A stretch of DNA of 64,000 bases from Serinus canaria. Taxonomy: Eukaryota > Chordata > Aves > Passeriformes > Fringillidae. Of the stretch, positions 1 to 64,000 are shown piece by piece; within the stretch, counting starts at the first letter, position 1, and each line of letters begins with the position of its first letter. A program made the translations under genes and the position numbers. The stretch spans positions 48,464,435 to 48,528,434 of the forward strand of contig NC_066317.1 of the NCBI RefSeq assembly GCF_022539315.1. Reading direction: 5' to 3'. The notes under the pieces were generated by a model, which did no database searches, was not told the origin of the DNA, and saw only the letters and a program-made list of their open reading frames with translations.

Positions 1-419
1 TTAATTTTATTTTACGAATTACTCTCCAGTCAACAAGGGCTGAAATTACACTTACTCACAGGCTAATGGCTTTTGGTATGTCCTCAAATGCAGCACTGGT
101 AAGATTCCTGCTACTTCCAGAATTTAGGCTTTTTCTTTTTAAACTAACACCTGTAAAATGTCTGAGCTGCTTTTCTTCACAAGCTGGCAATTGCTTAATG
201 TGTGAATACATCTGTGCACCGCGTCTTTTCCAAACCATGCATTTGGAGATGCTGCTTGCTATCCAAATTTAGATACTAAAGATAATTGACAGAAACTCGA
301 GGTTTTAAATTATACTTTTGCTCTTTCATACTGTCTTGTACATCACAGTTTCTCTAGGCAGCCTCTTTGCATAGATACACAAATTTCTGCAAGCAAAGGG
401 CAAGGACAACAGAACCACT

Positions 420-1830
420 CTGTTACAACCCTCTCCTGAAGGTGGGGTCACTGAGATCCTTCTTAATTGATCCCTTGGGGTGGGTGAGAGTGAAACAACA
501 CTGAACGACTGGTTGGGTATAAATACACATATTTATGTATGGCACGTTTATTTTAGAACAATTTGATGCAATTATGTCACTGAAACCACAGGGAAAACAG
601 AAACTCTCCAACTCATTCTTTTCCATGTTAGAGAATTAGGTATTACTTTATTCTGGGCAAGATGTCATTCTGAGCAGGACATGCAGTAGAAATTATTTCA
701 TCTTTACACGCCCGGGTTGTGCAGTGACAATCATTCCATCGTACATGGTTCTTTACCAGACTTTTCACCTATTTACACATAAAAATCCCAAAGTAATTCA
801 CGTTCACTCGTTTTAAATTGCACAATTCTTAGAGTTCAGTCTTCTATTGGTTATTGATCCCTTCGCCTACCGATACTAATTCAGCCCTCATTCCTTGGTT
901 CTCTTATCAACCTTTCCCCAGACCAAGTGTCTCCGGGCGAGTAATGCCCGTTAATGTTCCTTTATTTCCTGGGTACCTTCTGGCTACTCCCCAGCTGTAG
1001 ATTTTAAACCCATCAACCTCACCCGGTGAACAGTCTTTTGAAGACAAAATTCAATTCCCCTCCTCCCGGGCAAAGCCGAGCAAACTCCTCACTAAAAGTA
1101 CAAAAAAAAATTTTTAAGTTGCCTCAATTCCAACAACGGGAAAGAGGTACGTAGTGGTATCGGTTATTATCTACAGAAATGAAACAATATAAAAGCATAA
1201 AGAAAATATAGAAGAAAGAAGAAGAAAGAAAGGATAAGAGTAGATACTGGAGAGGACCGGTATCACGATACATGATAAGAAGTATTATCCCGTCTCACGG
1301 GATCTACTTTTTATCGGTCTTCTCCCTTATCTGGTTTGAAGCCCAGCTTGTTGCTAAACAAAGGTTGATTCGTCCTGGTGGTCTCTGGTGATGGGTGCTC
1401 ACCAGCTTTGTGCCTACCTTCCTCCCGCTCGGTGCCGGGGTGCAGTCCGGCCTTATCAGAGCACCCGCTGCTTTTGCAAATGGCCAATTGTTGGAGTCCT
1501 TATCGCTTCAGCACTGGCAAGACTCGAGCAAATGCCAGTGGCAGTTTGTAAGGAGCAAGTGCATTGGAGTACATCGCTGGTGATTCACACCTACTTCCAG
1601 GGCTAATTAAGAGTTCAAAGCAAATATTCCTGACTGAAAAGATATCCCAACAAATCAAAACTTCCCGAAGAGCGCTGCAGTTCTGGTCGTGCGTGATCGT
1701 TTTATCTATGCATCAAACACAAAGTTAAACTAAACAGATCAAACACTCCTGGGGCTCAGCCACGTAGGGTACATCAGGTCACAAGATCCCATGCGAATAA
1801 GATAAACTTCGGTGCAACATTTAACTAGCA
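420..1830. mobile_element. Possible avian endogenous retroviral LTR or fragment
   Basis: This block is richer in CpG than its flanks and has patches that resemble avian LTR retroelement sequence, for example the stretch around 780-1080 and the GC-rich patch around 1380-1480. A purine-rich run lies at about 1200-1240. It opens with TGTTACAAC at 421 and a matching AACA occurs at 1816-1819, but I find no target-site duplication and no gag or pol reading frame. The boundaries and the assignment are uncertain; a decayed unrelated repeat is equally possible. Confidence 0.3.
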
Positions 1831-2374
1831 AGCAGTATTCTCACCTTTGAGTATCACTGCTGTGAGCAACCACAGAGAGACGTAAAAGGAGGAGAGGCTT
1901 CTCATCTTCATTTCTGGACCTTAAATAAAACTGCTCACCCAAGGGCACAGAAGTGTTTACCACCATCCAAAACTACCCAAAGAAGTAAATCAAATTGTAC
2001 AGCAGCATCAAGGTGCTGATACACTGATGCGGTTCCAGAAGCAGCTCGTTGGTCGCTGTCGGAGTCCTGCAGCGATCATGGGCTCTGTCCCTGGGCTCGG
2101 CTGAACCCTCCCTCCCTGGGTAACCTGAGCGCTGCCTGCTCTCAGGCTAGGGCTGAGACAGAAAACCAACAGATTGGGTATCAGTGCAAAAATTGTATTC
2201 CATTGCAATTTTACTACAAATGCAAGATTTCGTCCCATTTATGACAAGTCCTTTTACAGTTCTTTGGAGGGCTTTGTTTGACTGCACTTATATTCTGCAA
2301 TAGCTCGCTCAGAACCAGTTCTATGGAATTTGTGGAACTTCACAAGAAAGTGATCTGATTAATAGGAATAGTAA

Positions 2375-2413
2375 CACTGTACATCACACAACCAATATCA
2401 CACAGGAAAAAAC
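2375..2413 (+). repeat. 39-bp exact direct repeat, copy 1
   Basis: This 39-bp sequence, starting CACTGTACATCACAC, recurs without mismatch at 4652-4690 in the same orientation. The flanks of the two copies do not match. It is too long for a target-site duplication and too short to be recognised as a repeat family. Confidence 0.9.
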
Positions 2414-4199
2414 TTAATACTCATGGCCACTTCCATGCTGATAAAACAAGGTTTTCATTACCAATGTGTTGCCACATGGAAGAGATGCAGTTGCACCAAA
2501 GTCAGAAAACACATTTAATATTTGCAGTAGCCCAATATCACTGTGCAAACAAGAACTTCGGCAGGTGTAAGCACCTTTGAGACCAGTACTCAGCACTGTA
2601 AATCAGGAGCAAAACTGGACTTTGAAGGTAAAATGCCATTTCCCTTATACAGTACAATTTTTCACAGGTGAACTTGACCAAAAAAAAATTACAGTTACTG
2701 GACCACACTTAAATTTAGCCAAAAGAGTTTCAGGAGAAAAATATGAACATGACACAATACCTTGCCTTGCCTTCCATCTCACCCTGATAGTCAGAACTTC
2801 AACAGCTCTGTCTATATTATTTATGTTGTCAGGTTAGCTTCCTGGTACCAGAGACATTTTCTTCCAAGTTTCTCAAACAAGAGGAGATTACTTCCTCCTC
2901 TCCACAGTCCAATCCATCCTTCATGATATACTGCAGTCCATTCTGCCATCCTTTTAGAACAGATAATGGAAAAGAGTCACTAAAACAGAAAGTGAAAATA
3001 TAGAATGAGCTCCCAGGAAATAATTTGGTCCTGATCCACAGAGGTCATAAAATATTGTTGTTTTACTCTTGCACAATCTTTTGGCCAGAAGAAAAGTTTT
3101 CCCTCCATACACATAATTTCTACACAATAGCACTACAAGCAGTCACTGGCTAATGTTTATGCTTTTGGGGGATTTATAAATCAATTACCTTTGTGGCCAG
3201 GTTTCCAAGGTAAGAAATAAATAATTTTGGTCAAAGCTCCTGTAATTAAATCCATCTCTGTCATTTCATTTGAAGAATTGTCAAAGGAGTTAAAAAGTAG
3301 AAAACTGTTTAGAAGTCAAAAGGGTCAGAACAGCCCCTAGGCAGTGTGTAATAACTTGCATTCTCTGTGGGATGAAGGTATGTGATGCTAGAGACAACAA
3401 ATGTCGTGGACAGAAGATGAAAGATTTTTGGATACAGTCAGAGAAGGGCATTCTCAGGGGATTATTTTAGTCTACAATAAATTGCCATTCTGTCAGCAAG
3501 GAGCTACTGCATAACATCTCTTGCTGTAATCATGAGGGTGATAAGGGGTACTGCTCCAAGAGAGTTGCTATAAACACTACTGGAATCAGGACTAGCCTTG
3601 CTGTGCCACAGGCTTGAGACAGCCGTGTCACCTGTTACATCAGCAATACACACATGTCAAGCAGCGGGGACCAATGTACTTTAATTAAACATACAGACAG
3701 GTAAACATGAGCACACATATCTATTAGACATGTTTGTTATGTTTGACATGCTGCATTGATTGCACAGTGCTTGCAAAAGTAAACTAAAATACCTCCAAAA
3801 GCTTTTTCAATACTGAAGACACAAGAAATTTAACAATGTTAGTACAACAGACCATTTGGCTTCTTTATGTTTGTTCACAAGATATCTGATTTGTGTTTTT
3901 AATCAAAATATCCCTAGTGTATATATTTTGTATGAATACCGAGCATTAACATCAATTTCTCGCTGATCTGAGAGATTCTTCTACAAACCCACACTTCCTC
4001 AGAACATAGTTTTTAAGTTTTGGCATGATCTAAGGCGATACTAGCCCCAGATCAAACATCCCGTTCAACTTTTGAATGAAGCTTAATTTATAGTTAGAGA
4101 GTTGTCTTTCTTTACAGCAAAAAGTTCTGCTACCAAATCAGAAATTAATACAAGATACGAAGCCGCTTACAAAGAGAATTTCAGAGCAGTGTCGGGTGT

Positions 4200-4650
4200 T
4201 GGGGAGTTAGAATGAAGCCATTAACCACTCCCAGAAGGAGAGCCGCTCCCAGCAGACTCCCCGGGATGCTGTCGGAGTCCCTGTGCCAGCAGATGGCCCT
4301 GTCACCCAGCCTACCGATCGGAGCCACGAGGCGGCTCATGGCCCAAAAATGACATCGCATTTCAGCCTGCTTCCGTCAGCTCCGCCGATCTTTTGCCTTA
4401 CGTTTGATGTAAGTCACGGTGAGCCAAGATGCTCTTTTAAAGAGAAAGATGAGCAGGAGGAGCCCAAACCGTTTGGCGGCTGAATCCGGGCTCTTTGCGG
4501 CCATCCTTCTCGGCAGGACCAGCAGGGCTGAGCCCAGCCACGGGGGGCTCCAAGGAGCGAGCTCCAGCCGTGCCATCCATCCCTGGGAGCCGGTGCCGAG
4601 CCTCGGCCGGGGCACAGGCTGCCTCTGCCCGTGCGGAGAGTGACTGAGGC
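4200..4650. promoter_or_regulatory. GC-rich, CpG-containing island
   Basis: About 450 bp with many CpGs and GC-rich words, in contrast to the AT-rich sequence on both sides. Several overlapping open frames exist on both strands (for example 4376-4654 minus, 4419-4643 plus), as expected from GC-rich sequence. None has a recognisable domain. It could be a promoter, an unrecognised first exon or a GC-rich repeat. Confidence 0.35.
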
Positions 4651-4651
4651 C

Positions 4652-4690
4652 CACTGTACATCACACAACCAATATCACACAGGAAAAAAC
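4652..4690 (+). repeat. 39-bp exact direct repeat, copy 2
   Basis: Second copy of the 39-bp sequence at 2375-2413, in the same orientation. It sits at the right edge of the GC-rich block. Confidence 0.9.
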
Positions 4691-6214
4691 CAACCCCTCA
4701 GTACCCAACCCCGCTCCCACATATTTTGTTCAAACATTTGACTTCGTGGGAATGAGTCTGGGCTATTAACAGAGCTACTAACACTCAGTAGGACGAGAGT
4801 GGACGAGTTCATTGGTGCACTCAGCTTGTACACCACTCACATAACATCTGTAACTTCTAAACACACAGATACTATTACGTACACATCACCAAAAGTATAA
4901 ATAGGACAGACTGAAGTGGAAATTACATAAGAGAGATCTCTTTCATATTAAAACTTCCAAAGTTAGATCTTTATCTTAGCCAAACTGTAAGCAATGTAGG
5001 TAAGAAGTAGGTAAAAACGTATTTAGAATTTTGTTCTCTCAATCCTTCTTCTCCTGCATAAAATAATAATTTGCTCTTGAGCCTAAGGTATTTACATGTA
5101 CATTTTCAGATTTTTTAAATGGATTCTTACCCTTTTTTGCATAAAAACCATTAAGAGTTTTCAGCCTTCAACTGGAAAAGCTGCAGATACTGTATTATCA
5201 CAGGCCTCAAGGCCGTCTGTACCATTTATAATCCATCCCTTCATCAGAGAACAATAAAGAAGAACAGATTGGTTTCTAAGCACAGTTTGTAAGAAATGTC
5301 TCACAGTCTGCTTCTACTTGCCTTCCTGCCAATTTTTCCCCACAGAAGCTGTTGCACTCACTTTCTTCACAGCATTTGCTACTGAATATTATCTTGTGAT
5401 AGGGTCAAGCAGCACACTAACTGTTCAGAGTCAGACTTCTCTCCTTAGACTAACTGGTCTTCACAGCACGGGTAACAACAGCTTGAGGGAACACAGTACT
5501 TCATTTGGATGCAACATGTTTCTCTCCACTTCATTTTTCTCACCCACCTACTGCCTCCTCCTTCCTTCTCTCTAAAAATCCCCTACCACCCGAAACCAAC
5601 ATACTCATTCATATTTTCTTCCACCCTGCTGTACATACAGAAGATAGGAACTACATTAGGAGAGTTCACAATTCTAGCTCATGAGACAATGCAGAATATT
5701 AGCCACATTTTCCAGAGGCGGGAAATCCTCATTTGCATGTTACAGTTCTGGGGTTTTCTGAATATAAATTTTTTTGGTGCATTTACACAGGCAGCTCTGC
5801 CAATCACCTCCCAGCCCCTGAAGAGAAACTTTCTGAACCTAGAAGTCTGGTATTACCTAATGTGATCTAGTATGCAGCAGGTTACGCCTTTCCCAGAACA
5901 ATGCCTACAAGCTCATTAATATTTCGTCCATCAGTATCTGGCAGGGTTAAGGACAAAGCTAATTTATAATTTTAGGTATCAGAAAGCCATTTTATGCAAA
6001 GCTCTTTGTCACTGGGATAATTTCCAGCTTTGTAACATGCCTTTGAATGGCCAGTTGCAGAATCTGAGCTCTTCACAAAGGCTACCTCTGGGCTTAGACA
6101 CAAATCACAAGTTGGCTCTGATAGGCAGCCTGATGCTCCAAAGCAAACAGAATTAGAGAAAAATTCTAGGCTGTTACAAGTGTGCTGACAGACTCAAACA
6201 TCTTCCTCCTGATG

Positions 6215-6645
6215 GTCACATGAGGAAAGTCTGAGAGACCTGGGATTGTTCAGCCTGGAAAAGAAAAGGCTTCAAGGTGACCTAATTGTGACCTTTCAGT
6301 ACCTGGATGGAGCCTAAAAGAAAGATTGAGAGGGATTTTTTTACAGGAGCATGTAGTGCAAGGACAATGGGAAATGTATCCTACTAAAAGACAGTAGGTC
6401 TAGATGTTAGGAAAGTAAGTCTAGATATTAGGAATTTTATTTTATTTTGTGAGCAGTAAGGTACTCCCAGAGTTTCCTGAGGGAACTCGTGGATGCCCCA
6501 TTCCTGGAGGGGCCAGGCTGGATGGAGCTCTGAGTAACTTGGTGAAGTTAATAAAGGTGTCACTCCCTATAGCAGGAAGGCTGCAACTGGATGGTCTTAC
6601 AGATCTCAATACAAAAATTTCTGTGATTCTATTATTCTATTACTT
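6215..6645 (+). mobile_element. CR1 LINE 3' fragment
   Basis: The stretch follows the CR1 3' region in order. It has a 'gaggaaagtctgagagacctggg' type opening near 6222, then a 'tcagcctggaaaag' word near 6250. A 'gatattaggaa' word lies near 6424, a 'cctggaggggccaggctggatgg' word near 6500, and it ends with 'gtgattctattattctat' near 6620-6640, a decayed CR1 terminal octamer repeat. CR1 is the dominant LINE of birds. The copy is 5' truncated and diverged, with no open frame. Confidence 0.8.
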
Positions 6646-6791
6646 CCCCTTTATTCTTGAAGAGTCTAACTACTTAAATTAACAATTACAAATTCTAGAA
6701 ATTTTAAGAGTTTGAGCTTTCACATGAATGATTCACCAGTATCTGCACATAATACAGTGAAATCCCACAGCAGTCATCAGTAATACAAGAG

Positions 6792-7290
6792 TGTCTTGGT
6801 TTGAAAATACAGGTGTCTGTTAAGGAAGGCAGGAGCTTCTCTTGAAATAGAAAAGGTAAACCCCCTCTTTCTGAATTATTATAATTTTGAAATTAAGGGG
6901 CTTTCAGGCAAAGATATGGGAGTAGGAATAACAGGTTTTTATTAGGAAAATTAAAATGCAGTAATACAAGAAAACAACACTGACAGAGTCAGAATACAAC
7001 CTGACACCCTGTTAGTTGGGGTGTTGGTAGCAGTCTGATTAAATGGTGGCTGAAGTCTTTTTGGAGTGCCAGATGTAGTTTTGTTGAAGCAGTGGTCTTG
7101 TAGAAGGCTGTAGTTCTTTTCTGAAGGTCTAGTGGTGGTGTAGATGTAGTGAGCCTTAATAGTCTATTAATAGAAGATATTTCCTTGGACAAAGGGTGGG
7201 TCATGGAAGAGATAAAGAACACTGCTCTGCCTGGTTTTAACTGGTGGTGATAGAATACATACTTCTGGTTACATCTTGCCTTGCAACCTA
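6792..7290. mobile_element. Passerine endogenous retroviral LTR (solo or fragment)
   Basis: It starts with TGTCTTGGTTTGAAAAT and continues through 'aattattataattttgaaattaagggg' and 'caggcaaagatatgggagtaggaataacag'. I recognise this series as an LTR very common in songbird genomes. The right boundary is approximate, set where the sequence turns AT-rich after 'cttgcaacctaagag'. No internal retroviral coding frame is attached. Confidence 0.65.
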
Positions 7291-7487
7291 AGAGTTTTTA
7301 GTTTTTTCTAGAGTAGGTACACTTTCCTTCTCACCGTTAACATGATAAAAATGCATGAAACCATTAATTGACATGATAGGGAATAATGTGAGTTGAAATA
7401 GTTCCCTACTTTACTCCTTGAAGTAAATACCCTTCTTATTGCCTATTCTTTTTCTATACTTTAGAGCTGCTAAATGAAAAGAACTAG

Positions 7488-7800
7488 TGTATTGGGTTTG
7501 CATGCCAGGTTTTGGTAGCAGGGGGCTAAAGCTGTGGCTTCTGTGAGAAGCTGCCAGAAGCTTCCCCTGTGTCCAGCAGAGCCAGTGCCAGATGGCTCCA
7601 GGACAGCCGTGCTGCTGGCCAAGCCTGGGCCAGTTCGAAATGATGGTAATGTCTCTGTAATAACATATCTAAGAAGGAAGAAAGAAAGTTATTATGCAGA
7701 TGTAAGTGTGGCCAGAGAAGAGTGGGACAAGAATATGTGACAGGAACAATTCTGTGAACACCCAGGTCAGTGGAGAAGGAGGGGCAGGAGGTGCTACTTC
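7488..7800. mobile_element. Second passerine-type LTR fragment
   Basis: It starts TGTATTGGGTTTGCATGCC and continues with 'aggttttggtagcaggggg' and 'gtggcttctgtgagaagctgcc', the opening of another LTR family widespread in songbirds. Only about the first 300 bp are clear. The right boundary near 7800 is where I lose the resemblance. The 68-aa open frame inside it is not a gene. Confidence 0.65.
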
Positions 7801-9613
7801 TGAGGTTTTACTTCCACTTGGGAGTGGTACAAGATCAGAACTCTGGCTATAGGTACAAAATGTAGGCAGAAATAAGACCAAAGGTAATCCTCTTTTCTGC
7901 TTCATGTATCAGAGACATAGAAATTACAGATAAGGGAGACATCCATTTTCCCAGTATTCCTGAGCAATCATCATGACATTTGCTTGCCAAATACCAGGCT
8001 CCCCAGAAGACCGACTTACCTAAGAGCTTTCATAACAGCACATAGATTAAAGGTGCAAGCATTAATACAGCCATTCCTATCTGGTAGGACAACTATTTAT
8101 ACCCCCAAAATACTTGCAAAAAACGTTCCTGTATCCCCATTTGGGAAACACAATTTATTGCTGAAATCAATTAAATGGAAGAGTCCTAGCAGGTAGTTAA
8201 ATGGTCAGGCTGTTAAAATATTTGAGTACTGAGAAACAGAAATATTAATAGGGCAGCCCCTTTTACTTCTTTCTGGAGAGGCCACCCCTGCAGTCCCCCC
8301 TCCCACCACGACTTTGTGCAGCATAATGCCAATACACAGACCTTTCACAGCAAGGTAAACAGACAGCACTAGAAACCAGCCTGCCTAGACAGAGCACAAG
8401 CCAGGGAGCAGACACATCTCATACACAGGGGACAGCAAAAACCCAAAGCTTCCACAGAGCACAAAGCACTTCCTTAATGAAGGTGTGTTCTAAGGATCTG
8501 CTCTGCCTAAAGAGTAGCAGCAGCTGGTGGGCACCTCAGAATAATTCCTGGGGAGATGCTACACTTGCTTAGTTCTATTTACACTTAAGGTTTCATTTAC
8601 AGAAATAGAAAGTACTGTGCAAACAAGCAATTCAGGTGAACAAAGGAAAGAAATTTAAAAAGACAGCTTTTAGCTGATATCTCTGATATCAGCATAACCA
8701 CAGAAGTGTGTCTGTGCTGTAGTTCACTCCCACAGTGAGCCCAACACCGAGTACAGTAGAGATGGAGGGGCTGCCCTGCATGGACAGGGTGTATTCCAAG
8801 TCAAAACAAAAAGTCTCAGAAATCACAGCTGATCACCTTCATGGAGATCAAGCCAGCATTAAATTTCAGCGAGTTACCATGTTTCTCTTCCCCATAATTT
8901 TGTTAGAGAAGGGTATAGTGCAGAGCAAGATACAAAACCACCCCGTTGAGCTATAATCATAGTACAGGATTGAAGCAGTGATAGCAATAAGGGTGATCTA
9001 AAAGGCTTGCTCACCACAGTTCTCAGACAGAGGACTGTCTGACTCACCAACTCCTGCCCCCATCCAGCCATATGATGAAAAATATTTTCCATCAAAGGCT
9101 ATCAATGTGCAACAAATGCTATTAACACCAAAATTAGAAATATTCAAGCCATTGTACTTTATAGTTATGGTTGAAAACTCAACTTTAAAAAGTAACTTAA
9201 AATTCAGGAAAAAAGCAGGTCAAATTAAGGCCAGCATGTATCACATCCTAAGGAAATCATTAACTGTTAGGTGAACCATGTGCTATTTTTGTTATTTAAA
9301 ATACCGATTAAGCTAATTATGCTCACAGGGAATTGAGTCTAGAAGATTAAATTAAATCTTTTCAGAGGCAGAGTTTGATGAAAAGTTACAATCATCCATT
9401 TAAACAGTAAAAGGTATCATTTTGAACATTTTATGATGATCAACATTTTAAGAAGATCATCCTTTGGTGTCTGTTATTTGGCCAATAATGTAGCTGATAC
9501 TTTCCTTTTGACCTTAGTGAAATGTTAGTGTCAAAACGTGTAGAGCTATGCCAAAACATAACACCATTTAACTACTTCCTCTGTAGAGCTAGTACTTTAA
9601 AAGCTCGGTTTTT
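7801..9613. other. Intergenic stretch, nothing recognised
   Basis: No coding exon, RNA gene or recognisable mobile element was found. Small open frames here lack domain-like features. Confidence 0.55.
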
Positions 9614-9673
9614 CTTTGAGAGCAAAGAATGACAAACTGAGTAAAGTCAGTTTGTCATTCTTTGCTCTCAAAG
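9614..9673. repeat. Perfect 27-bp inverted repeat with 6-nt loop
   Basis: The left arm 9614-9640 (CTTTGAGAGCAAAGAATGAC...) is the exact reverse complement of the right arm 9647-9673. The spacer is GTAAAG at 9641-9646. It lies about 70 bp beyond the likely polyadenylation signal of gene A. A transcript would fold into a perfect 27-bp stem. Confidence 0.95.
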
Positions 9674-9744
9674 CCAAGATTATGATTTCTGATGAAATAC
9701 CAGCAATAGCACTAGTAGGCAGAAACTGTTTTAAAAAGGCAGTA

Positions 9745-9750
9745 TTTATT
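9745..9750 (-). terminator. Likely poly(A) signal (AATAAA) of gene A
   Basis: The plus strand reads TTTATT, so the minus-strand transcript carries AATAAA. It lies about 230 nt beyond the gene A stop codon, giving a short, plausible 3' UTR. No transcript evidence is available. Confidence 0.5.
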
Positions 9751-9981
9751 ATCTCAAGATAATAAAGATACTATACAAGATAAAAATGCAGTCCATGCAC
9801 AAGGGTTTAACATTCCCCCTACCTTCAAATACAGACAGAAGAAACAAGTTCTGCATTAATTTAGGATCACCCCACTATGAGGTAGAAAATTAACTTCAGG
9901 TGCTAATACTAAATTCCCGTCAAAAGCTAGAAACTATACAGCTAAATTTGACTCTACATAGAGAAGATGATTCCTTAGCTT

Positions 9982-10919
9982 CTATTCTCCTGTTGGTCTC
10001 CTTGGCAAGAATCTTCCTGGGATCATACAGGGCCATCTTGCCAGGCGAGTGACATCTTCCCTAGGATAGCCGCAGCGCGCAGCGGTGAGGGCAGTCCCCA
10101 ACCAGAAGGAATGCACACCGTACTGCTCTGGAGACAGCCCCAGCAGGCACAGGGCACGTCTGAGAACCGCCAGGAACTCCCTCCTCGTTACACTCCTGAA
10201 GTCCGAGTGCACAAAGAGTGGCCCTTCCTGCCGTGGACGAGCTGCCAAATAGCTCCGGAGGGCCAGAACCGGGCACACCCACGGCTCCCCAGACAGCGCT
10301 AGGCTGATGACATGTCTCTCGTGACCCACGGGAGAATAAGGCAGGAAAAGCAGCACTTTCCTCCCCATCAGCTGGAGATCACTCAGGTACAGCAGCTCAG
10401 GCTGCAGTACATTACGGTGCTTTGCCACCATCTCTCCTACTCGAAGTGCCCCAAAAAAAGCTACAGTAAATAATGCACGAAACAGTAAGCATTCATACTG
10501 AGTTATGCATGCAGATTCCAGAACTCCTAAGAGAGATCGCAACATCTCAATCGTTACAGGCAAGTATTTATCCCTCAGGATACCTGCTCGACGTTTCAAC
10601 CCTGTCACCATGCAACAGGTTATAGGATCTTCCAGAGGATCAGAGTTACCAGTCAATTTTGATAAATATGAAAGTGCTGCCATGTATATCAGTGTCTTCG
10701 AGGAGGAATAATTAGATTCCACAGCCAAAAACCCTCTAATTTGCTCCACTGGAATTGGCCAGGCTGCAGGCATTCCCATGCTTTCCCTGAAGACGAGGAA
10801 TTTTTTCAGTCCTTCGAGGTAGGCTTGCCAAAGCCTACTATCCCCCGAGTGCTCCAGCAACGACAAAGTCTTCAGGGGCCAAGGTCCCAAGGAATGCTTC
10901 TGATGACTGATCTCGCTTC
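9982..10919 (-). CDS. Gene A exon 2: catalytically degenerate tyrosine-recombinase-like protein
   Basis: Main coding exon of a predicted 363-aa protein (exon 1 at 11397-11550). The splice acceptor is clear (TTCTCTTGCAG, AG at 10920-10921), and the phase-1 junction joins exon 1 without breaking the frame. Residues about 70-165 resemble the helical core-binding domain of tyrosine recombinases (WxxYLEGLKKFL, AWPIPVEQIRGFL, DPLEDP, GLKRR). Residues about 170-355 resemble the catalytic domain (PVTIEMLRSLL, LFRALFTVAFFGALRVGEMV, CPVLALRSYL, GPLFVHSD, REFLAVLRRAL, GVHSFW, RLARW). The first catalytic arginine is kept (R211 in ALRVG). The usual lysine region reads YSPVGH, the HxxR motif is H321-S-F-W324 (Arg replaced by Trp), and F355 stands where the nucleophilic tyrosine is expected. 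Strand-exchange activity is therefore unlikely; DNA binding may remain. Gene B (plus strand) is a paralogue. I know no symbol for it. The frame is intact to the stop. Confidence 0.75.
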
Positions 10920-11239
10920 CTGCAAGAGAAGATCCACATTAGCACATGGTGGCAAGAGGCATCAGCATACTGCTTCAGCGGCAATAAAGACTCCACTCCA
11001 GATAACGCCGTGAGTTTATCTGATAGACAGCTCTCACCCAGGTGCACCGGAGAGATTTTTCAAATGAGAAACAAGCAACATATCAGGCCCGTTTCAGTCA
11101 CTGGATGTGGTAACGCTCCCTGACTTTACAAGGTTGCGGAGTAGTAATGAAGACAAATAGAAAGCAATTTTTAAACCAAGGGACGGCTACAGAAGCAACA
11201 ACAAAGGTCACACAGCGCACTCCCTCCAGTAGGTAACAT

Positions 11240-11700
11240 TATTTCCCAGCCCAGGAGGGAGAACTCTCCCCACCATCCCCCCGCACCCTCTGGCCTCGCA
11301 CAAGAACGCGAGCAAAGCCAAAGAGCTGCCCGGTAGGAGGCACGGCCGCCAGCGGTGCGGTGCCCCCCGGCATCGCCGGCCCCGGCCCGCACTTACCGCT
11401 CCGCGGGGCTTCTCGGCTGCGGGGCGGAGAGGCGCCTCTGTGCCCGGCAAGGCTCGGCTCCAGCCACTCCATCCCCGGCTCCCGGGCCAGCAGCGCCAGC
11501 ATGTCCCAGAAGAGTGAGGCGGCAGGCGGATCGCGGGAGGGGCAGGCCATGGCAGCGGGACGAGCGGCCGGAGCGCCGGACGAAGACTGCCGGGGCTGGG
11601 CTCTGGGGGCCCTTTTATCGAGGGCCCTCCTCGGAGCAGCCCCGCAGGTCCGAGCGCTGCCCCGGGTGATTGGGGGGAGGATGGGCGCCGCCTGAGAACT
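11240..11700 (-). promoter_or_regulatory. CpG-rich promoter of gene A with TATA and CCAAT boxes
   Basis: GC- and CpG-rich patch covering exon 1 and upstream. On the minus strand a TATA-like CGATAAAAGG lies at 11611-11620, about 60 bp before the ATG. An inverted ATTGG at 11669-11673 reads as CCAAT about 50 bp further upstream. The same order and similar spacing occur before gene B. The transcription start is inferred, not shown. Confidence 0.55.
11397..11550 (-). CDS. Gene A exon 1
   Basis: The ATG at 11548-11550 sits in a strong Kozak context (GCTGCCATGG). The exon ends at a consensus donor (AGCG|GTAAGT, GT at 11395-11396) in phase 1, matching the exon 2 acceptor. It encodes 51 residues plus one base. 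Residues about 13-30 read FWDMLALLAREPGMEWL, and gene B exon 1 has the nearly equivalent FWSLLALLRREPGMGWL. That shared motif, outside the recombinase domain, is the best evidence that this exon belongs to the gene. Exon and promoter lie in a CpG-rich patch. The tail is Arg/Ser/Pro-rich and probably disordered. Confidence 0.7.
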
Positions 11701-12083
11701 GAAAGGTGCGAAACGGCCAGGCTTTTATTACATCCTCGGCCGAGTCTGAAATGTGACTGGATTTAGTGAAAAGGTTAAAAAGGAGAGAAATGTACTTGTG
11801 CTACCACCCAGTTACCACTGGGCTCTGAAAGACGTGGTTTCCAGGTTTGGTAGGGAATCGCTGAGGGCAGCTGGCTCTGTTCTGAATTACTCAAGAGCCT
11901 TCCTCCGCTGTAAAGTGCAGGCTGAGATGCTTTTGCACAGTTCAACGAGACAGCTACCTTCCCACAGAAGCTGAAAAATCCTGAGAAAAAAACCAAAGCT
12001 ACCAGGCTCCTCAGCCGACACCTTAAACTTTTGGTCTCCCTTTGAAGAAAGCTGTCCAGGGACCGCGGCGGCAGCCTTCCCTG

Positions 12084-12672
12084 TGTGAAAAACGCCAATC
12101 ACTTGTTTTTAGAATTTTAAATGTTTAATAGTAAAAAAATGGTTATAAAAATAGTAACACAATTAGAGTAATAATAATTTGGGCAATTTGAGTTAGGACA
12201 ATATGAGACAATAGGAACAAAGAGTTACTGACGTCCGGTTACCTTTTTCTGGGCAGCATAAGCCCGAAAAAGGACACACGTTAACAGAGGATTAACCCTT
12301 AAAAAAGCCAGTCTGTGGCATACTAATACACTTCAGACATGATGCACAAATTCCATTCAAACAAAGGATTCGGTCTGGTCATCGTCAGCTTCTTCCTCCC
12401 GAACCTATTCTTCGAGGCTGGAAGAATTTCGTTTCTTCTGACAAGTGAGCAATAAATTCTTTTTCTCTGAAAGATTTAGGTGTCCTGTGGCTGCTATCTC
12501 GCTGCAAGTCCTTTCTTTAAAAAAAATATCCTACATAGCATAGTTTCTATTTTAACTACAAAAGTTACCTTTTTAAGTACACGACTACATTTATCATATT
12601 ATTAGAATGTTAATGCAGCAAAATACATATAATAAATATCTGCGTAGAGCCATATAATATGCACATTTCATA
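12084..12672. mobile_element. Passerine LTR between the two recombinase-like genes
   Basis: It starts TGTGAAAAACGCCAATCAC and runs through several words I recognise from an abundant songbird LTR. These include 'gacaatatgagacaataggaac', 'ggttacctttttctgggcag', 'ttaacagaggattaaccctt', 'gatgcacaaattccattcaa' and 'gcgtagagccatataatatgcacatttcata'. It ends near 12672 with TTTCATA, roughly an inverted match to the start. No target-site duplication is obvious. It lies between the two divergent start codons, so it may affect either promoter. Confidence 0.65.
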
Positions 12673-13019
12673 CCTAGGATCTTCCACCCCCTGAAGATTT
12701 GACCATTACTCCTGCCCGTCCTAGAGACCTGTACTGCCTCTGTAACTCCCGCTGCTGCTGGCTCTCTCCTTTTACCAACAAAAGGGCACAGACTTGTGGC
12801 AGGGCAGAAGAATAGGGCCAGGGACACATGGATTAAGCCACCCGCGGACACATTCTCTGCTCCTTCCTTAGCCCTCAGCTGCAGCACAATGGAGGCGATA
12901 ATGGGCCTCTTAAGCACTGGAAGTGTCTCCTTCCAGGTAGTCCCCCTGCAGAGTTCTCCGTGGGAAGAGGGCGGAGGAGGCAGGATGGGGGGACCCCCCC
13001 AGGGACCCAAAGGCACAGG

Positions 13020-13095
13020 CTCGGATTGGGCCGCAGAAAGGCACGTAAAGGGGGCGTTCCGATTTGCATTGGAGGGCCAGGGTATAAAAGGGCAG
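13020..13095 (+). promoter_or_regulatory. Core promoter of gene B: CCAAT, octamer and TATA box
   Basis: A TATA box (TATAAAAG) lies at 13083-13090, about 75 bp before the ATG at 13162. An octamer motif ATTTGCAT (POU/Oct-factor site) lies at 13062-13069, about 14 bp upstream of it. An inverted CCAAT (ATTGG) occurs at 13025-13029, with another at 13068-13072. TATA and CCAAT match the layout before gene A; the octamer was not seen there. Confidence 0.6.
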
Positions 13096-13161
13096 CACAG
13101 TGACACCATCGAGGAGTCGTTGGTTGGAGCCACTCGCTGCGTGGCTGCTGTTTTGTTGGTG

Positions 13162-13324
13162 ATGGAGAGAACAGCTGAGCTGCCTGCTGCCCCTTCACCC
13201 TTCTGGTCACTGCTGGCGCTGCTGCGGCGGGAGCCCGGCATGGGGTGGCTGCCGTGTGGTCCGGATGGCTGCTCCGGATCCAGGGGTACCAGTGGACTGG
13301 AGGCTGGCAACGGGGAAGGAACTG
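13162..13324 (+). CDS. Gene B exon 1
   Basis: The ATG at 13162 has G at -3 and +4. The exon encodes 54 residues plus one base and ends at a GTAACT donor (GT at 13325-13326) in phase 1. Residues about 14-30 read FWSLLALLRREPGMGWL, matching gene A exon 1. The frame stays open past the donor to 13368, but the phase-1 acceptor at 13809-13810 and the gene A structure favour splicing here. The tail is Gly/Ser-rich and probably disordered. Confidence 0.6.
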
Positions 13325-13693
13325 GTAACTGCGCCCTTGGGGGGCAAGGAGGGGCAGTGGGCAGCTGAGTGGGGGGAGAGGTGGGTAGAGTCTTGCCAGG
13401 TTCTTCCATGAGGCCTGACCAAACTGTTCAAAGACTTCTGAGACCTCTGTGAAATCCTGAATATATTGGTACTTGGTGGTGCCCTTGTCACTCCCGGCCA
13501 GCCATGCCCATTGGTGGAGGTCTGAGGTCACAGAAACCTTGCAGTAGGGTGTCAGATTGTCACCAAGCTTGAGATATTGCTTTAAAGTGACAAATAGGTG
13601 GGGGTTTATGGGTTTTGAGAATGTAATCCTCCTCCTGTGCTCTGGCTGTTGGAAACTCTGCAGATGAGAGTCGTAAGAATGTGTGGGACAGGC

Positions 13694-13719
13694 TTTTTTT
13701 TTTTTTTTTTTTTTTTTTT
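13694..13719 (+). repeat. T(26) tract in the intron of gene B
   Basis: An uninterrupted run of 26 T about 90 bp upstream of the exon 2 acceptor. It may be an A-rich retroelement tail on the other strand or simple slippage. Confidence 0.9.
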
Positions 13720-13810
13720 CAAAAAAGTTCAAGTAAAGGCTGAAGCATGTTGAAAGGGAGGGAACTCCTATCTGCTTTTGTTTACCATTACTAACATGGT
13801 TTTCTTTCAG

Positions 13811-14691
13811 CAGATGAGCTCAGCCCGGTTCCTGAGAAGAATTCCTTGGGCCCTTGTCCCCTGAAGGCTCTGCTGTTACTGGAGGACTCAAGAGAGGGAC
13901 ACGTATGGCAAGTCTACCATGAAGGCCTGAAAAAATTTCTTTCCTTTAGAGAAGGCATGTCTCTGTCTGCAGTCTGGCCAATTCCAGTTGAACAAATTAG
14001 AGAGTTTCTGGTCTCCATGGAGTCCCAGGATCAGCCTGCCACGAAAATAATAATGTATATGGAAGGACTGTCCTTCATCTCCAGAATGGTAGATCATCCT
14101 GACCCTCTTCCAGATCCTCTTGTCTATTACATGATGTCAAGGCTGAAACGGAGGAGTAGCCGTTCAAATGATGAATACTCTCCTGTAACAATTGAAGTGT
14201 TAAGATCTCTCCTGGGAACTCTGGAGTCTGTGTGCAGCTCTCCTTATGAGTGTATGCTGTTTCGTGCCATTTTTACTGTAGCTTTTTTTGGTGTACTCCA
14301 TATAGAAGATATGGTGGCAAATGACCAAAATATAGCACAGCCAGACCTCCTGTACTTGAGTGACCTCCAGCTGACAGAAGGAAGTGCAACCCTTTTTCTG
14401 CATCCATCTCATGTGGGCCAACAGAGGTGTTTGGTCCGACTGAGACTACGTAAAGAGATGTGGGTCTGTCCTGTTGAAGCTCTCCGTACCTATGTGAGAG
14501 CACGGCCACCAGGGGAGGGCCCTCTCTTTGTGCATTTAAACAGTAGGGCTGTGACCAGGAGGGAGTTCCTCACTGTCCTCCGCCGTGGCCTCAGGTTTGC
14601 TGGTCTTCCTTCAAACCAGTATGCTGTGCATTCCTTCTGGCTGAGGAACCCTAACAGGAGTTTCTCATGGGCATTCTCACAAAGTGATTAA
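13811..14691 (+). CDS. Gene B exon 2: more degenerate tyrosine-recombinase-like protein, shifted C-terminus
   Basis: The acceptor is TTTCTTTCAG (AG at 13809-13810), and the phase fits exon 1, giving a predicted 347-aa protein. It aligns with gene A throughout: GPCPLKALLLLED, WQVYHEGLKKFLSF, VWPIPVEQIREFL, PVTIEVLRSLLGTLES, FTVAFFGVLHIEDMV, GPLFVHLNSR and NQYAVHSFW. By eye well over half the residues match. The first catalytic arginine is His (H218), the lysine motif is lost (HPSHVG), and HxxR is H328-S-F-W331, the same Arg-to-Trp change as in gene A. After HSFWL the frame departs from the family and stops within 15 codons. A different frame around 14669-14710 continues as a recognisable family C-terminus ending in RMARWW, so a small indel near 14645-14668 has shifted the end. 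It may be a truncated functional protein or a young pseudogene. Confidence 0.65.
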
Positions 14692-15167
14692 CAGAATGGC
14701 AAGGTGGTGGTGAAGACTCTGAAAAAGACATACTTCTGTCTCTGTTGCACTTTCATAGTAGAGGGTATCTTCTGCAATGCACAAATTTTATACTTCATAA
14801 GGCTAAATTATCTGTGCTCTGTAAAGCTAGAGAGAAGGGGAGGAATGAGTGGAAGGTGACTTCACACCTGTGGTGCTTTTGAGAATGAAGTGGCATGATT
14901 TTAAAACTGGGACTTGTGGGGATGCGCACTTGGTATTCAGCATGTTTGCTCTAACTGCACTTTGACCTTGTGTAATCTTACATTAAATGGTGCTTTCTTT
15001 CAAGAACTTCTCCAGGTTGGTGGTTTGGGGGTTTTTTTTACACCCTGGTCAAAGGCCATTCCTTGCAGTGGTGACAATGTAACTTGATACAAGCCTGAAC
15101 TCTTTTTTGCTGTCTAGTGTGATGAGAAGTAAAGCTAACTGACAGCTGGTGATAATGTGACACCATC

Positions 15168-15173
15168 AATAAA
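15168..15173 (+). terminator. Likely poly(A) signal (AATAAA) of gene B
   Basis: A canonical AATAAA on the plus strand about 480 nt beyond the gene B stop. It is the first clear hexamer I see downstream. Position and orientation fit, but no transcript evidence exists here. Confidence 0.45.
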
Positions 15174-18100
15174 GTTACCCCATTGTCCAGATTGCAGGTC
15201 CATCACAGCTGCACCCAAGCTTACCTGTCACTGCTGCAGTCTGTCTCCTTACCTGCAGAAGCCTCCCCCTTGACAATTCTTAGTATCCTTCACTGATCCC
15301 TCTTGAAAGGATGTATCAAAACTGCATACTGTTCAAAAATAGCCTTTAACTGGAGCCCGGCGGACACTTCAAAGTTGGCCCTGCTCTGCTCAAAAGCAGC
15401 AGAGGACATAAAAGAGATAGCTAACATAAATAATACTCACTCTGTAATGTAATTGGTGCACTTGTTAGACTTTTAGCATAGATTACACGGCTAGTGTCTG
15501 AGAAGAATGATCATAACAAGGTTGAGTGTCACTTTTCATACATAAGGGTGTTTGAAGAAACGGCATCCTATGTAGTGCTTCCCATCAGTGGGTTCAGGAG
15601 ACAACTGAACAGGGTGACAACTGGGTGTTCAGAAAACAGCCAGCATCATATTGCACTCCACAGCCCTCAGCTAGTTTCCAAGAGGATCTTTAGTTAGAGG
15701 AAGCTCACTCTGCAGAAACAGCTGTGATAGTAGACAACAATCTGTTAATTCCCTGGCACACAAGGTAGCTCCTCTTCTACAGCTTTACTACAAGCTGTAG
15801 TCCCAATCATACTGGTGAATGTGAATCTGGATCCCCTGGCATGCTCAGCAGGGAGCCCTGATCAGGTTCCAGTGTGCATTGATGCATTACCTGGGGGCTG
15901 GCAGCCTTTTGGACACTTTTAGTCAACTGACCCATAGAAGTTACTGTGGCAGCTGGATTGCCTCTCTCCAGGGGAACTCAACCCCACAGCCCAATACGTG
16001 GCTCTTTGGGTGAGGGACCAGGGAGCTCTTACTTCCTGTGGTTAAGAAAACCCCAGATCCTCACTTGCCCTCTGCTTCTGTTTCTGTTAGCAAAAATCAC
16101 TCTCCCCATGTAAGGGAGACTCTCCACATGTATTTAGTTTGACTCTTTCTGAGTGCAACCATATTTTTCTTGTAATTTAACAAATTCAGTAAGAGTAAAA
16201 GGAATTTTTTTGGTAATTATAAGAGGAAAAGCATTGTTAGTTCCTTTATGCTGATATTTTAATTAACAGCCATCATTTTTTCATATCCAGTAGGCACAGT
16301 GAGATGCTTTGAATTTAAACAAGTACTTTGAGTATCACCTCCTGACCTGGTGCTGTAAGGCTGGAAGTTTCATTCGGGGCTTTTCTTTATACAGCCCAAG
16401 TGAACACAGCTTTTTTGGCAGGTGTTTCCGGCAGAGAAAGAAAACAGGTCCCTGTGGTTAAGCCACATAGCATACTTGAGTTTATTCTCCAATCAGCACC
16501 GAACACAAGAAACTCCCCCACCTTATCTGAGCCCCTGTGAAAAAGCTCCAGAACCAGGAGAGTATTTTAACACCCACCACTAACCTCTGTACTTAAATCA
16601 CACAAAGAAGGTAGCTGAAAAAACCAAACCCACAATTCATTTACTTGGTTTTTTGTGACAGTGGCTGCAAAAGCTGGGCAAGGGCAGTGGTGCATCAGGA
16701 GCTGCCAACAGCTCTCACAAGCCAGGGAAATCTTTCCAGTCTTCCCCAGCCCCTTGAGCATATCCCCATTGCTGGACTTGCTCATCCTAACCTGAGTGGA
16801 AGTGTCGCTACCTAGCTCCTTTCTATCAGGGAGACAGGAAAAATAAAGAGCTCTGAAGACTCCTGGAGGAAAACTAAGCAGCAAAATTTAGCTGAAAAAT
16901 CCAGTGATGCAACACATGGTAATACTCCCACAGGCAGAGTGCAGCCGAGCTTGGTGTGAGTGCAGAAAACAAAGGAAGGCTTCCTGGGCCAAAGATTCAG
17001 GAGCATTTCTGCCACTACACCTTTAACCATACAGCAAGCACTGATGCAAGTACAGATTTTTTTGTTTTTTCACAAAATTTCCCCCCCTTGTCCTGCAGAA
17101 ACCAGTAATAATATTTTTTATTGTTCTTTTTCTGTTTACAAACCCTGAAGAAGGAATCTGGGTGCCCATCAATTTTTATTGGTGAATTGAAGAAATCATC
17201 TCAAACACTCGGTCTCCCATTTCTGCCAGCAGTATCTTCCCTTTGCAGGTCTCCAGGGCTGACCCCATGTGCTACCTTTGAGTCAGACTGAGACAGCCAA
17301 GAACATGGGGAAGCCTGTAGGCACGCCATTTCTGACCATAATGTTTCAAAAACACTTGATTTTCCTACTGCATGTGCGCAGAGGCAGCTTTGTTTTGACA
17401 GTGCATTTTCCTCACGCTGCTCCTCACCCACCATCCAGAGACAGGGTGTTCCTCTGGCTAAAAGCACGGGCACATAAATAAATTTAATTGACAGTGTGAC
17501 TTTACAGCATGTCATTTATTCCATGGTAACTACCCTTGCATACAGACTCCTACTCAGCAAAACATATGGCAAAAAGGTGTAAATGACTTCACACTTCATC
17601 AAAGAGCAAGAGCATTCACCCAGAAGTTTGTAACCACGCAGTTTACTCCACAGTAAGCTTTGCCTCTGATCCAGTCCAGATTGTGTCCTTTGAGGGAATT
17701 AGCTCCCTGGCAAAGCTAAAGCTTTCACACATCCTCTAATCGAATTATCTGTCTCTGTTTTGGGGTGCTATATTTCTGTTCTGTGGTATAGGTTTAAAAA
17801 GACCTTAACTGCTTTTTAAATGGTCAGGCTCCCACTGAATAGGATCTATTATCTCCTGTGAAGTGGGAGATAAAATGGCCCAGCAGCCAAATATTTGTTA
17901 GTGCAGAACTCAGACTATCACAGGGCTGTCCAGAGGTTTCATTTATATGTTGGTGTGTATTCTCATCCTAGGTAAGAACCAGCACTTAAAATTCAAAAGA
18001 GGAGTAAGATTACACAGGCAAGAGCTCTTATCTTGAGTCAAGAATCTTATCTTCAGACTTGGAGATGCACACTTGCAATTGATCACGCTAAGTTAGAAAC

Positions 18101-18737
18101 TTCCAGGTCACTTTAATTTATGTCAAAGAGAAAAATTTTCATCCCTTTGAACCCAGAGGCATCTCACTATTTTCTCAATGGCATTTATCTCTGAAGGAGG
18201 GTTGACAAATGCTGAGAATGCCAGTGACAAACTTTTCAGTGAAGTAGTTTTTGTTCTGAAATCGTCATCCAGGAAATACTCCAGGAGAAGTTTAGTGAAA
18301 GGACTAGTGAATGTTAAAGTGTGAGAATACTATTTGCAGTAGGAGGATATGCTGGAGACCACAGAACAGGGAAGGTCTTCAGTAGCCAGAGCCCTGTGAC
18401 TGCTGTTAGTAACTTTTGGTATAAGAAAGCAAGTTGCCAAAATAAATATAATTTATAAGTACATACCAGGCATGCTTATAATAAAAACCATTCCAACATC
18501 CAAGCAGCAGCTCAGCACAGTGATCTACAGATGCATGCAGTAAGGGAGAGGGAAGTTCATCTGCTATCAAAGGAGGGGCTCTGCATCTGAGAGCTGCCCT
18601 TCTCTCATTACATCCTTCTGATAAAAGAACGGAAGCACACCCTAATCTCACCAAGATTTTACACAGCAAACATTGTCTGGCATGCAGGCAGCAGAGGCCT
18701 CCCTAGTTCACTGCAGTTTCTTATGAGTTGGATCTCA

Positions 18738-18779
18738 GAGGACAAGACCTAGTCCTTTCTAGATCTAGGTCTTGTCCTC
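18738..18779. repeat. 15-bp perfect inverted repeat, 12-nt loop
   Basis: The left arm GAGGACAAGACCTAG (18738-18752) is the exact reverse complement of CTAGGTCTTGTCCTC (18765-18779). No gene lies nearby. Confidence 0.9.
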
Positions 18780-21700
18780 CTTTTCTTCCCCATGAAGGGG
18801 ATCAGGATACCAATTGTGACACCTCAGCTCCTCGATGAAGGTAGTGTGGACTAAATTATTGCTTGAACTGTGGGTATGATGCCCATAGCAGTTTCAGCTC
18901 TCCTCCCCCAGAACTTCAAGTAAAATTACCAAGTGCTTAGCCAGGTAAAAGGAATAGTATTTCATTTTGATCATTCAGCTGGCATACTCTTCTGCAATGA
19001 CACCACATCAAAAAGCAAAACTGCAGTCTCATGCGGTTGTTTGCAGAGTAGATGAGCCAGAACCTCTCTCCATGCTGCACCTCACTAAACCTGTGCTGAG
19101 TTTAGTAATTTCCATTCCAGAGGGACATACTCAAGCTGGGTGATTGCCCAAACACTGTGCACCATGTTGTGAAAGAGTGTTAACCTTATTGAGTGACTGG
19201 TGAACAATTCTTCATTTAAATGGTTAGACTTATAACACATCTGCTAAAAATCCAAGAGCCAACAAATTTCACTGTTAATTCAGTGTTAAAATGAACTCTC
19301 GATTTCTCTCTGGATGTAATTCCATCTGCAAAGTTAACAGGCACTCTTTTATGAGAAAAGATAGCTAAAGAGGGAGGGCTCACCCCTTGTATTAGCATCA
19401 GGCTGTGCCTTCACACTGCACATCCCTCACACCCCATCTGTGTCCATCCCTGTCTCAATAAATCCTAAATCTGACATCAAGTCATCACAACAGACTTTAT
19501 GCCCCACACAACAGGAAAGCTCTGAAGTGGCTGCTGTGAGATTAAATGCCTCAAATCTCCAGAGCAGAATATCCCTGTCTCGATCCTGATGCAGAATTTG
19601 AACTCCAAAGATTTAGTCCCATATACTTATCTCTGTCTCTAATTCCTCTGAGTTTTATTTGTTCCTACATCAAATATACATGATCATACCTTTATGCTGT
19701 TTTCTTGCAGAGTCATTCCTGGCAGTTTATAGTTCTGCTTCTAGTGGGGAAAAAAGAACCTTTAAAGTGCAATTAACTTCAAAGAAAGACAAACAATAGC
19801 TGTGATAAGTGCCTCCATCCCTCTTGATGGCATTGTAATAATAAAAGAAGGTGTAAATGCAAGTAGAAATCTGTTAAATATGTGCTCACAGTTTCAATAA
19901 CAGTGTCTCAATTGTGTATTACGTTGTGGAATATGGTGTTTGGAAAGATTTTTCCCTAGGAATCAGACTAAGCACAAAAATAAGGTGATCACTCTACTCC
20001 CCTTAATTCCCAAGAAAACAAGGCTGATGTAGTTGCTTTCTGCTTGTTTTCTCTTCAATAACCTGTTCATGCATTGGCAAATTTCAATTAAATTCAGTGA
20101 AGGAGCAAAAACCTCAGAGATACTCAGGTATTAAAAACCTCATGGAAATGTGAAAAAGCTGTCATCTGAGTTGGACACATCTGATTTTGAGACACAGATC
20201 CTTGGGAAACACAGCTGCCCCCATTCTGCTGTGGCATAGAGGCACCACAGCAGCAGTAGCTGTGTCAGGACTCACCAGACCCATGTCAGAAAAGGCAGGG
20301 AGGGTCCCAGAGCTGTGCTGTGGTCTGTGACAATGTCTGTGGACAAGGGTGGAATGAATCTCCCCACCTTCAGACGTCACAGTATGGACACCTAAGGATG
20401 AGCAAATTGTTTAGACTCCTTGTACAGTTGAGAGTGAGCAACACATTTTTCTGGGGCATGGTTCACCTTACCAATGTCTGTTACAGACAAAGGGAATCAC
20501 ATGTCAGAAGTGCCTATTTATGTCAGCTATGCTTCTGGGTTTGCTTTTTGGGAGAGTGGGTGGGAGGCAGAAGCAGACTCCTGCCCACGCTGCTGCACAT
20601 CTGCAAACGGCTGGTGCTGATGGAGCCCATGAGAACACTTCTGCAAGCAGAGGATAGAGCACAGCCCATGACCACATTGCCAACAGCTGTTGATTGCTAA
20701 CCCCACATTCCTTCAATTCTGCAAACGATTCTTTCCTGACAATACTTCTGCAGTGTTACATGGAGGGACACGAGGATCTGAAACATGTTGAAATGCCACC
20801 TGTTGGGCCAGCACCTCTGCTCTAAGCTGCGCTCAGAGTGATGCTGTGCCAAAAGCAAACGCTGCAAAAACCCATTGGTATGCAGAGTTCAAATTCCAGG
20901 GGGACCCAGTGCCACCAGAAGCCACCTAACATCTGCAGGACTTCATAGGAAAATGCCAGTCCCTCAGCACATGCTCTGAAGGCTCCATGTCCCTTTATCT
21001 TAGGTACAAGGTGATGTTTACTACAATCACTCAACTGGCAAATGAGACCTTTGCATGCTTGTCAGGCTGCTTCTCAGCAAACCAGGGCAGCAAACCCATA
21101 GCTCCAGTCCCAGAAGAATGAAAAGCTTCTACGTTAGATGCAAAACTTTCTTTAGGTGAGGCTGTATCTTGGAAACCTTTCCTTTAGCAGCACAAGGCTA
21201 CTAAGCCTTGGGTTTCCCTCCCAGTTCTATAATGTTTGTATTAAATATGCAAGCTCCAAAGCACCAAGGAAAATATCAGCAATTTCACTGCCACAAATAC
21301 AACCCTGGCTGCTACCACTTGGTGTCACTGGCTGTTATAGTTCCCATGCCATCCCACACCTCAGGGCATTCACAGATGTTCTGTCCTCTCTCTGCAGCCC
21401 CCCCTGACCCACCACCACTGAAACAGCCACCTCACCTTCTCCTAAGCTCAGACTTCCTCTTGTGAGCATAGGTCCAAGCTCCTGGCCCTGGGCAGAGCTG
21501 CGCAGTCCAAGGGGCACCATCCCTGTGCCACAGTCCCCAGAGCCAAGGACACGTGCTCTGAGGCCTAGACAAGGTCTGGGAGAGGAGCAGGTGGGGAGGT
21601 GAACACAGGGCCATGCATGGGTGTCTCAGCCTGCTGAAGTGCAGGTACAAAGCAAATTTGCCTTTTTAAGGGTGCATATTAAACTTTGCCTTTAATTCTG

Positions 21701-24700
21701 CCTGGGTTGGGGGTGGCCTTAGATGTCCTTCTGCACTCTCCTGCACGGCAGACTGGCCTCACTGAAGAGTCCTTCAAATGGACCACCAAATGCAGGTCAT
21801 TCCTCTTGTTGCCTTTTTTTTTTTTTTTCCAAGGAATTCCTAGTTGGGATATCACATTGGTCTTCTCCTTGCAGGAATATCAGAACAAATTGTTCAAATA
21901 CATTCTTGTGCTGCAAACCACATCATGAACACCTTTTGAAAACAGGAGTGCAGGGCTGACAGAAAGATCCCTTCAGCAACAGGGTCCCTTCTCAGCTTTC
22001 TTCAGTTCTCAGCAACTTTTTTCACTTCTTACAGCCTCAGCTATTTCATTTTGCTACTCTCTAGCTCCTACCATTCTGCTTACACCAGCCCACCTCTCTC
22101 CTCTCTTTCCCCCTCCTAGCTTCTTTGAAGACCTTCTTGAGAGCAAACCACATCCTTACAGTCTTCTCATTGTTAGAGCCTCCAGCTCTGCTGCTATTAT
22201 GGTTCTTCATTACTTTTTGATAAAGTGGTCTCAGAACAGCTATGAACCTAAGTGCTCTTCAGATGTTCTCATCTGCAGGTGTTCAGACTACTCCAGCTTA
22301 TTTTACATATGTTTGAACTGAGTTCTCCTTAACGCCATATACACCTCAAAATTGTAAAATTATTCCTTGCAATAAGTGCAAGCTGTCCATGAATTTGAAA
22401 CTCAGTGCAGGTTTGTGGTCCAATAAAAACAATTTGCTAAACAAACTGCTGCTTGGACACAGCAAGTGTCAAACTGCTGGACACTTCAGTGAAAGAAAAA
22501 GGATTATTCCTGTTTGTGTATTTACTCTGGGCTTAATTTTGTGGCCATTGATGCTAAATCTGTGCATTCTTGGATCATCCAGGGATTACTCAGACTTGAA
22601 TAATCTTGAGACTCCTTAAAGCACAGGTACATGACTGAATTCTCATTACACCTCCAGCAGCATTTGTTCTTTCCTACAAAGGGCATGGAGAAGTGATCAC
22701 AATATCCAGCTTGTGTCAGCTTTTGCAGACTGCATCATCTCTATCCTTCAGCTTGATGGTATTTTTCATTCTGTGACCCTCACCCTCTTTGTACAGTAGA
22801 AATATCTGAGCTTATATTTGTCTTAAGGGAGTTGCCTTGCTGTGTCCAAGCAGCACCTCTGACAGAATTAATTGGTTTTGCAATTTGATCAATATTTGCT
22901 ACATGAAGAGGGAGTTTTCTCATTGACCTGGAGCACACTGGAGGCACGAGATGCATTCAGCCTGTGAAGGGAAAATATTTTTGCAAGGGTTGTATTGCAC
23001 AAGCTGGAAGATCAGCAGTGGAGGCCTCTGGACTGAAATAGATGGGAATCTGCTGTGCTAAACTGGCAGGCAGGGAGCAAGAAGGCATCTTGCTCTTTCG
23101 ACATCATGTTGCCAATGGGTTCAAGCCCAAGAATGTGGTCACCATATCAGCAGAATGGGGCTCAATCCTCTACATCTTGTCCCAGACAACCTTCAGTGGC
23201 TGAATGCAGAGGAATTCACAGGGGAGTTTTGCTCTCCAAGCATTTATCATGGTCAATGGGGCCATGGTACTACAGGCATGGTACCCCAGGCCAAGCTCTG
23301 TTCCTCATGGAGAAGCAGAAAATAGAACTGACTTCATTGTCCAGCACAACAGATGCTTTACACCTCCAGTTGCTGCAATGAGGCACATGACAACTGTACT
23401 TTGCACATCTCCTGCCTCTTAGTTGAGTACAAATAAGTCTGGCACCAGCCTCATGCCCTGATCCTCCATCCATGGAGAAAAATTGAGTCCTTGCACTACC
23501 CCCCAATAAGTGACAGTCCTATCTACCTAGCTGATGTTTTAAAGCTGTTACCAGATCCCTTAATTTACATTGCCAGTGAATAAAAAGTAGTGACAGAAAA
23601 CCTATTTTTGCAGACTTGAGTGTGACCCTGCTGGTCTCTGATTCTCCCTCCTGTTTTCCCTCTGTCCTGCACAATATCTATGAGGTCAAGGATGAGCAGA
23701 CTTCAGTCCAGCACAGTCACTGCCTGATCCAGCTGTAACTCCTTCACTCACATCCTAATGGGAGCACCAACTCATAAGATGCTTGCAGGGATGCAAAGTT
23801 CCTCAGAGCTGCTTGCTGTCATGTAAAGCTCTGGACACACTGGACGCACACAATGAACTTGTCATTATTTTACTTTAATTCTTTATTTGCACCTCTTATT
23901 GTGATTGCTGTATCATGCTGGCAAGCTTCCCTTGAAAATTTTGGTGCTCCAGCCACACTCAGTGCCTTCAGCCCAGTCCCAAAGCCCATTGCACCCTGTT
24001 AAATACAGGTCTGAGTGGGACCTGTTACTGAGGTGAGCCCACCTCTCAGTGCCATATCAATAGAGGCACAAGCTTCCTGCTTCAGGGACCAGTGGCTTTA
24101 GCTCATGTGCCTCTGCCTGTGTGGGCTATAGATGTCCCTCAAAGGGCTGTATTCTAGACCCCTCCACCTCAAGCAAGCCAAGCCAGGGAATGGTATGTGT
24201 TAGACCCAGTCTTGCTGTCAGACATGGTCCTGCCACAGGTCCTGGGATGTCCACAGGGCTTTGTGGACCCATTGCTGCCACGCTAGATATTGACAAAGCT
24301 CCTCTATTTTGTTTTGGTCATAGCTTGGGTTTCTCAGGCTGCTGCATCTGGGAGACCTTTCCAGCAAGATGGCTGATTCCTCACCTCCTTCCCGTGGAGG
24401 TGGTGAATCAGCTCCAGACAAAGTGTGGCTCATTTCTCTGTAACCTGTGTCTTCCAGGGCAACACCAGCACAGGCTTGTGCTTCAAAAACTCACTGCCCA
24501 TAATTCCCACCAGAAAATCACAGCATCACCTCCAGAGAACTAACAGCTTTGGAACCCCCTGGTACATTCAAAGACTTTTATTTCCCTATTTTCTTATGCA
24601 CCTGCAAGTCCTCAGAGGCCCTGTTATAGCTTTTTTTCCACAGCCCAGGGATTTTTTCAGGGGGTACTTTAGCACTACAGTTGCTTGCACTGTACAGAAA

Positions 24701-27700
24701 TGAATGTAATTTCCATTCACATTCATGCTGACTTGGCCCATCTCCTATTGCAGCTCTGTTCACTGCTCTTGTGAAGAGCACCTCTGAGCTCCCAGGCTTT
24801 TGTCTTCTCCTCTTCCCATGCCAGGTGTCCTCTCTTGGTGCTTGCAGACTCCAATTACATGATGTAATCACATGATTCACTGCTGCTTCTATATTTCACT
24901 CATCATGCCTGGCACTCCTATAGCTTCTCATATTTGCTATGGTACACACATCTCAGCAGACTGATTTTGTGAAGCTAAAGGCAGTTTTTTTTCATGCTAC
25001 CCTGCCTTAGCTCTCAGGTTTCCCAGTGTTTTGATTCTTCTGTCATAGGCACCATACCAGATCACTACCCTGCTCACATTTAAGATTCTATGCTTGGTGA
25101 ATGCCCTGTTAATTCTGGATTGTTCAATAGCATCCCTGAGTGATTTGTCCCAGATCCCAATCAGGACTTAGTCTTTTAACCCAGTTAACCAACCCCTTCT
25201 AGCTTGGATCTTAAATTAATTTGTGTATTTACTATTTGTACAGCAAATGCTATACATATGTTATTTGTGCTCTTAGCTCAAAGCCATATCCCTCATGTAT
25301 TTAATAAGCAATGTAGTGGTATTCCTCCAGTCTCTTCTGTGCAGTTTCATGAAGACTTAACTCCACCAGCATTGGCTGTCACCTATTGCAAAGAGCTGCA
25401 CCAGAACTAGCTATGCTTTGTAGGGTGGGAAGTTGCAATTTTTTTCCCAGGCAAGACTCTCGGAATTTCTTTCATCTGTAAACTAAAAGTTCAGTTGTGA
25501 CCTATCTGTAGTGGGAGCCAGAAGCACATGTCAGCTTTGAAAGAGGGAAATATCTCCAGTAAGGATGTCTCATTTTCTTTAAATGTCTCTGGATATTCAG
25601 GGAAAAATAACAGAGATATACCCCTGCACAACAGAGAGACAAAAACTTGAGAATGCTCCAAATCAAGGGCACTGCATTGGTTTTCTTAGCAGTCAGGTGG
25701 AAAGTTGTGGAAGAAGTGGAGCAGAGTCAGATGCTCCTCCCCTTGAGTTAATCTCCTTAAATTGTGTCTTCTACTGCATTGTGAGCCTGAGACTCTAAAT
25801 GAGTACTATTGACTGCTCCCTCTGCAGAAAATAAATCTTTACCATCACAAAGGGCTGTAAGAATGCTCATGATGCACATGCTGAGATCAGTCCAGCCCAG
25901 AGTCCAGTCACTACAGGGAATGTAAGAGCATGCTCCAAAAAGAGGGATAGGAATAACAACGGAGGGACCTTCTCTCTACCTTCCCAGCATTCAGCACAAC
26001 TGTCTCAAGAAAAAATTGATTCTTAAACATATCACTGATGAGTGAGATGTTAGCTCAACCCATACTGATGTTCTGTAAAATTATAAAGGGTATTTTGTTA
26101 GTTACAAACTGTTAAAGTAGTAAAGCAATTCATTTTTTCTTATACCTTGTCCCTTCTCTTTCTGTCCCTCATGCTTACCCACTCCTTGTGGCTTCAGTGA
26201 GTTGAAATTCTGGAAAGCCCTAATCCAAATTCGTGTGCTACAGACCCATTCAGAGCAAACCCTGCAGGTCAAACCTGTCAGAAGGAACATCTGACAGGCT
26301 TGACAAATGCAAAAGTACCCACCAGCACCAAGATCTTTCATGACCAAATGAAAGTACTTTAAAAAAGGTCACTGGCCTGTGTCCATCTCATGTGGTGGGG
26401 GTCACTAGAGCCGTGGCTTGCCTGGTGCCACCCAGCTGCAGAAGTGGGGCCGGAGACACCCAGTGGGTCTCTGTAGTAGCATTTCATGCTTGCAGTTCAT
26501 CTCCTGCCATCCACCAGACAGCCACAGGCTCAGGCAAAATGAACTCATTCAGGTCAAGCTGATCCTAAACTGGTCAGTCATGCTACCAGTCAGTTTGTAG
26601 TTGTGTATTTAAAAGTTAATTGTGCAGGCTTACACATGCCTGGCCCAGAGCCCAGTTAAACTTAAAAGCTCCCCACCTGACCTGGCTGAGCTTGGGCCAA
26701 GCTCTGCACAGTGGGGGAGGGACTGAACAGCAAAGTTCATTGTCTAAGCCAATGCCCTAATTATGACCAAAGGTTGCAGCTCTGGTTTAGTTGATCAATA
26801 ATTCTATGATGGATCAGATACCAGCACTAATTCCACTTACAAGAAAATAATTTAAAATATCTGTATGTATTTCAATGGCCAAGATACATAAGAAGTTCTA
26901 AATTAGTCTCTTGTGGAATCCTGTGACCTTTAATCCTTCCTCAGTCACATGCTGTGTAGAACACTGCATCACTGGCCTTTAAGCATCAGATCTGGTGTCA
27001 CAGTGACAGATAAATGAAAGTGATAAGGCAATAGCCAGAAAGACACTTAGCATTTTATATATTTTAAAAACTGGGCTTTCTGAGAAAGAGAAAAATCAGC
27101 AGTGCTTATGTATTAGAAGAGGTTTGGTGTATAAGACACTTAATTCATCAGCCAAGCCGAGAAGTATCAGCCTTGGGCCTCTCCCCTTGCACCCTGAGAG
27201 TGGCTGTGCAGCTTTGGCCACCACTGCCCTGACTGTAGGTAGCAGACAGCTAGCAGACACAGCCACATCCTGAGCAGCTGACATTCACAAGGGATCTTGC
27301 TTTTCAAAGCAAAGCCATCTCCTTCGAAAGTCTCACCCTTCTGTAGATGAACAGCAATGGAGCATTTTGGGAAGACAGCCAAGGGAGTGAAGGGAGAGAC
27401 CCAGCTCTTGGCGTGAGAGTTGTCCCAGCTCAGCCTGCATCCTCTGAGGCACAGTCCAGAGCTGCTGGGGTGCCAGTGGGAGCCAGTGCCCACTGGAGAC
27501 TTCTCAGAAACACCGCGGACGCGGGCAAATGAGCACCTCACACCAAGCGAAGACACCAATTGTCGTTTCCTTCCTCTTTTCCAGAGACAGAAACAACCAC
27601 CACCACCACACAGAGCCCGTGCTCTGCTGCTCCGCCCTCTATGAATCATACCCAGGCTGAGAGGAGCAACGACAGAAAAGCCCCTGCCAACCTTGTGTAG

Positions 27701-27854
27701 GACGGTTGTGAAAGACCCGAGACAGACATGTCACTCATTCACTTCATAACCAGAAAGGCAGCAATAGCTATTCTTTTGCTTGCTAATAACTCACAGCTCA
27801 TGCAAGGCTGTAGGGCAGCTCCCCACACTCAGGAAGGGATGTGCCACAGGGTTT

Positions 27855-27905
27855 AGTGCTTTGAGACATCACTGCTTTGAGACATCTCAGTGCTTTGGGA
27901 CATCC
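27855..27905 (+). repeat. Short tandem repeat, about 19 bp x 2.6
   Basis: The word TGCTTTGAGACATC occurs twice and is followed by TGCTTTGGGACATC, with a period of about 18-20 bp. No coding frame is associated. Confidence 0.7.
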
Positions 27906-30019
27906 CCCCTCCTCCCACCTCCAAAATGCAGCAACTGGAGCCCAGCTACCGGTACAACAGTGGCTGCAGAAGCCAGGCCTTGGCAATGACTGGGATTCTG
28001 ACGCTGATTTTAGAAATGGCACACCAAAAAACGTTTTACTGCAAGGCCACATGCAAGTGACAGAAGTCTGACTGAGGCAGGGCCAACTCTGTTTGCAGTT
28101 GCCTATGATGCAGGTAAGAGGAGTCCCAAGGAGCATCTCTTCTGTCCTTTGTCATGATGCTCTTCTGCCTCACAAGTGACAGGGACCCCGCTGACACAGT
28201 GACACATTGCAATGCAATGCAGCAAGAGGCTTTTCACAGGCAGTGGAAAGGCCACCACAGCTGTAGTTAAGCAGCTATATAATATAAACACCTAGACACA
28301 AAACCAGTTGTTTTTTCCCTGAATTTTATTTTTAATAACTGGCTGCTCAGAGCACAAGGTGAAAGGCACACAGGTCTGCTACGAGAGGTACATGATGATA
28401 ACTGGTCAGCTCTTACCATTGTGAAGGAAATCTCTGAGACATAAAATACATTTCCTCATATTCAGGGACATAAATTTATTATTGTCATTTCAGAGCAAGG
28501 TAGTTTGGCTAATCCCATTGTGGTCATATCTGGCTTGTTTAAGAAGCTGAACTGACTTGTAATTAAGTTAAGGCAGTTGACTTGCTCACAAAGGCAAGAG
28601 CAGACAAGCATTCTGATGCTCTGAAATGAAGCTTTTTATTCCTTTTATATTAACTTGAGCTGTGTGCAACCAAAGCACTAGGATAAAGTGCTAAAAAGAC
28701 ATGGGTTGCCCCATTTATTGGAAATTATTTTAATGGCTGCATTCACTCAAATGCTATAGTAATACAGGAAAGGCTGAGATGTAAAGAGTGCTGACATTTC
28801 TTTTTCCTTCATGTCTGATCCCTCTGGTGATTTCTTTTATAATGGTGCCATATATAGAGTCCCTTAAACACATTTGCTTTATTAACACAAGTATCAGCTA
28901 GTTTGTGTTCACAGACTTTACTGTGTTCACAGTAAACACAGAGTACCCACAAAAATTGCACAAAAATTTGCAAACTCTTAAATGCAAATATCAGGCAAAA
29001 CAGTATCAATTATATCTACCAAGCATGAATAATTTTCTGCATGAAAAATTGGGGAGGGGCAAGAGTGATGATTTGAAACATATTTTTACTATTTACTTGT
29101 AGAAAATATTTCTATTGTGTTCTGCATATCAAGTAAGTTTAAAAGCCTGGGAAATCTGTATTCAAAATAATTTTTTAAAATAAAATTTTAACCTGTTTTA
29201 ATAACAAGCAAAAAGAAGATTAGCAACAGAACATCAAATGGAAAGGGATCTGTTTGAGAAAACAGAAGGAGAATATTTGGGCAAGGTCTGTTCTGTCAGC
29301 TGAAAGCTTGACTCAGCTGAGGCAGGGCTGCACATTTTTTCTGTTTTGCTGTTTTTCAGAGCAAAATAAATTGAAAATCCACATGTGTCATTTTACTGTA
29401 TTTTAAATACCAGACCCAGATTTTAACCTCTAAACAGTACCCAGGGAGCCGTTACCCAAGTAAACACAAGCAAAACCACCCTGGAAGGGTTTCACAGCAG
29501 ACCTCAGCAGTCCCTTGGTGTTCCCACCACAGAGAACAGGGCTGCAGTTGTGCAAGCAGCAAACCCCACTATACCACTCAGCCAAATCTTCAGCTGAGTT
29601 CTGCTGTGTCTAGATTTCAACCTCTTTTTGGGGCTGCCACACTCTTTGAGCAGGTCGGTTCTATGGATCAGGGAAAGCCGCATAATTACAGGCACTAAAA
29701 TATATGTGCTTCACAGCTTGTTCCCGATGAAAAGTGCCTTTTAGCTTTGAGAGTCTAAAAACCACCAGACTGTGAAAATTTGAACTGTTTTTTCCACAGA
29801 GCAGGAAATCAAAATCCCCATTACTTTATATTCTTTCCAAATTGATTTTAAAAATCAGCTGGCTTCCAGTGGCCTCACACTTTGCACTAGCTTTAGAATG
29901 CACAATCAAGAGTATATCAAGCCATCCCTACATTTTCTGTGTACCCTGTATTGTCAGTTCAGACATCTCAGAGAAGCCTATCCACCTGGCTTCACTGAAT
30001 TGCAACAGACATCAATTTC

Positions 30020-30047
30020 TTATGGTGTGTTTTGCAACACACCATAA
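30020..30047. repeat. 12-bp perfect inverted repeat, 4-nt loop
   Basis: TTATGGTGTGTT (30020-30031) and AACACACCATAA (30036-30047) are exact reverse complements around a TTGC loop. Confidence 0.9.
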
Positions 30048-31732
30048 CAAGTTTTGTGAAGCTAATACAGATGAGATGAGATGAGATTTTCGGTTACATT
30101 TTGTCTGGGTTCATCTGTGATAACAATTCTGTGGAGCCTTCTGGTGCCCGAATGTGGCACTTTGCGGTAGATACCACAACACAGCATTGTCACCTGGTGA
30201 TTACTGCTCTTCAGCACATAAAAACTGCATGAACTGTTGTAAACAGACTTTAACCCACTGAGGAAAGAAAAAGACAGCATTTTTCATGCAATCTTTAATG
30301 TTCAAACTGTAACAATGGCTACTTTTAATTAGAGTTACAAAACTTAGACTTCCAGTGGAGAGGTGTTGCAAGAGTTGACATGTAGAATATTTCTCCCAAA
30401 AGCCAAAAGATTTTTAACCGAGGACCACAAACACTTGGCCACTTGCATAACTCTACACAAGTACAATGCCATTCAGATTCTTTTACCAATATGTCAGTTT
30501 TAGTGTTTCAGTAACGAATTAACACTTGAGAAGAAAGAGAAGTAGGAAAGAGAAGAATTCAGGGAAGATGGCTGGTGACAGAAGTCCGTGTCTTGTGTGC
30601 TCAGGTGCAGAAGTTTGTAAAGATTTAAAGATTATATAAAAACCTCAGATGAGACCGGGATGTTTTTATGATCAGAAGTTTCCCTTACAATCAGGTTGAT
30701 GAGAGGTAAATATTCAACAGTCTAGAAGCTGGTGGGACAATCATAACACTGGGTGTTCTGTGTCCCACTGGTAATCAAGGTGCCTACAGTGTAAATACTT
30801 GTTTACCTACATCACAGGTGAGATAATCCTACCTTTTATGGCACCATGCTAAAAGTCCCTCAAAGGTTAGTTCCTAGCTAGATGAAGGACAGGAAAAGAG
30901 ACAAAGAAAATCTTGCTGCAGTAATAAGAAATTCTCTTGGGATGAGACAGATCTGCAAAACCTGAGAGGGGGTGCAGCACAGAGGAGACAGATATGAGGA
31001 GGAGGGGACCACCACAATTCACAAGGAATGCACAGCATTGTGGATTGAGCCCACTTCATCTTCTAGCAGAGTTCTCTTACACACCTGAAGTTTCCATTTC
31101 CTTAGCCTGCCTTTCTGTGTAGGAGGGTAACTTGGCCCCAGTACATCCATAAGGATTTGGCTCCTGGACTTGACAGGCTCCCCAGGATGTAAAGCCTGTT
31201 TCAGTCTTAATTGAATACAACTTAGACAATTATACTTAGCATGCAAACTCAAAAAAATGTCCTTTAGTCATTCTAAAGTCAACCTTGCTTTGTACTCAAT
31301 CTTTTACTAATGTTGGTGACTGGTTCCACTAAAACCACTGCTTTGAAACAGAGTGTACTAAAAATATATGAGAATATTAGTGCTCCTGAAAAAATATCTT
31401 CCATCTCTGGAGACTGAAATCTTTTGCCTCCAGAATTACAGCAGGGACAACAGAGCTGATGGTAACACAGATTCATCCCTACCAGACCAACCATATGTCT
31501 AAACCAACCCTGTCTACAAGCCCTGAGGTTGTAAGCCAGTGAAGTCTAGGAAGAATCAGATTAGTTGCCCACCTTTGACCACATTGTTGAGAAACAATAT
31601 TAAGGTAACAAATCTCACATAACTGCAGGAGACAGCTGTCAAATGTCACTAAGTTTTGATTACTCCTATGCTGGACATACTGATGACCATTATGCAATGA
31701 CTCAGGCAAGTCCAAGGCCTGCCTGCAAGGCA

Positions 31733-31738
31733 TTTATT
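31733..31738 (-). terminator. Candidate poly(A) signal of RHOH
   Basis: The plus strand reads TTTATT, so the minus-strand transcript would carry AATAAA about 570 nt beyond the RHOH stop codon. It is the nearest canonical hexamer I found, but a more distal signal may be used. Confidence 0.35.
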
Positions 31739-32305
31739 ACATGGATAGGACAGTTCATTTCTGTAGTTAGCTAAAGGGAGAACCATCAAAATGTTAAAAC
31801 TAACTTTTGTGATTTTCAACAACATATCCAAGAGTCCTCTAAATAAAATACACATTGCTCATGTTTTATATACTACATTCTTAAGTAAAATAAAAAAATA
31901 TCCACGAGGACAGAGGTGGGGGCTGTTCCAGGCAGAATTTTGTCATTAAATAAATGCAGATGCAGATGCAGACAAACAAAAAACTGAGGAACATTGACAG
32001 AAATAAAACCAAAATCAGTACTGCTCTTATCTGCAGATCTGCAGGCTAGACCTGCTGCAGTTCAGGCTTGCAAAGTCCAAACACAGGCTTGTGAATAAGG
32101 GTATGCACCTTTCATTTTTCAAGACAGCACAGATGTGTTTTGGAGGGAAGAGGCTCAGATAAAGAGCACACCTGTCTCATAAGAGGCACCTGCACTGTGG
32201 TCCTGCCAGGAGCCCTTCTTTGATTCACCTCCCATTCTCTCTGCTGCAGCATCTTTGTGAGAAAACAGAAAGAACAAACATGAGCAAAACCACTGCTGAC
32301 AGTCC

Positions 32306-32881
32306 TCAAAAGATCTTGCACTCATTAATGGAGAAGAGCTTCCGCCTGTTCTGCCTTTTGGCTTGATTGACTGCAGTCCTCACAGCATACTCAAACACCT
32401 GCTGCACTCCCCTGTTGCTGAGGGCAGAGCACTCCAAATAGCCTTTGGCTCGCACATCCTGGGCGAGCCGCTTTCCATCTATAGGGCTGATGCAGGAGGA
32501 ACTGTAGGGACCCATGTCTCGCTGGTCAGTCTGAGTGGCCACCACCAAAACGGGGATGCGGGGCAAATGGCTGCGGATCTCGCTGATCCATTTGTTCCTG
32601 AGGTTCAGAAAGGAATTATGGTTTGCCACCGAGTAGCACATTAATACCACATCTGCCTGTTGGTAGGAGAGGGGGCGAATGCCTTTAAAGGCATCGCTGC
32701 CAGATGTGTCCCAAAGACCTAAGCTGATCTGTACGCCATCCATGAAGACATCCACTCCAGTATTTTCATATACAGTGGGTCTGTAGTCATCTGGAAAAGT
32801 CTCAGAGGTGAAACGTACCAGGAGAGATGTTTTCCCAACGGCAGAGTCTCCCACCAGAACACACTTGACTGAATCCAGCAT
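32306..32881 (-). CDS. RHOH: RHOH, GTPase-deficient Rho family protein
   Basis: Complete 191-aa coding exon starting at the ATG of [12 protein letters not shown]; the open frame extends seven codons upstream but without an ATG. 191 aa is the length of mammalian RHOH, and the whole coding region sits in one exon, as in mammals. Seen: the P-loop GDSAVGKT (residues 11-18) has Ser13 where active Rho GTPases have the first switch glycine. Switch II reads DTSGSDAF, with Ser62 at the Gln61-equivalent catalytic position. TQTD occupies the guanine-specificity motif, ECSAL the G5 motif, and the protein ends in a CKIF prenylation box. Tyr73 and Tyr83 match the ITAM-like tyrosines described for human RHOH. 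Known: RHOH is a constitutively GTP-bound blood-cell protein that recruits ZAP70 and LCK in T-cell receptor signalling. A splice acceptor lies about 32 nt upstream (AG at 32914-32915), consistent with upstream non-coding exons. Confidence 0.97.
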
Positions 32882-32913
32882 TTTATTAACATCCAAGGCC
32901 AAGAGTGCGGTCT
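32882..32913 (-). other. RHOH: RHOH 5' UTR portion of the coding exon
   Basis: A pyrimidine-rich run followed by CTGCACAG ends at 32914 on the minus strand, so the coding exon probably starts at 32913 with about 32 nt of 5' UTR. Human RHOH also has non-coding 5' exons joined just ahead of the start codon. The acceptor could instead be two bases further in. Confidence 0.5.
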
Positions 32914-35900
32914 CTGTGCAGCAGGAGCTGGACGGAGAGATGCAGTGGTCTTAGAAGCCTTCTATATAATTTCCATTTAGTGAGAAACCATCCAAATCTC
33001 TTTACTTCTTATGACTCGATTCCACCACTTGAGACTAAAATTTCGTTTTCTCCCACATGACTCTGTCGGTTTTAAATCTTCAATCAGTCAAATGACGTTT
33101 CTGGAAAGTAAAAATAAAATGTAACATTTATAACTCACAGAGAACAAACCATTCCTCATCAAGATGAAGATGCCTGGACACATCTTTGGACAGGCACGGC
33201 AAGTATCCCTCACTGAGGATGATGAACTTTTCCATTTCCTCCCAGCCAGCTGTGTGTGCAACAGCCATTCGCATAAATAACCTTCTTACTGCTCCACAGG
33301 GGCTAACAGTCTTAGCACTATTACCATTTTCCACTGACACAAGCTATTTTTTCCTTCCAATTGTCTAGAGACTAATAAAATTAATTTAACTTTGATATAA
33401 CTGCTACTAATATGCTGTGAGACATTCCCTGCCTCTGACTTTCACCAAGACTGACAGAATCCTGAATCCCTAAATGATCAGTTCAGATTCCCTTAAAAAT
33501 GTAGCCACGCTCTCTAGAGGTAGTCAGGAGAAAAAAAAGCTCTTTGCTAACCAATTTGACTATTTAAACAATCCCATATGAGACAGTAACACAGTACCAA
33601 AAGAGGTTAATTTTTTTCTTACAAATTGCTTTCAACAATCAAGAAGAACAAGCCAAAGAAAACTCTACTACCAATGCTTGCCCCAGTAAAAATTTCATTT
33701 GAAGGGATTTTAACTGTCCTGGCATTTACTCTCTTGTAAAACTGCACTAAGAGTACTCTTCAGAGTATGTAATTGCTTTTGAGCTCCTGCCAGCATTCAG
33801 TCAAATTTTCCTATTTTGAAAGCATTTGTTTCTTCCCCACTAACTGTGTGCAAGATTCACTGCTCACACAGGGTGACACACAAGATGATCCGAAAATCAC
33901 TAACAGCAAAACTGAAAACAAATTAGTTCTGATGAACAAGAGTAATTAAAAAGAAAGTATCACTGCATAATTTCAAAATGTCATATGTTTGTTACATAAA
34001 TAATATATTTCTGTTTCCTTCATATATGCGGAGAGACATCACAGCTGAAGGCTATTTGCACACATATAAATAATGGCCACAAAGGGCATATACTATATTT
34101 TACTGTAATGCTCTCCACTTTCAGTACCCTAACCACCCCCTCTCCCTTTATTTCTAGAACACTCCAAGCTTTGGCTTACTCCACAAACGGGGGAACACAA
34201 AGGGAAAGTGCTAGATGAACTTAGAGAGAACATTTTACAGGTACCGACAACTGCTATCGCCCTGCTTTCATTCTGTGCGGAGGCCATGCCCTACCTCCTC
34301 TGGTGCTGCTGGCACACCTGCATCTCTCCCACCAGATGACCCGGCTGCAGGAAGACTGGAGCACGCTGCTTTATAGAGGTGGCACCAGGTCTGCGGGCTG
34401 TCCCTGTGCGTGCTCGAGTTACAGTATCTGCAGGAGTCATTGCAACAGACGGTGCTTCCTGGCCTGCCAGCGACACCGTGCTCTCAGCACTGCCGCTCGC
34501 TTCCAGGAAGTGGGATGGAGGCTGAGGCTGCTTCACGACATTCCTGGCTGCCGGGAAACAGGCTGCACTGTGAATTTAAGTTTTAGTGGCAGCAGACGAA
34601 AATTTGCTTTTAAAGATTCATTAGATCTAACTCCACTCTTTTGCCTTCTCTCTTCTCCAAACAAGCTCTCAAGGGAACTAAACCAGACCTTTACAAAACA
34701 CATCTATAAAAAATTCAAAAAGCGTATGTAGGATAAACATTCAAATTGCTCATATGAATCAGAATCTCTCAGAGTATTCTATTTCAAAATTGGGTCAGCA
34801 ATTTTATAGTTTGAAAACACCTCAATTTCACCACAAGAAATTTCACCAAAGCTGCATATTCTCAGGAGAAAGTTTCCATGTACCAAGTAACCTTTTCGGA
34901 GCAAACATTTCTTTGGTGCGAGTAGTCCTCAGTACCTTCAGGTTCATTATTTTGCACACATTGGAATGTGGGGGAAAATAAGGATGTCCAAAGCATGACT
35001 TTTGCAATTTCATAAATGCCAAAACAGAGAAAGACAGATAAAAGGATTGTTCTGGCACTCAACTTGTTGATTACCAGGTCAAATTACGCTGGTTATTTTG
35101 AAAGTATAAAAATTACTAAAGATTGAAAGACATATTAAGGACTAGTGAATATGGCTAGTTAACAGACAATACAAGATACTAAAATATTCCACTGTGACAG
35201 TGCAGAATTGTTTTCAAATCAAATGATATTGTTCTACATTCCATCAGTGAATAATAAAAAACCCTGGTATATAACAAGGTCCATATTGTGATCCTGTGGA
35301 CAAATTGCCTTCAATGGCCCTGATCTTGCATTTGGTAACAACAACTCATCTGCCTCCATATACAATCAGGACTACATATGTGCATATTGAAGCATTATCT
35401 GTAATTAGGCACATAGCTGGTCCTTGTCGCAGCCTCAGGATAAGAGCATCAGTAGTGTATTAAAATAATTACACAAGTTCACCTCACTGGATGGAAAATG
35501 CTTGATTAAGCATCAATAAAAAGCAGTGTCCTTTAAAGAGCAGTTCTTCAAAGTGTCCTTTAAAGACAGTACTGGCCACTTCTGTGCCTCAGTATACAAC
35601 CAGTCTTATAAATATTTGCAAAACTTTTTGTCCCCTTCTCTCATATTCTGTCTTGGTCCGACAGCACAGTGTGCTACAACCATTACAAGATTGCAGAAAA
35701 CCTTCTGATCACAAATCAGAGATGGAGTCTAAGCTGTGGAGGCTTTTTTTTTCCTCCAACAAATTGATTTTCAAAAATTTACCAACTTTATTAAGATCAT
35801 TTTGAGTATGGAATTCAATATATAACCATGAAATTCAATATATAAACCTATAAATCTTATTTCATGCTTTTTTTGGTTTATGCTATCATCACTCATAACA

Positions 35901-38900
35901 ATAGAAGATATTATTTGAATAATGAGGGAAGAACTTTTATGAAATCACTAGGTATAAGAATGCATGTCTTATTCTTGTGTGGTCATGCTGAGTAGTGATC
36001 TTTAGTAAACTTCAGGTTTTGTTCCCTCTGTCTTTGGAATACAGACACTATTGTGTGGTTACAGAGATCTCAGACTTCACTGGAGATGTGAGCACAAGGA
36101 GCCCTACAGCAACTGCTCTTTGGCAGTGTCTGAGCTGCACCTCAGCAATCTCATGCAGGTAAAATGCCTCACACTTGCTCAGGGCAGAATACGATACGGA
36201 GAAGGTGAATGTGGTCACCAGCCTGCAATGGGATGGGATGAAAAGCAGAGCACAACAGCACCGAGCTCTTTGCAGGTATTCAAGTGAATATACATCCCAT
36301 GAAAAACTTATCTGAGAAAGAGCTTGAAAGAGCTCTACCAACAAAGGAAAGCGGGACTACTGTATCAAAAGGGGTAAGTTTATCAGCGGAAAAAATGGGA
36401 TTTTCATTTATGCCAAGAATATCTCTGGCATCTACTATAAGATCATTGTGAGCATGACTCGCTAGGGCTAAACATCTCCAGGGATGGACAGCATCTTATG
36501 ATAGGAGAAAATAAAAACAGTTAGAAACTCCAATTTCAAAACCTCTCTTAAATCCTGATAGTGCACACTCAGGTAGGCTGGAATTTCAATGGAATTAGCT
36601 CATACTTAAACAAACCACGCAAGCAAACATCCAGCTTTTTGGATCAATCACAAAATGCTTCAGAGAGTTAAAGCAGTTAACATGCTAACTATTATTGCCA
36701 TTACCCACTCCCTACCTCAATTACATCTCAGCAGAGTTCCTGTTTATGTCAGGATAACAGCAGATTAATTTTTCAGTTTGAACACTGTGTATGCTAGTTC
36801 TTGAAGAGAGTTGACATGGCAAGGAAATTAAAATATTTAGACTAATAGAAGAGGTGGAAACCACAGGAGATACTTCGACTAGCTGTGCAATACTTGAATG
36901 TACATTCTGTCTGTGCCTACCTACTCTACTCTCGTAAGTCCCACCTCACACAGAAGTGTTGTCTGCAAACAGTGCCTACAGTTCTCCAATGTGCTGACTG
37001 TAACCATAGCCCCTTGCAATTGCACCACAGATTTGTAAGAACTCTCCTCACATCCTTTAGCTGAACCGTCAAGGAAAGGAAGGAGGCAAAAAGACTACCC
37101 TCACTGACCAGAAGAGTGTGCAGCTTTACACCTTCACCTCCATGGGCACAGTGGTCACTGCAGGGCGTGGACAGGGCCTGAGAAAACTCCTGCAAGCAGA
37201 AGGAGAAGGAGGAGGAGGAAAGCTGGCAGGAATCAACACACGGCAGGAACACTGCTGCCTGGTTAGTGACAGCACCCAGAAGATGCAGCCCCTTGTGACA
37301 CAGAAACTGTGGCTGTTGTGACTCCAGTTTGGACACTCTGCTAGATCACCAGGTTGTCAAGGTCACACTACCTGGTTTTCAGCTCTGTGGATGAGGTATG
37401 CTTGCTCCATTCAGATACAAACCTCCAGACTGCTTCCACAGCACAGGTCACCTGAAAATTAATCCATCAGCTGCAGTCTGGAGACTGCAAGCAAACAGCT
37501 CCTTGCTGCATCTGTTATGCATTCACTCAGCTGATTCTCTGACATCTGCATTAGCTGCCTCCTGTTTTCTTAACTCCTTTCAAGACAATTTCGATCTATA
37601 GCCCTGTCTTGCCAATCAGCCTCCTTCCACCTCAGAGAATGTCAGCATTTCAGTCCATAGTGGCATTCAGTGGTGGCACCACTGGCTCACAGCCTGTACC
37701 TTTGCAAGGTGCTGCATCTTTTCACCAAACTACTCCACCAAAAAATCTCCACTGAACTCATTCACTTCCTAAGGTGGCTACCACAGGGGTCATTGCTATT
37801 CTTTGGCCCAAGAGCAAGGTGGCAGGTCAATCATTGGCAGAATAATTCAGCTATCTGATATATTTGTAATACTGACAGATTAAGTGCCAGATTATCTTTC
37901 AAGGTGCTTTTATATTTTAAAGAATTGAAAGGATGCTTAGAAGCTTGGATGAGAGCTTTTATACAGATATTTTATCCTTAAGTACAATAATTTCTTCAAT
38001 GCCTTTCTAAAGTTAGAAAAGCAAGCAACATGCAATGAGCCCATATTTTCAAAGCCAGGATGTCTTGTCATCTCAAAAACAATCTCCTTCCAGAATTAAA
38101 AAAAATTGCAGACATAAAAACTTGGAAATTTTTCTTTCACTCCCTTGTTCACAAAACTGAAATCCTGTTCCTGCTTTCAAATCTCAGTATTTTATTTTGA
38201 AAAAAAAAACCTAAATTTTAGGTTTAATTTCCAATTTATGAAATTTCGAGAAACTAGAGAACCACTTTTTTAGAAACCTTTGCAAAAAATCACTACTGGA
38301 TCAAGACAACACCTGAAATTACCTCTGTTTCTTTCTCTGGCAGTTTTAACCACTGCAAATGAAGAGAAAGATTTATGATCAAATATTCAGTAATCTTGTC
38401 AACTTTATTATTAGCAAGGAAATTCCCTCACATTGAGAATGTGAAATCTTGATATAAAACAACGAACACAGACCGATGTTATTTACAAGATTAAATGAGA
38501 TGTGAAGTCCGAGTAAAGGGATGAAAGCTTTTTGTGTAATGAAATATATGTCTTGAAATACATGCTTACACATTGCACATATATATAAGACCACTTAATG
38601 AGTTATCTTCTATTTTAAAAAATTCAATTCTAATAGTAATTTCTTTAGTAATAGTACCTATAATAATATATAAGCAATGCATAACAACGCATCTAAAGAT
38701 CTATTCAAGTCACTATAGTTGCTGAGAAAAACAATTTAACTCTCATTCTAATTATAGAATTAGACAAAAGAAATATTTCTTTTATCTTCAAGAACCCTCC
38801 TTCTGTGGCTAATCACACCTTGATTCAGCAATTTACAAATTACACAGGAACACAGACTATTAGAACCACTCCAAAAATTAACAAAAAGCCTGTAAGACCA

Positions 38901-39478
38901 TTCATGCACTGATTTGAGATCCTAAATCTGTAAATAGAACTCAATGAGATCTGGCAATGCTAAGTACCCACTTAAAGATTCAAGCCATTAGTCTGAAGTA
39001 ATTTTTCTCCATGTTTATGGTGTGACATGGTAAATTACAAACTACATGGCATTAATGTTATTATGGGTCATTTTCAAAAGGGATCCATTTTCAGTATAGA
39101 TGTTCTCTACAAATTAAAATTGGGGTCAATCAAGAGTAGGAAAGTAATCCCTTCAGAGAAGATCAGCTCATAAACCATTCTCAGTCTGATCCAATACCCT
39201 CAAAGTCACCAGAAATGGAGCAGCATGTCATGCCTGAAGTTAGGTAAGCCTAACCTTCTCCTTCTGCAGGATACTGGATATATGTCACCTCTCTTTCCCA
39301 CCCTCCTCTGTGTTTTCTCCTTGTGCTTAAACAGAGAAGAAAGTTTTGAGTTTCACTACAGACGCAGCTGTACATGGAGCAGCTGGTGAGCAAATGTCAC
39401 ACACGTGTATGTTCGAGCACAGAAGTTTATCAACCATCTGTGAGTCTGCTGTCCCTCACAGTGGCTGTTTCTGTACAA

Positions 39479-39505
<27 letters not shown>
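39479..39505 (+). repeat. CA dinucleotide microsatellite
   Basis: About 13 uninterrupted AC units followed by a TA-rich stretch. Likely length-variable in the population. Confidence 0.95.
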
Positions 39506-39512
<7 letters not shown>

Positions 39513-40319
39513 GTACATATATATTAACACTGACACAAAACTGCTCCTGGGTCCAGATGGGGATACAGTTACGCTTGCAGATGAACATGGATAAAGTGCT
39601 GTGTGCTGACTCCAGTGCTGTCACACATACCGACAAATACTTTTTCTACCTGAATTACTTACAGGTCAAAAGCAAATTTTCAGCAACTCTAACTGCATTG
39701 TAGCCAAACGGAACCCTTGATTATATAAAACGTGTTATATTTAAGTAATTGACTTTAATCAGGCTACTGTGGGTATAGAATTATTGACATGTAGAAATGC
39801 TTGCAGCTTTGCACCTCAAACCAGTTCAAATTTTTCATGCCACATCCTCTTTTAGCAGAGTTAAATTTCTTGAAGTTTGAGACAAATCAAAAAGGCACAT
39901 TTTTGATTTGTCAACATATTTTGATAACATATTTTGGTAGGATTTTTTTTTACATATTTAACTCTTCAAAATCTCCTCAAATTTTTATGGCTGTTGAAGT
40001 ATTCTTTGGCTGTTGAAGTACTCTTTTATTTACAACCTTCAACAATTTTTTAGTTTTCTTTCCAGGGAGTCTGACCCTACCCCTATTTCTGCTTGTTCTT
40101 TATTTTTACCATCTGCAGACACAGGTATCCATTTCTCTTTCATACACAACTAACATTTCTTACTTTTAAATAATCATTCATAATTTCTCAGAGAGAATTA
40201 TGCTTTTGCTAGACTGGATGTATAGAAGTGTACAAGCACATATACAGATACAAAAAAATATTGAAAAGAAATCTGTGCATATTTAGAATCAAAGTATTTC
40301 AGTGATGAATCAATACACG

Positions 40320-40385
40320 TATATATATGTATATGGACATACACATAGGTACATGCATATGTGTATGTCCATATACATATATATA
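40320..40385. repeat. 28-bp perfect AT-rich palindrome, 10-nt spacer
   Basis: The left arm 40320-40347 and right arm 40358-40385 are exact reverse complements, with core GGACATACACATA / TATGTGTATGTCC. They flank the spacer GGTACATGCA, and the right arm runs on into an AT dinucleotide run to about 40398. This is the structure of a palindromic AT-rich repeat able to form a cruciform. Confidence 0.92.
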
Positions 40386-43300
40386 TATATATATATATGG
40401 ACACTTTGATATTAATTCATTGCAAAAGACATTGCTACAGATTGCTATAGGAAACAACGTGTTGTGGGCAAGATATCTTACCATCATTTGAAAACATACA
40501 TATATATTTTGCATGAAATGGATGCATTTTGAAATGGTCATGGTCCACATACAGGTACCTATGTATTTGTATGCACATGAGCAGAGATTGCTGTGCTAAA
40601 TGGGGATTTGCAATAACCTAGGTATCTAATTGATAGAGTTTTACATATAAAATTACATAGTCACCCATTGTAAACTGTTATATTTCTGCTGTGTATGCAG
40701 CCATTACATTTATTAGACACATCTTTACAATATGTTACAATGACTTGCTAAGGAGATGCATAGATTCATATTAAATCCCATAGATGTGTGACATGATAAA
40801 TTGTTAAAATAAACTGGCATCTCCATAGACACGCTTGCATTTGCAGTCAAAAGGGGCTCCCCCTCTTTCAGAGCCTGTGCCAATCCCACTGCAGTGGAGA
40901 GGGCTGACTTCTGTGTGTTTTGGCTCTAACCTGTGGTAGCACTGCACTCCTCTCCTTTGCCTGCACACTACTTGACCTTCTTGACTGGCTCCCTTAAGTG
41001 CTATGAAGTAATCAACAGTATCAGTATAGCTGAAGCTAATACATAAATGTTACAGGTGATATAACATGCTCCTCAATGTTAAAATGTCTTTAAAAAATTG
41101 CCCTTCCATTTCTCCATTTTCCTCAAAGGATCCCTTGCAAGATCTCCAACTTTACTTTCAGAATAAAAGTCTCTTCAGGTTCAACTTTGCTTTGATTTTA
41201 TAAAATGCCTAGCACAAAATAAGGAGGTTCTCAAGCCTAGATCTTCTTCCCCTAATATCAGCAGGAGAAGGAGGTTCTCCATGTTCATTAAGTTATGTAT
41301 TTGCACAGGTTTGATTTCAGTGGGAGGTAAAGGCAGAGAAGGAAAATGTTAGAACAGAATTCGCCAGTGTTCCATGCAAGATTATTTTTGTATATTTTGT
41401 GAGAATAAAGTGTCGGATGTACAAGTGTTTTGAGTAGTAATTATGTTAATCAAACAATACACAATAATGACCTCTTGCTAAAACATAATGATTTGGTTTT
41501 TATGCAGGAAGAACTCATATTTACTGCACGTCACCATTCGTTTTGCTGTGATGAACATCAAACTTCGGACGTTCATGAGCAAAGCTAGCAAAAGAAGCAA
41601 CAATAATTTGGTTGGGTATTTATTTTATAAAACAGAAACTCCCTGATAATTTTAGCTTTTTCCCCTTAGGATTGCCAGTAACAAAAACCTTTTTCTTGTG
41701 TCTGTACATATCAGAGTGTTTAAAATCATACTCCAGATTTCACATAGCAGGGAAACTGCCATCTTAAATTTTCTTAAATTTTGTTCTTAAATTTTGTGTG
41801 CACGCATGTACACAAAAATCTGAAGAGCTTGCTTTGAAATAATTTCAATTACTTTTCAAGTAGCAGGTGTGATATAAAACATACAATTATCATAACTTGT
41901 CTTGCATTTGTTAATTTATGTTTTTTATCTTTTCGATTTTTTCAATACATTTTTAAAAAGGAGTGGTCTTCCACAATCTATGCCATGACTTAGTATTCAT
42001 GCACTATATCCAGCACACAGATGAAAATAAGAAATAATACCTTTCCATTATACAAGCAGGATTTTTTTTCTTACCATGCAGCCTCTCTAGAATGCCTTAA
42101 TTGAAGCAGATAAAATTAGATTAAAAAAATGGGCATGCATACTTGCCTTCATCAAACTGCCTACATTCCATGCATAGTTATGATTAAAGCCCAATTTCAA
42201 AGGAACAAGCTTTCTTTTCTTTTTTTCTTTTTTTCTGGAATTAGCACAAGTTATACCTGGTAGCTCAGATTTTATATTGATTTATATCTTAGACCAACCA
42301 TATGCCAGAGCAGAATATATATTTTAGTGCCTGATTTCCTTTACTTTCCTCTGATTCCATTACAATCTTGTTCTCTTGCTACCTTTATATAAAACATATG
42401 ATACTGCAGACAGCAGCGAGTCATATGGAATAGGTTAAGAGGAGAAAAGACTCTACAACCAAACATAATACATAAATTCTTCTCACTCATTCTTCAGCTG
42501 AGAATTTTGAGAAGCCATTTCATATATTTATAGCTGACATCCACTTGGCTTTCAGTCAGTTTAAAGATCATGCAAATCCCCATGCTATGGTAAATCTCAA
42601 TGCAGAGTTCTTCAGTGGGAAGCATAGAAAGTTTTCCTTGATTTTCTTGATTTTTACATATTTTGAAGGAAAATTATCACACATATGAAAAGAGAGATAT
42701 TTTAGGAGAGAGATGTTTGAACATTATGAGAACATTTCCCATGCCTTATTTTTGAATCCTGATGGACTTGATTCAAACTCAGAGATACTTTACGCAACAG
42801 CTTTTCATCCAGAATTAAACCTCCACTGAAAGAGATGGGAATTTAAAAACTCACATTTAAATTGATGGAAAATAAAGAAATTATATGAAGGGGTTTTACA
42901 ACAGCCGTTTCATAACATTTTTATAGTGAGAAAAACAAAAGCTCACAGATAATTAGATAGATAATTAATAGATAGGTTAATTAATATATATTTGGGTATA
43001 TCAGTAGCCCAATAACTTCAAACTCCAAAGTCTTTACTGGTTTTTAAGCACAGTCTTTTGATGGAAATAAAAGAGGCAAGCTGAAGACTGTGTGTCCACC
43101 GGCATGCCTATCAATGAAAGGAAAGAACAGTTTTCTTGCAAGTTTGAAAGGTTTCATATTTTTTCAATGACCATAGCACAGGAAACAAGTAAAAGAGACC
43201 CCCAGCTACACAGAGGTCCTGGTCTCATGCTCTTACATTAGGAGAGCCAGTTATACCTATATTTTGACATAAATCAGTCTAACCTTCAAAAGCAACACAC

Positions 43301-46300
43301 TGTCACTCATGAGGAGAAGTGGTATCACCAGATGGTACAACAACCTCAAGCTGGCAAGTGTCAGTTACTGGTACTCACGCTTGTGTGTGAGAAGTGGCAT
43401 CACGCACAGTATGTAACCACAGCCCACTGTGCCAGCTTCTGCCAGGAGAGCTCTTTGCTCCTTCTCCAGCACATGCTGGGTCTTTCCTACGTGACAGGTC
43501 ACTGTGGCTCCCCATAGAGAAATCCCCAAACCAGAGCAGAATCCTCATGTGGTTTCCAGCAGGTTCATATGTTTTGTCAGGTAAAGAGAAACATGCCAAG
43601 TTCAGCCCCAACCTCATCCCTTAGCAATTTACACTTCTCCTTGGCTTCTGTAACCAAAGACCAAATGCAATTGCTCGTGCAAAAGCAACACAGTGCAGAT
43701 GCAGCAGCACGCAACTGTGCAGGGGGGAGCAATAAAGGGTTTGTGATAAGCACTATTGCTCCCTGCCACTTTGCCAGCTGCTCATATTAGACCTGATACA
43801 CCAACGTTTGTAGCCATTACTTCCAGTACTCACACTCTGCATTACAGAGGTTTCTCAGGCTCCAAAAGTCTCCTCTTCCACTGTACACTGATCCTTCTGG
43901 TGGATTGGAAAGGTTTTCCAGTCCTTCACTGATGTAAAAATTGAAGGACAACTAAATCCTGCTAAGCAAATATGAAACTCTACCTGGTTTTGTGAAGAAG
44001 AGCTAATGGTAGGCTACAGCCCACAAATTTTGTTGTTACATTGCTTTGTTGTGTTTGTGTGATCGTGCCCAGCATCTTAAGGCCATAATGCTTTAACAGT
44101 GGCCTTGAGACAGCTGCAGCCAACTTCCTTTCTTAATTGTTGTGCTGGGGTTATCTCAAAATATTTTTCAGCTGTAAGTTGTGTCATAGCATGGAAACAT
44201 TTGAAAACTGCAGATTAAATAAAACCACACACCACTAGCCAAAAACATAAGAACCTAATTTGGGAATGGTGTTAAGCTGTGTGGTGTGATGTCTAAAATG
44301 CTACACCAAGACTTTTGAAAAACGCAAGTTTTACAGTTACTTATTTTATCTCTTTTCAAACAATAATCAAAAGCACTATAGAAAAATCTCCAATTTTTCA
44401 TTTTATGGTCAATGTCAATCAAATTAATCACTTGAATGGTGCATTCAGTAACACTCTAGTGTTTCTTAGGGAAAACTATAGAATCACAGCACCAAAATTT
44501 TATAAAGAAAATGGGGGGTTAAGAGGTAATTTTCACAGAAAATCTTATACATTAAAGTGCCTAACTCACCTGCTGCTATACATCTAGAACTGCACAGCGA
44601 AAACAAGAGGAGAAACAGCAGAATTCCATCTCCCTGTCTGGGTGTCCTCCTGGCTGGTTATCAGAAAGCATCACTGAGAAAAGCTCCTTGGAGTTTCCGC
44701 TGGTACAGACCCACTGCTCTACAAAAGAGGCCAGCCTGTGAGACCGCCACCATGCTGACTGCTCACTTCCTGTGTGCTCTGGGTGTGCTGCAGAACACCC
44801 CGTACCTCTCTGAGGATTTATATGGCTTGCCCCTCACTGTACAAGAGATTATTTCCCCAACATCACTGGCACTAGCAGTTGTTACCAGCAATGGGACTTT
44901 AGCACCAGTCTCTACATTTTGAGGCCTGACACTCTTCTGCTATGAGATTATTTCACACTGCTTTGGCACAGTAAAATTACCTTAAAATGGGATTAAATTA
45001 CAGTAATTTACAGCCATGTTGCCCTGCTGATAGCCCATCAATCTTGTTATACATGAAAATCAAACCCATTTTTATTGGGTTTAACCTATTTAACCCATTT
45101 AATTCCTTGCTCTGGAACTTAGAAAGTACAGATTTATAAAAACACTGATTCTCTATAACTACAAACCTACAGATTTTCCTGGTTTGCAGCACGTGATCTG
45201 GGGAATGCAAAATTTGGTATTATGCCTCATTAAGACCTACTCTCTAAAGTTAGCAGGAAGCAAGTGCACATGTGGCTTTTTGACCCTGCAGTTACTGCCC
45301 AAATCTCAAACATGGTATTCACATGAAGTCTGTACCCATTTTCCCTGGTAGATTTGACTCCATTTGTATGATAGGTCTTCAGACTGGTCTCAGAAAAACG
45401 ACATCAAATCCCATTCTAAAGTCAAGTAAGTATACACATATGGTTCTTCCTACTGGAAAACCACAAACACACCACACGCTGACATAAATTGTGGGGTTGA
45501 AAATGTGGAATATGAAGCAGCACAATCCCACCTTATTCCAACAACAACAGACACCAAAATTTGCTGACAGATGTGCCTGTTAACAACTAACTTTTCTCAT
45601 TTACCCTACCTTTTTCTTCTGCAAGTATTTTATTCAGGATAAATTCCACGTTAAAGCTGGCTTCTGCCAAATGCCATAGTTCAATTCCTGCTCCATCCAA
45701 AGGTGGAAACACAGCTGAAATGAGAAGTTTAAAAATCTTAAATCCACATTCAGATTTTTTGTGGGGACTTGTGTCAGAGAGATGGTTCCAGCCTCATTGT
45801 GCTTTATCTTCATTCACCTTTCACATTAATTGCATCTCATTGGCAATGTGACAAGACCATTCCATCACACTAGAGCATCAGAAGATGCAGGGTTTGTGAG
45901 GAGAATCTGGAAATGGGTGTGCACAGATGTGCACACATACACATACACACATACTGCTCTGTAAGGGGACTCCACACCCTAAGCATGCCACAGTTGAATC
46001 AGAAAGCAGAGAAGAAGCCATGGGAGTGACCTGAACACAGAGTTACAGACGTGGCCATTTAGATGGAAATCTTCCAACTCAGAAGGTGGCACAGGCATTT
46101 GTTAGACCCAGCAGGGCCAGGCAGCTGCTGGAGCCAGAGCCAGCCACAGATATGCTGTCAAATTAAAAATACTTTGAATCTCGCTCCAGTCCTAAGAATG
46201 TGTTTCTTAAATTCTCACAATAAAATCTTCACCTAAATTTGTTTGGGAATATTTAAGATGAAGCAGAACAGTTTCCTCACAAGCATGATGTACTTCACAA

Positions 46301-46522
46301 ACAGGGAAGAAGACCATAATTTTAAATGTTGCAGATTTATACATGCCTATCACTCCTGCTTTCATAGTTCATGCAACAGAAAAGAGCGTCAGAATCAGAT
46401 CCACCATCTTGAGAGTAACTCCCATTTTTTTCTCTTTTCTTATATCAGTTAACATGGAAGAAAATTTTCACACCCCCTTTTCTACTTTATATAAGGACTT
46501 TTTACGCTGAGGTGCATTTTAT

Positions 46523-46562
46523 TGCAGAAAATGCAAAATACATTTTGCATTTTCTGCAATAC
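46523..46562. repeat. 19-bp perfect inverted repeat, 2-nt spacer, plus a third partial copy
   Basis: ATTGCAGAAAATGCAAAAT (46523-46541) is followed after AC by its exact reverse complement (46544-46562). A third, direct partial copy (CAGAAAATGCAAAATG) follows at about 46564-46579. The near-zero spacer points to a fold-back copying event. Confidence 0.92.
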
Positions 46563-47925
46563 AGAAAATGCAAAATGTAGGCCAGCGTGTAATTGTATAT
46601 CTCAACACCAAGCATTTAACAGATGGTATTTAGCAGAAAAGCAAAACTGATTATGTGAACCAATTTCACAAACCTATCAATAAAAGTAATTAACAAAAGT
46701 AAACCAAAATATATTGAATTTGATTCAGAATATCAATTCACATTAGGACTCCTAAGAAAAAAAAAAAATTGCAATGAACTCACCAGAGGCAGGAAGCTGA
46801 AAGAGGCTGTTGAAAATGAACGTTAAAGAAGTCAACTACCCTAAATGAGACAAGGGAAGAAAAAAAAGAAGAATGGTGTTCTGTGTTCCTGGCTTTTTCA
46901 GACAGACTTCTTTTTTAGCAAATTAGAACAATTCTATAACTGAGAAGACAAAAATCCAAAAGCTCTAAAGGCAACCAGAGATGCCTGTGCATACAGGCCA
47001 AAGCAGTCCTGGCAGCTGGGTCTAGTTCATCTGGAGGCAGCAGTCACAGCAGACCCAGATGCAGAGTGACGAGAAGGAGTGGAGAGGTTTAGCGTAAGTC
47101 AGCTTTCTGGGGAGAGCTTTGCAGCTCTGCCTCTGTGGGTTTGTTGTGGGTTGCTATATCTTTCTGTCTTTGGTGACTATGGGAGCAGATGTAAAAACCT
47201 TGTAGATGGGGGAGGGAGGCAAACCCTCCAGGCTGCAGAAAGCTTTCTCTTTGTACTCTGCTGCTCCTGCAGCTGCATCCTCCCTGCTACAGGGGCCAAT
47301 GTTACAGCGCAGCCCAGCAGCTCAATACGTGCAAGGAGAAAAGGAGCAGATTGACAACTGCCCAGCATGGCTGCGTGCAATTCACGCTCCAGTAGCAGAA
47401 CGACATTTGGGATCTTTCTGCAACTTGGAAAATGGCCCTGCCTGGAATATGGTCCTGCCTTTACAGAGGAGAGTGTGCATGTTGAACTGACTTTGTGCAA
47501 AAACCCAAGGCAGGCACTTTGGGCTGATTCAACAGTGCTGTGCATGGTTTTGTTGTAATTCAGTCAGGATCCCTCTGAAGTTCTGGTCAGGAATGATCAG
47601 TAGTATCATTTTATCAGCATATATGTTCTCTCTTCTACCAGTAAAAGGAGGTTGAGCAGGTGGAGACACCACAGACATTGAGACTCCCACCTTTCCCAGC
47701 AAAGACAAAGTGAGCTGTCCAGATCCGCATCACTTCCAGCTACCACCACAACTACCACAACACTGAAAGCAAAACTGTGATGGTAGTTTCAGGTTTTCAA
47801 GTATCTTTGGTCTATACTTTAGGATATATCAGCACAAGAGGTTGTCCACTATGTATGATCAGGCAATCAGACTGCAGGGAGGGCACTCCTGTCCCATTCT
47901 CCCGAAGCAGCCCCAGTGCACTGCT

Positions 47926-47962
47926 GCCTTTAGCTCAGGAGAGCTGCCCCTGAGCTAAAGGC
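47926..47962. repeat. 14-bp perfect inverted repeat, 9-nt loop
   Basis: GCCTTTAGCTCAGG (47926-47939) pairs exactly with CCTGAGCTAAAGGC (47949-47962). Outside these arms, CAGTGCACTG on the left and CAGTGCAGTG on the right could add an imperfect outer stem. Confidence 0.88.
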
Positions 47963-49661
47963 GAAGGGCCCGGATGACCAGTGCAGTGGAACATCTGGTC
48001 CTCAGGCAGAGGCATGAGCACTGGCTTCCCAAGCAGCCTTGAAACCCAGAGGTACAGAAGTGGAAAGTAATTCCTTTTCAGCAAGTATTTTGGGCTCAGT
48101 GAAATTATCTCTAACCATGTCTAACCATGAAACAGTAGCAACACACTGCCTGATCCAGATCTAACGCCAAGCTGTTTATGTTCATTGCAGGATGGAAACT
48201 TTCTGAAGACAGCTAATGAATCGGTCCACATTGACATTATGACAGTATAATGCATTCCAAGATAAAGTCATACTGCTTCCAAGAAAGATTAAAAACTAAC
48301 AGAATAATTTAAAATATAAAGCAAAAAGGAAACAAAAATACAATTTATGTGTACATGAAAGGCAGTTTGTGCCAAAAAAAAAAAAGAATATAGCCTATGT
48401 AAACATGCTGTAAACCTGCTGATGCAAAGCTTGTAGAGCAGTGCTGCACAGTTAAGCTGGAGAACCAATTTGTTTCTTTTCCCTACAAAATGAAATTAAT
48501 TATGTTGATTATCAACAGTGATGAAGTTAAGGAAAGCTCACAGAAGGCCTTTTGGGAATCCTATCTTCTTAAAATCTTCAATCTTCCTTTTAGTTTGAGA
48601 CAAGATTTTGAATAAGGGGCTTCAGCGCTTCACGAGTTTATGTGAGAACTTGTGTTTCCTCATTTTCACATTAAACATCTATTCATCTGGTTTTAACTAG
48701 GTTTGGGTTTCTCAATACCAGCCTAAGCAATCAGGCAGTAAGTTTCCATTGCAATTGTGATAAAGCAAATCAGACACCCAAATATTCTGAAATGTTTCCA
48801 TCAGAAATATTCAGAACTGTCAGAAGTAGAGAAATAAACACTATTTGCAAATTATACTGATTTAAAATCTTTGGTGATCATCACCGATTTTAGGTCTGCT
48901 ACAGAGAGCAGATACTTAAAAATGCAACTACTCTTCTCTGTTTCATGCTGAGATTAATCCAGATGTGAAGCCATCTGGCTAAGTAGTTTGCATTTTGGAA
49001 AGAGTGCATCCATCTGTAAAATATTTCATAAACATCTTTGAACTGAGTGAACTCAGCAAAGAAACAAAACTGTAGAGTAAGAGATACATTCTAACATGTC
49101 TTGATTTCCACCCATTTCCCTCCACTACATTTCCTGAATTATCTTGACCCAATAACTTCCCAAAAATAGTTGAATTTTATTTATTTGAGACCTTTCTCAG
49201 TAATACACATACTTTATGCATTTGATCCATTATTTCACTTCTAAGAGACCTGGAACTCCAGCAAAAGACCCTCAGCTCCATGCACGTGTAGGTAATTTCA
49301 AAGTTAGATGTAAAACTGACACCTGACCTGTTTCTCTTGATCCTTGGTTGTTTGTTGGATTGGCTTTTGGGAGTTTTTTTGTCTTTCTTACCGCAGTTTT
49401 TCGGCTCCTTTCCACCTCTTCATGCTGTGCAATGAAGGGGAACATCTGGCTGTGAGAAAATAGTGAATACATTAGAAATTACATTGCTTCTCCTTTTTAA
49501 AAAACTCATTATGAGTCATTATCTGTGACTTTCAGAAACAAACACCTTGTTGCAGAAAATATTTATGGGGGTGGAGCAAAGGCTTATGATTTATTTTTGC
49601 ATTGAGAAGTAGGCTGACAGCAAAAATAAAATCTTAAACCACAAGTAAATAAGGGTTTATA

Positions 49662-49834
49662 AGAAGTTATGTAAAATAACATTACCCAGGGTCTTGACAT
49701 GGGTCAGTCTACAAGAAAAGAAATTACCTAAAATAACATTACCCAGGGTCTTGACATGGGTCAGTCTACAAGAAAAGAAATTATGTAAAATAACATTACC
49801 CAGGGTCTTGACAATGGTCACTCTACAAGAAAAG
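49662..49834 (+). repeat. Tandem repeat, period 57 bp, three copies
   Basis: The word ATTACCCAGGGTCTTGACA starts at 49681, 49738 and 49795, exactly 57 bp apart, with few differences between units. Because 57 is a multiple of three, a 72-aa frame carries a 19-residue periodic peptide. It has no other sign of being a gene. Confidence 0.93.
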
Positions 49835-49934
49835 TCACATTTCTTCTTAATCCACTGCTTTTTCTACCTCTTGGAGAAAAAAGAAAGCTGCTGGTGTTGG
49901 GAAGGGGGTTGAGATTAAGGAAGGTTGCTGTTCC

Positions 49935-50212
49935 TGTCCCTCCTGCCTGATTTCCTTTTAGTTCTCAGATTCACTCAGCTCAGATTTTGGTCTGCGTCGG
50001 ATAGTGTGGTATGTGCAATGCTCAGAAAGTAAACCATGACACTCTAACCCTACAAGCCTTTCTTCTGTCTCAGATGATCATTAAATTACACAAAATAAAG
50101 CAAATTGTTGCTTATGTCGAGACACTGCACTGGACGTATAAACAACAGACATATAAACAAAACACAAGAAGATATACACTTATTTTGTGAAAAAAGAGCC
50201 TAATTCTATTTT
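49935..50212 (+). repeat. Duplicated segment, copy 1
   Basis: About 280 bp that aligns with 52035-52285. Shared words in the same order include CTGATTTCCTTTT, GTTCTCAGATT, CTCAGCT, TTTGGTCTGC, ACCCTACAAGCCTTTCT, AGATGATCATTA, ATATAAACAA and AAGAGCCTAATT. Copies differ by substitutions and small indels, so the duplication is not recent. It could be an unrecognised repeat family instead. Confidence 0.75.
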
Positions 50213-51673
50213 GGTATCGTTTTCAAAGGGAGGCAGGAAAAATGTATGTGGTCAGGATGCCTGCTGTGTGTTGGGAAAACTGGGATGTGCCTATTTGCTT
50301 TCCCCTGAGTTCCTGGGCAGTATAGGGGAAATGAGGTAGGTGGCCCAGACACATTTCAGCCTGGGGGTGATGTCATTCCCTTCCCAGGAACAGACAGCTC
50401 AGCAAAAGGGAGGCTTCCTCACGGCATGGCAGAGAGCATTGCTGAGGGAGTCTCTGAAGCAGACCAGGCACAGTAACTAACAGGCATTACGCATTGTGAG
50501 AGCACTCAGTCTGAAAGAGGAAATGAAAACGCAGTCTCACAAGCACTTCCTATACGGATTTTGGTAAAACTCTCACACATTATTTACTACACCTTCATGA
50601 GCTTAGGTTTTGGCTCCTCATGAACCTAACATTGTGGGTTAGATACCCCTCAGGTTTGGTAGTGAAGGGGCACAAACTGAAGCCTGATAAAGCAGAACCC
50701 AAAGTCTGGCATAAGGCAGTCTCCTGACACATTGTGTGGGCAGAACTAGAGGCCTTCAGAAGGTGAGTCAAAGCCCTCCAGAGAAGCCTAAATGAAGGAA
50801 CATGCTTGAAATGCCACCCTCTCCCTGTGGACTCTCTTGCATCTTTCCTGAGTTACAAAGTTCAACTTTCAACTCAACTCAGCCCCTGAGCCCCCTCCCA
50901 TGCCATTCATTGCCTCTTCCTCTTCAGTGACAGGCTTGCCCTATGCTTCAGGTGGCCACAAAGCAGCCCTCCAGCTACTTCTGCTCTGCAGGATTTGGCC
51001 CCGAGCTTCCCAGTTTCTGGGTGCAGTGCTGAGATGGGTACAAGGCACAAAGCAACTCAGACCTGGGCATGCCTGAGCAGCACAGACCTCTCAAGACCAA
51101 ACCAGAAAACCCTGAGTTGTGCAAACAATGATCAAACTCGGGTTTGGTGCCAAGATTTGGGTGTGGTCATCTCCATTCATCCAGCCTCTTTTCAAGCTGC
51201 TTTGCTGCAGCTCCATGCATTAAACCCATACACTTCTGAGGGCAGGCAGACAAAGATTTCCCCACTTTCTGACACAACAGCTTTCTGCTGTCTCAACTAC
51301 AGAACTATTCTTTATTACTTTCATGTTTCCCCACTGTGTAGTGTTTATAAATTAGTTATTTCTCTGGGATAGTTCTCTTGAGATCAGGTTGTCAGCAACA
51401 TGGCCTATGTGACAAAACTAACATTTACATACTGAATGTTTTCTTGGAATCTGATACACAGAATCTGGTGTCCTAACTTCCGAGCACAATTCCTCCTGTG
51501 ACGCCAGTGTGGAACTGGTGGACAATATACGGGAAGTGATTTCCTCCAGAGTGACATGAAAGCTACATCCCCTTTCTTGAAAGTGAAGCATGCTTAGGAA
51601 CTGCACTGAGGGTTACTTAACTCCCCTGTCTCTCATTCTGAGAAAGCCGAGCATAAAAACGGTCACATCGTAT
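50213..51673. other. Unique sequence between the duplicated segments, no gene recognised
   Basis: Only short frames without recognisable domains, including a 125-aa plus frame at 50995-51372 that lacks splice or domain support. Confidence 0.5.
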
Positions 51674-51862
51674 AATCATAGAATGTTTAAGGGTTGGAAT
51701 GGACCTTAAAGACCATCCAGTCCCAGCCTCCCAGGCCACGGTCAGGGACACCTCCCACTAGACCAGCTTTCCCCAGGCCTTATCCAACCTGGCTCTGAAC
51801 AATGCCAGTTTTGGGGTGTCCAACAGCCTCCCCAGCAACCTGCTCCAGTGTCTAATAACTAA
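51674..51862 (-). mobile_element. CR1 LINE 3' end
   Basis: Clear CR1 3' terminus in reverse orientation. It starts ATCATAGAATG and continues GGGTTGGAATGGACCTTAAAG, ACCATCCAGTCC, GGGACACCTCCCACTAGACC, ATCCAACCTGGC and CAACCTGCTCCAGTG. It is better preserved than the copy near 6.2 kb and lacks an open frame. Confidence 0.92.
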
Positions 51863-52034
51863 TTCAATCTTCTTCCCCCAAATCAGGTACTATTTCCAAA
51901 ATACCCATCTGACCTATTGAAGGAACAAGATTATTTCTGTGTTTGTCTGGTTGTGGTTTTTTTTTTGTTGGCACTCTGAGAGGACATTTGCCACCTCATG
52001 GGGCAGACATAGGGCTAAGAGCAGATCTCTCCGA

Positions 52035-52285
52035 CTGTCCCCTGGCCTGATTTCCTTTTTGTTCTCAGATTTGCTCAGCTCTGACTTTGGTCTGCTCCAG
52101 AGGGTATGGTGTGTACAGTGCTGTGGAAGTAAATCTTGTTACAGACTTTATTTAACCCTACAAGCCTTTCTCTTGTTCTAGATGATCATTATTAAAAAAA
52201 GCTAATTGCTGCTTGTCTAGCACCACAGATATAAACAACACACAAAACGTGGGCTTGTTTTGTTTTAAAAGAGCCTAATTTTAAT
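52035..52285 (+). repeat. Duplicated segment, copy 2
   Basis: Second copy of the segment at 49935-50212, about 2.1 kb away in the same orientation and immediately upstream, in plus coordinates, of the CpG island at 52.5 kb. Confidence 0.75.
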
Positions 52286-52389
52286 TTTTTTTCCTTAAAT
52301 TCTCAAAAGGATAACGTGCAGAATGTGCAAACCCACATCTGTTCCTCTACATTCTCTGACTTCTGCCATTTTTTCTCTCCCGGGGGGGA

Positions 52390-52860
52390 CATTCACACTT
52401 CCTTCCGCCACCTGGATCGAATGCAAAACTAACGCCAGTGGCTTTGCTGTAAGCGTGGAGGAGGCCCCAGTTGTTTTCTCTGTGAATCCACCCCTCACCT
52501 GGGGCTGCCCCGGCTGCGAGGCGAGCCTGCGGCGCGACCCAGGCCTTAGAGCCCCCGAGGCGCTCCCGGCGCGGCCGGCCGGGCCAGCAGAGGCCGGCGT
52601 CGGGAGCCAGCGCCGAGGGAAAGGCTGGCTCCTCCTTCGGCTCTGCCCGGGAGATGCCGGGCTGCGCTGTGTCACAGCAGGGAGGTGGCGGAGGCAGTCT
52701 CTCCCCTCAGCAGCCCCGCTGCAGCCGCCCTGGGGCTCCCCCTCCCTTGCTCCCGCAGCCCCGGGCGGCGCCGGCGGCTCCCGGCTCAGGGCCCGGCGGA
52801 ATCGCCAGGCACACACGGCCTGGCACCCACAGAGGGAGCAGACACCCTGCTCCCTGCTCC
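52390..52860. promoter_or_regulatory. CpG island between RHOH and N4BP2
   Basis: About 450 bp with dense CpGs (densest around 52500-52800) and words such as GGCGCGGCCGGCCGGGCC. It stands alone in AT-rich sequence. Long frames exist on both strands (270 aa plus, 195 aa minus), but composition explains them and neither has a recognisable domain. At the left edge, about 52397-52410, the minus strand reads GGCGGAAGGAAGTG, a doubled ETS/PU.1-type site, next to an E-box. As an isolated island about 20 kb upstream of RHOH on its transcribed strand, it could be the RHOH promoter or that of an unannotated RNA. This is inference. Confidence 0.55.
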
Positions 52861-53139
52861 CCAGTGCCTGCTCCAGCCCCACACCCGCGGCCTTGCCATG
52901 TCCCGTTGGTGCTGCTGACTACATTCGTCTTGTCAGGACAGAAAACAAACCAGACCTCCTGCCCCAGCTATGGAGAGGCCACTGGGGTTCCCCTTGGGAA
53001 ACTCAGCAATCTGACGGCAGCAGCTGGTTTTGTTGTGAATGTGCTTTTCCCACTTGCTCCTGCTTCCAAGGAGAGAGGGATAGTTACACTGCTCAGTCTC
53101 CGGCTCTGCCTCACCAGCTAGTTTCTCCTTTGTAGTCCA

Positions 53140-55540
53140 TAAACATGGATATGTTACCCCAAAAGAAAACTCGGAACAGAAGCCTGACATAGTGCTCTGA
53201 CCTGCTCCAAAGGGAAGCCCCCCTGCCAGCCAGAGTGCATCATCCCTCCAAGGATGTTCTGCTGTCTACAGCATATCAAAGTAGCTACTTTACATGTTTA
53301 TCTTGATAAATGCCTAAGCCTGTCTATATAGCACTGCAAGACAGTAAAAGGAGATAATCAGGAAAGGCAAGAAGGGCACACAGGTGCCCTTTTTACTCTG
53401 ATTTCAAGACAGGAATCCAAGGCAATGCCTTGTGAGTTAGCTGACATGGAGCAAACACTATTATGGAGAGCTCCCACACACCAACTTCAATGGGCTACCA
53501 TTTCTCCATTTACAGACCAACCTGATTAAATCTGTGGCTCTGGCAGAGGAGTACTGCTTGCTCTCCTGACCAGTGTGTATGACTAGCCACAGATGTCTGT
53601 GAAGGAGAGTGCTGTTTCTCAAGATAATACAAAAATAACACTGATCCATGCAGTTGCTTACCAATTAGTGGCAACTAATGAGAAGCCCCTGCTAGCCCAG
53701 CCAGGCCCCAAGATGCAAAGTCAAGAAACATCAAGGGGGACCTTCCCTATCATAGTATTCAAGAAGAGTGTGCCACCAGTAATATCCACAGTGGCACACA
53801 ACTTCACCAAACAGCACAATGCCTTTATGTCGGTTTCCAAACAGACTGATCTGTCCAATCATCCAACCTGCAAAAACTAACCCAGGGTAGCTGATGGATA
53901 AACCTTGACACTACCATCTTCAAACCTGTGTGCAAAAATGAACTTGTCTTGCCCACCTCTAGCCCAGAGCAGCAAGTATATTTTGAAAACCAATTCTACC
54001 CCACCCATCTGTAAAGAAGAAAAAAATTTGCCAAAATAATACTCCAAATACAGTATCTCCCTCCGAGGAAGAAATGAACAGCACGTGATGTGAAATAACA
54101 TCCTTTAGCACCTGTCATACAGAGAAACAACTCTGTTCTGGTAGGGGCACAGTAAGAACTGCTGCCACCATCACTGTATGCCATTGGCAAGGGCACCACC
54201 TATTGTCAGGCTACCTGACACGTTCCACCAGCAGACACATTCAATTATGCTTTAATAACTTAAGTTGACAAACTGTTTGTCTCAAGCAATATTTTTATTT
54301 TACCACAGTACAGTTTTCAGTCCTAAAGTTCAAATAATTTTCCTAAGTAAGGACAGACTACAATACCCTATTATTCTCATTTAAATAGGGAGGCAGACTC
54401 TCAGAAGTGTACAGGGTTGCTTTGGAAGAACAAACTCCCATCTGGAAGCAGAGAAGGGCTCAAGACTATCCCAGCAGTCAGGAAGAAAAGAACACGAACT
54501 GAAATAGAAACTGGTGAGTCAGGATGGAATGCAAGGGTAGGAGTTAAGCTGTCTCAAGACAGAAGGCAAGTCCAGCAGTGGTACCTCCACCTTAAAACAT
54601 CAATGTGAGAGACTAATGACAAGAGACTGTAACTAAGGTCCAAGCTAGACCTCAGCCACACTGCCAGAGCAGGGAGTCCTGTAAGGAGCACACAACCAGT
54701 GAGACATTTACCAATGTTGTGGCCTAATAACTGTGGCTCAGGATCAGCCACGTCACATTTAAACCAGCACTGCCGAACTTCCACATCTACCCAAAACCTG
54801 TTTTCCCTGCTCTCCAGAACAGCTTATGAGTTAGGGCTTTGCTGTGGAAATGCACAAGCCTGACTTGTTTCTGCAGTCAACCCAAGCTGCAGGGCAATGA
54901 AACCATAGGAATGATTCTGCCGAAGTCATCTTGGGTCACAGCAAGCTGTCCTCAAACTGAGCTAATAAAATAGGTTAGACTCCAGTCAGCACTTTGGTGT
55001 CATTCCACACTTCTAGGACAATACACAGGAAAATACCTGCACCTAACCAGAGCAGGAAAAAGCCAGGCTTACTAGCTCTGTATCGACCACAGCACAGCGT
55101 TGGGCTCTCTCAGGATCCAGCTTCTCACTGCCCCTGACCTACAGGCTCCTGCTAAATGAGGTCTCTGCAGAACACTTCCCTCCCCCAAACCCTCACTGTT
55201 GCAGTGGTCAGACTGCCTCTCCCCTTGGTGTACACTGCTGCTCTCACTCTCCCATGAGTAAGCCAGCCTAGAATAGCATCTCTTCAGCTACTTCAGGTCA
55301 AAAAAAAATCTGAAACCATGACCCTCGTTTTCAGTAATTTGAGCATTCAGCTCGCACTCACAGCACTGAAATTCAGGCCACAAATCTGTTCCTTTTTATG
55401 CCTGCAGATGGTTGCTTCATCTCCCTACAGATGGTATCCTGAAGCCAAGCAAGTGGCTTTCATGCAGAACTCCAAGACTACTAGTTGAAAAAATTTGATA
55501 CAAGCTGCAACATAGTTTTCCAAGGAAAGACAGAAGGCTA
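53140..55540. other. Intergenic stretch, no gene recognised
   Basis: Only short frames without domain-like features. It separates the CpG island from the presumed 3' end of N4BP2. Confidence 0.5.
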
Positions 55541-58500
55541 TACTTGTGACAAAAATCCTTTATTAAACTAGATTCTGTAAATTCCATTTCATATTAGAAA
55601 TTTTAAATGCAAATTACAAAACTATTTCAGTAAAAAACAAAATTATAGTTAACAGCAAAAGTACAACTTTATACAAATAAAAAAATCATTTTTTGTTTTA
55701 ATTTAAAAATAGAAATTTGTATTTTCCAATGTACTGGTCCTAAGAGCTTTTACAATTGGTAGCTGCAATACTAGGTGTTTTCACATGCATATTCACATCT
55801 GCTCATTTAATCCTCTGCAAAGTTTATTTAGCTGAAATGGCATGAACAGTTGGGCTTTGGTTGGGTTTTGAGGGGGGATGTACCACATGATATTAAAAGC
55901 AAAAGCCAAAGTCATTAAGTATTGTCAAGGTATCCAGAAATATTCTTGCCCTACTACTTTCACAATCAACTGAAATGGTTTTCAACAGTCACATTACTTC
56001 AGACAACTTTCTTCATTGCACCTCTGGCCTTTTTTTTTTTACTCTAAGATCACTCATCAATGTTAGCATGAGTATTAATTTTGTATATTAAAAAATAGTA
56101 ATTTTCCTAAATTAAAACTTGGGGTAACTATTACAATGTTTTGTAAAAGAAGACACAAAAAGTCACATATTAAAGGCTACCATTCATCACCATCACATGC
56201 TGTTGAAGAAGAGAATAGAAAGTGCTACACAAACAGTTGTACATTATTTCAGAGTGCTGGTGGCAATACTGCTATTTTAATTTTAGATGATACAGAATTT
56301 TCACGATACCTCAGGTTTCTCATGGATTCTCACTGCAAGAGACATCAGAATGGCTGGAACTTCTAAAATATAACCTACTTTGAAATACCATTTTGAAGTA
56401 ATTATATTTCAAAAAATTAATCCCAGAATACATTATAAAATCATTCAGAGAAGTACAAGAACTCTGGTGTTGTTTTTCTGAAATACTAGCAAGTAGCTGA
56501 AGGCATGGAGATCCTTACTGATAAAACTACTTATTTTTACTCCGTACACTGATCTTCAGATCTATTCTGTATCCGCAAGTGCTTGAGATCCTTCAGAGGA
56601 TCATTACATCTTCTCTGAGTCAGAACTTCAATGCCTCATTTTGAGCTGCTAAAGCTGATAGACGCAAGATTGGTTCTGCCAGTGTTATGATTTTAAGCCA
56701 TCATCTCCATCAAAGTTCAGCTGGTAGTCAAACAACACATGCTAGGTGAATGACCAATCTATCCCAGGCAGGGCATTCAGAGTATATTCATGAACCTCAA
56801 CCTGCACCCCAAGGAAAGCCAGTGAAGAGAGCGAGAGAGAAAAGTATTCCAAACTACTCTTGAGCTGTGTATTTCTCTGCTGACTTTGACAGACTGAAGA
56901 AAAATTCTCCTAGCACTGGGTAGAGCTGATTTTACCCTGAACATTTTTAATGTATTTATCCAAATAGGACTAAAGGAAGAAAAAATAGTATGAAAGGACA
57001 CTGAAGCTCACCAGGAACAGTTCCTTTCTGAAAAGTCTTAGCCCACTCCCAGAGACTGTATGTACTTTTAATTCTTTAATCTCTTTTGTCCCCTTAAGCT
57101 TGCACTTTTAGTGTGCAGCGGTAATTCTGAAAGAGGCTCAGGAAGTGGCAACTTCAAAAATATTCCTCAGCATGTTGGTCAGAGCATGTTCTGGGGAAGT
57201 GAGAGTCAAGAGCAATCATTATCATCCACTTGCTAAGCCAGAAGAAGGCAAAAAGCTGTGTTTCTCATCTCCAGGGTAAAGTTGTCAACTAGATTATGAT
57301 GAACAGATGGGCAAGACAACAACTTTTTCTGCCTGTCTTCTGAACTAAAATCTAAGCTGTCTTTGTCCATGTCAGGAATGGTGTGAATATGCTGAGTGAA
57401 TCAGGCTGCCTCCCAAAACAACCAGAAGTGTTGGCACTTCCTTGTTTACAGGCACATCTCTGTAGGGCTTGGGCACCCAAGCAGCTCAACACACAACAGC
57501 CACCCAGGCCAACCAACAGGGACTACACTGCAAAGAGCTGTCCCAGAGAGCTGCCATGCCATTTGGTATAAACAGCAGCACTAAGGAAAACCTATTCAGG
57601 AACAGAAGGAAGTCCCTTGGTCCAAAACAAAGATTTTGGCTCCGCTGAGATAATTCTAGCATTTGCAACCCTGTACAGCTGATAGTCTGAGCTGTTGTCT
57701 TGAGGCCAAGTGCCTAAACAGCATCTCAGTCCATTTTAGGCACTTTCACAGAGGATGGAGTGTGGACGTCACACAGGACATCATGCAGTGGCAGAAAAAG
57801 CTCTGTTAGTGCTGTATGGGGACCACAGATCTTTTGTATTTCACTCACTGATTCCCAGAGCAGGGTAGAGAGAAGGAAACAGAGAAAGGACACAATTCAG
57901 ATGAACTAAGTACCCACAAAAAATATAAAACTTATTATGGCAGTCTATTATTATAGAAAGAATCCCTTTGATTAAGTATTACTCAAGCTATTTTTCCACT
58001 TGAAATCACCAGGAAAAGATTACTGTATCTGCTGAAGCACGACAAACTCACTATTAAGTCTACCATGCATCATAGTCACTGTGTATGTATTAGAGTAAAT
58101 ACAGATATATTCAGGAAACATCGTTTCTTTCAGCCTGTCAGCAACTTATACAGACACGTTTTCAAGTGAAACCTATTTCTGTAGACAGCTTTTCTCACAC
58201 AAGTTCTTTGTTCATTAGTACTCATGTATGCAAACTGCAGAACTTGCACACACATATGGATTCATACACAAACTCTATGTGCATGTAGTTCCTCAATAAA
58301 ATTTACTGCAAAGTGGTTAAAAATTTTAAAATTCCTCACATTAATCCTTAATCCATTAATATTATTCCTAATACACAACTCACACCTGTTTTGAAAAAGC
58401 TGTACAACAAAATTCATATGCCTTTCAGGAAGCAAAGATATAAATAAAAATAGTGATGTATTCTAATTCCTATTAAAAAAGTGTTCTGATTGTTTACTGG

Positions 58501-59584
58501 AAACACTTGCATAAGTAGAGATGTTTATATTTCATTTTTGAACAGTTTTGTTTGGAGTCTTTTTATGTTGTTTTGGTTTTTTACACAGATATTTCTAGAT
58601 TCTGATGCAACACTACTGAAATCAGAGTAACTTTTGTACTCCCAGATTTTCCAGTTAGGCAATTACTTCTGCAATATTAACATTCACTTTGATGTTAAAA
58701 ATACTTTTAAAATGTCTCATAATCATATTTTCTACAAGGAAATCACCAAACAATACACAGAGACTGAAGACATCATTATTAGACACTTGTAAAGCAAAAC
58801 AGTACTGCATCTGCAGAATTTAAAAAGCCACAAAGAAAGAAACAATTTTAATCCAGTAGGTGGATCTCCAAAAGAGATTGTATAACAGCATTGTGGTTTT
58901 CCTTTAAGAGATCGCACTGCCAAATTACCACATACACAGCTGGCCTTAATGCACAGGCCTTATATGCAACCTCCTTCAGTATCTGGAGAAGTTTAGAATG
59001 AAGTAAGGATAATAGAACTGGTCAAATCCTAACATAACCACTAAAATGACACCAGATTTTTAAAGAAACCTAGAAATAGTCAGCACTCAGATGTAACTGG
59101 ATTTGAAATACCAGTAGTTGCTCAGTTTCAGCCTCTCCTTTGCTCTTCTGAAGCGTTTATCACAAAGTTTTGAATTACAAAATAACTTTGTACAAGATAA
59201 TATGTTTTAGAAGTACAGAAGCCACAGCAATCAAGACGTGCAAGGGTCAAGAGGCAGATTAGGTATGCTAAGGAGACAGTTGTATTAAAAATTGTACCTT
59301 CTGTTAAAAACATATTTTCTCAGCAAAATTCTTAATCTGCATTTCTGAGATTTCAAATCCTTTTAAGTATCTTCCTTTTGCAGGTTCAAAAATTTAAAAC
59401 AAAAATTTATTGGAAGCATACTGACAAATCCACTTGCTGTAAACTGAGACCAGTTCTAATAAAATATCATCCTTTAAAACAGACTAAAAAATACCAGTGC
59501 AGTTGTTCAAAACATGGGGGTTTTTTTCTGTTACCCGGCAGGCATCTGACACCTCAGTTTCTATATTCCTCTTTCCACAACCCC
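55540..59584 (-). other. N4BP2: Probable 3' UTR of N4BP2
   Basis: About 4 kb of AT-rich, frame-poor sequence follows the N4BP2 stop codon on the minus strand. A canonical AATAAA (plus-strand TTTATT at 55559-55564, beside a TTTAATAAAGG context) marks a likely end near 55540. The U- and A-rich composition at 55560-55740 is typical of a distal UTR. A long 3' UTR is known for mammalian N4BP2; nearer poly(A) sites may also be used. Confidence 0.5.
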
Positions 59585-59630
59585 TCAATTCAGCATGACT
59601 TTCAGGCAGCCTGGTTTTATTTCTGTGAAC
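59585..59630 (-). CDS. N4BP2: N4BP2 last coding exon (end of Smr domain)
   Basis: The exon starts after a TTTCATAG acceptor (AG at 59631-59632). Its first G completes the Arg codon begun in the previous exon, and it reads FTEIKPGCLKVMLN followed by TGA at 59585-59587. This matches the conserved C-terminus of N4BP2. It is too short to appear as an independent open frame; I identified it from the expected family ending and the matching splice phase. Confidence 0.9.
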
Positions 59631-60393
59631 CTATGAAACAAGAAAAAAAAAGCTTCAACATGTAAACTACATGCAATGCCATCATCTTCAATTCTCATCA
59701 AACATATGAGAAGTGGTAAGGTCCTCAGTAAAGTACATGTGAGAGTCAGGAAATCAGCATTATGTCCTCAGATATGACACTGAAAGAGGATTTTTCAGAG
59801 TTTGGAGATATGAAGACCTGGAAAAAGCAGAAACTAAGATGAAGATTTGAGCAAAGAAAAAGCTGCCCGATATTCCTGGTTATATTAACTCTGTTCCTCT
59901 ATTCCTATTCCCCTTTCATTCCCTCTTCTTTCAAAATGGACTTTCATCCTTCTATTCTGTAGAAGCCAAGAAGGAAATGGGAAGCCATTGCTGGTTTTGA
60001 GTCTCACCTTCCCACACTGCTCTATATAAAAAGCAGCAAACGCACTGGTGGCAGCCCAGACTTCCTAAATTGCTATCCCTCATAAACTGAACAGAAATGC
60101 AAGTATTGGGAACAAATAAAAAGCAGGATTAACAACTTTTCACAGTAAAGCTAGCAATCTTGACTGGAAATATGGAATTAAACTATCTCAGAGGAAAGGA
60201 TCTAACATTTAATAGGTGCTACACAACTGGATTGGATATGTGAAACAAATGAGTTAATTTAATCTGAAACAGCAGACCTGCCCTCATCTGTGTAGTAGTT
60301 TAACAGCATTCTAAAACTAAACTTTAATTTTCAGTTATTTAAATGTAGGTTAAGAAAAAAAAAAAATTATCAGTAACAAAAATCTAAACTCAC

Positions 60394-60517
60394 CTGAAGT
60401 TGTGGCTTGTGAGGTATCGGATAGCTGCTGGTCTGATGCGAGCAACTCCTCCCTGACTATGGCTTCCTCTTCCCGTGATAACACTGAGATATGGTTTACC
60501 ACCACTCTGCTGGTACT
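60394..60517 (-). CDS. N4BP2: N4BP2 penultimate coding exon (Smr domain)
   Basis: A 124-nt exon between an acceptor TTCCTGCTGTTGCAG (AG at 60518-60519) and a donor GTGAGT (GT at 60392-60393). It reads EYQQSGGKPYLSVITGRGSH then SQGGVARIRPAAIRYLTSHN. This contains the Smr signature TGxGxHSxxGxARIxP, the nuclease-like loop of the domain. Entry phase 1 and exit phase 2 fit both neighbours exactly. Confidence 0.95.
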
Positions 60518-62174
60518 CTGCAACAGCAGGAATTGCAACGGTTAAAGTTGTCCTCAGCAGAGACTTGGCATGCAGTATAAGCCTTCCATGCATTCTTCTG
60601 AAAACTCTCACTACTCATTTGGAACTTTGTTTTCCCATGATGATATGCATATTTTAGATACAAATAGCAATTTTCCCCCATTCTGAAAAAGTCAAACTTT
60701 TGAAATCTAGATTGCTTGCAAAATGCATATTGTGATCATCACAAAATCCTTCCAATTTCATAGAAGGTTTACTGTTTTATCTTAAATAATGTGAATAAAG
60801 AAATAACATTTTATTGAATAAAGAAATTTAGAATAAATAAAATATAAATCCAGCTTTTGACACTTATGTCACATTATTTGGACTATTTTCTGCTATGTTG
60901 GAGCATGGAAATCAACAGATCAACATATTCCATGAGTTTTATTAGGGCACTTAGCCATGATAACAAAAGAAATTGCTCTCTTCCCAGAGATCACAGCAAC
61001 CTAAACTGATGAAGAGTTTGAAAAAGAGGAAACAAAAATGAAACTGGATTCTCACAACTAGATCTGCCAGTTTGGAATTATCAGTTCACATGACATGTTT
61101 TTTCAACTACTCTCCCCCACACCGTAACTTTATTTAGGTTTTATATTTATTTACTGTTAATTCTGCCAGCAAGAGAAAGTTCCCAGTATTGATCCTTTTC
61201 CCACGTACTTAACTTTTTTTTTTTCAGATTTAAGTAAATAGACTGAACAGAGAGCCCCTACTATCAATTTCAGCACTGCTGATTTAAGTACAGTTCTGGA
61301 AATTTAGTTCTAAAAAGCATTAGGTTACAGTTTAAATTACACAAATGTCATTGCAGGAATTGCACCAGATAATGGAATTTAATTATCTCTGATGCATACT
61401 CAAAGACAAAGGTTATCTAAAGCCCCACTGAACACTTTTATTTACACTCTGTGGAGGAACTGCTTCAAAAAATCCGCTTTGTGCGGCAGTACATTGCATA
61501 AGAAATATTTGTTATAGAAGCATTCCCAGGGTTAAATTTAGAGTGTAAACTAATAATGCAGAAAATTGATATTTTTACAGCATGGACACTCATGAAGTAC
61601 TTGAACTCTCCACTACGAGAAAAAAATGCATGAAATTATATTTCTGGAACCATCAATATTCTGATCTCAAGAAATGCTGCCAACAAACTGATACTGAAGT
61701 TTCTGAAAGGTAGCTCAAATCTCACACTTTCACATAGAAGTTGAAGACAGTAGCATCACTGTTGTTAGAATTCCAACACAGTAATTTTTCTTTTAAGATT
61801 ATAAAAGCAACATAGTTGTGGCAAAGCAATGCAATGGGGACACATATATTTGCATCATCACCTCAGTAAAAAATGTCATGAAGAACAGGCCAAGTATTCA
61901 ATAATAGTAATAAAATGGGATAAAACACAAGGAAGAACATTTACAAAGAAACAGGGGGAGGGAGGCAAAACAGAAAGCAACAAGAATCATTGTCATGTCA
62001 AAGAAAAACAATTCCACTGGGGTACTTTGAAAACAAGACAACACAAAGCCTAGTTGTTTTTAACATACATATTATTAAAGCACATTCACTCCCTCTACTA
62101 TTGCCATGTATCATGATTTCTTAAGAGAAAATGAGAATCATTTTTAGATGTAAGAATTATTACCTACACCCTAC

Positions 62175-62343
62175 CTTCACTTTTTTCCTGCAGTACTCTG
62201 GACAACTGATTCACAGCTTCATCCACATGGAGACCATGCAAATCCAACACGTTCATAGGCAGCAAGGAAGTATTTACTCTCTCAAAGATTTGCACAGCAG
62301 CAGCATGGTTAGCTTCTTTCATCTTCTGCTCATGAAGGCGACC
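62175..62343 (-). CDS. N4BP2: N4BP2 exon with the start of the Smr domain
   Basis: A 169-nt exon bounded by an AAAG acceptor (AG at 62344-62345) and a GTAGGG donor (GT at 62173-62174). It reads GRLHEQKMKEANHAAAVQIF, then ERVNTSLLPMNVLDLHGLHV and DEAVNQLSRVLQEKSE. LDLHGLHVDEA is the conserved LDxH motif that opens Smr domains. N4BP2 (BCL3-binding protein, with N-terminal polynucleotide-kinase and CUE domains outside this window) uses this C-terminal domain as a nicking endonuclease. Frame and phase continue into the next exon. The acceptor has a poor pyrimidine tract, but the protein match decides it. Confidence 0.93.
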
Positions 62344-62867
62344 CTTTATTCATAAGCACAGTGACTATCAGACATCGAGAAATAATTTAAGATCCACACT
62401 GCTCAGTGATTTCAAAATGACAGCACTGTCAGGGTGCTTTTAGTTCAAGTTTGAACTAGAAAAATTTATAATTCTAGCAGAACTTCTGCAAGATGCTTAG
62501 TGAGACATACTCACAAGAAGATTTCATTAAATCTGTTTGTGAGAAACTACTCAAAGCTGGCACAAAGAAGACATTATAACAAAAGCCTTACAAGGAGGAA
62601 AAAACAGGCAGAAAAGGCACAAAATCATAAGGTCTGTACATAAGCTAAAAAGTTACACTCCCTAGTGAGTTGCAGATTTATTTTCCTAACAATAGATTTT
62701 TTATTTCCTGCAAGTATTTTGCTAAAATTATAATGAAACAGTGTCAGAGAAACTGCCCAGATTAGGAAAAGCCCGCTGACAGTTGTATTTGAGGTTAATT
62801 CTTCCAAATGCATTCCCAAAACTTCAGATAAGCCAAGGGTAAACGACATAATAACAATAATAACAAT

Positions 62868-62900
<33 letters not shown>

Positions 62901-64000
62901 AATAATAATAATGGTAATAATGATGTCTATCATCTCTAAGTGTCTTCTGGAATGAGGGCGAGGAGCAGTACAGTTAGTCACCTTACTACAATGTGAACAA
63001 GTACCAACTCCTTCCCATGAACCTTGCAATGGTAGTATCTGAGAGATCAAAGCAACAAATTATGTCCTTGAAGATCTGTAGGCACAGTCTAAAAAGGAAT
63101 GGAAGGAACTCCAGGTACTGGACTGACAAAGGCTCAAGAGAACAAAGGTGAAAATCTGTCTTAAACTTTTGTAAGTGGATCACCTGAAGTGTGTTAGTGT
63201 CAGACCCAAGACAGTAGCACTATAACCCACTTGCAAAGGATTCCCAAGACAAAGGCCACCAAGCATAAAGTATTTTTTATTAATAAAGGTAGCTTAGTTT
63301 GCCTTTTTATTACCTAAAGGAAAGTATATAATAAATAAATAAATTTCAATAGATTTACAACAGATTGTATTTGTTCTTATGGATAAGAACAGAAGTAAGA
63401 CAGGACTTGAAATAATATTTCTATTTAAAATCCTGCACATCTTTGTCTCAAAACTTCAAGAATATATGAAATAGAGTAAAACACATAAAAACCATAAAAA
63501 GTTCATTATAAAAATTGCTAATCTGTACTTCCTGCATGCACAGTAACAATCTAAACATTTAGTTACACCACTTGCATGAAAACTTTTTGAATAAGCAAAT
63601 TCAAGTGATTTAGTATTACATTTTTGTTCTGTCATAATCAAAGTTTAGAATTAAATGCTTCTATAATGTGAATTCTTACTGAAATTTTATATACTCTTAG
63701 ATCAGGGGAAAACTACAGCCTTTGAAGATATTTGGGGCAGGGTCTCCTGTGAAGGCACTAAGAAGCCAATGTAGAGGAACTTTGATTACAAAAAGAGATG
63801 AGACTTAAAACCAAGAGTAGGATCAACAGCACTGATCAGCAGTACTCAAACTGGTGCATACTAAGCAATGTGCCTGAATCAAGACCAAAGAACTTGTGCT
63901 CCAAGGTCAGAGCATGCAAGACTGATCAGCAGCAGATCTGCAGTCCATAACCAGATGTATTGTGAAAAGCATGACATACACACCTCATTTATCCCAACCC
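62344..64000 (-). other. N4BP2: N4BP2 intron, no further exon recognised
   Basis: I looked on the minus strand for the preceding N4BP2 exon and did not find one before the window ends, so this is read as intron. It contains the AAC/AAT microsatellite at 62848-62912. Confidence 0.6.
62848..62912 (+). repeat. AAC/AAT trinucleotide microsatellite
   Basis: A run of ACA/ATA triplets with about ten uninterrupted AAC units in the middle, flanked by AAT units. It is intronic in N4BP2; the open frame through it on the minus strand is not a gene. Confidence 0.93.

Follow-up and report, generated by a model that had tools for sequence, protein, structure and literature searches.

A head-to-head pair of bird genes probably domesticated from a mobile-element tyrosine recombinase

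The analysed stretch of Serinus canaria DNA (hereafter the window; 64,000 nucleotides, C5:48464435-48528434 in a 1.05 Gb assembly of 684 contigs) carries two related genes on opposite strands. Gene A lies on the minus strand. Its exon 1 (11397..11550, running from the ATG to the donor over 51 codons and one further base) encodes FWDMLALLAREPGMEWL, its phase 1 intron (10920..11396, GTAAGT...TTGCAG) is flanked by canonical splice sites (donor G/GTAAGT, acceptor CTCTTGCAG directly before the junction), and its exon 2 (9982..10919, including the stop codon) encodes a tyrosine-recombinase-derived domain. Gene B has the same layout on the plus strand, with an exon 1 (13162..13324) encoding FWSLLALLRREPGMGWL, a phase 1 intron (13325..13810, GTAACT...TTTCAG) with canonical sites (donor G/GTAACT, acceptor TTTCAG) and an exon 2 (13811..14691) that likewise encodes a recombinase-derived domain. 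The two-exon anatomy proposed in the initial annotation could thus be read with in-phase junctions at 11397/10919 and 13324/13811, both with canonical sites and in phase 1. The spliced frame of gene A runs for 363 amino acids and is free of internal stops, as had been claimed, and that of gene B runs for 347 amino acids, also with 0 internal stops. Judging from these signals, both genes would be spliced in Serinus canaria. In DNA alignments at E<=1e-3, exon 1 of A matched that of B over 65 bp (80%) and exon 2 over 819 bp (69.6%), and the introns and upstream regions gave no match. A first exon common to A and B had been suggested, and this view is supported both by the alignment and by database gene models from zebra finch (P0003), falcon (P0016) and owl (P0034) that have the same exon 1 and junction. 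Many database models begin with this first exon; others lack exon 1 or contain one that ends earlier, and the exon-1 motif was seen joined to exon 2 in 0 of the 26 assembly proteins inspected.

Candidate promoter elements are present upstream of both start codons. Gene A has a TATA-like GATAAAA (11613..11619, minus strand) and a CCAAT (11669..11673, minus strand), 69 and 123 bases upstream of its ATG, and gene B has a TATAAA (13083..13088, plus strand) 79 bases upstream and two inverted CCAAT elements (ATTGG; 13025..13029 and 13068..13072, plus strand) 137 and 94 bases upstream. The 5' end of gene A is GC-rich (11200-11700, GC 0.71, CpG o/e 0.74), and the CpG o/e of the 5' stretch of gene B is 0.42. 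The TATA/CCAAT layout that had been put forward therefore exists as far as the elements are concerned. However, they do not demonstrate a common promoter, and the promoter argument is weak, because the upstream regions of A and B cannot be aligned and their CCAAT elements have opposite orientations.

A Ras-family GTPase gene (32309..32950, minus strand), which we take to be RHOH, flanks A and B as a synteny anchor. On the other side, roughly 1.3-2.5 kb before the window starts, the minus strand carries nicotinic-receptor exons (C5 48461933-48463127); the PDB chains nearest to them are alpha-7, and from synteny they presumably belong to CHRNA9. The placement of the pair next to RHOH, in a RHOH-CHRNA9 interval, stands as regards the two flanking gene families, and the gene names themselves are probable. 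A candidate piece at 62167-62349 (minus strand), with Smr and DUF1771 matches that are both below the Pfam cut-offs, may be N4BP2.

A search with the exon 2 protein of gene A returned 77 proteins at E<=0.01 among 5871 candidates. The species-named relatives among them come from birds, one crocodile and turtles, the closest to gene A being proteins of Anomalospiza and zebra finch. Most of the named relatives are annotated as 'uncharacterized' or 'hypothetical', two entries (P0009, P0010) already bear a tyrosine-recombinase label, and the godwit protein P0014 bears a rho-GTPase label. In a tree of 54 rows, which excludes assembly proteins without a species name, one isoform and a few short models, 17 A rows formed one clade with A of the window (SH-aLRT 100), 31 B rows formed another with B of the window (SH-aLRT 99), and one crocodile and three turtle proteins fell outside both bird clades. 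The support for the bird clade of A plus B was 89 in this tree and 98/95 in a tree that included element-type rows. For the crocodile and for each turtle, one protein was listed. The identifiers of A and B are adjacent in Chroicocephalus (LOC134516187/LOC134516188) and Lamprotornis (IHE44_0012977/IHE44_0012976), and in several birds the contigs carrying A and B have equal listed sizes. This suggests that A and B are probably neighbours in these other birds as well. Since A is present in grouse and B in guineafowl, the pair is older than the split between Galliformes and Neoaves. The local duplication that had been proposed is placed on the bird stem before this split by the two distinct clades that A and B form across birds.

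The family showed no direct Pfam match, neither for A and B at E<=10 nor for 36 members at E<=1. Its ancestry is indicated by its sequence relation to proteins bearing PF00589 as a precomputed domain (e.g. P0093 with 2.4e-38 and P0096 with 2.9e-35), and by a predicted two-domain clamp fold, in which a SAM-like N-terminal domain and a catalytic domain are both well modelled. Structure comparison of the predicted model supports a tyrosine recombinase (YR) fold. Judged by these comparisons and by the model, A and B belong by descent to the tyrosine recombinase superfamily. Ndc10 and QRICH1 were weak matches of a poor first structural model only, and are not among the best 50 matches listed for the good model.

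The active site of the family has been lost. In the catalytic set R-K-H-R-Y, the Lys (of SKTDQ type), the second Arg (HSFR to HSFW in the HxxR motif) and the terminal Tyr (of YVR/YIR type) are missing from all 15 family rows. The first catalytic Arg is kept in 13 of the 15, the exceptions being P0087 and gene B of the window, where it is replaced by His, and the catalytic His is also kept in 13, being absent from barn owl A and one snake copy. Element-type rows, by contrast, keep HxxR in 16 of 18 and the Tyr in 16 of 18, and the exceptions are a degenerate Anolis row and a Podarcis fusion. Among 36 rows, the second-Arg position is occupied by Trp in 33, by Arg in gull A (P0015), by Cys in Willisornis B and by Gln in Lathamus B, which indicates that the Trp is not strictly fixed; despite this Arg, the gull A protein has neither the catalytic Lys nor the Tyr. 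Because these residues are gone, the A and B proteins would hardly be able to cut and rejoin DNA, and recombination by them is very unlikely on the sequence evidence. In a family tree that included element-type rows, 19 family rows, snakes among them, formed a single clade (100/100), which makes one capture and one early inactivation the simplest history.

Recombinase ancestry might also be taken to mean that the pair is an element that is currently mobile. The search of the own genome with the gene A protein, in which match counts are lower bounds for repeats, gave 2 matches out of 6 candidates, namely A and B. Given this result, the A and B clades that span the birds and the loss of the catalytic residues, we rejected an active transposon, to which we attach a negligible probability.

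To assess constraint, A and B of the window were compared as a single paralogue pair, in which the core comprises 265 codons with 58% amino acid identity. The core dN/dS was 0.299/0.960 = 0.31 by NG86, 0.323/0.781 = 0.41 by YN00 and 0.313/0.842 = 0.37 by ML, and the value over all 340 aligned codons was 0.37-0.46. For the approximately 51 codons of exon 1 it was 0.71 (NG86) or 0.38 (ML), and YN00 gave no value. For this one pair, selection on exon 2 is on average purifying; the pattern is less clear in exon 1, where these values may point to weaker constraint. The segment FWx[LM]LxLLxREPGMxWL of exon 1, or a near variant, recurs in 27 proteins, which were picked for models that include exon 1 with FW as the search anchor. 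At unanchored positions, E was found in 26 of the 27, and P and the L at position 17 in all 27. Besides birds, the motif was found in crocodile, turtle and snake, which suggests that the two-part architecture is older than the duplication.

Songbird B shows decay. The last 15 residues of gene B differ from those of non-passerine B through a frame change, an ancestral-type tail being readable in another frame just downstream, and the first catalytic Arg is lost. These features would fit a decaying fossil without function. However, many birds, the crocodile, the turtles and the snake all have long open frames of the family, the exon-1 segment is conserved, and the core dN/dS is 0.31-0.41. A plain fossil was therefore rejected and is, in our view, highly improbable. 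The proposal that a mobile tyrosine recombinase gave rise to a host gene is supported by ancestry in sequence and fold, by the loss of catalytic residues and by the constraint between A and B, and the protein was most likely given a new job in the host animal.

The charge of the core bears on what this job may be. The core net charge ranges from -6 to +10 in 16 family rows and from +10 to +44 in 14 element-type rows, although the cores were cut unevenly and some element-type rows span more or less sequence. Six A rows have values of +6 to +10, and B is neutral or acidic. Basic runs are short, with one three-residue run in 5 of the 8 family proteins checked and none in the other 3. The reduced charge argues against strong binding to DNA, and does so most clearly for B. 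It would suit a scaffold that kept the fold solely for protein-protein contact, for example in an A-B partner complex, as would the short or absent basic runs and the position of the best-conserved 20-residue block (201-220 of falcon A, 0.83) in central helices. We nonetheless regard such a scaffold as unlikely, since the core of A is net positive, the model is good for both domains, and transcriptional regulators are numerous among known YR-derived genes (PMC3212892). Alternatively, a dead YR might join multimers of active element YRs or sit on element ends and so poison transposition. Loss of catalysis with retention of the fold is what a poison subunit would need, YRs are reported to multimerise on DNA (PMC3212892), and DIRS1-like sequences are numerous in Anolis, with 775 detected (PMC3266345). 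Against such a guardian, the search of the own genome gave no further match to the gene A protein beyond A and B, the average A/B pattern is purifying and the basic charge is reduced, so that we consider it quite improbable.

We favour, with a probability of roughly 0.7, the view that A and B go back to a single domestication of a mobile-element YR as a host gene, which was inactivated, was duplicated in birds and acts as a regulator. A single domestication in or before an early sauropsid would have turned a YR-coding piece into exon 2, preceded by a short exon that supplies the ATG. On the most parsimonious reading, the Lys, the C-terminal Tyr and the second Arg (HxxR to HSFW) would have been lost before snakes and archosaurs separated. 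A head-to-head duplication on the bird stem would then have left A basic and let B turn neutral or acidic, the tail of B being altered in songbirds. The two-domain clamp may dock on DNA or a nuclear protein, with the conserved exon-1 segment recruiting a partner, and the protein would be a small regulator of transcription or chromatin, a role already proposed for other YR-derived proteins that are catalytically dead; A may be more DNA-facing and B perhaps its partner. A regulator is favoured because A has retained the whole clamp and a modest positive charge, the latter missing from B, and because recombination is very unlikely, but we hold this mechanism, and the role of clamp docking and exon-1 recruitment in it, only tentatively, at slightly under even odds.

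The source was most likely a retrotransposon of Ngaro/DIRS type, an assignment that we make with confidence a little above even. It derives from one Podarcis protein (P0103), in which a YR part is followed by a GDSL/SGNH-like hydrolase part that scored 25.4 bits against a Pfam curated cut-off of 32.9 and is also in the precomputed domain list; the hydrolase-like part was found only in P0103 among 10 proteins scanned. The trees leave the branching among the elements, and hence the nearest element relative, without a resolved order. Membership of the known Crypton-derived DUF3504 genes would predict the same pattern of residue loss, of Tyr and second Arg, that those genes display (PMC3212892). 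A and B at E<=10 and 36 members at E<=1 gave no DUF3504 match, but this direct test is insensitive, because the family also misses the phage-integrase model. Stronger evidence is that seven element-type relatives (P0088, P0091, P0093, P0096, P0098, P0100, P0103) matched phage-integrase or hydrolase models, plus others at chance level, and not DUF3504. Crypton YRs, unlike these relatives, are reported to match DUF3504, and the YRs of DIRS and Ngaro do not (PMC3212892). We therefore rejected a DUF3504 gene, which is very improbable.

Vertebrate genes traced to tyrosine recombinases are, in the literature consulted, the Crypton-derived DUF3504 genes (PMC3212892), and the titles and abstract openings listed by the literature searches contained no description of the A/B gene family. 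Among vertebrate host gene families, this one may be the first known to derive from a YR-retrotransposon (Ngaro/DIRS type) recombinase and not from a Crypton: one early-sauropsid capture, inactivated, a stand-alone regulator with an interaction exon, and a divergent pair in birds. To that full statement we give even chances. If true, A and B represent a separate YR capture, which lies, within the reach of the searches, in the reptile-bird line. They would also provide a before-and-after series, from catalytic element enzymes through one gene each in the crocodile and the turtles to a diverging pair in birds, making testable what a recombinase turns into once it is unable to cut. The loci are already in public annotation, mostly as 'uncharacterized'.

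Among known systems, the Crypton-derived DUF3504 genes (KCTD1, KIAA1958, ZMYM2/3/4, QRICH1, WOC) are likewise host genes from a YR that lost the second Arg and Tyr, and DNA or protein binding has been proposed for YR-derived genes (PMC3212892). Unlike them, the A/B family and its element-type relatives have no DUF3504 match (in the insensitive direct test for the family), and A/B is a two-exon protein that stands alone, was encountered in this analysis only in sauropsids and forms a head-to-head pair in birds. The LAP2alpha domains of TMPO and ZNF451 are comparable as host sequence from a DIRS1-like element (PMC4495291), but they stem from a gag-like first ORF and were added to an existing gene, whereas A/B is the recombinase itself. 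Vertebrate Ngaro-like recombinases are the likely source, as the domain order of Podarcis P0103 matches the YR-then-hydrolase order described for amphibian Ngaro (PMC9210276). In most element-type rows the catalytic set is intact, whereas the A/B family lost the Lys, the second Arg and the Tyr. Finally, Ndc10 and the prophage regulator MrpR, both of which have a DNA-binding role, represent a YR fold without recombination in lineages unrelated to A/B.

In several bird gene models of the family, exon 1 is shorter and stops directly past the REP, or its equivalent, of the exon-1 motif FWx[LM]LxLLxREPGMxWL (database proteins P0014, P0030, P0035, P0009 and P0011). This early end may possibly reflect the use of an alternative donor site; a GT at the corresponding point, after REP, is absent from exon 1 in the window.

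At the other end of the coding region, the tail of gene B in songbirds (14630-14716 of the window) shows a change of reading frame after HSFWL, and an ancestral-type tail ending in ARWW can be read in another frame, where it runs beyond the current stop. The Trp of HSFW, which occupies the position of the former second catalytic Arg, is the usual residue there, and an Arg was found at this position in only one of 36 rows, namely that of the gull gene A protein P0015 (Chroicocephalus ridibundus).

Located 0.3 kb past the end of gene A is a perfect hairpin of 27 bp with a 6-base loop (9614-9673), with a fold of -45.9 kcal/mol and a z-score of -8.4. It could represent a mobile-repeat foldback or a small-RNA precursor; an Rfam search of the window returned no match.

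Among reptiles, the snake Erythrolamprus reginae has two closely similar family proteins, P0085 and P0086, whose contigs are equally long as listed. Their duplication is apparently distinct from the one that generated the bird A/B pair. Lastly, P0103 from Podarcis muralis is a single predicted protein in which a tyrosine recombinase part is followed by a GDSL/SGNH-like hydrolase part, an order that resembles the arrangement in Ngaro retrotransposons.
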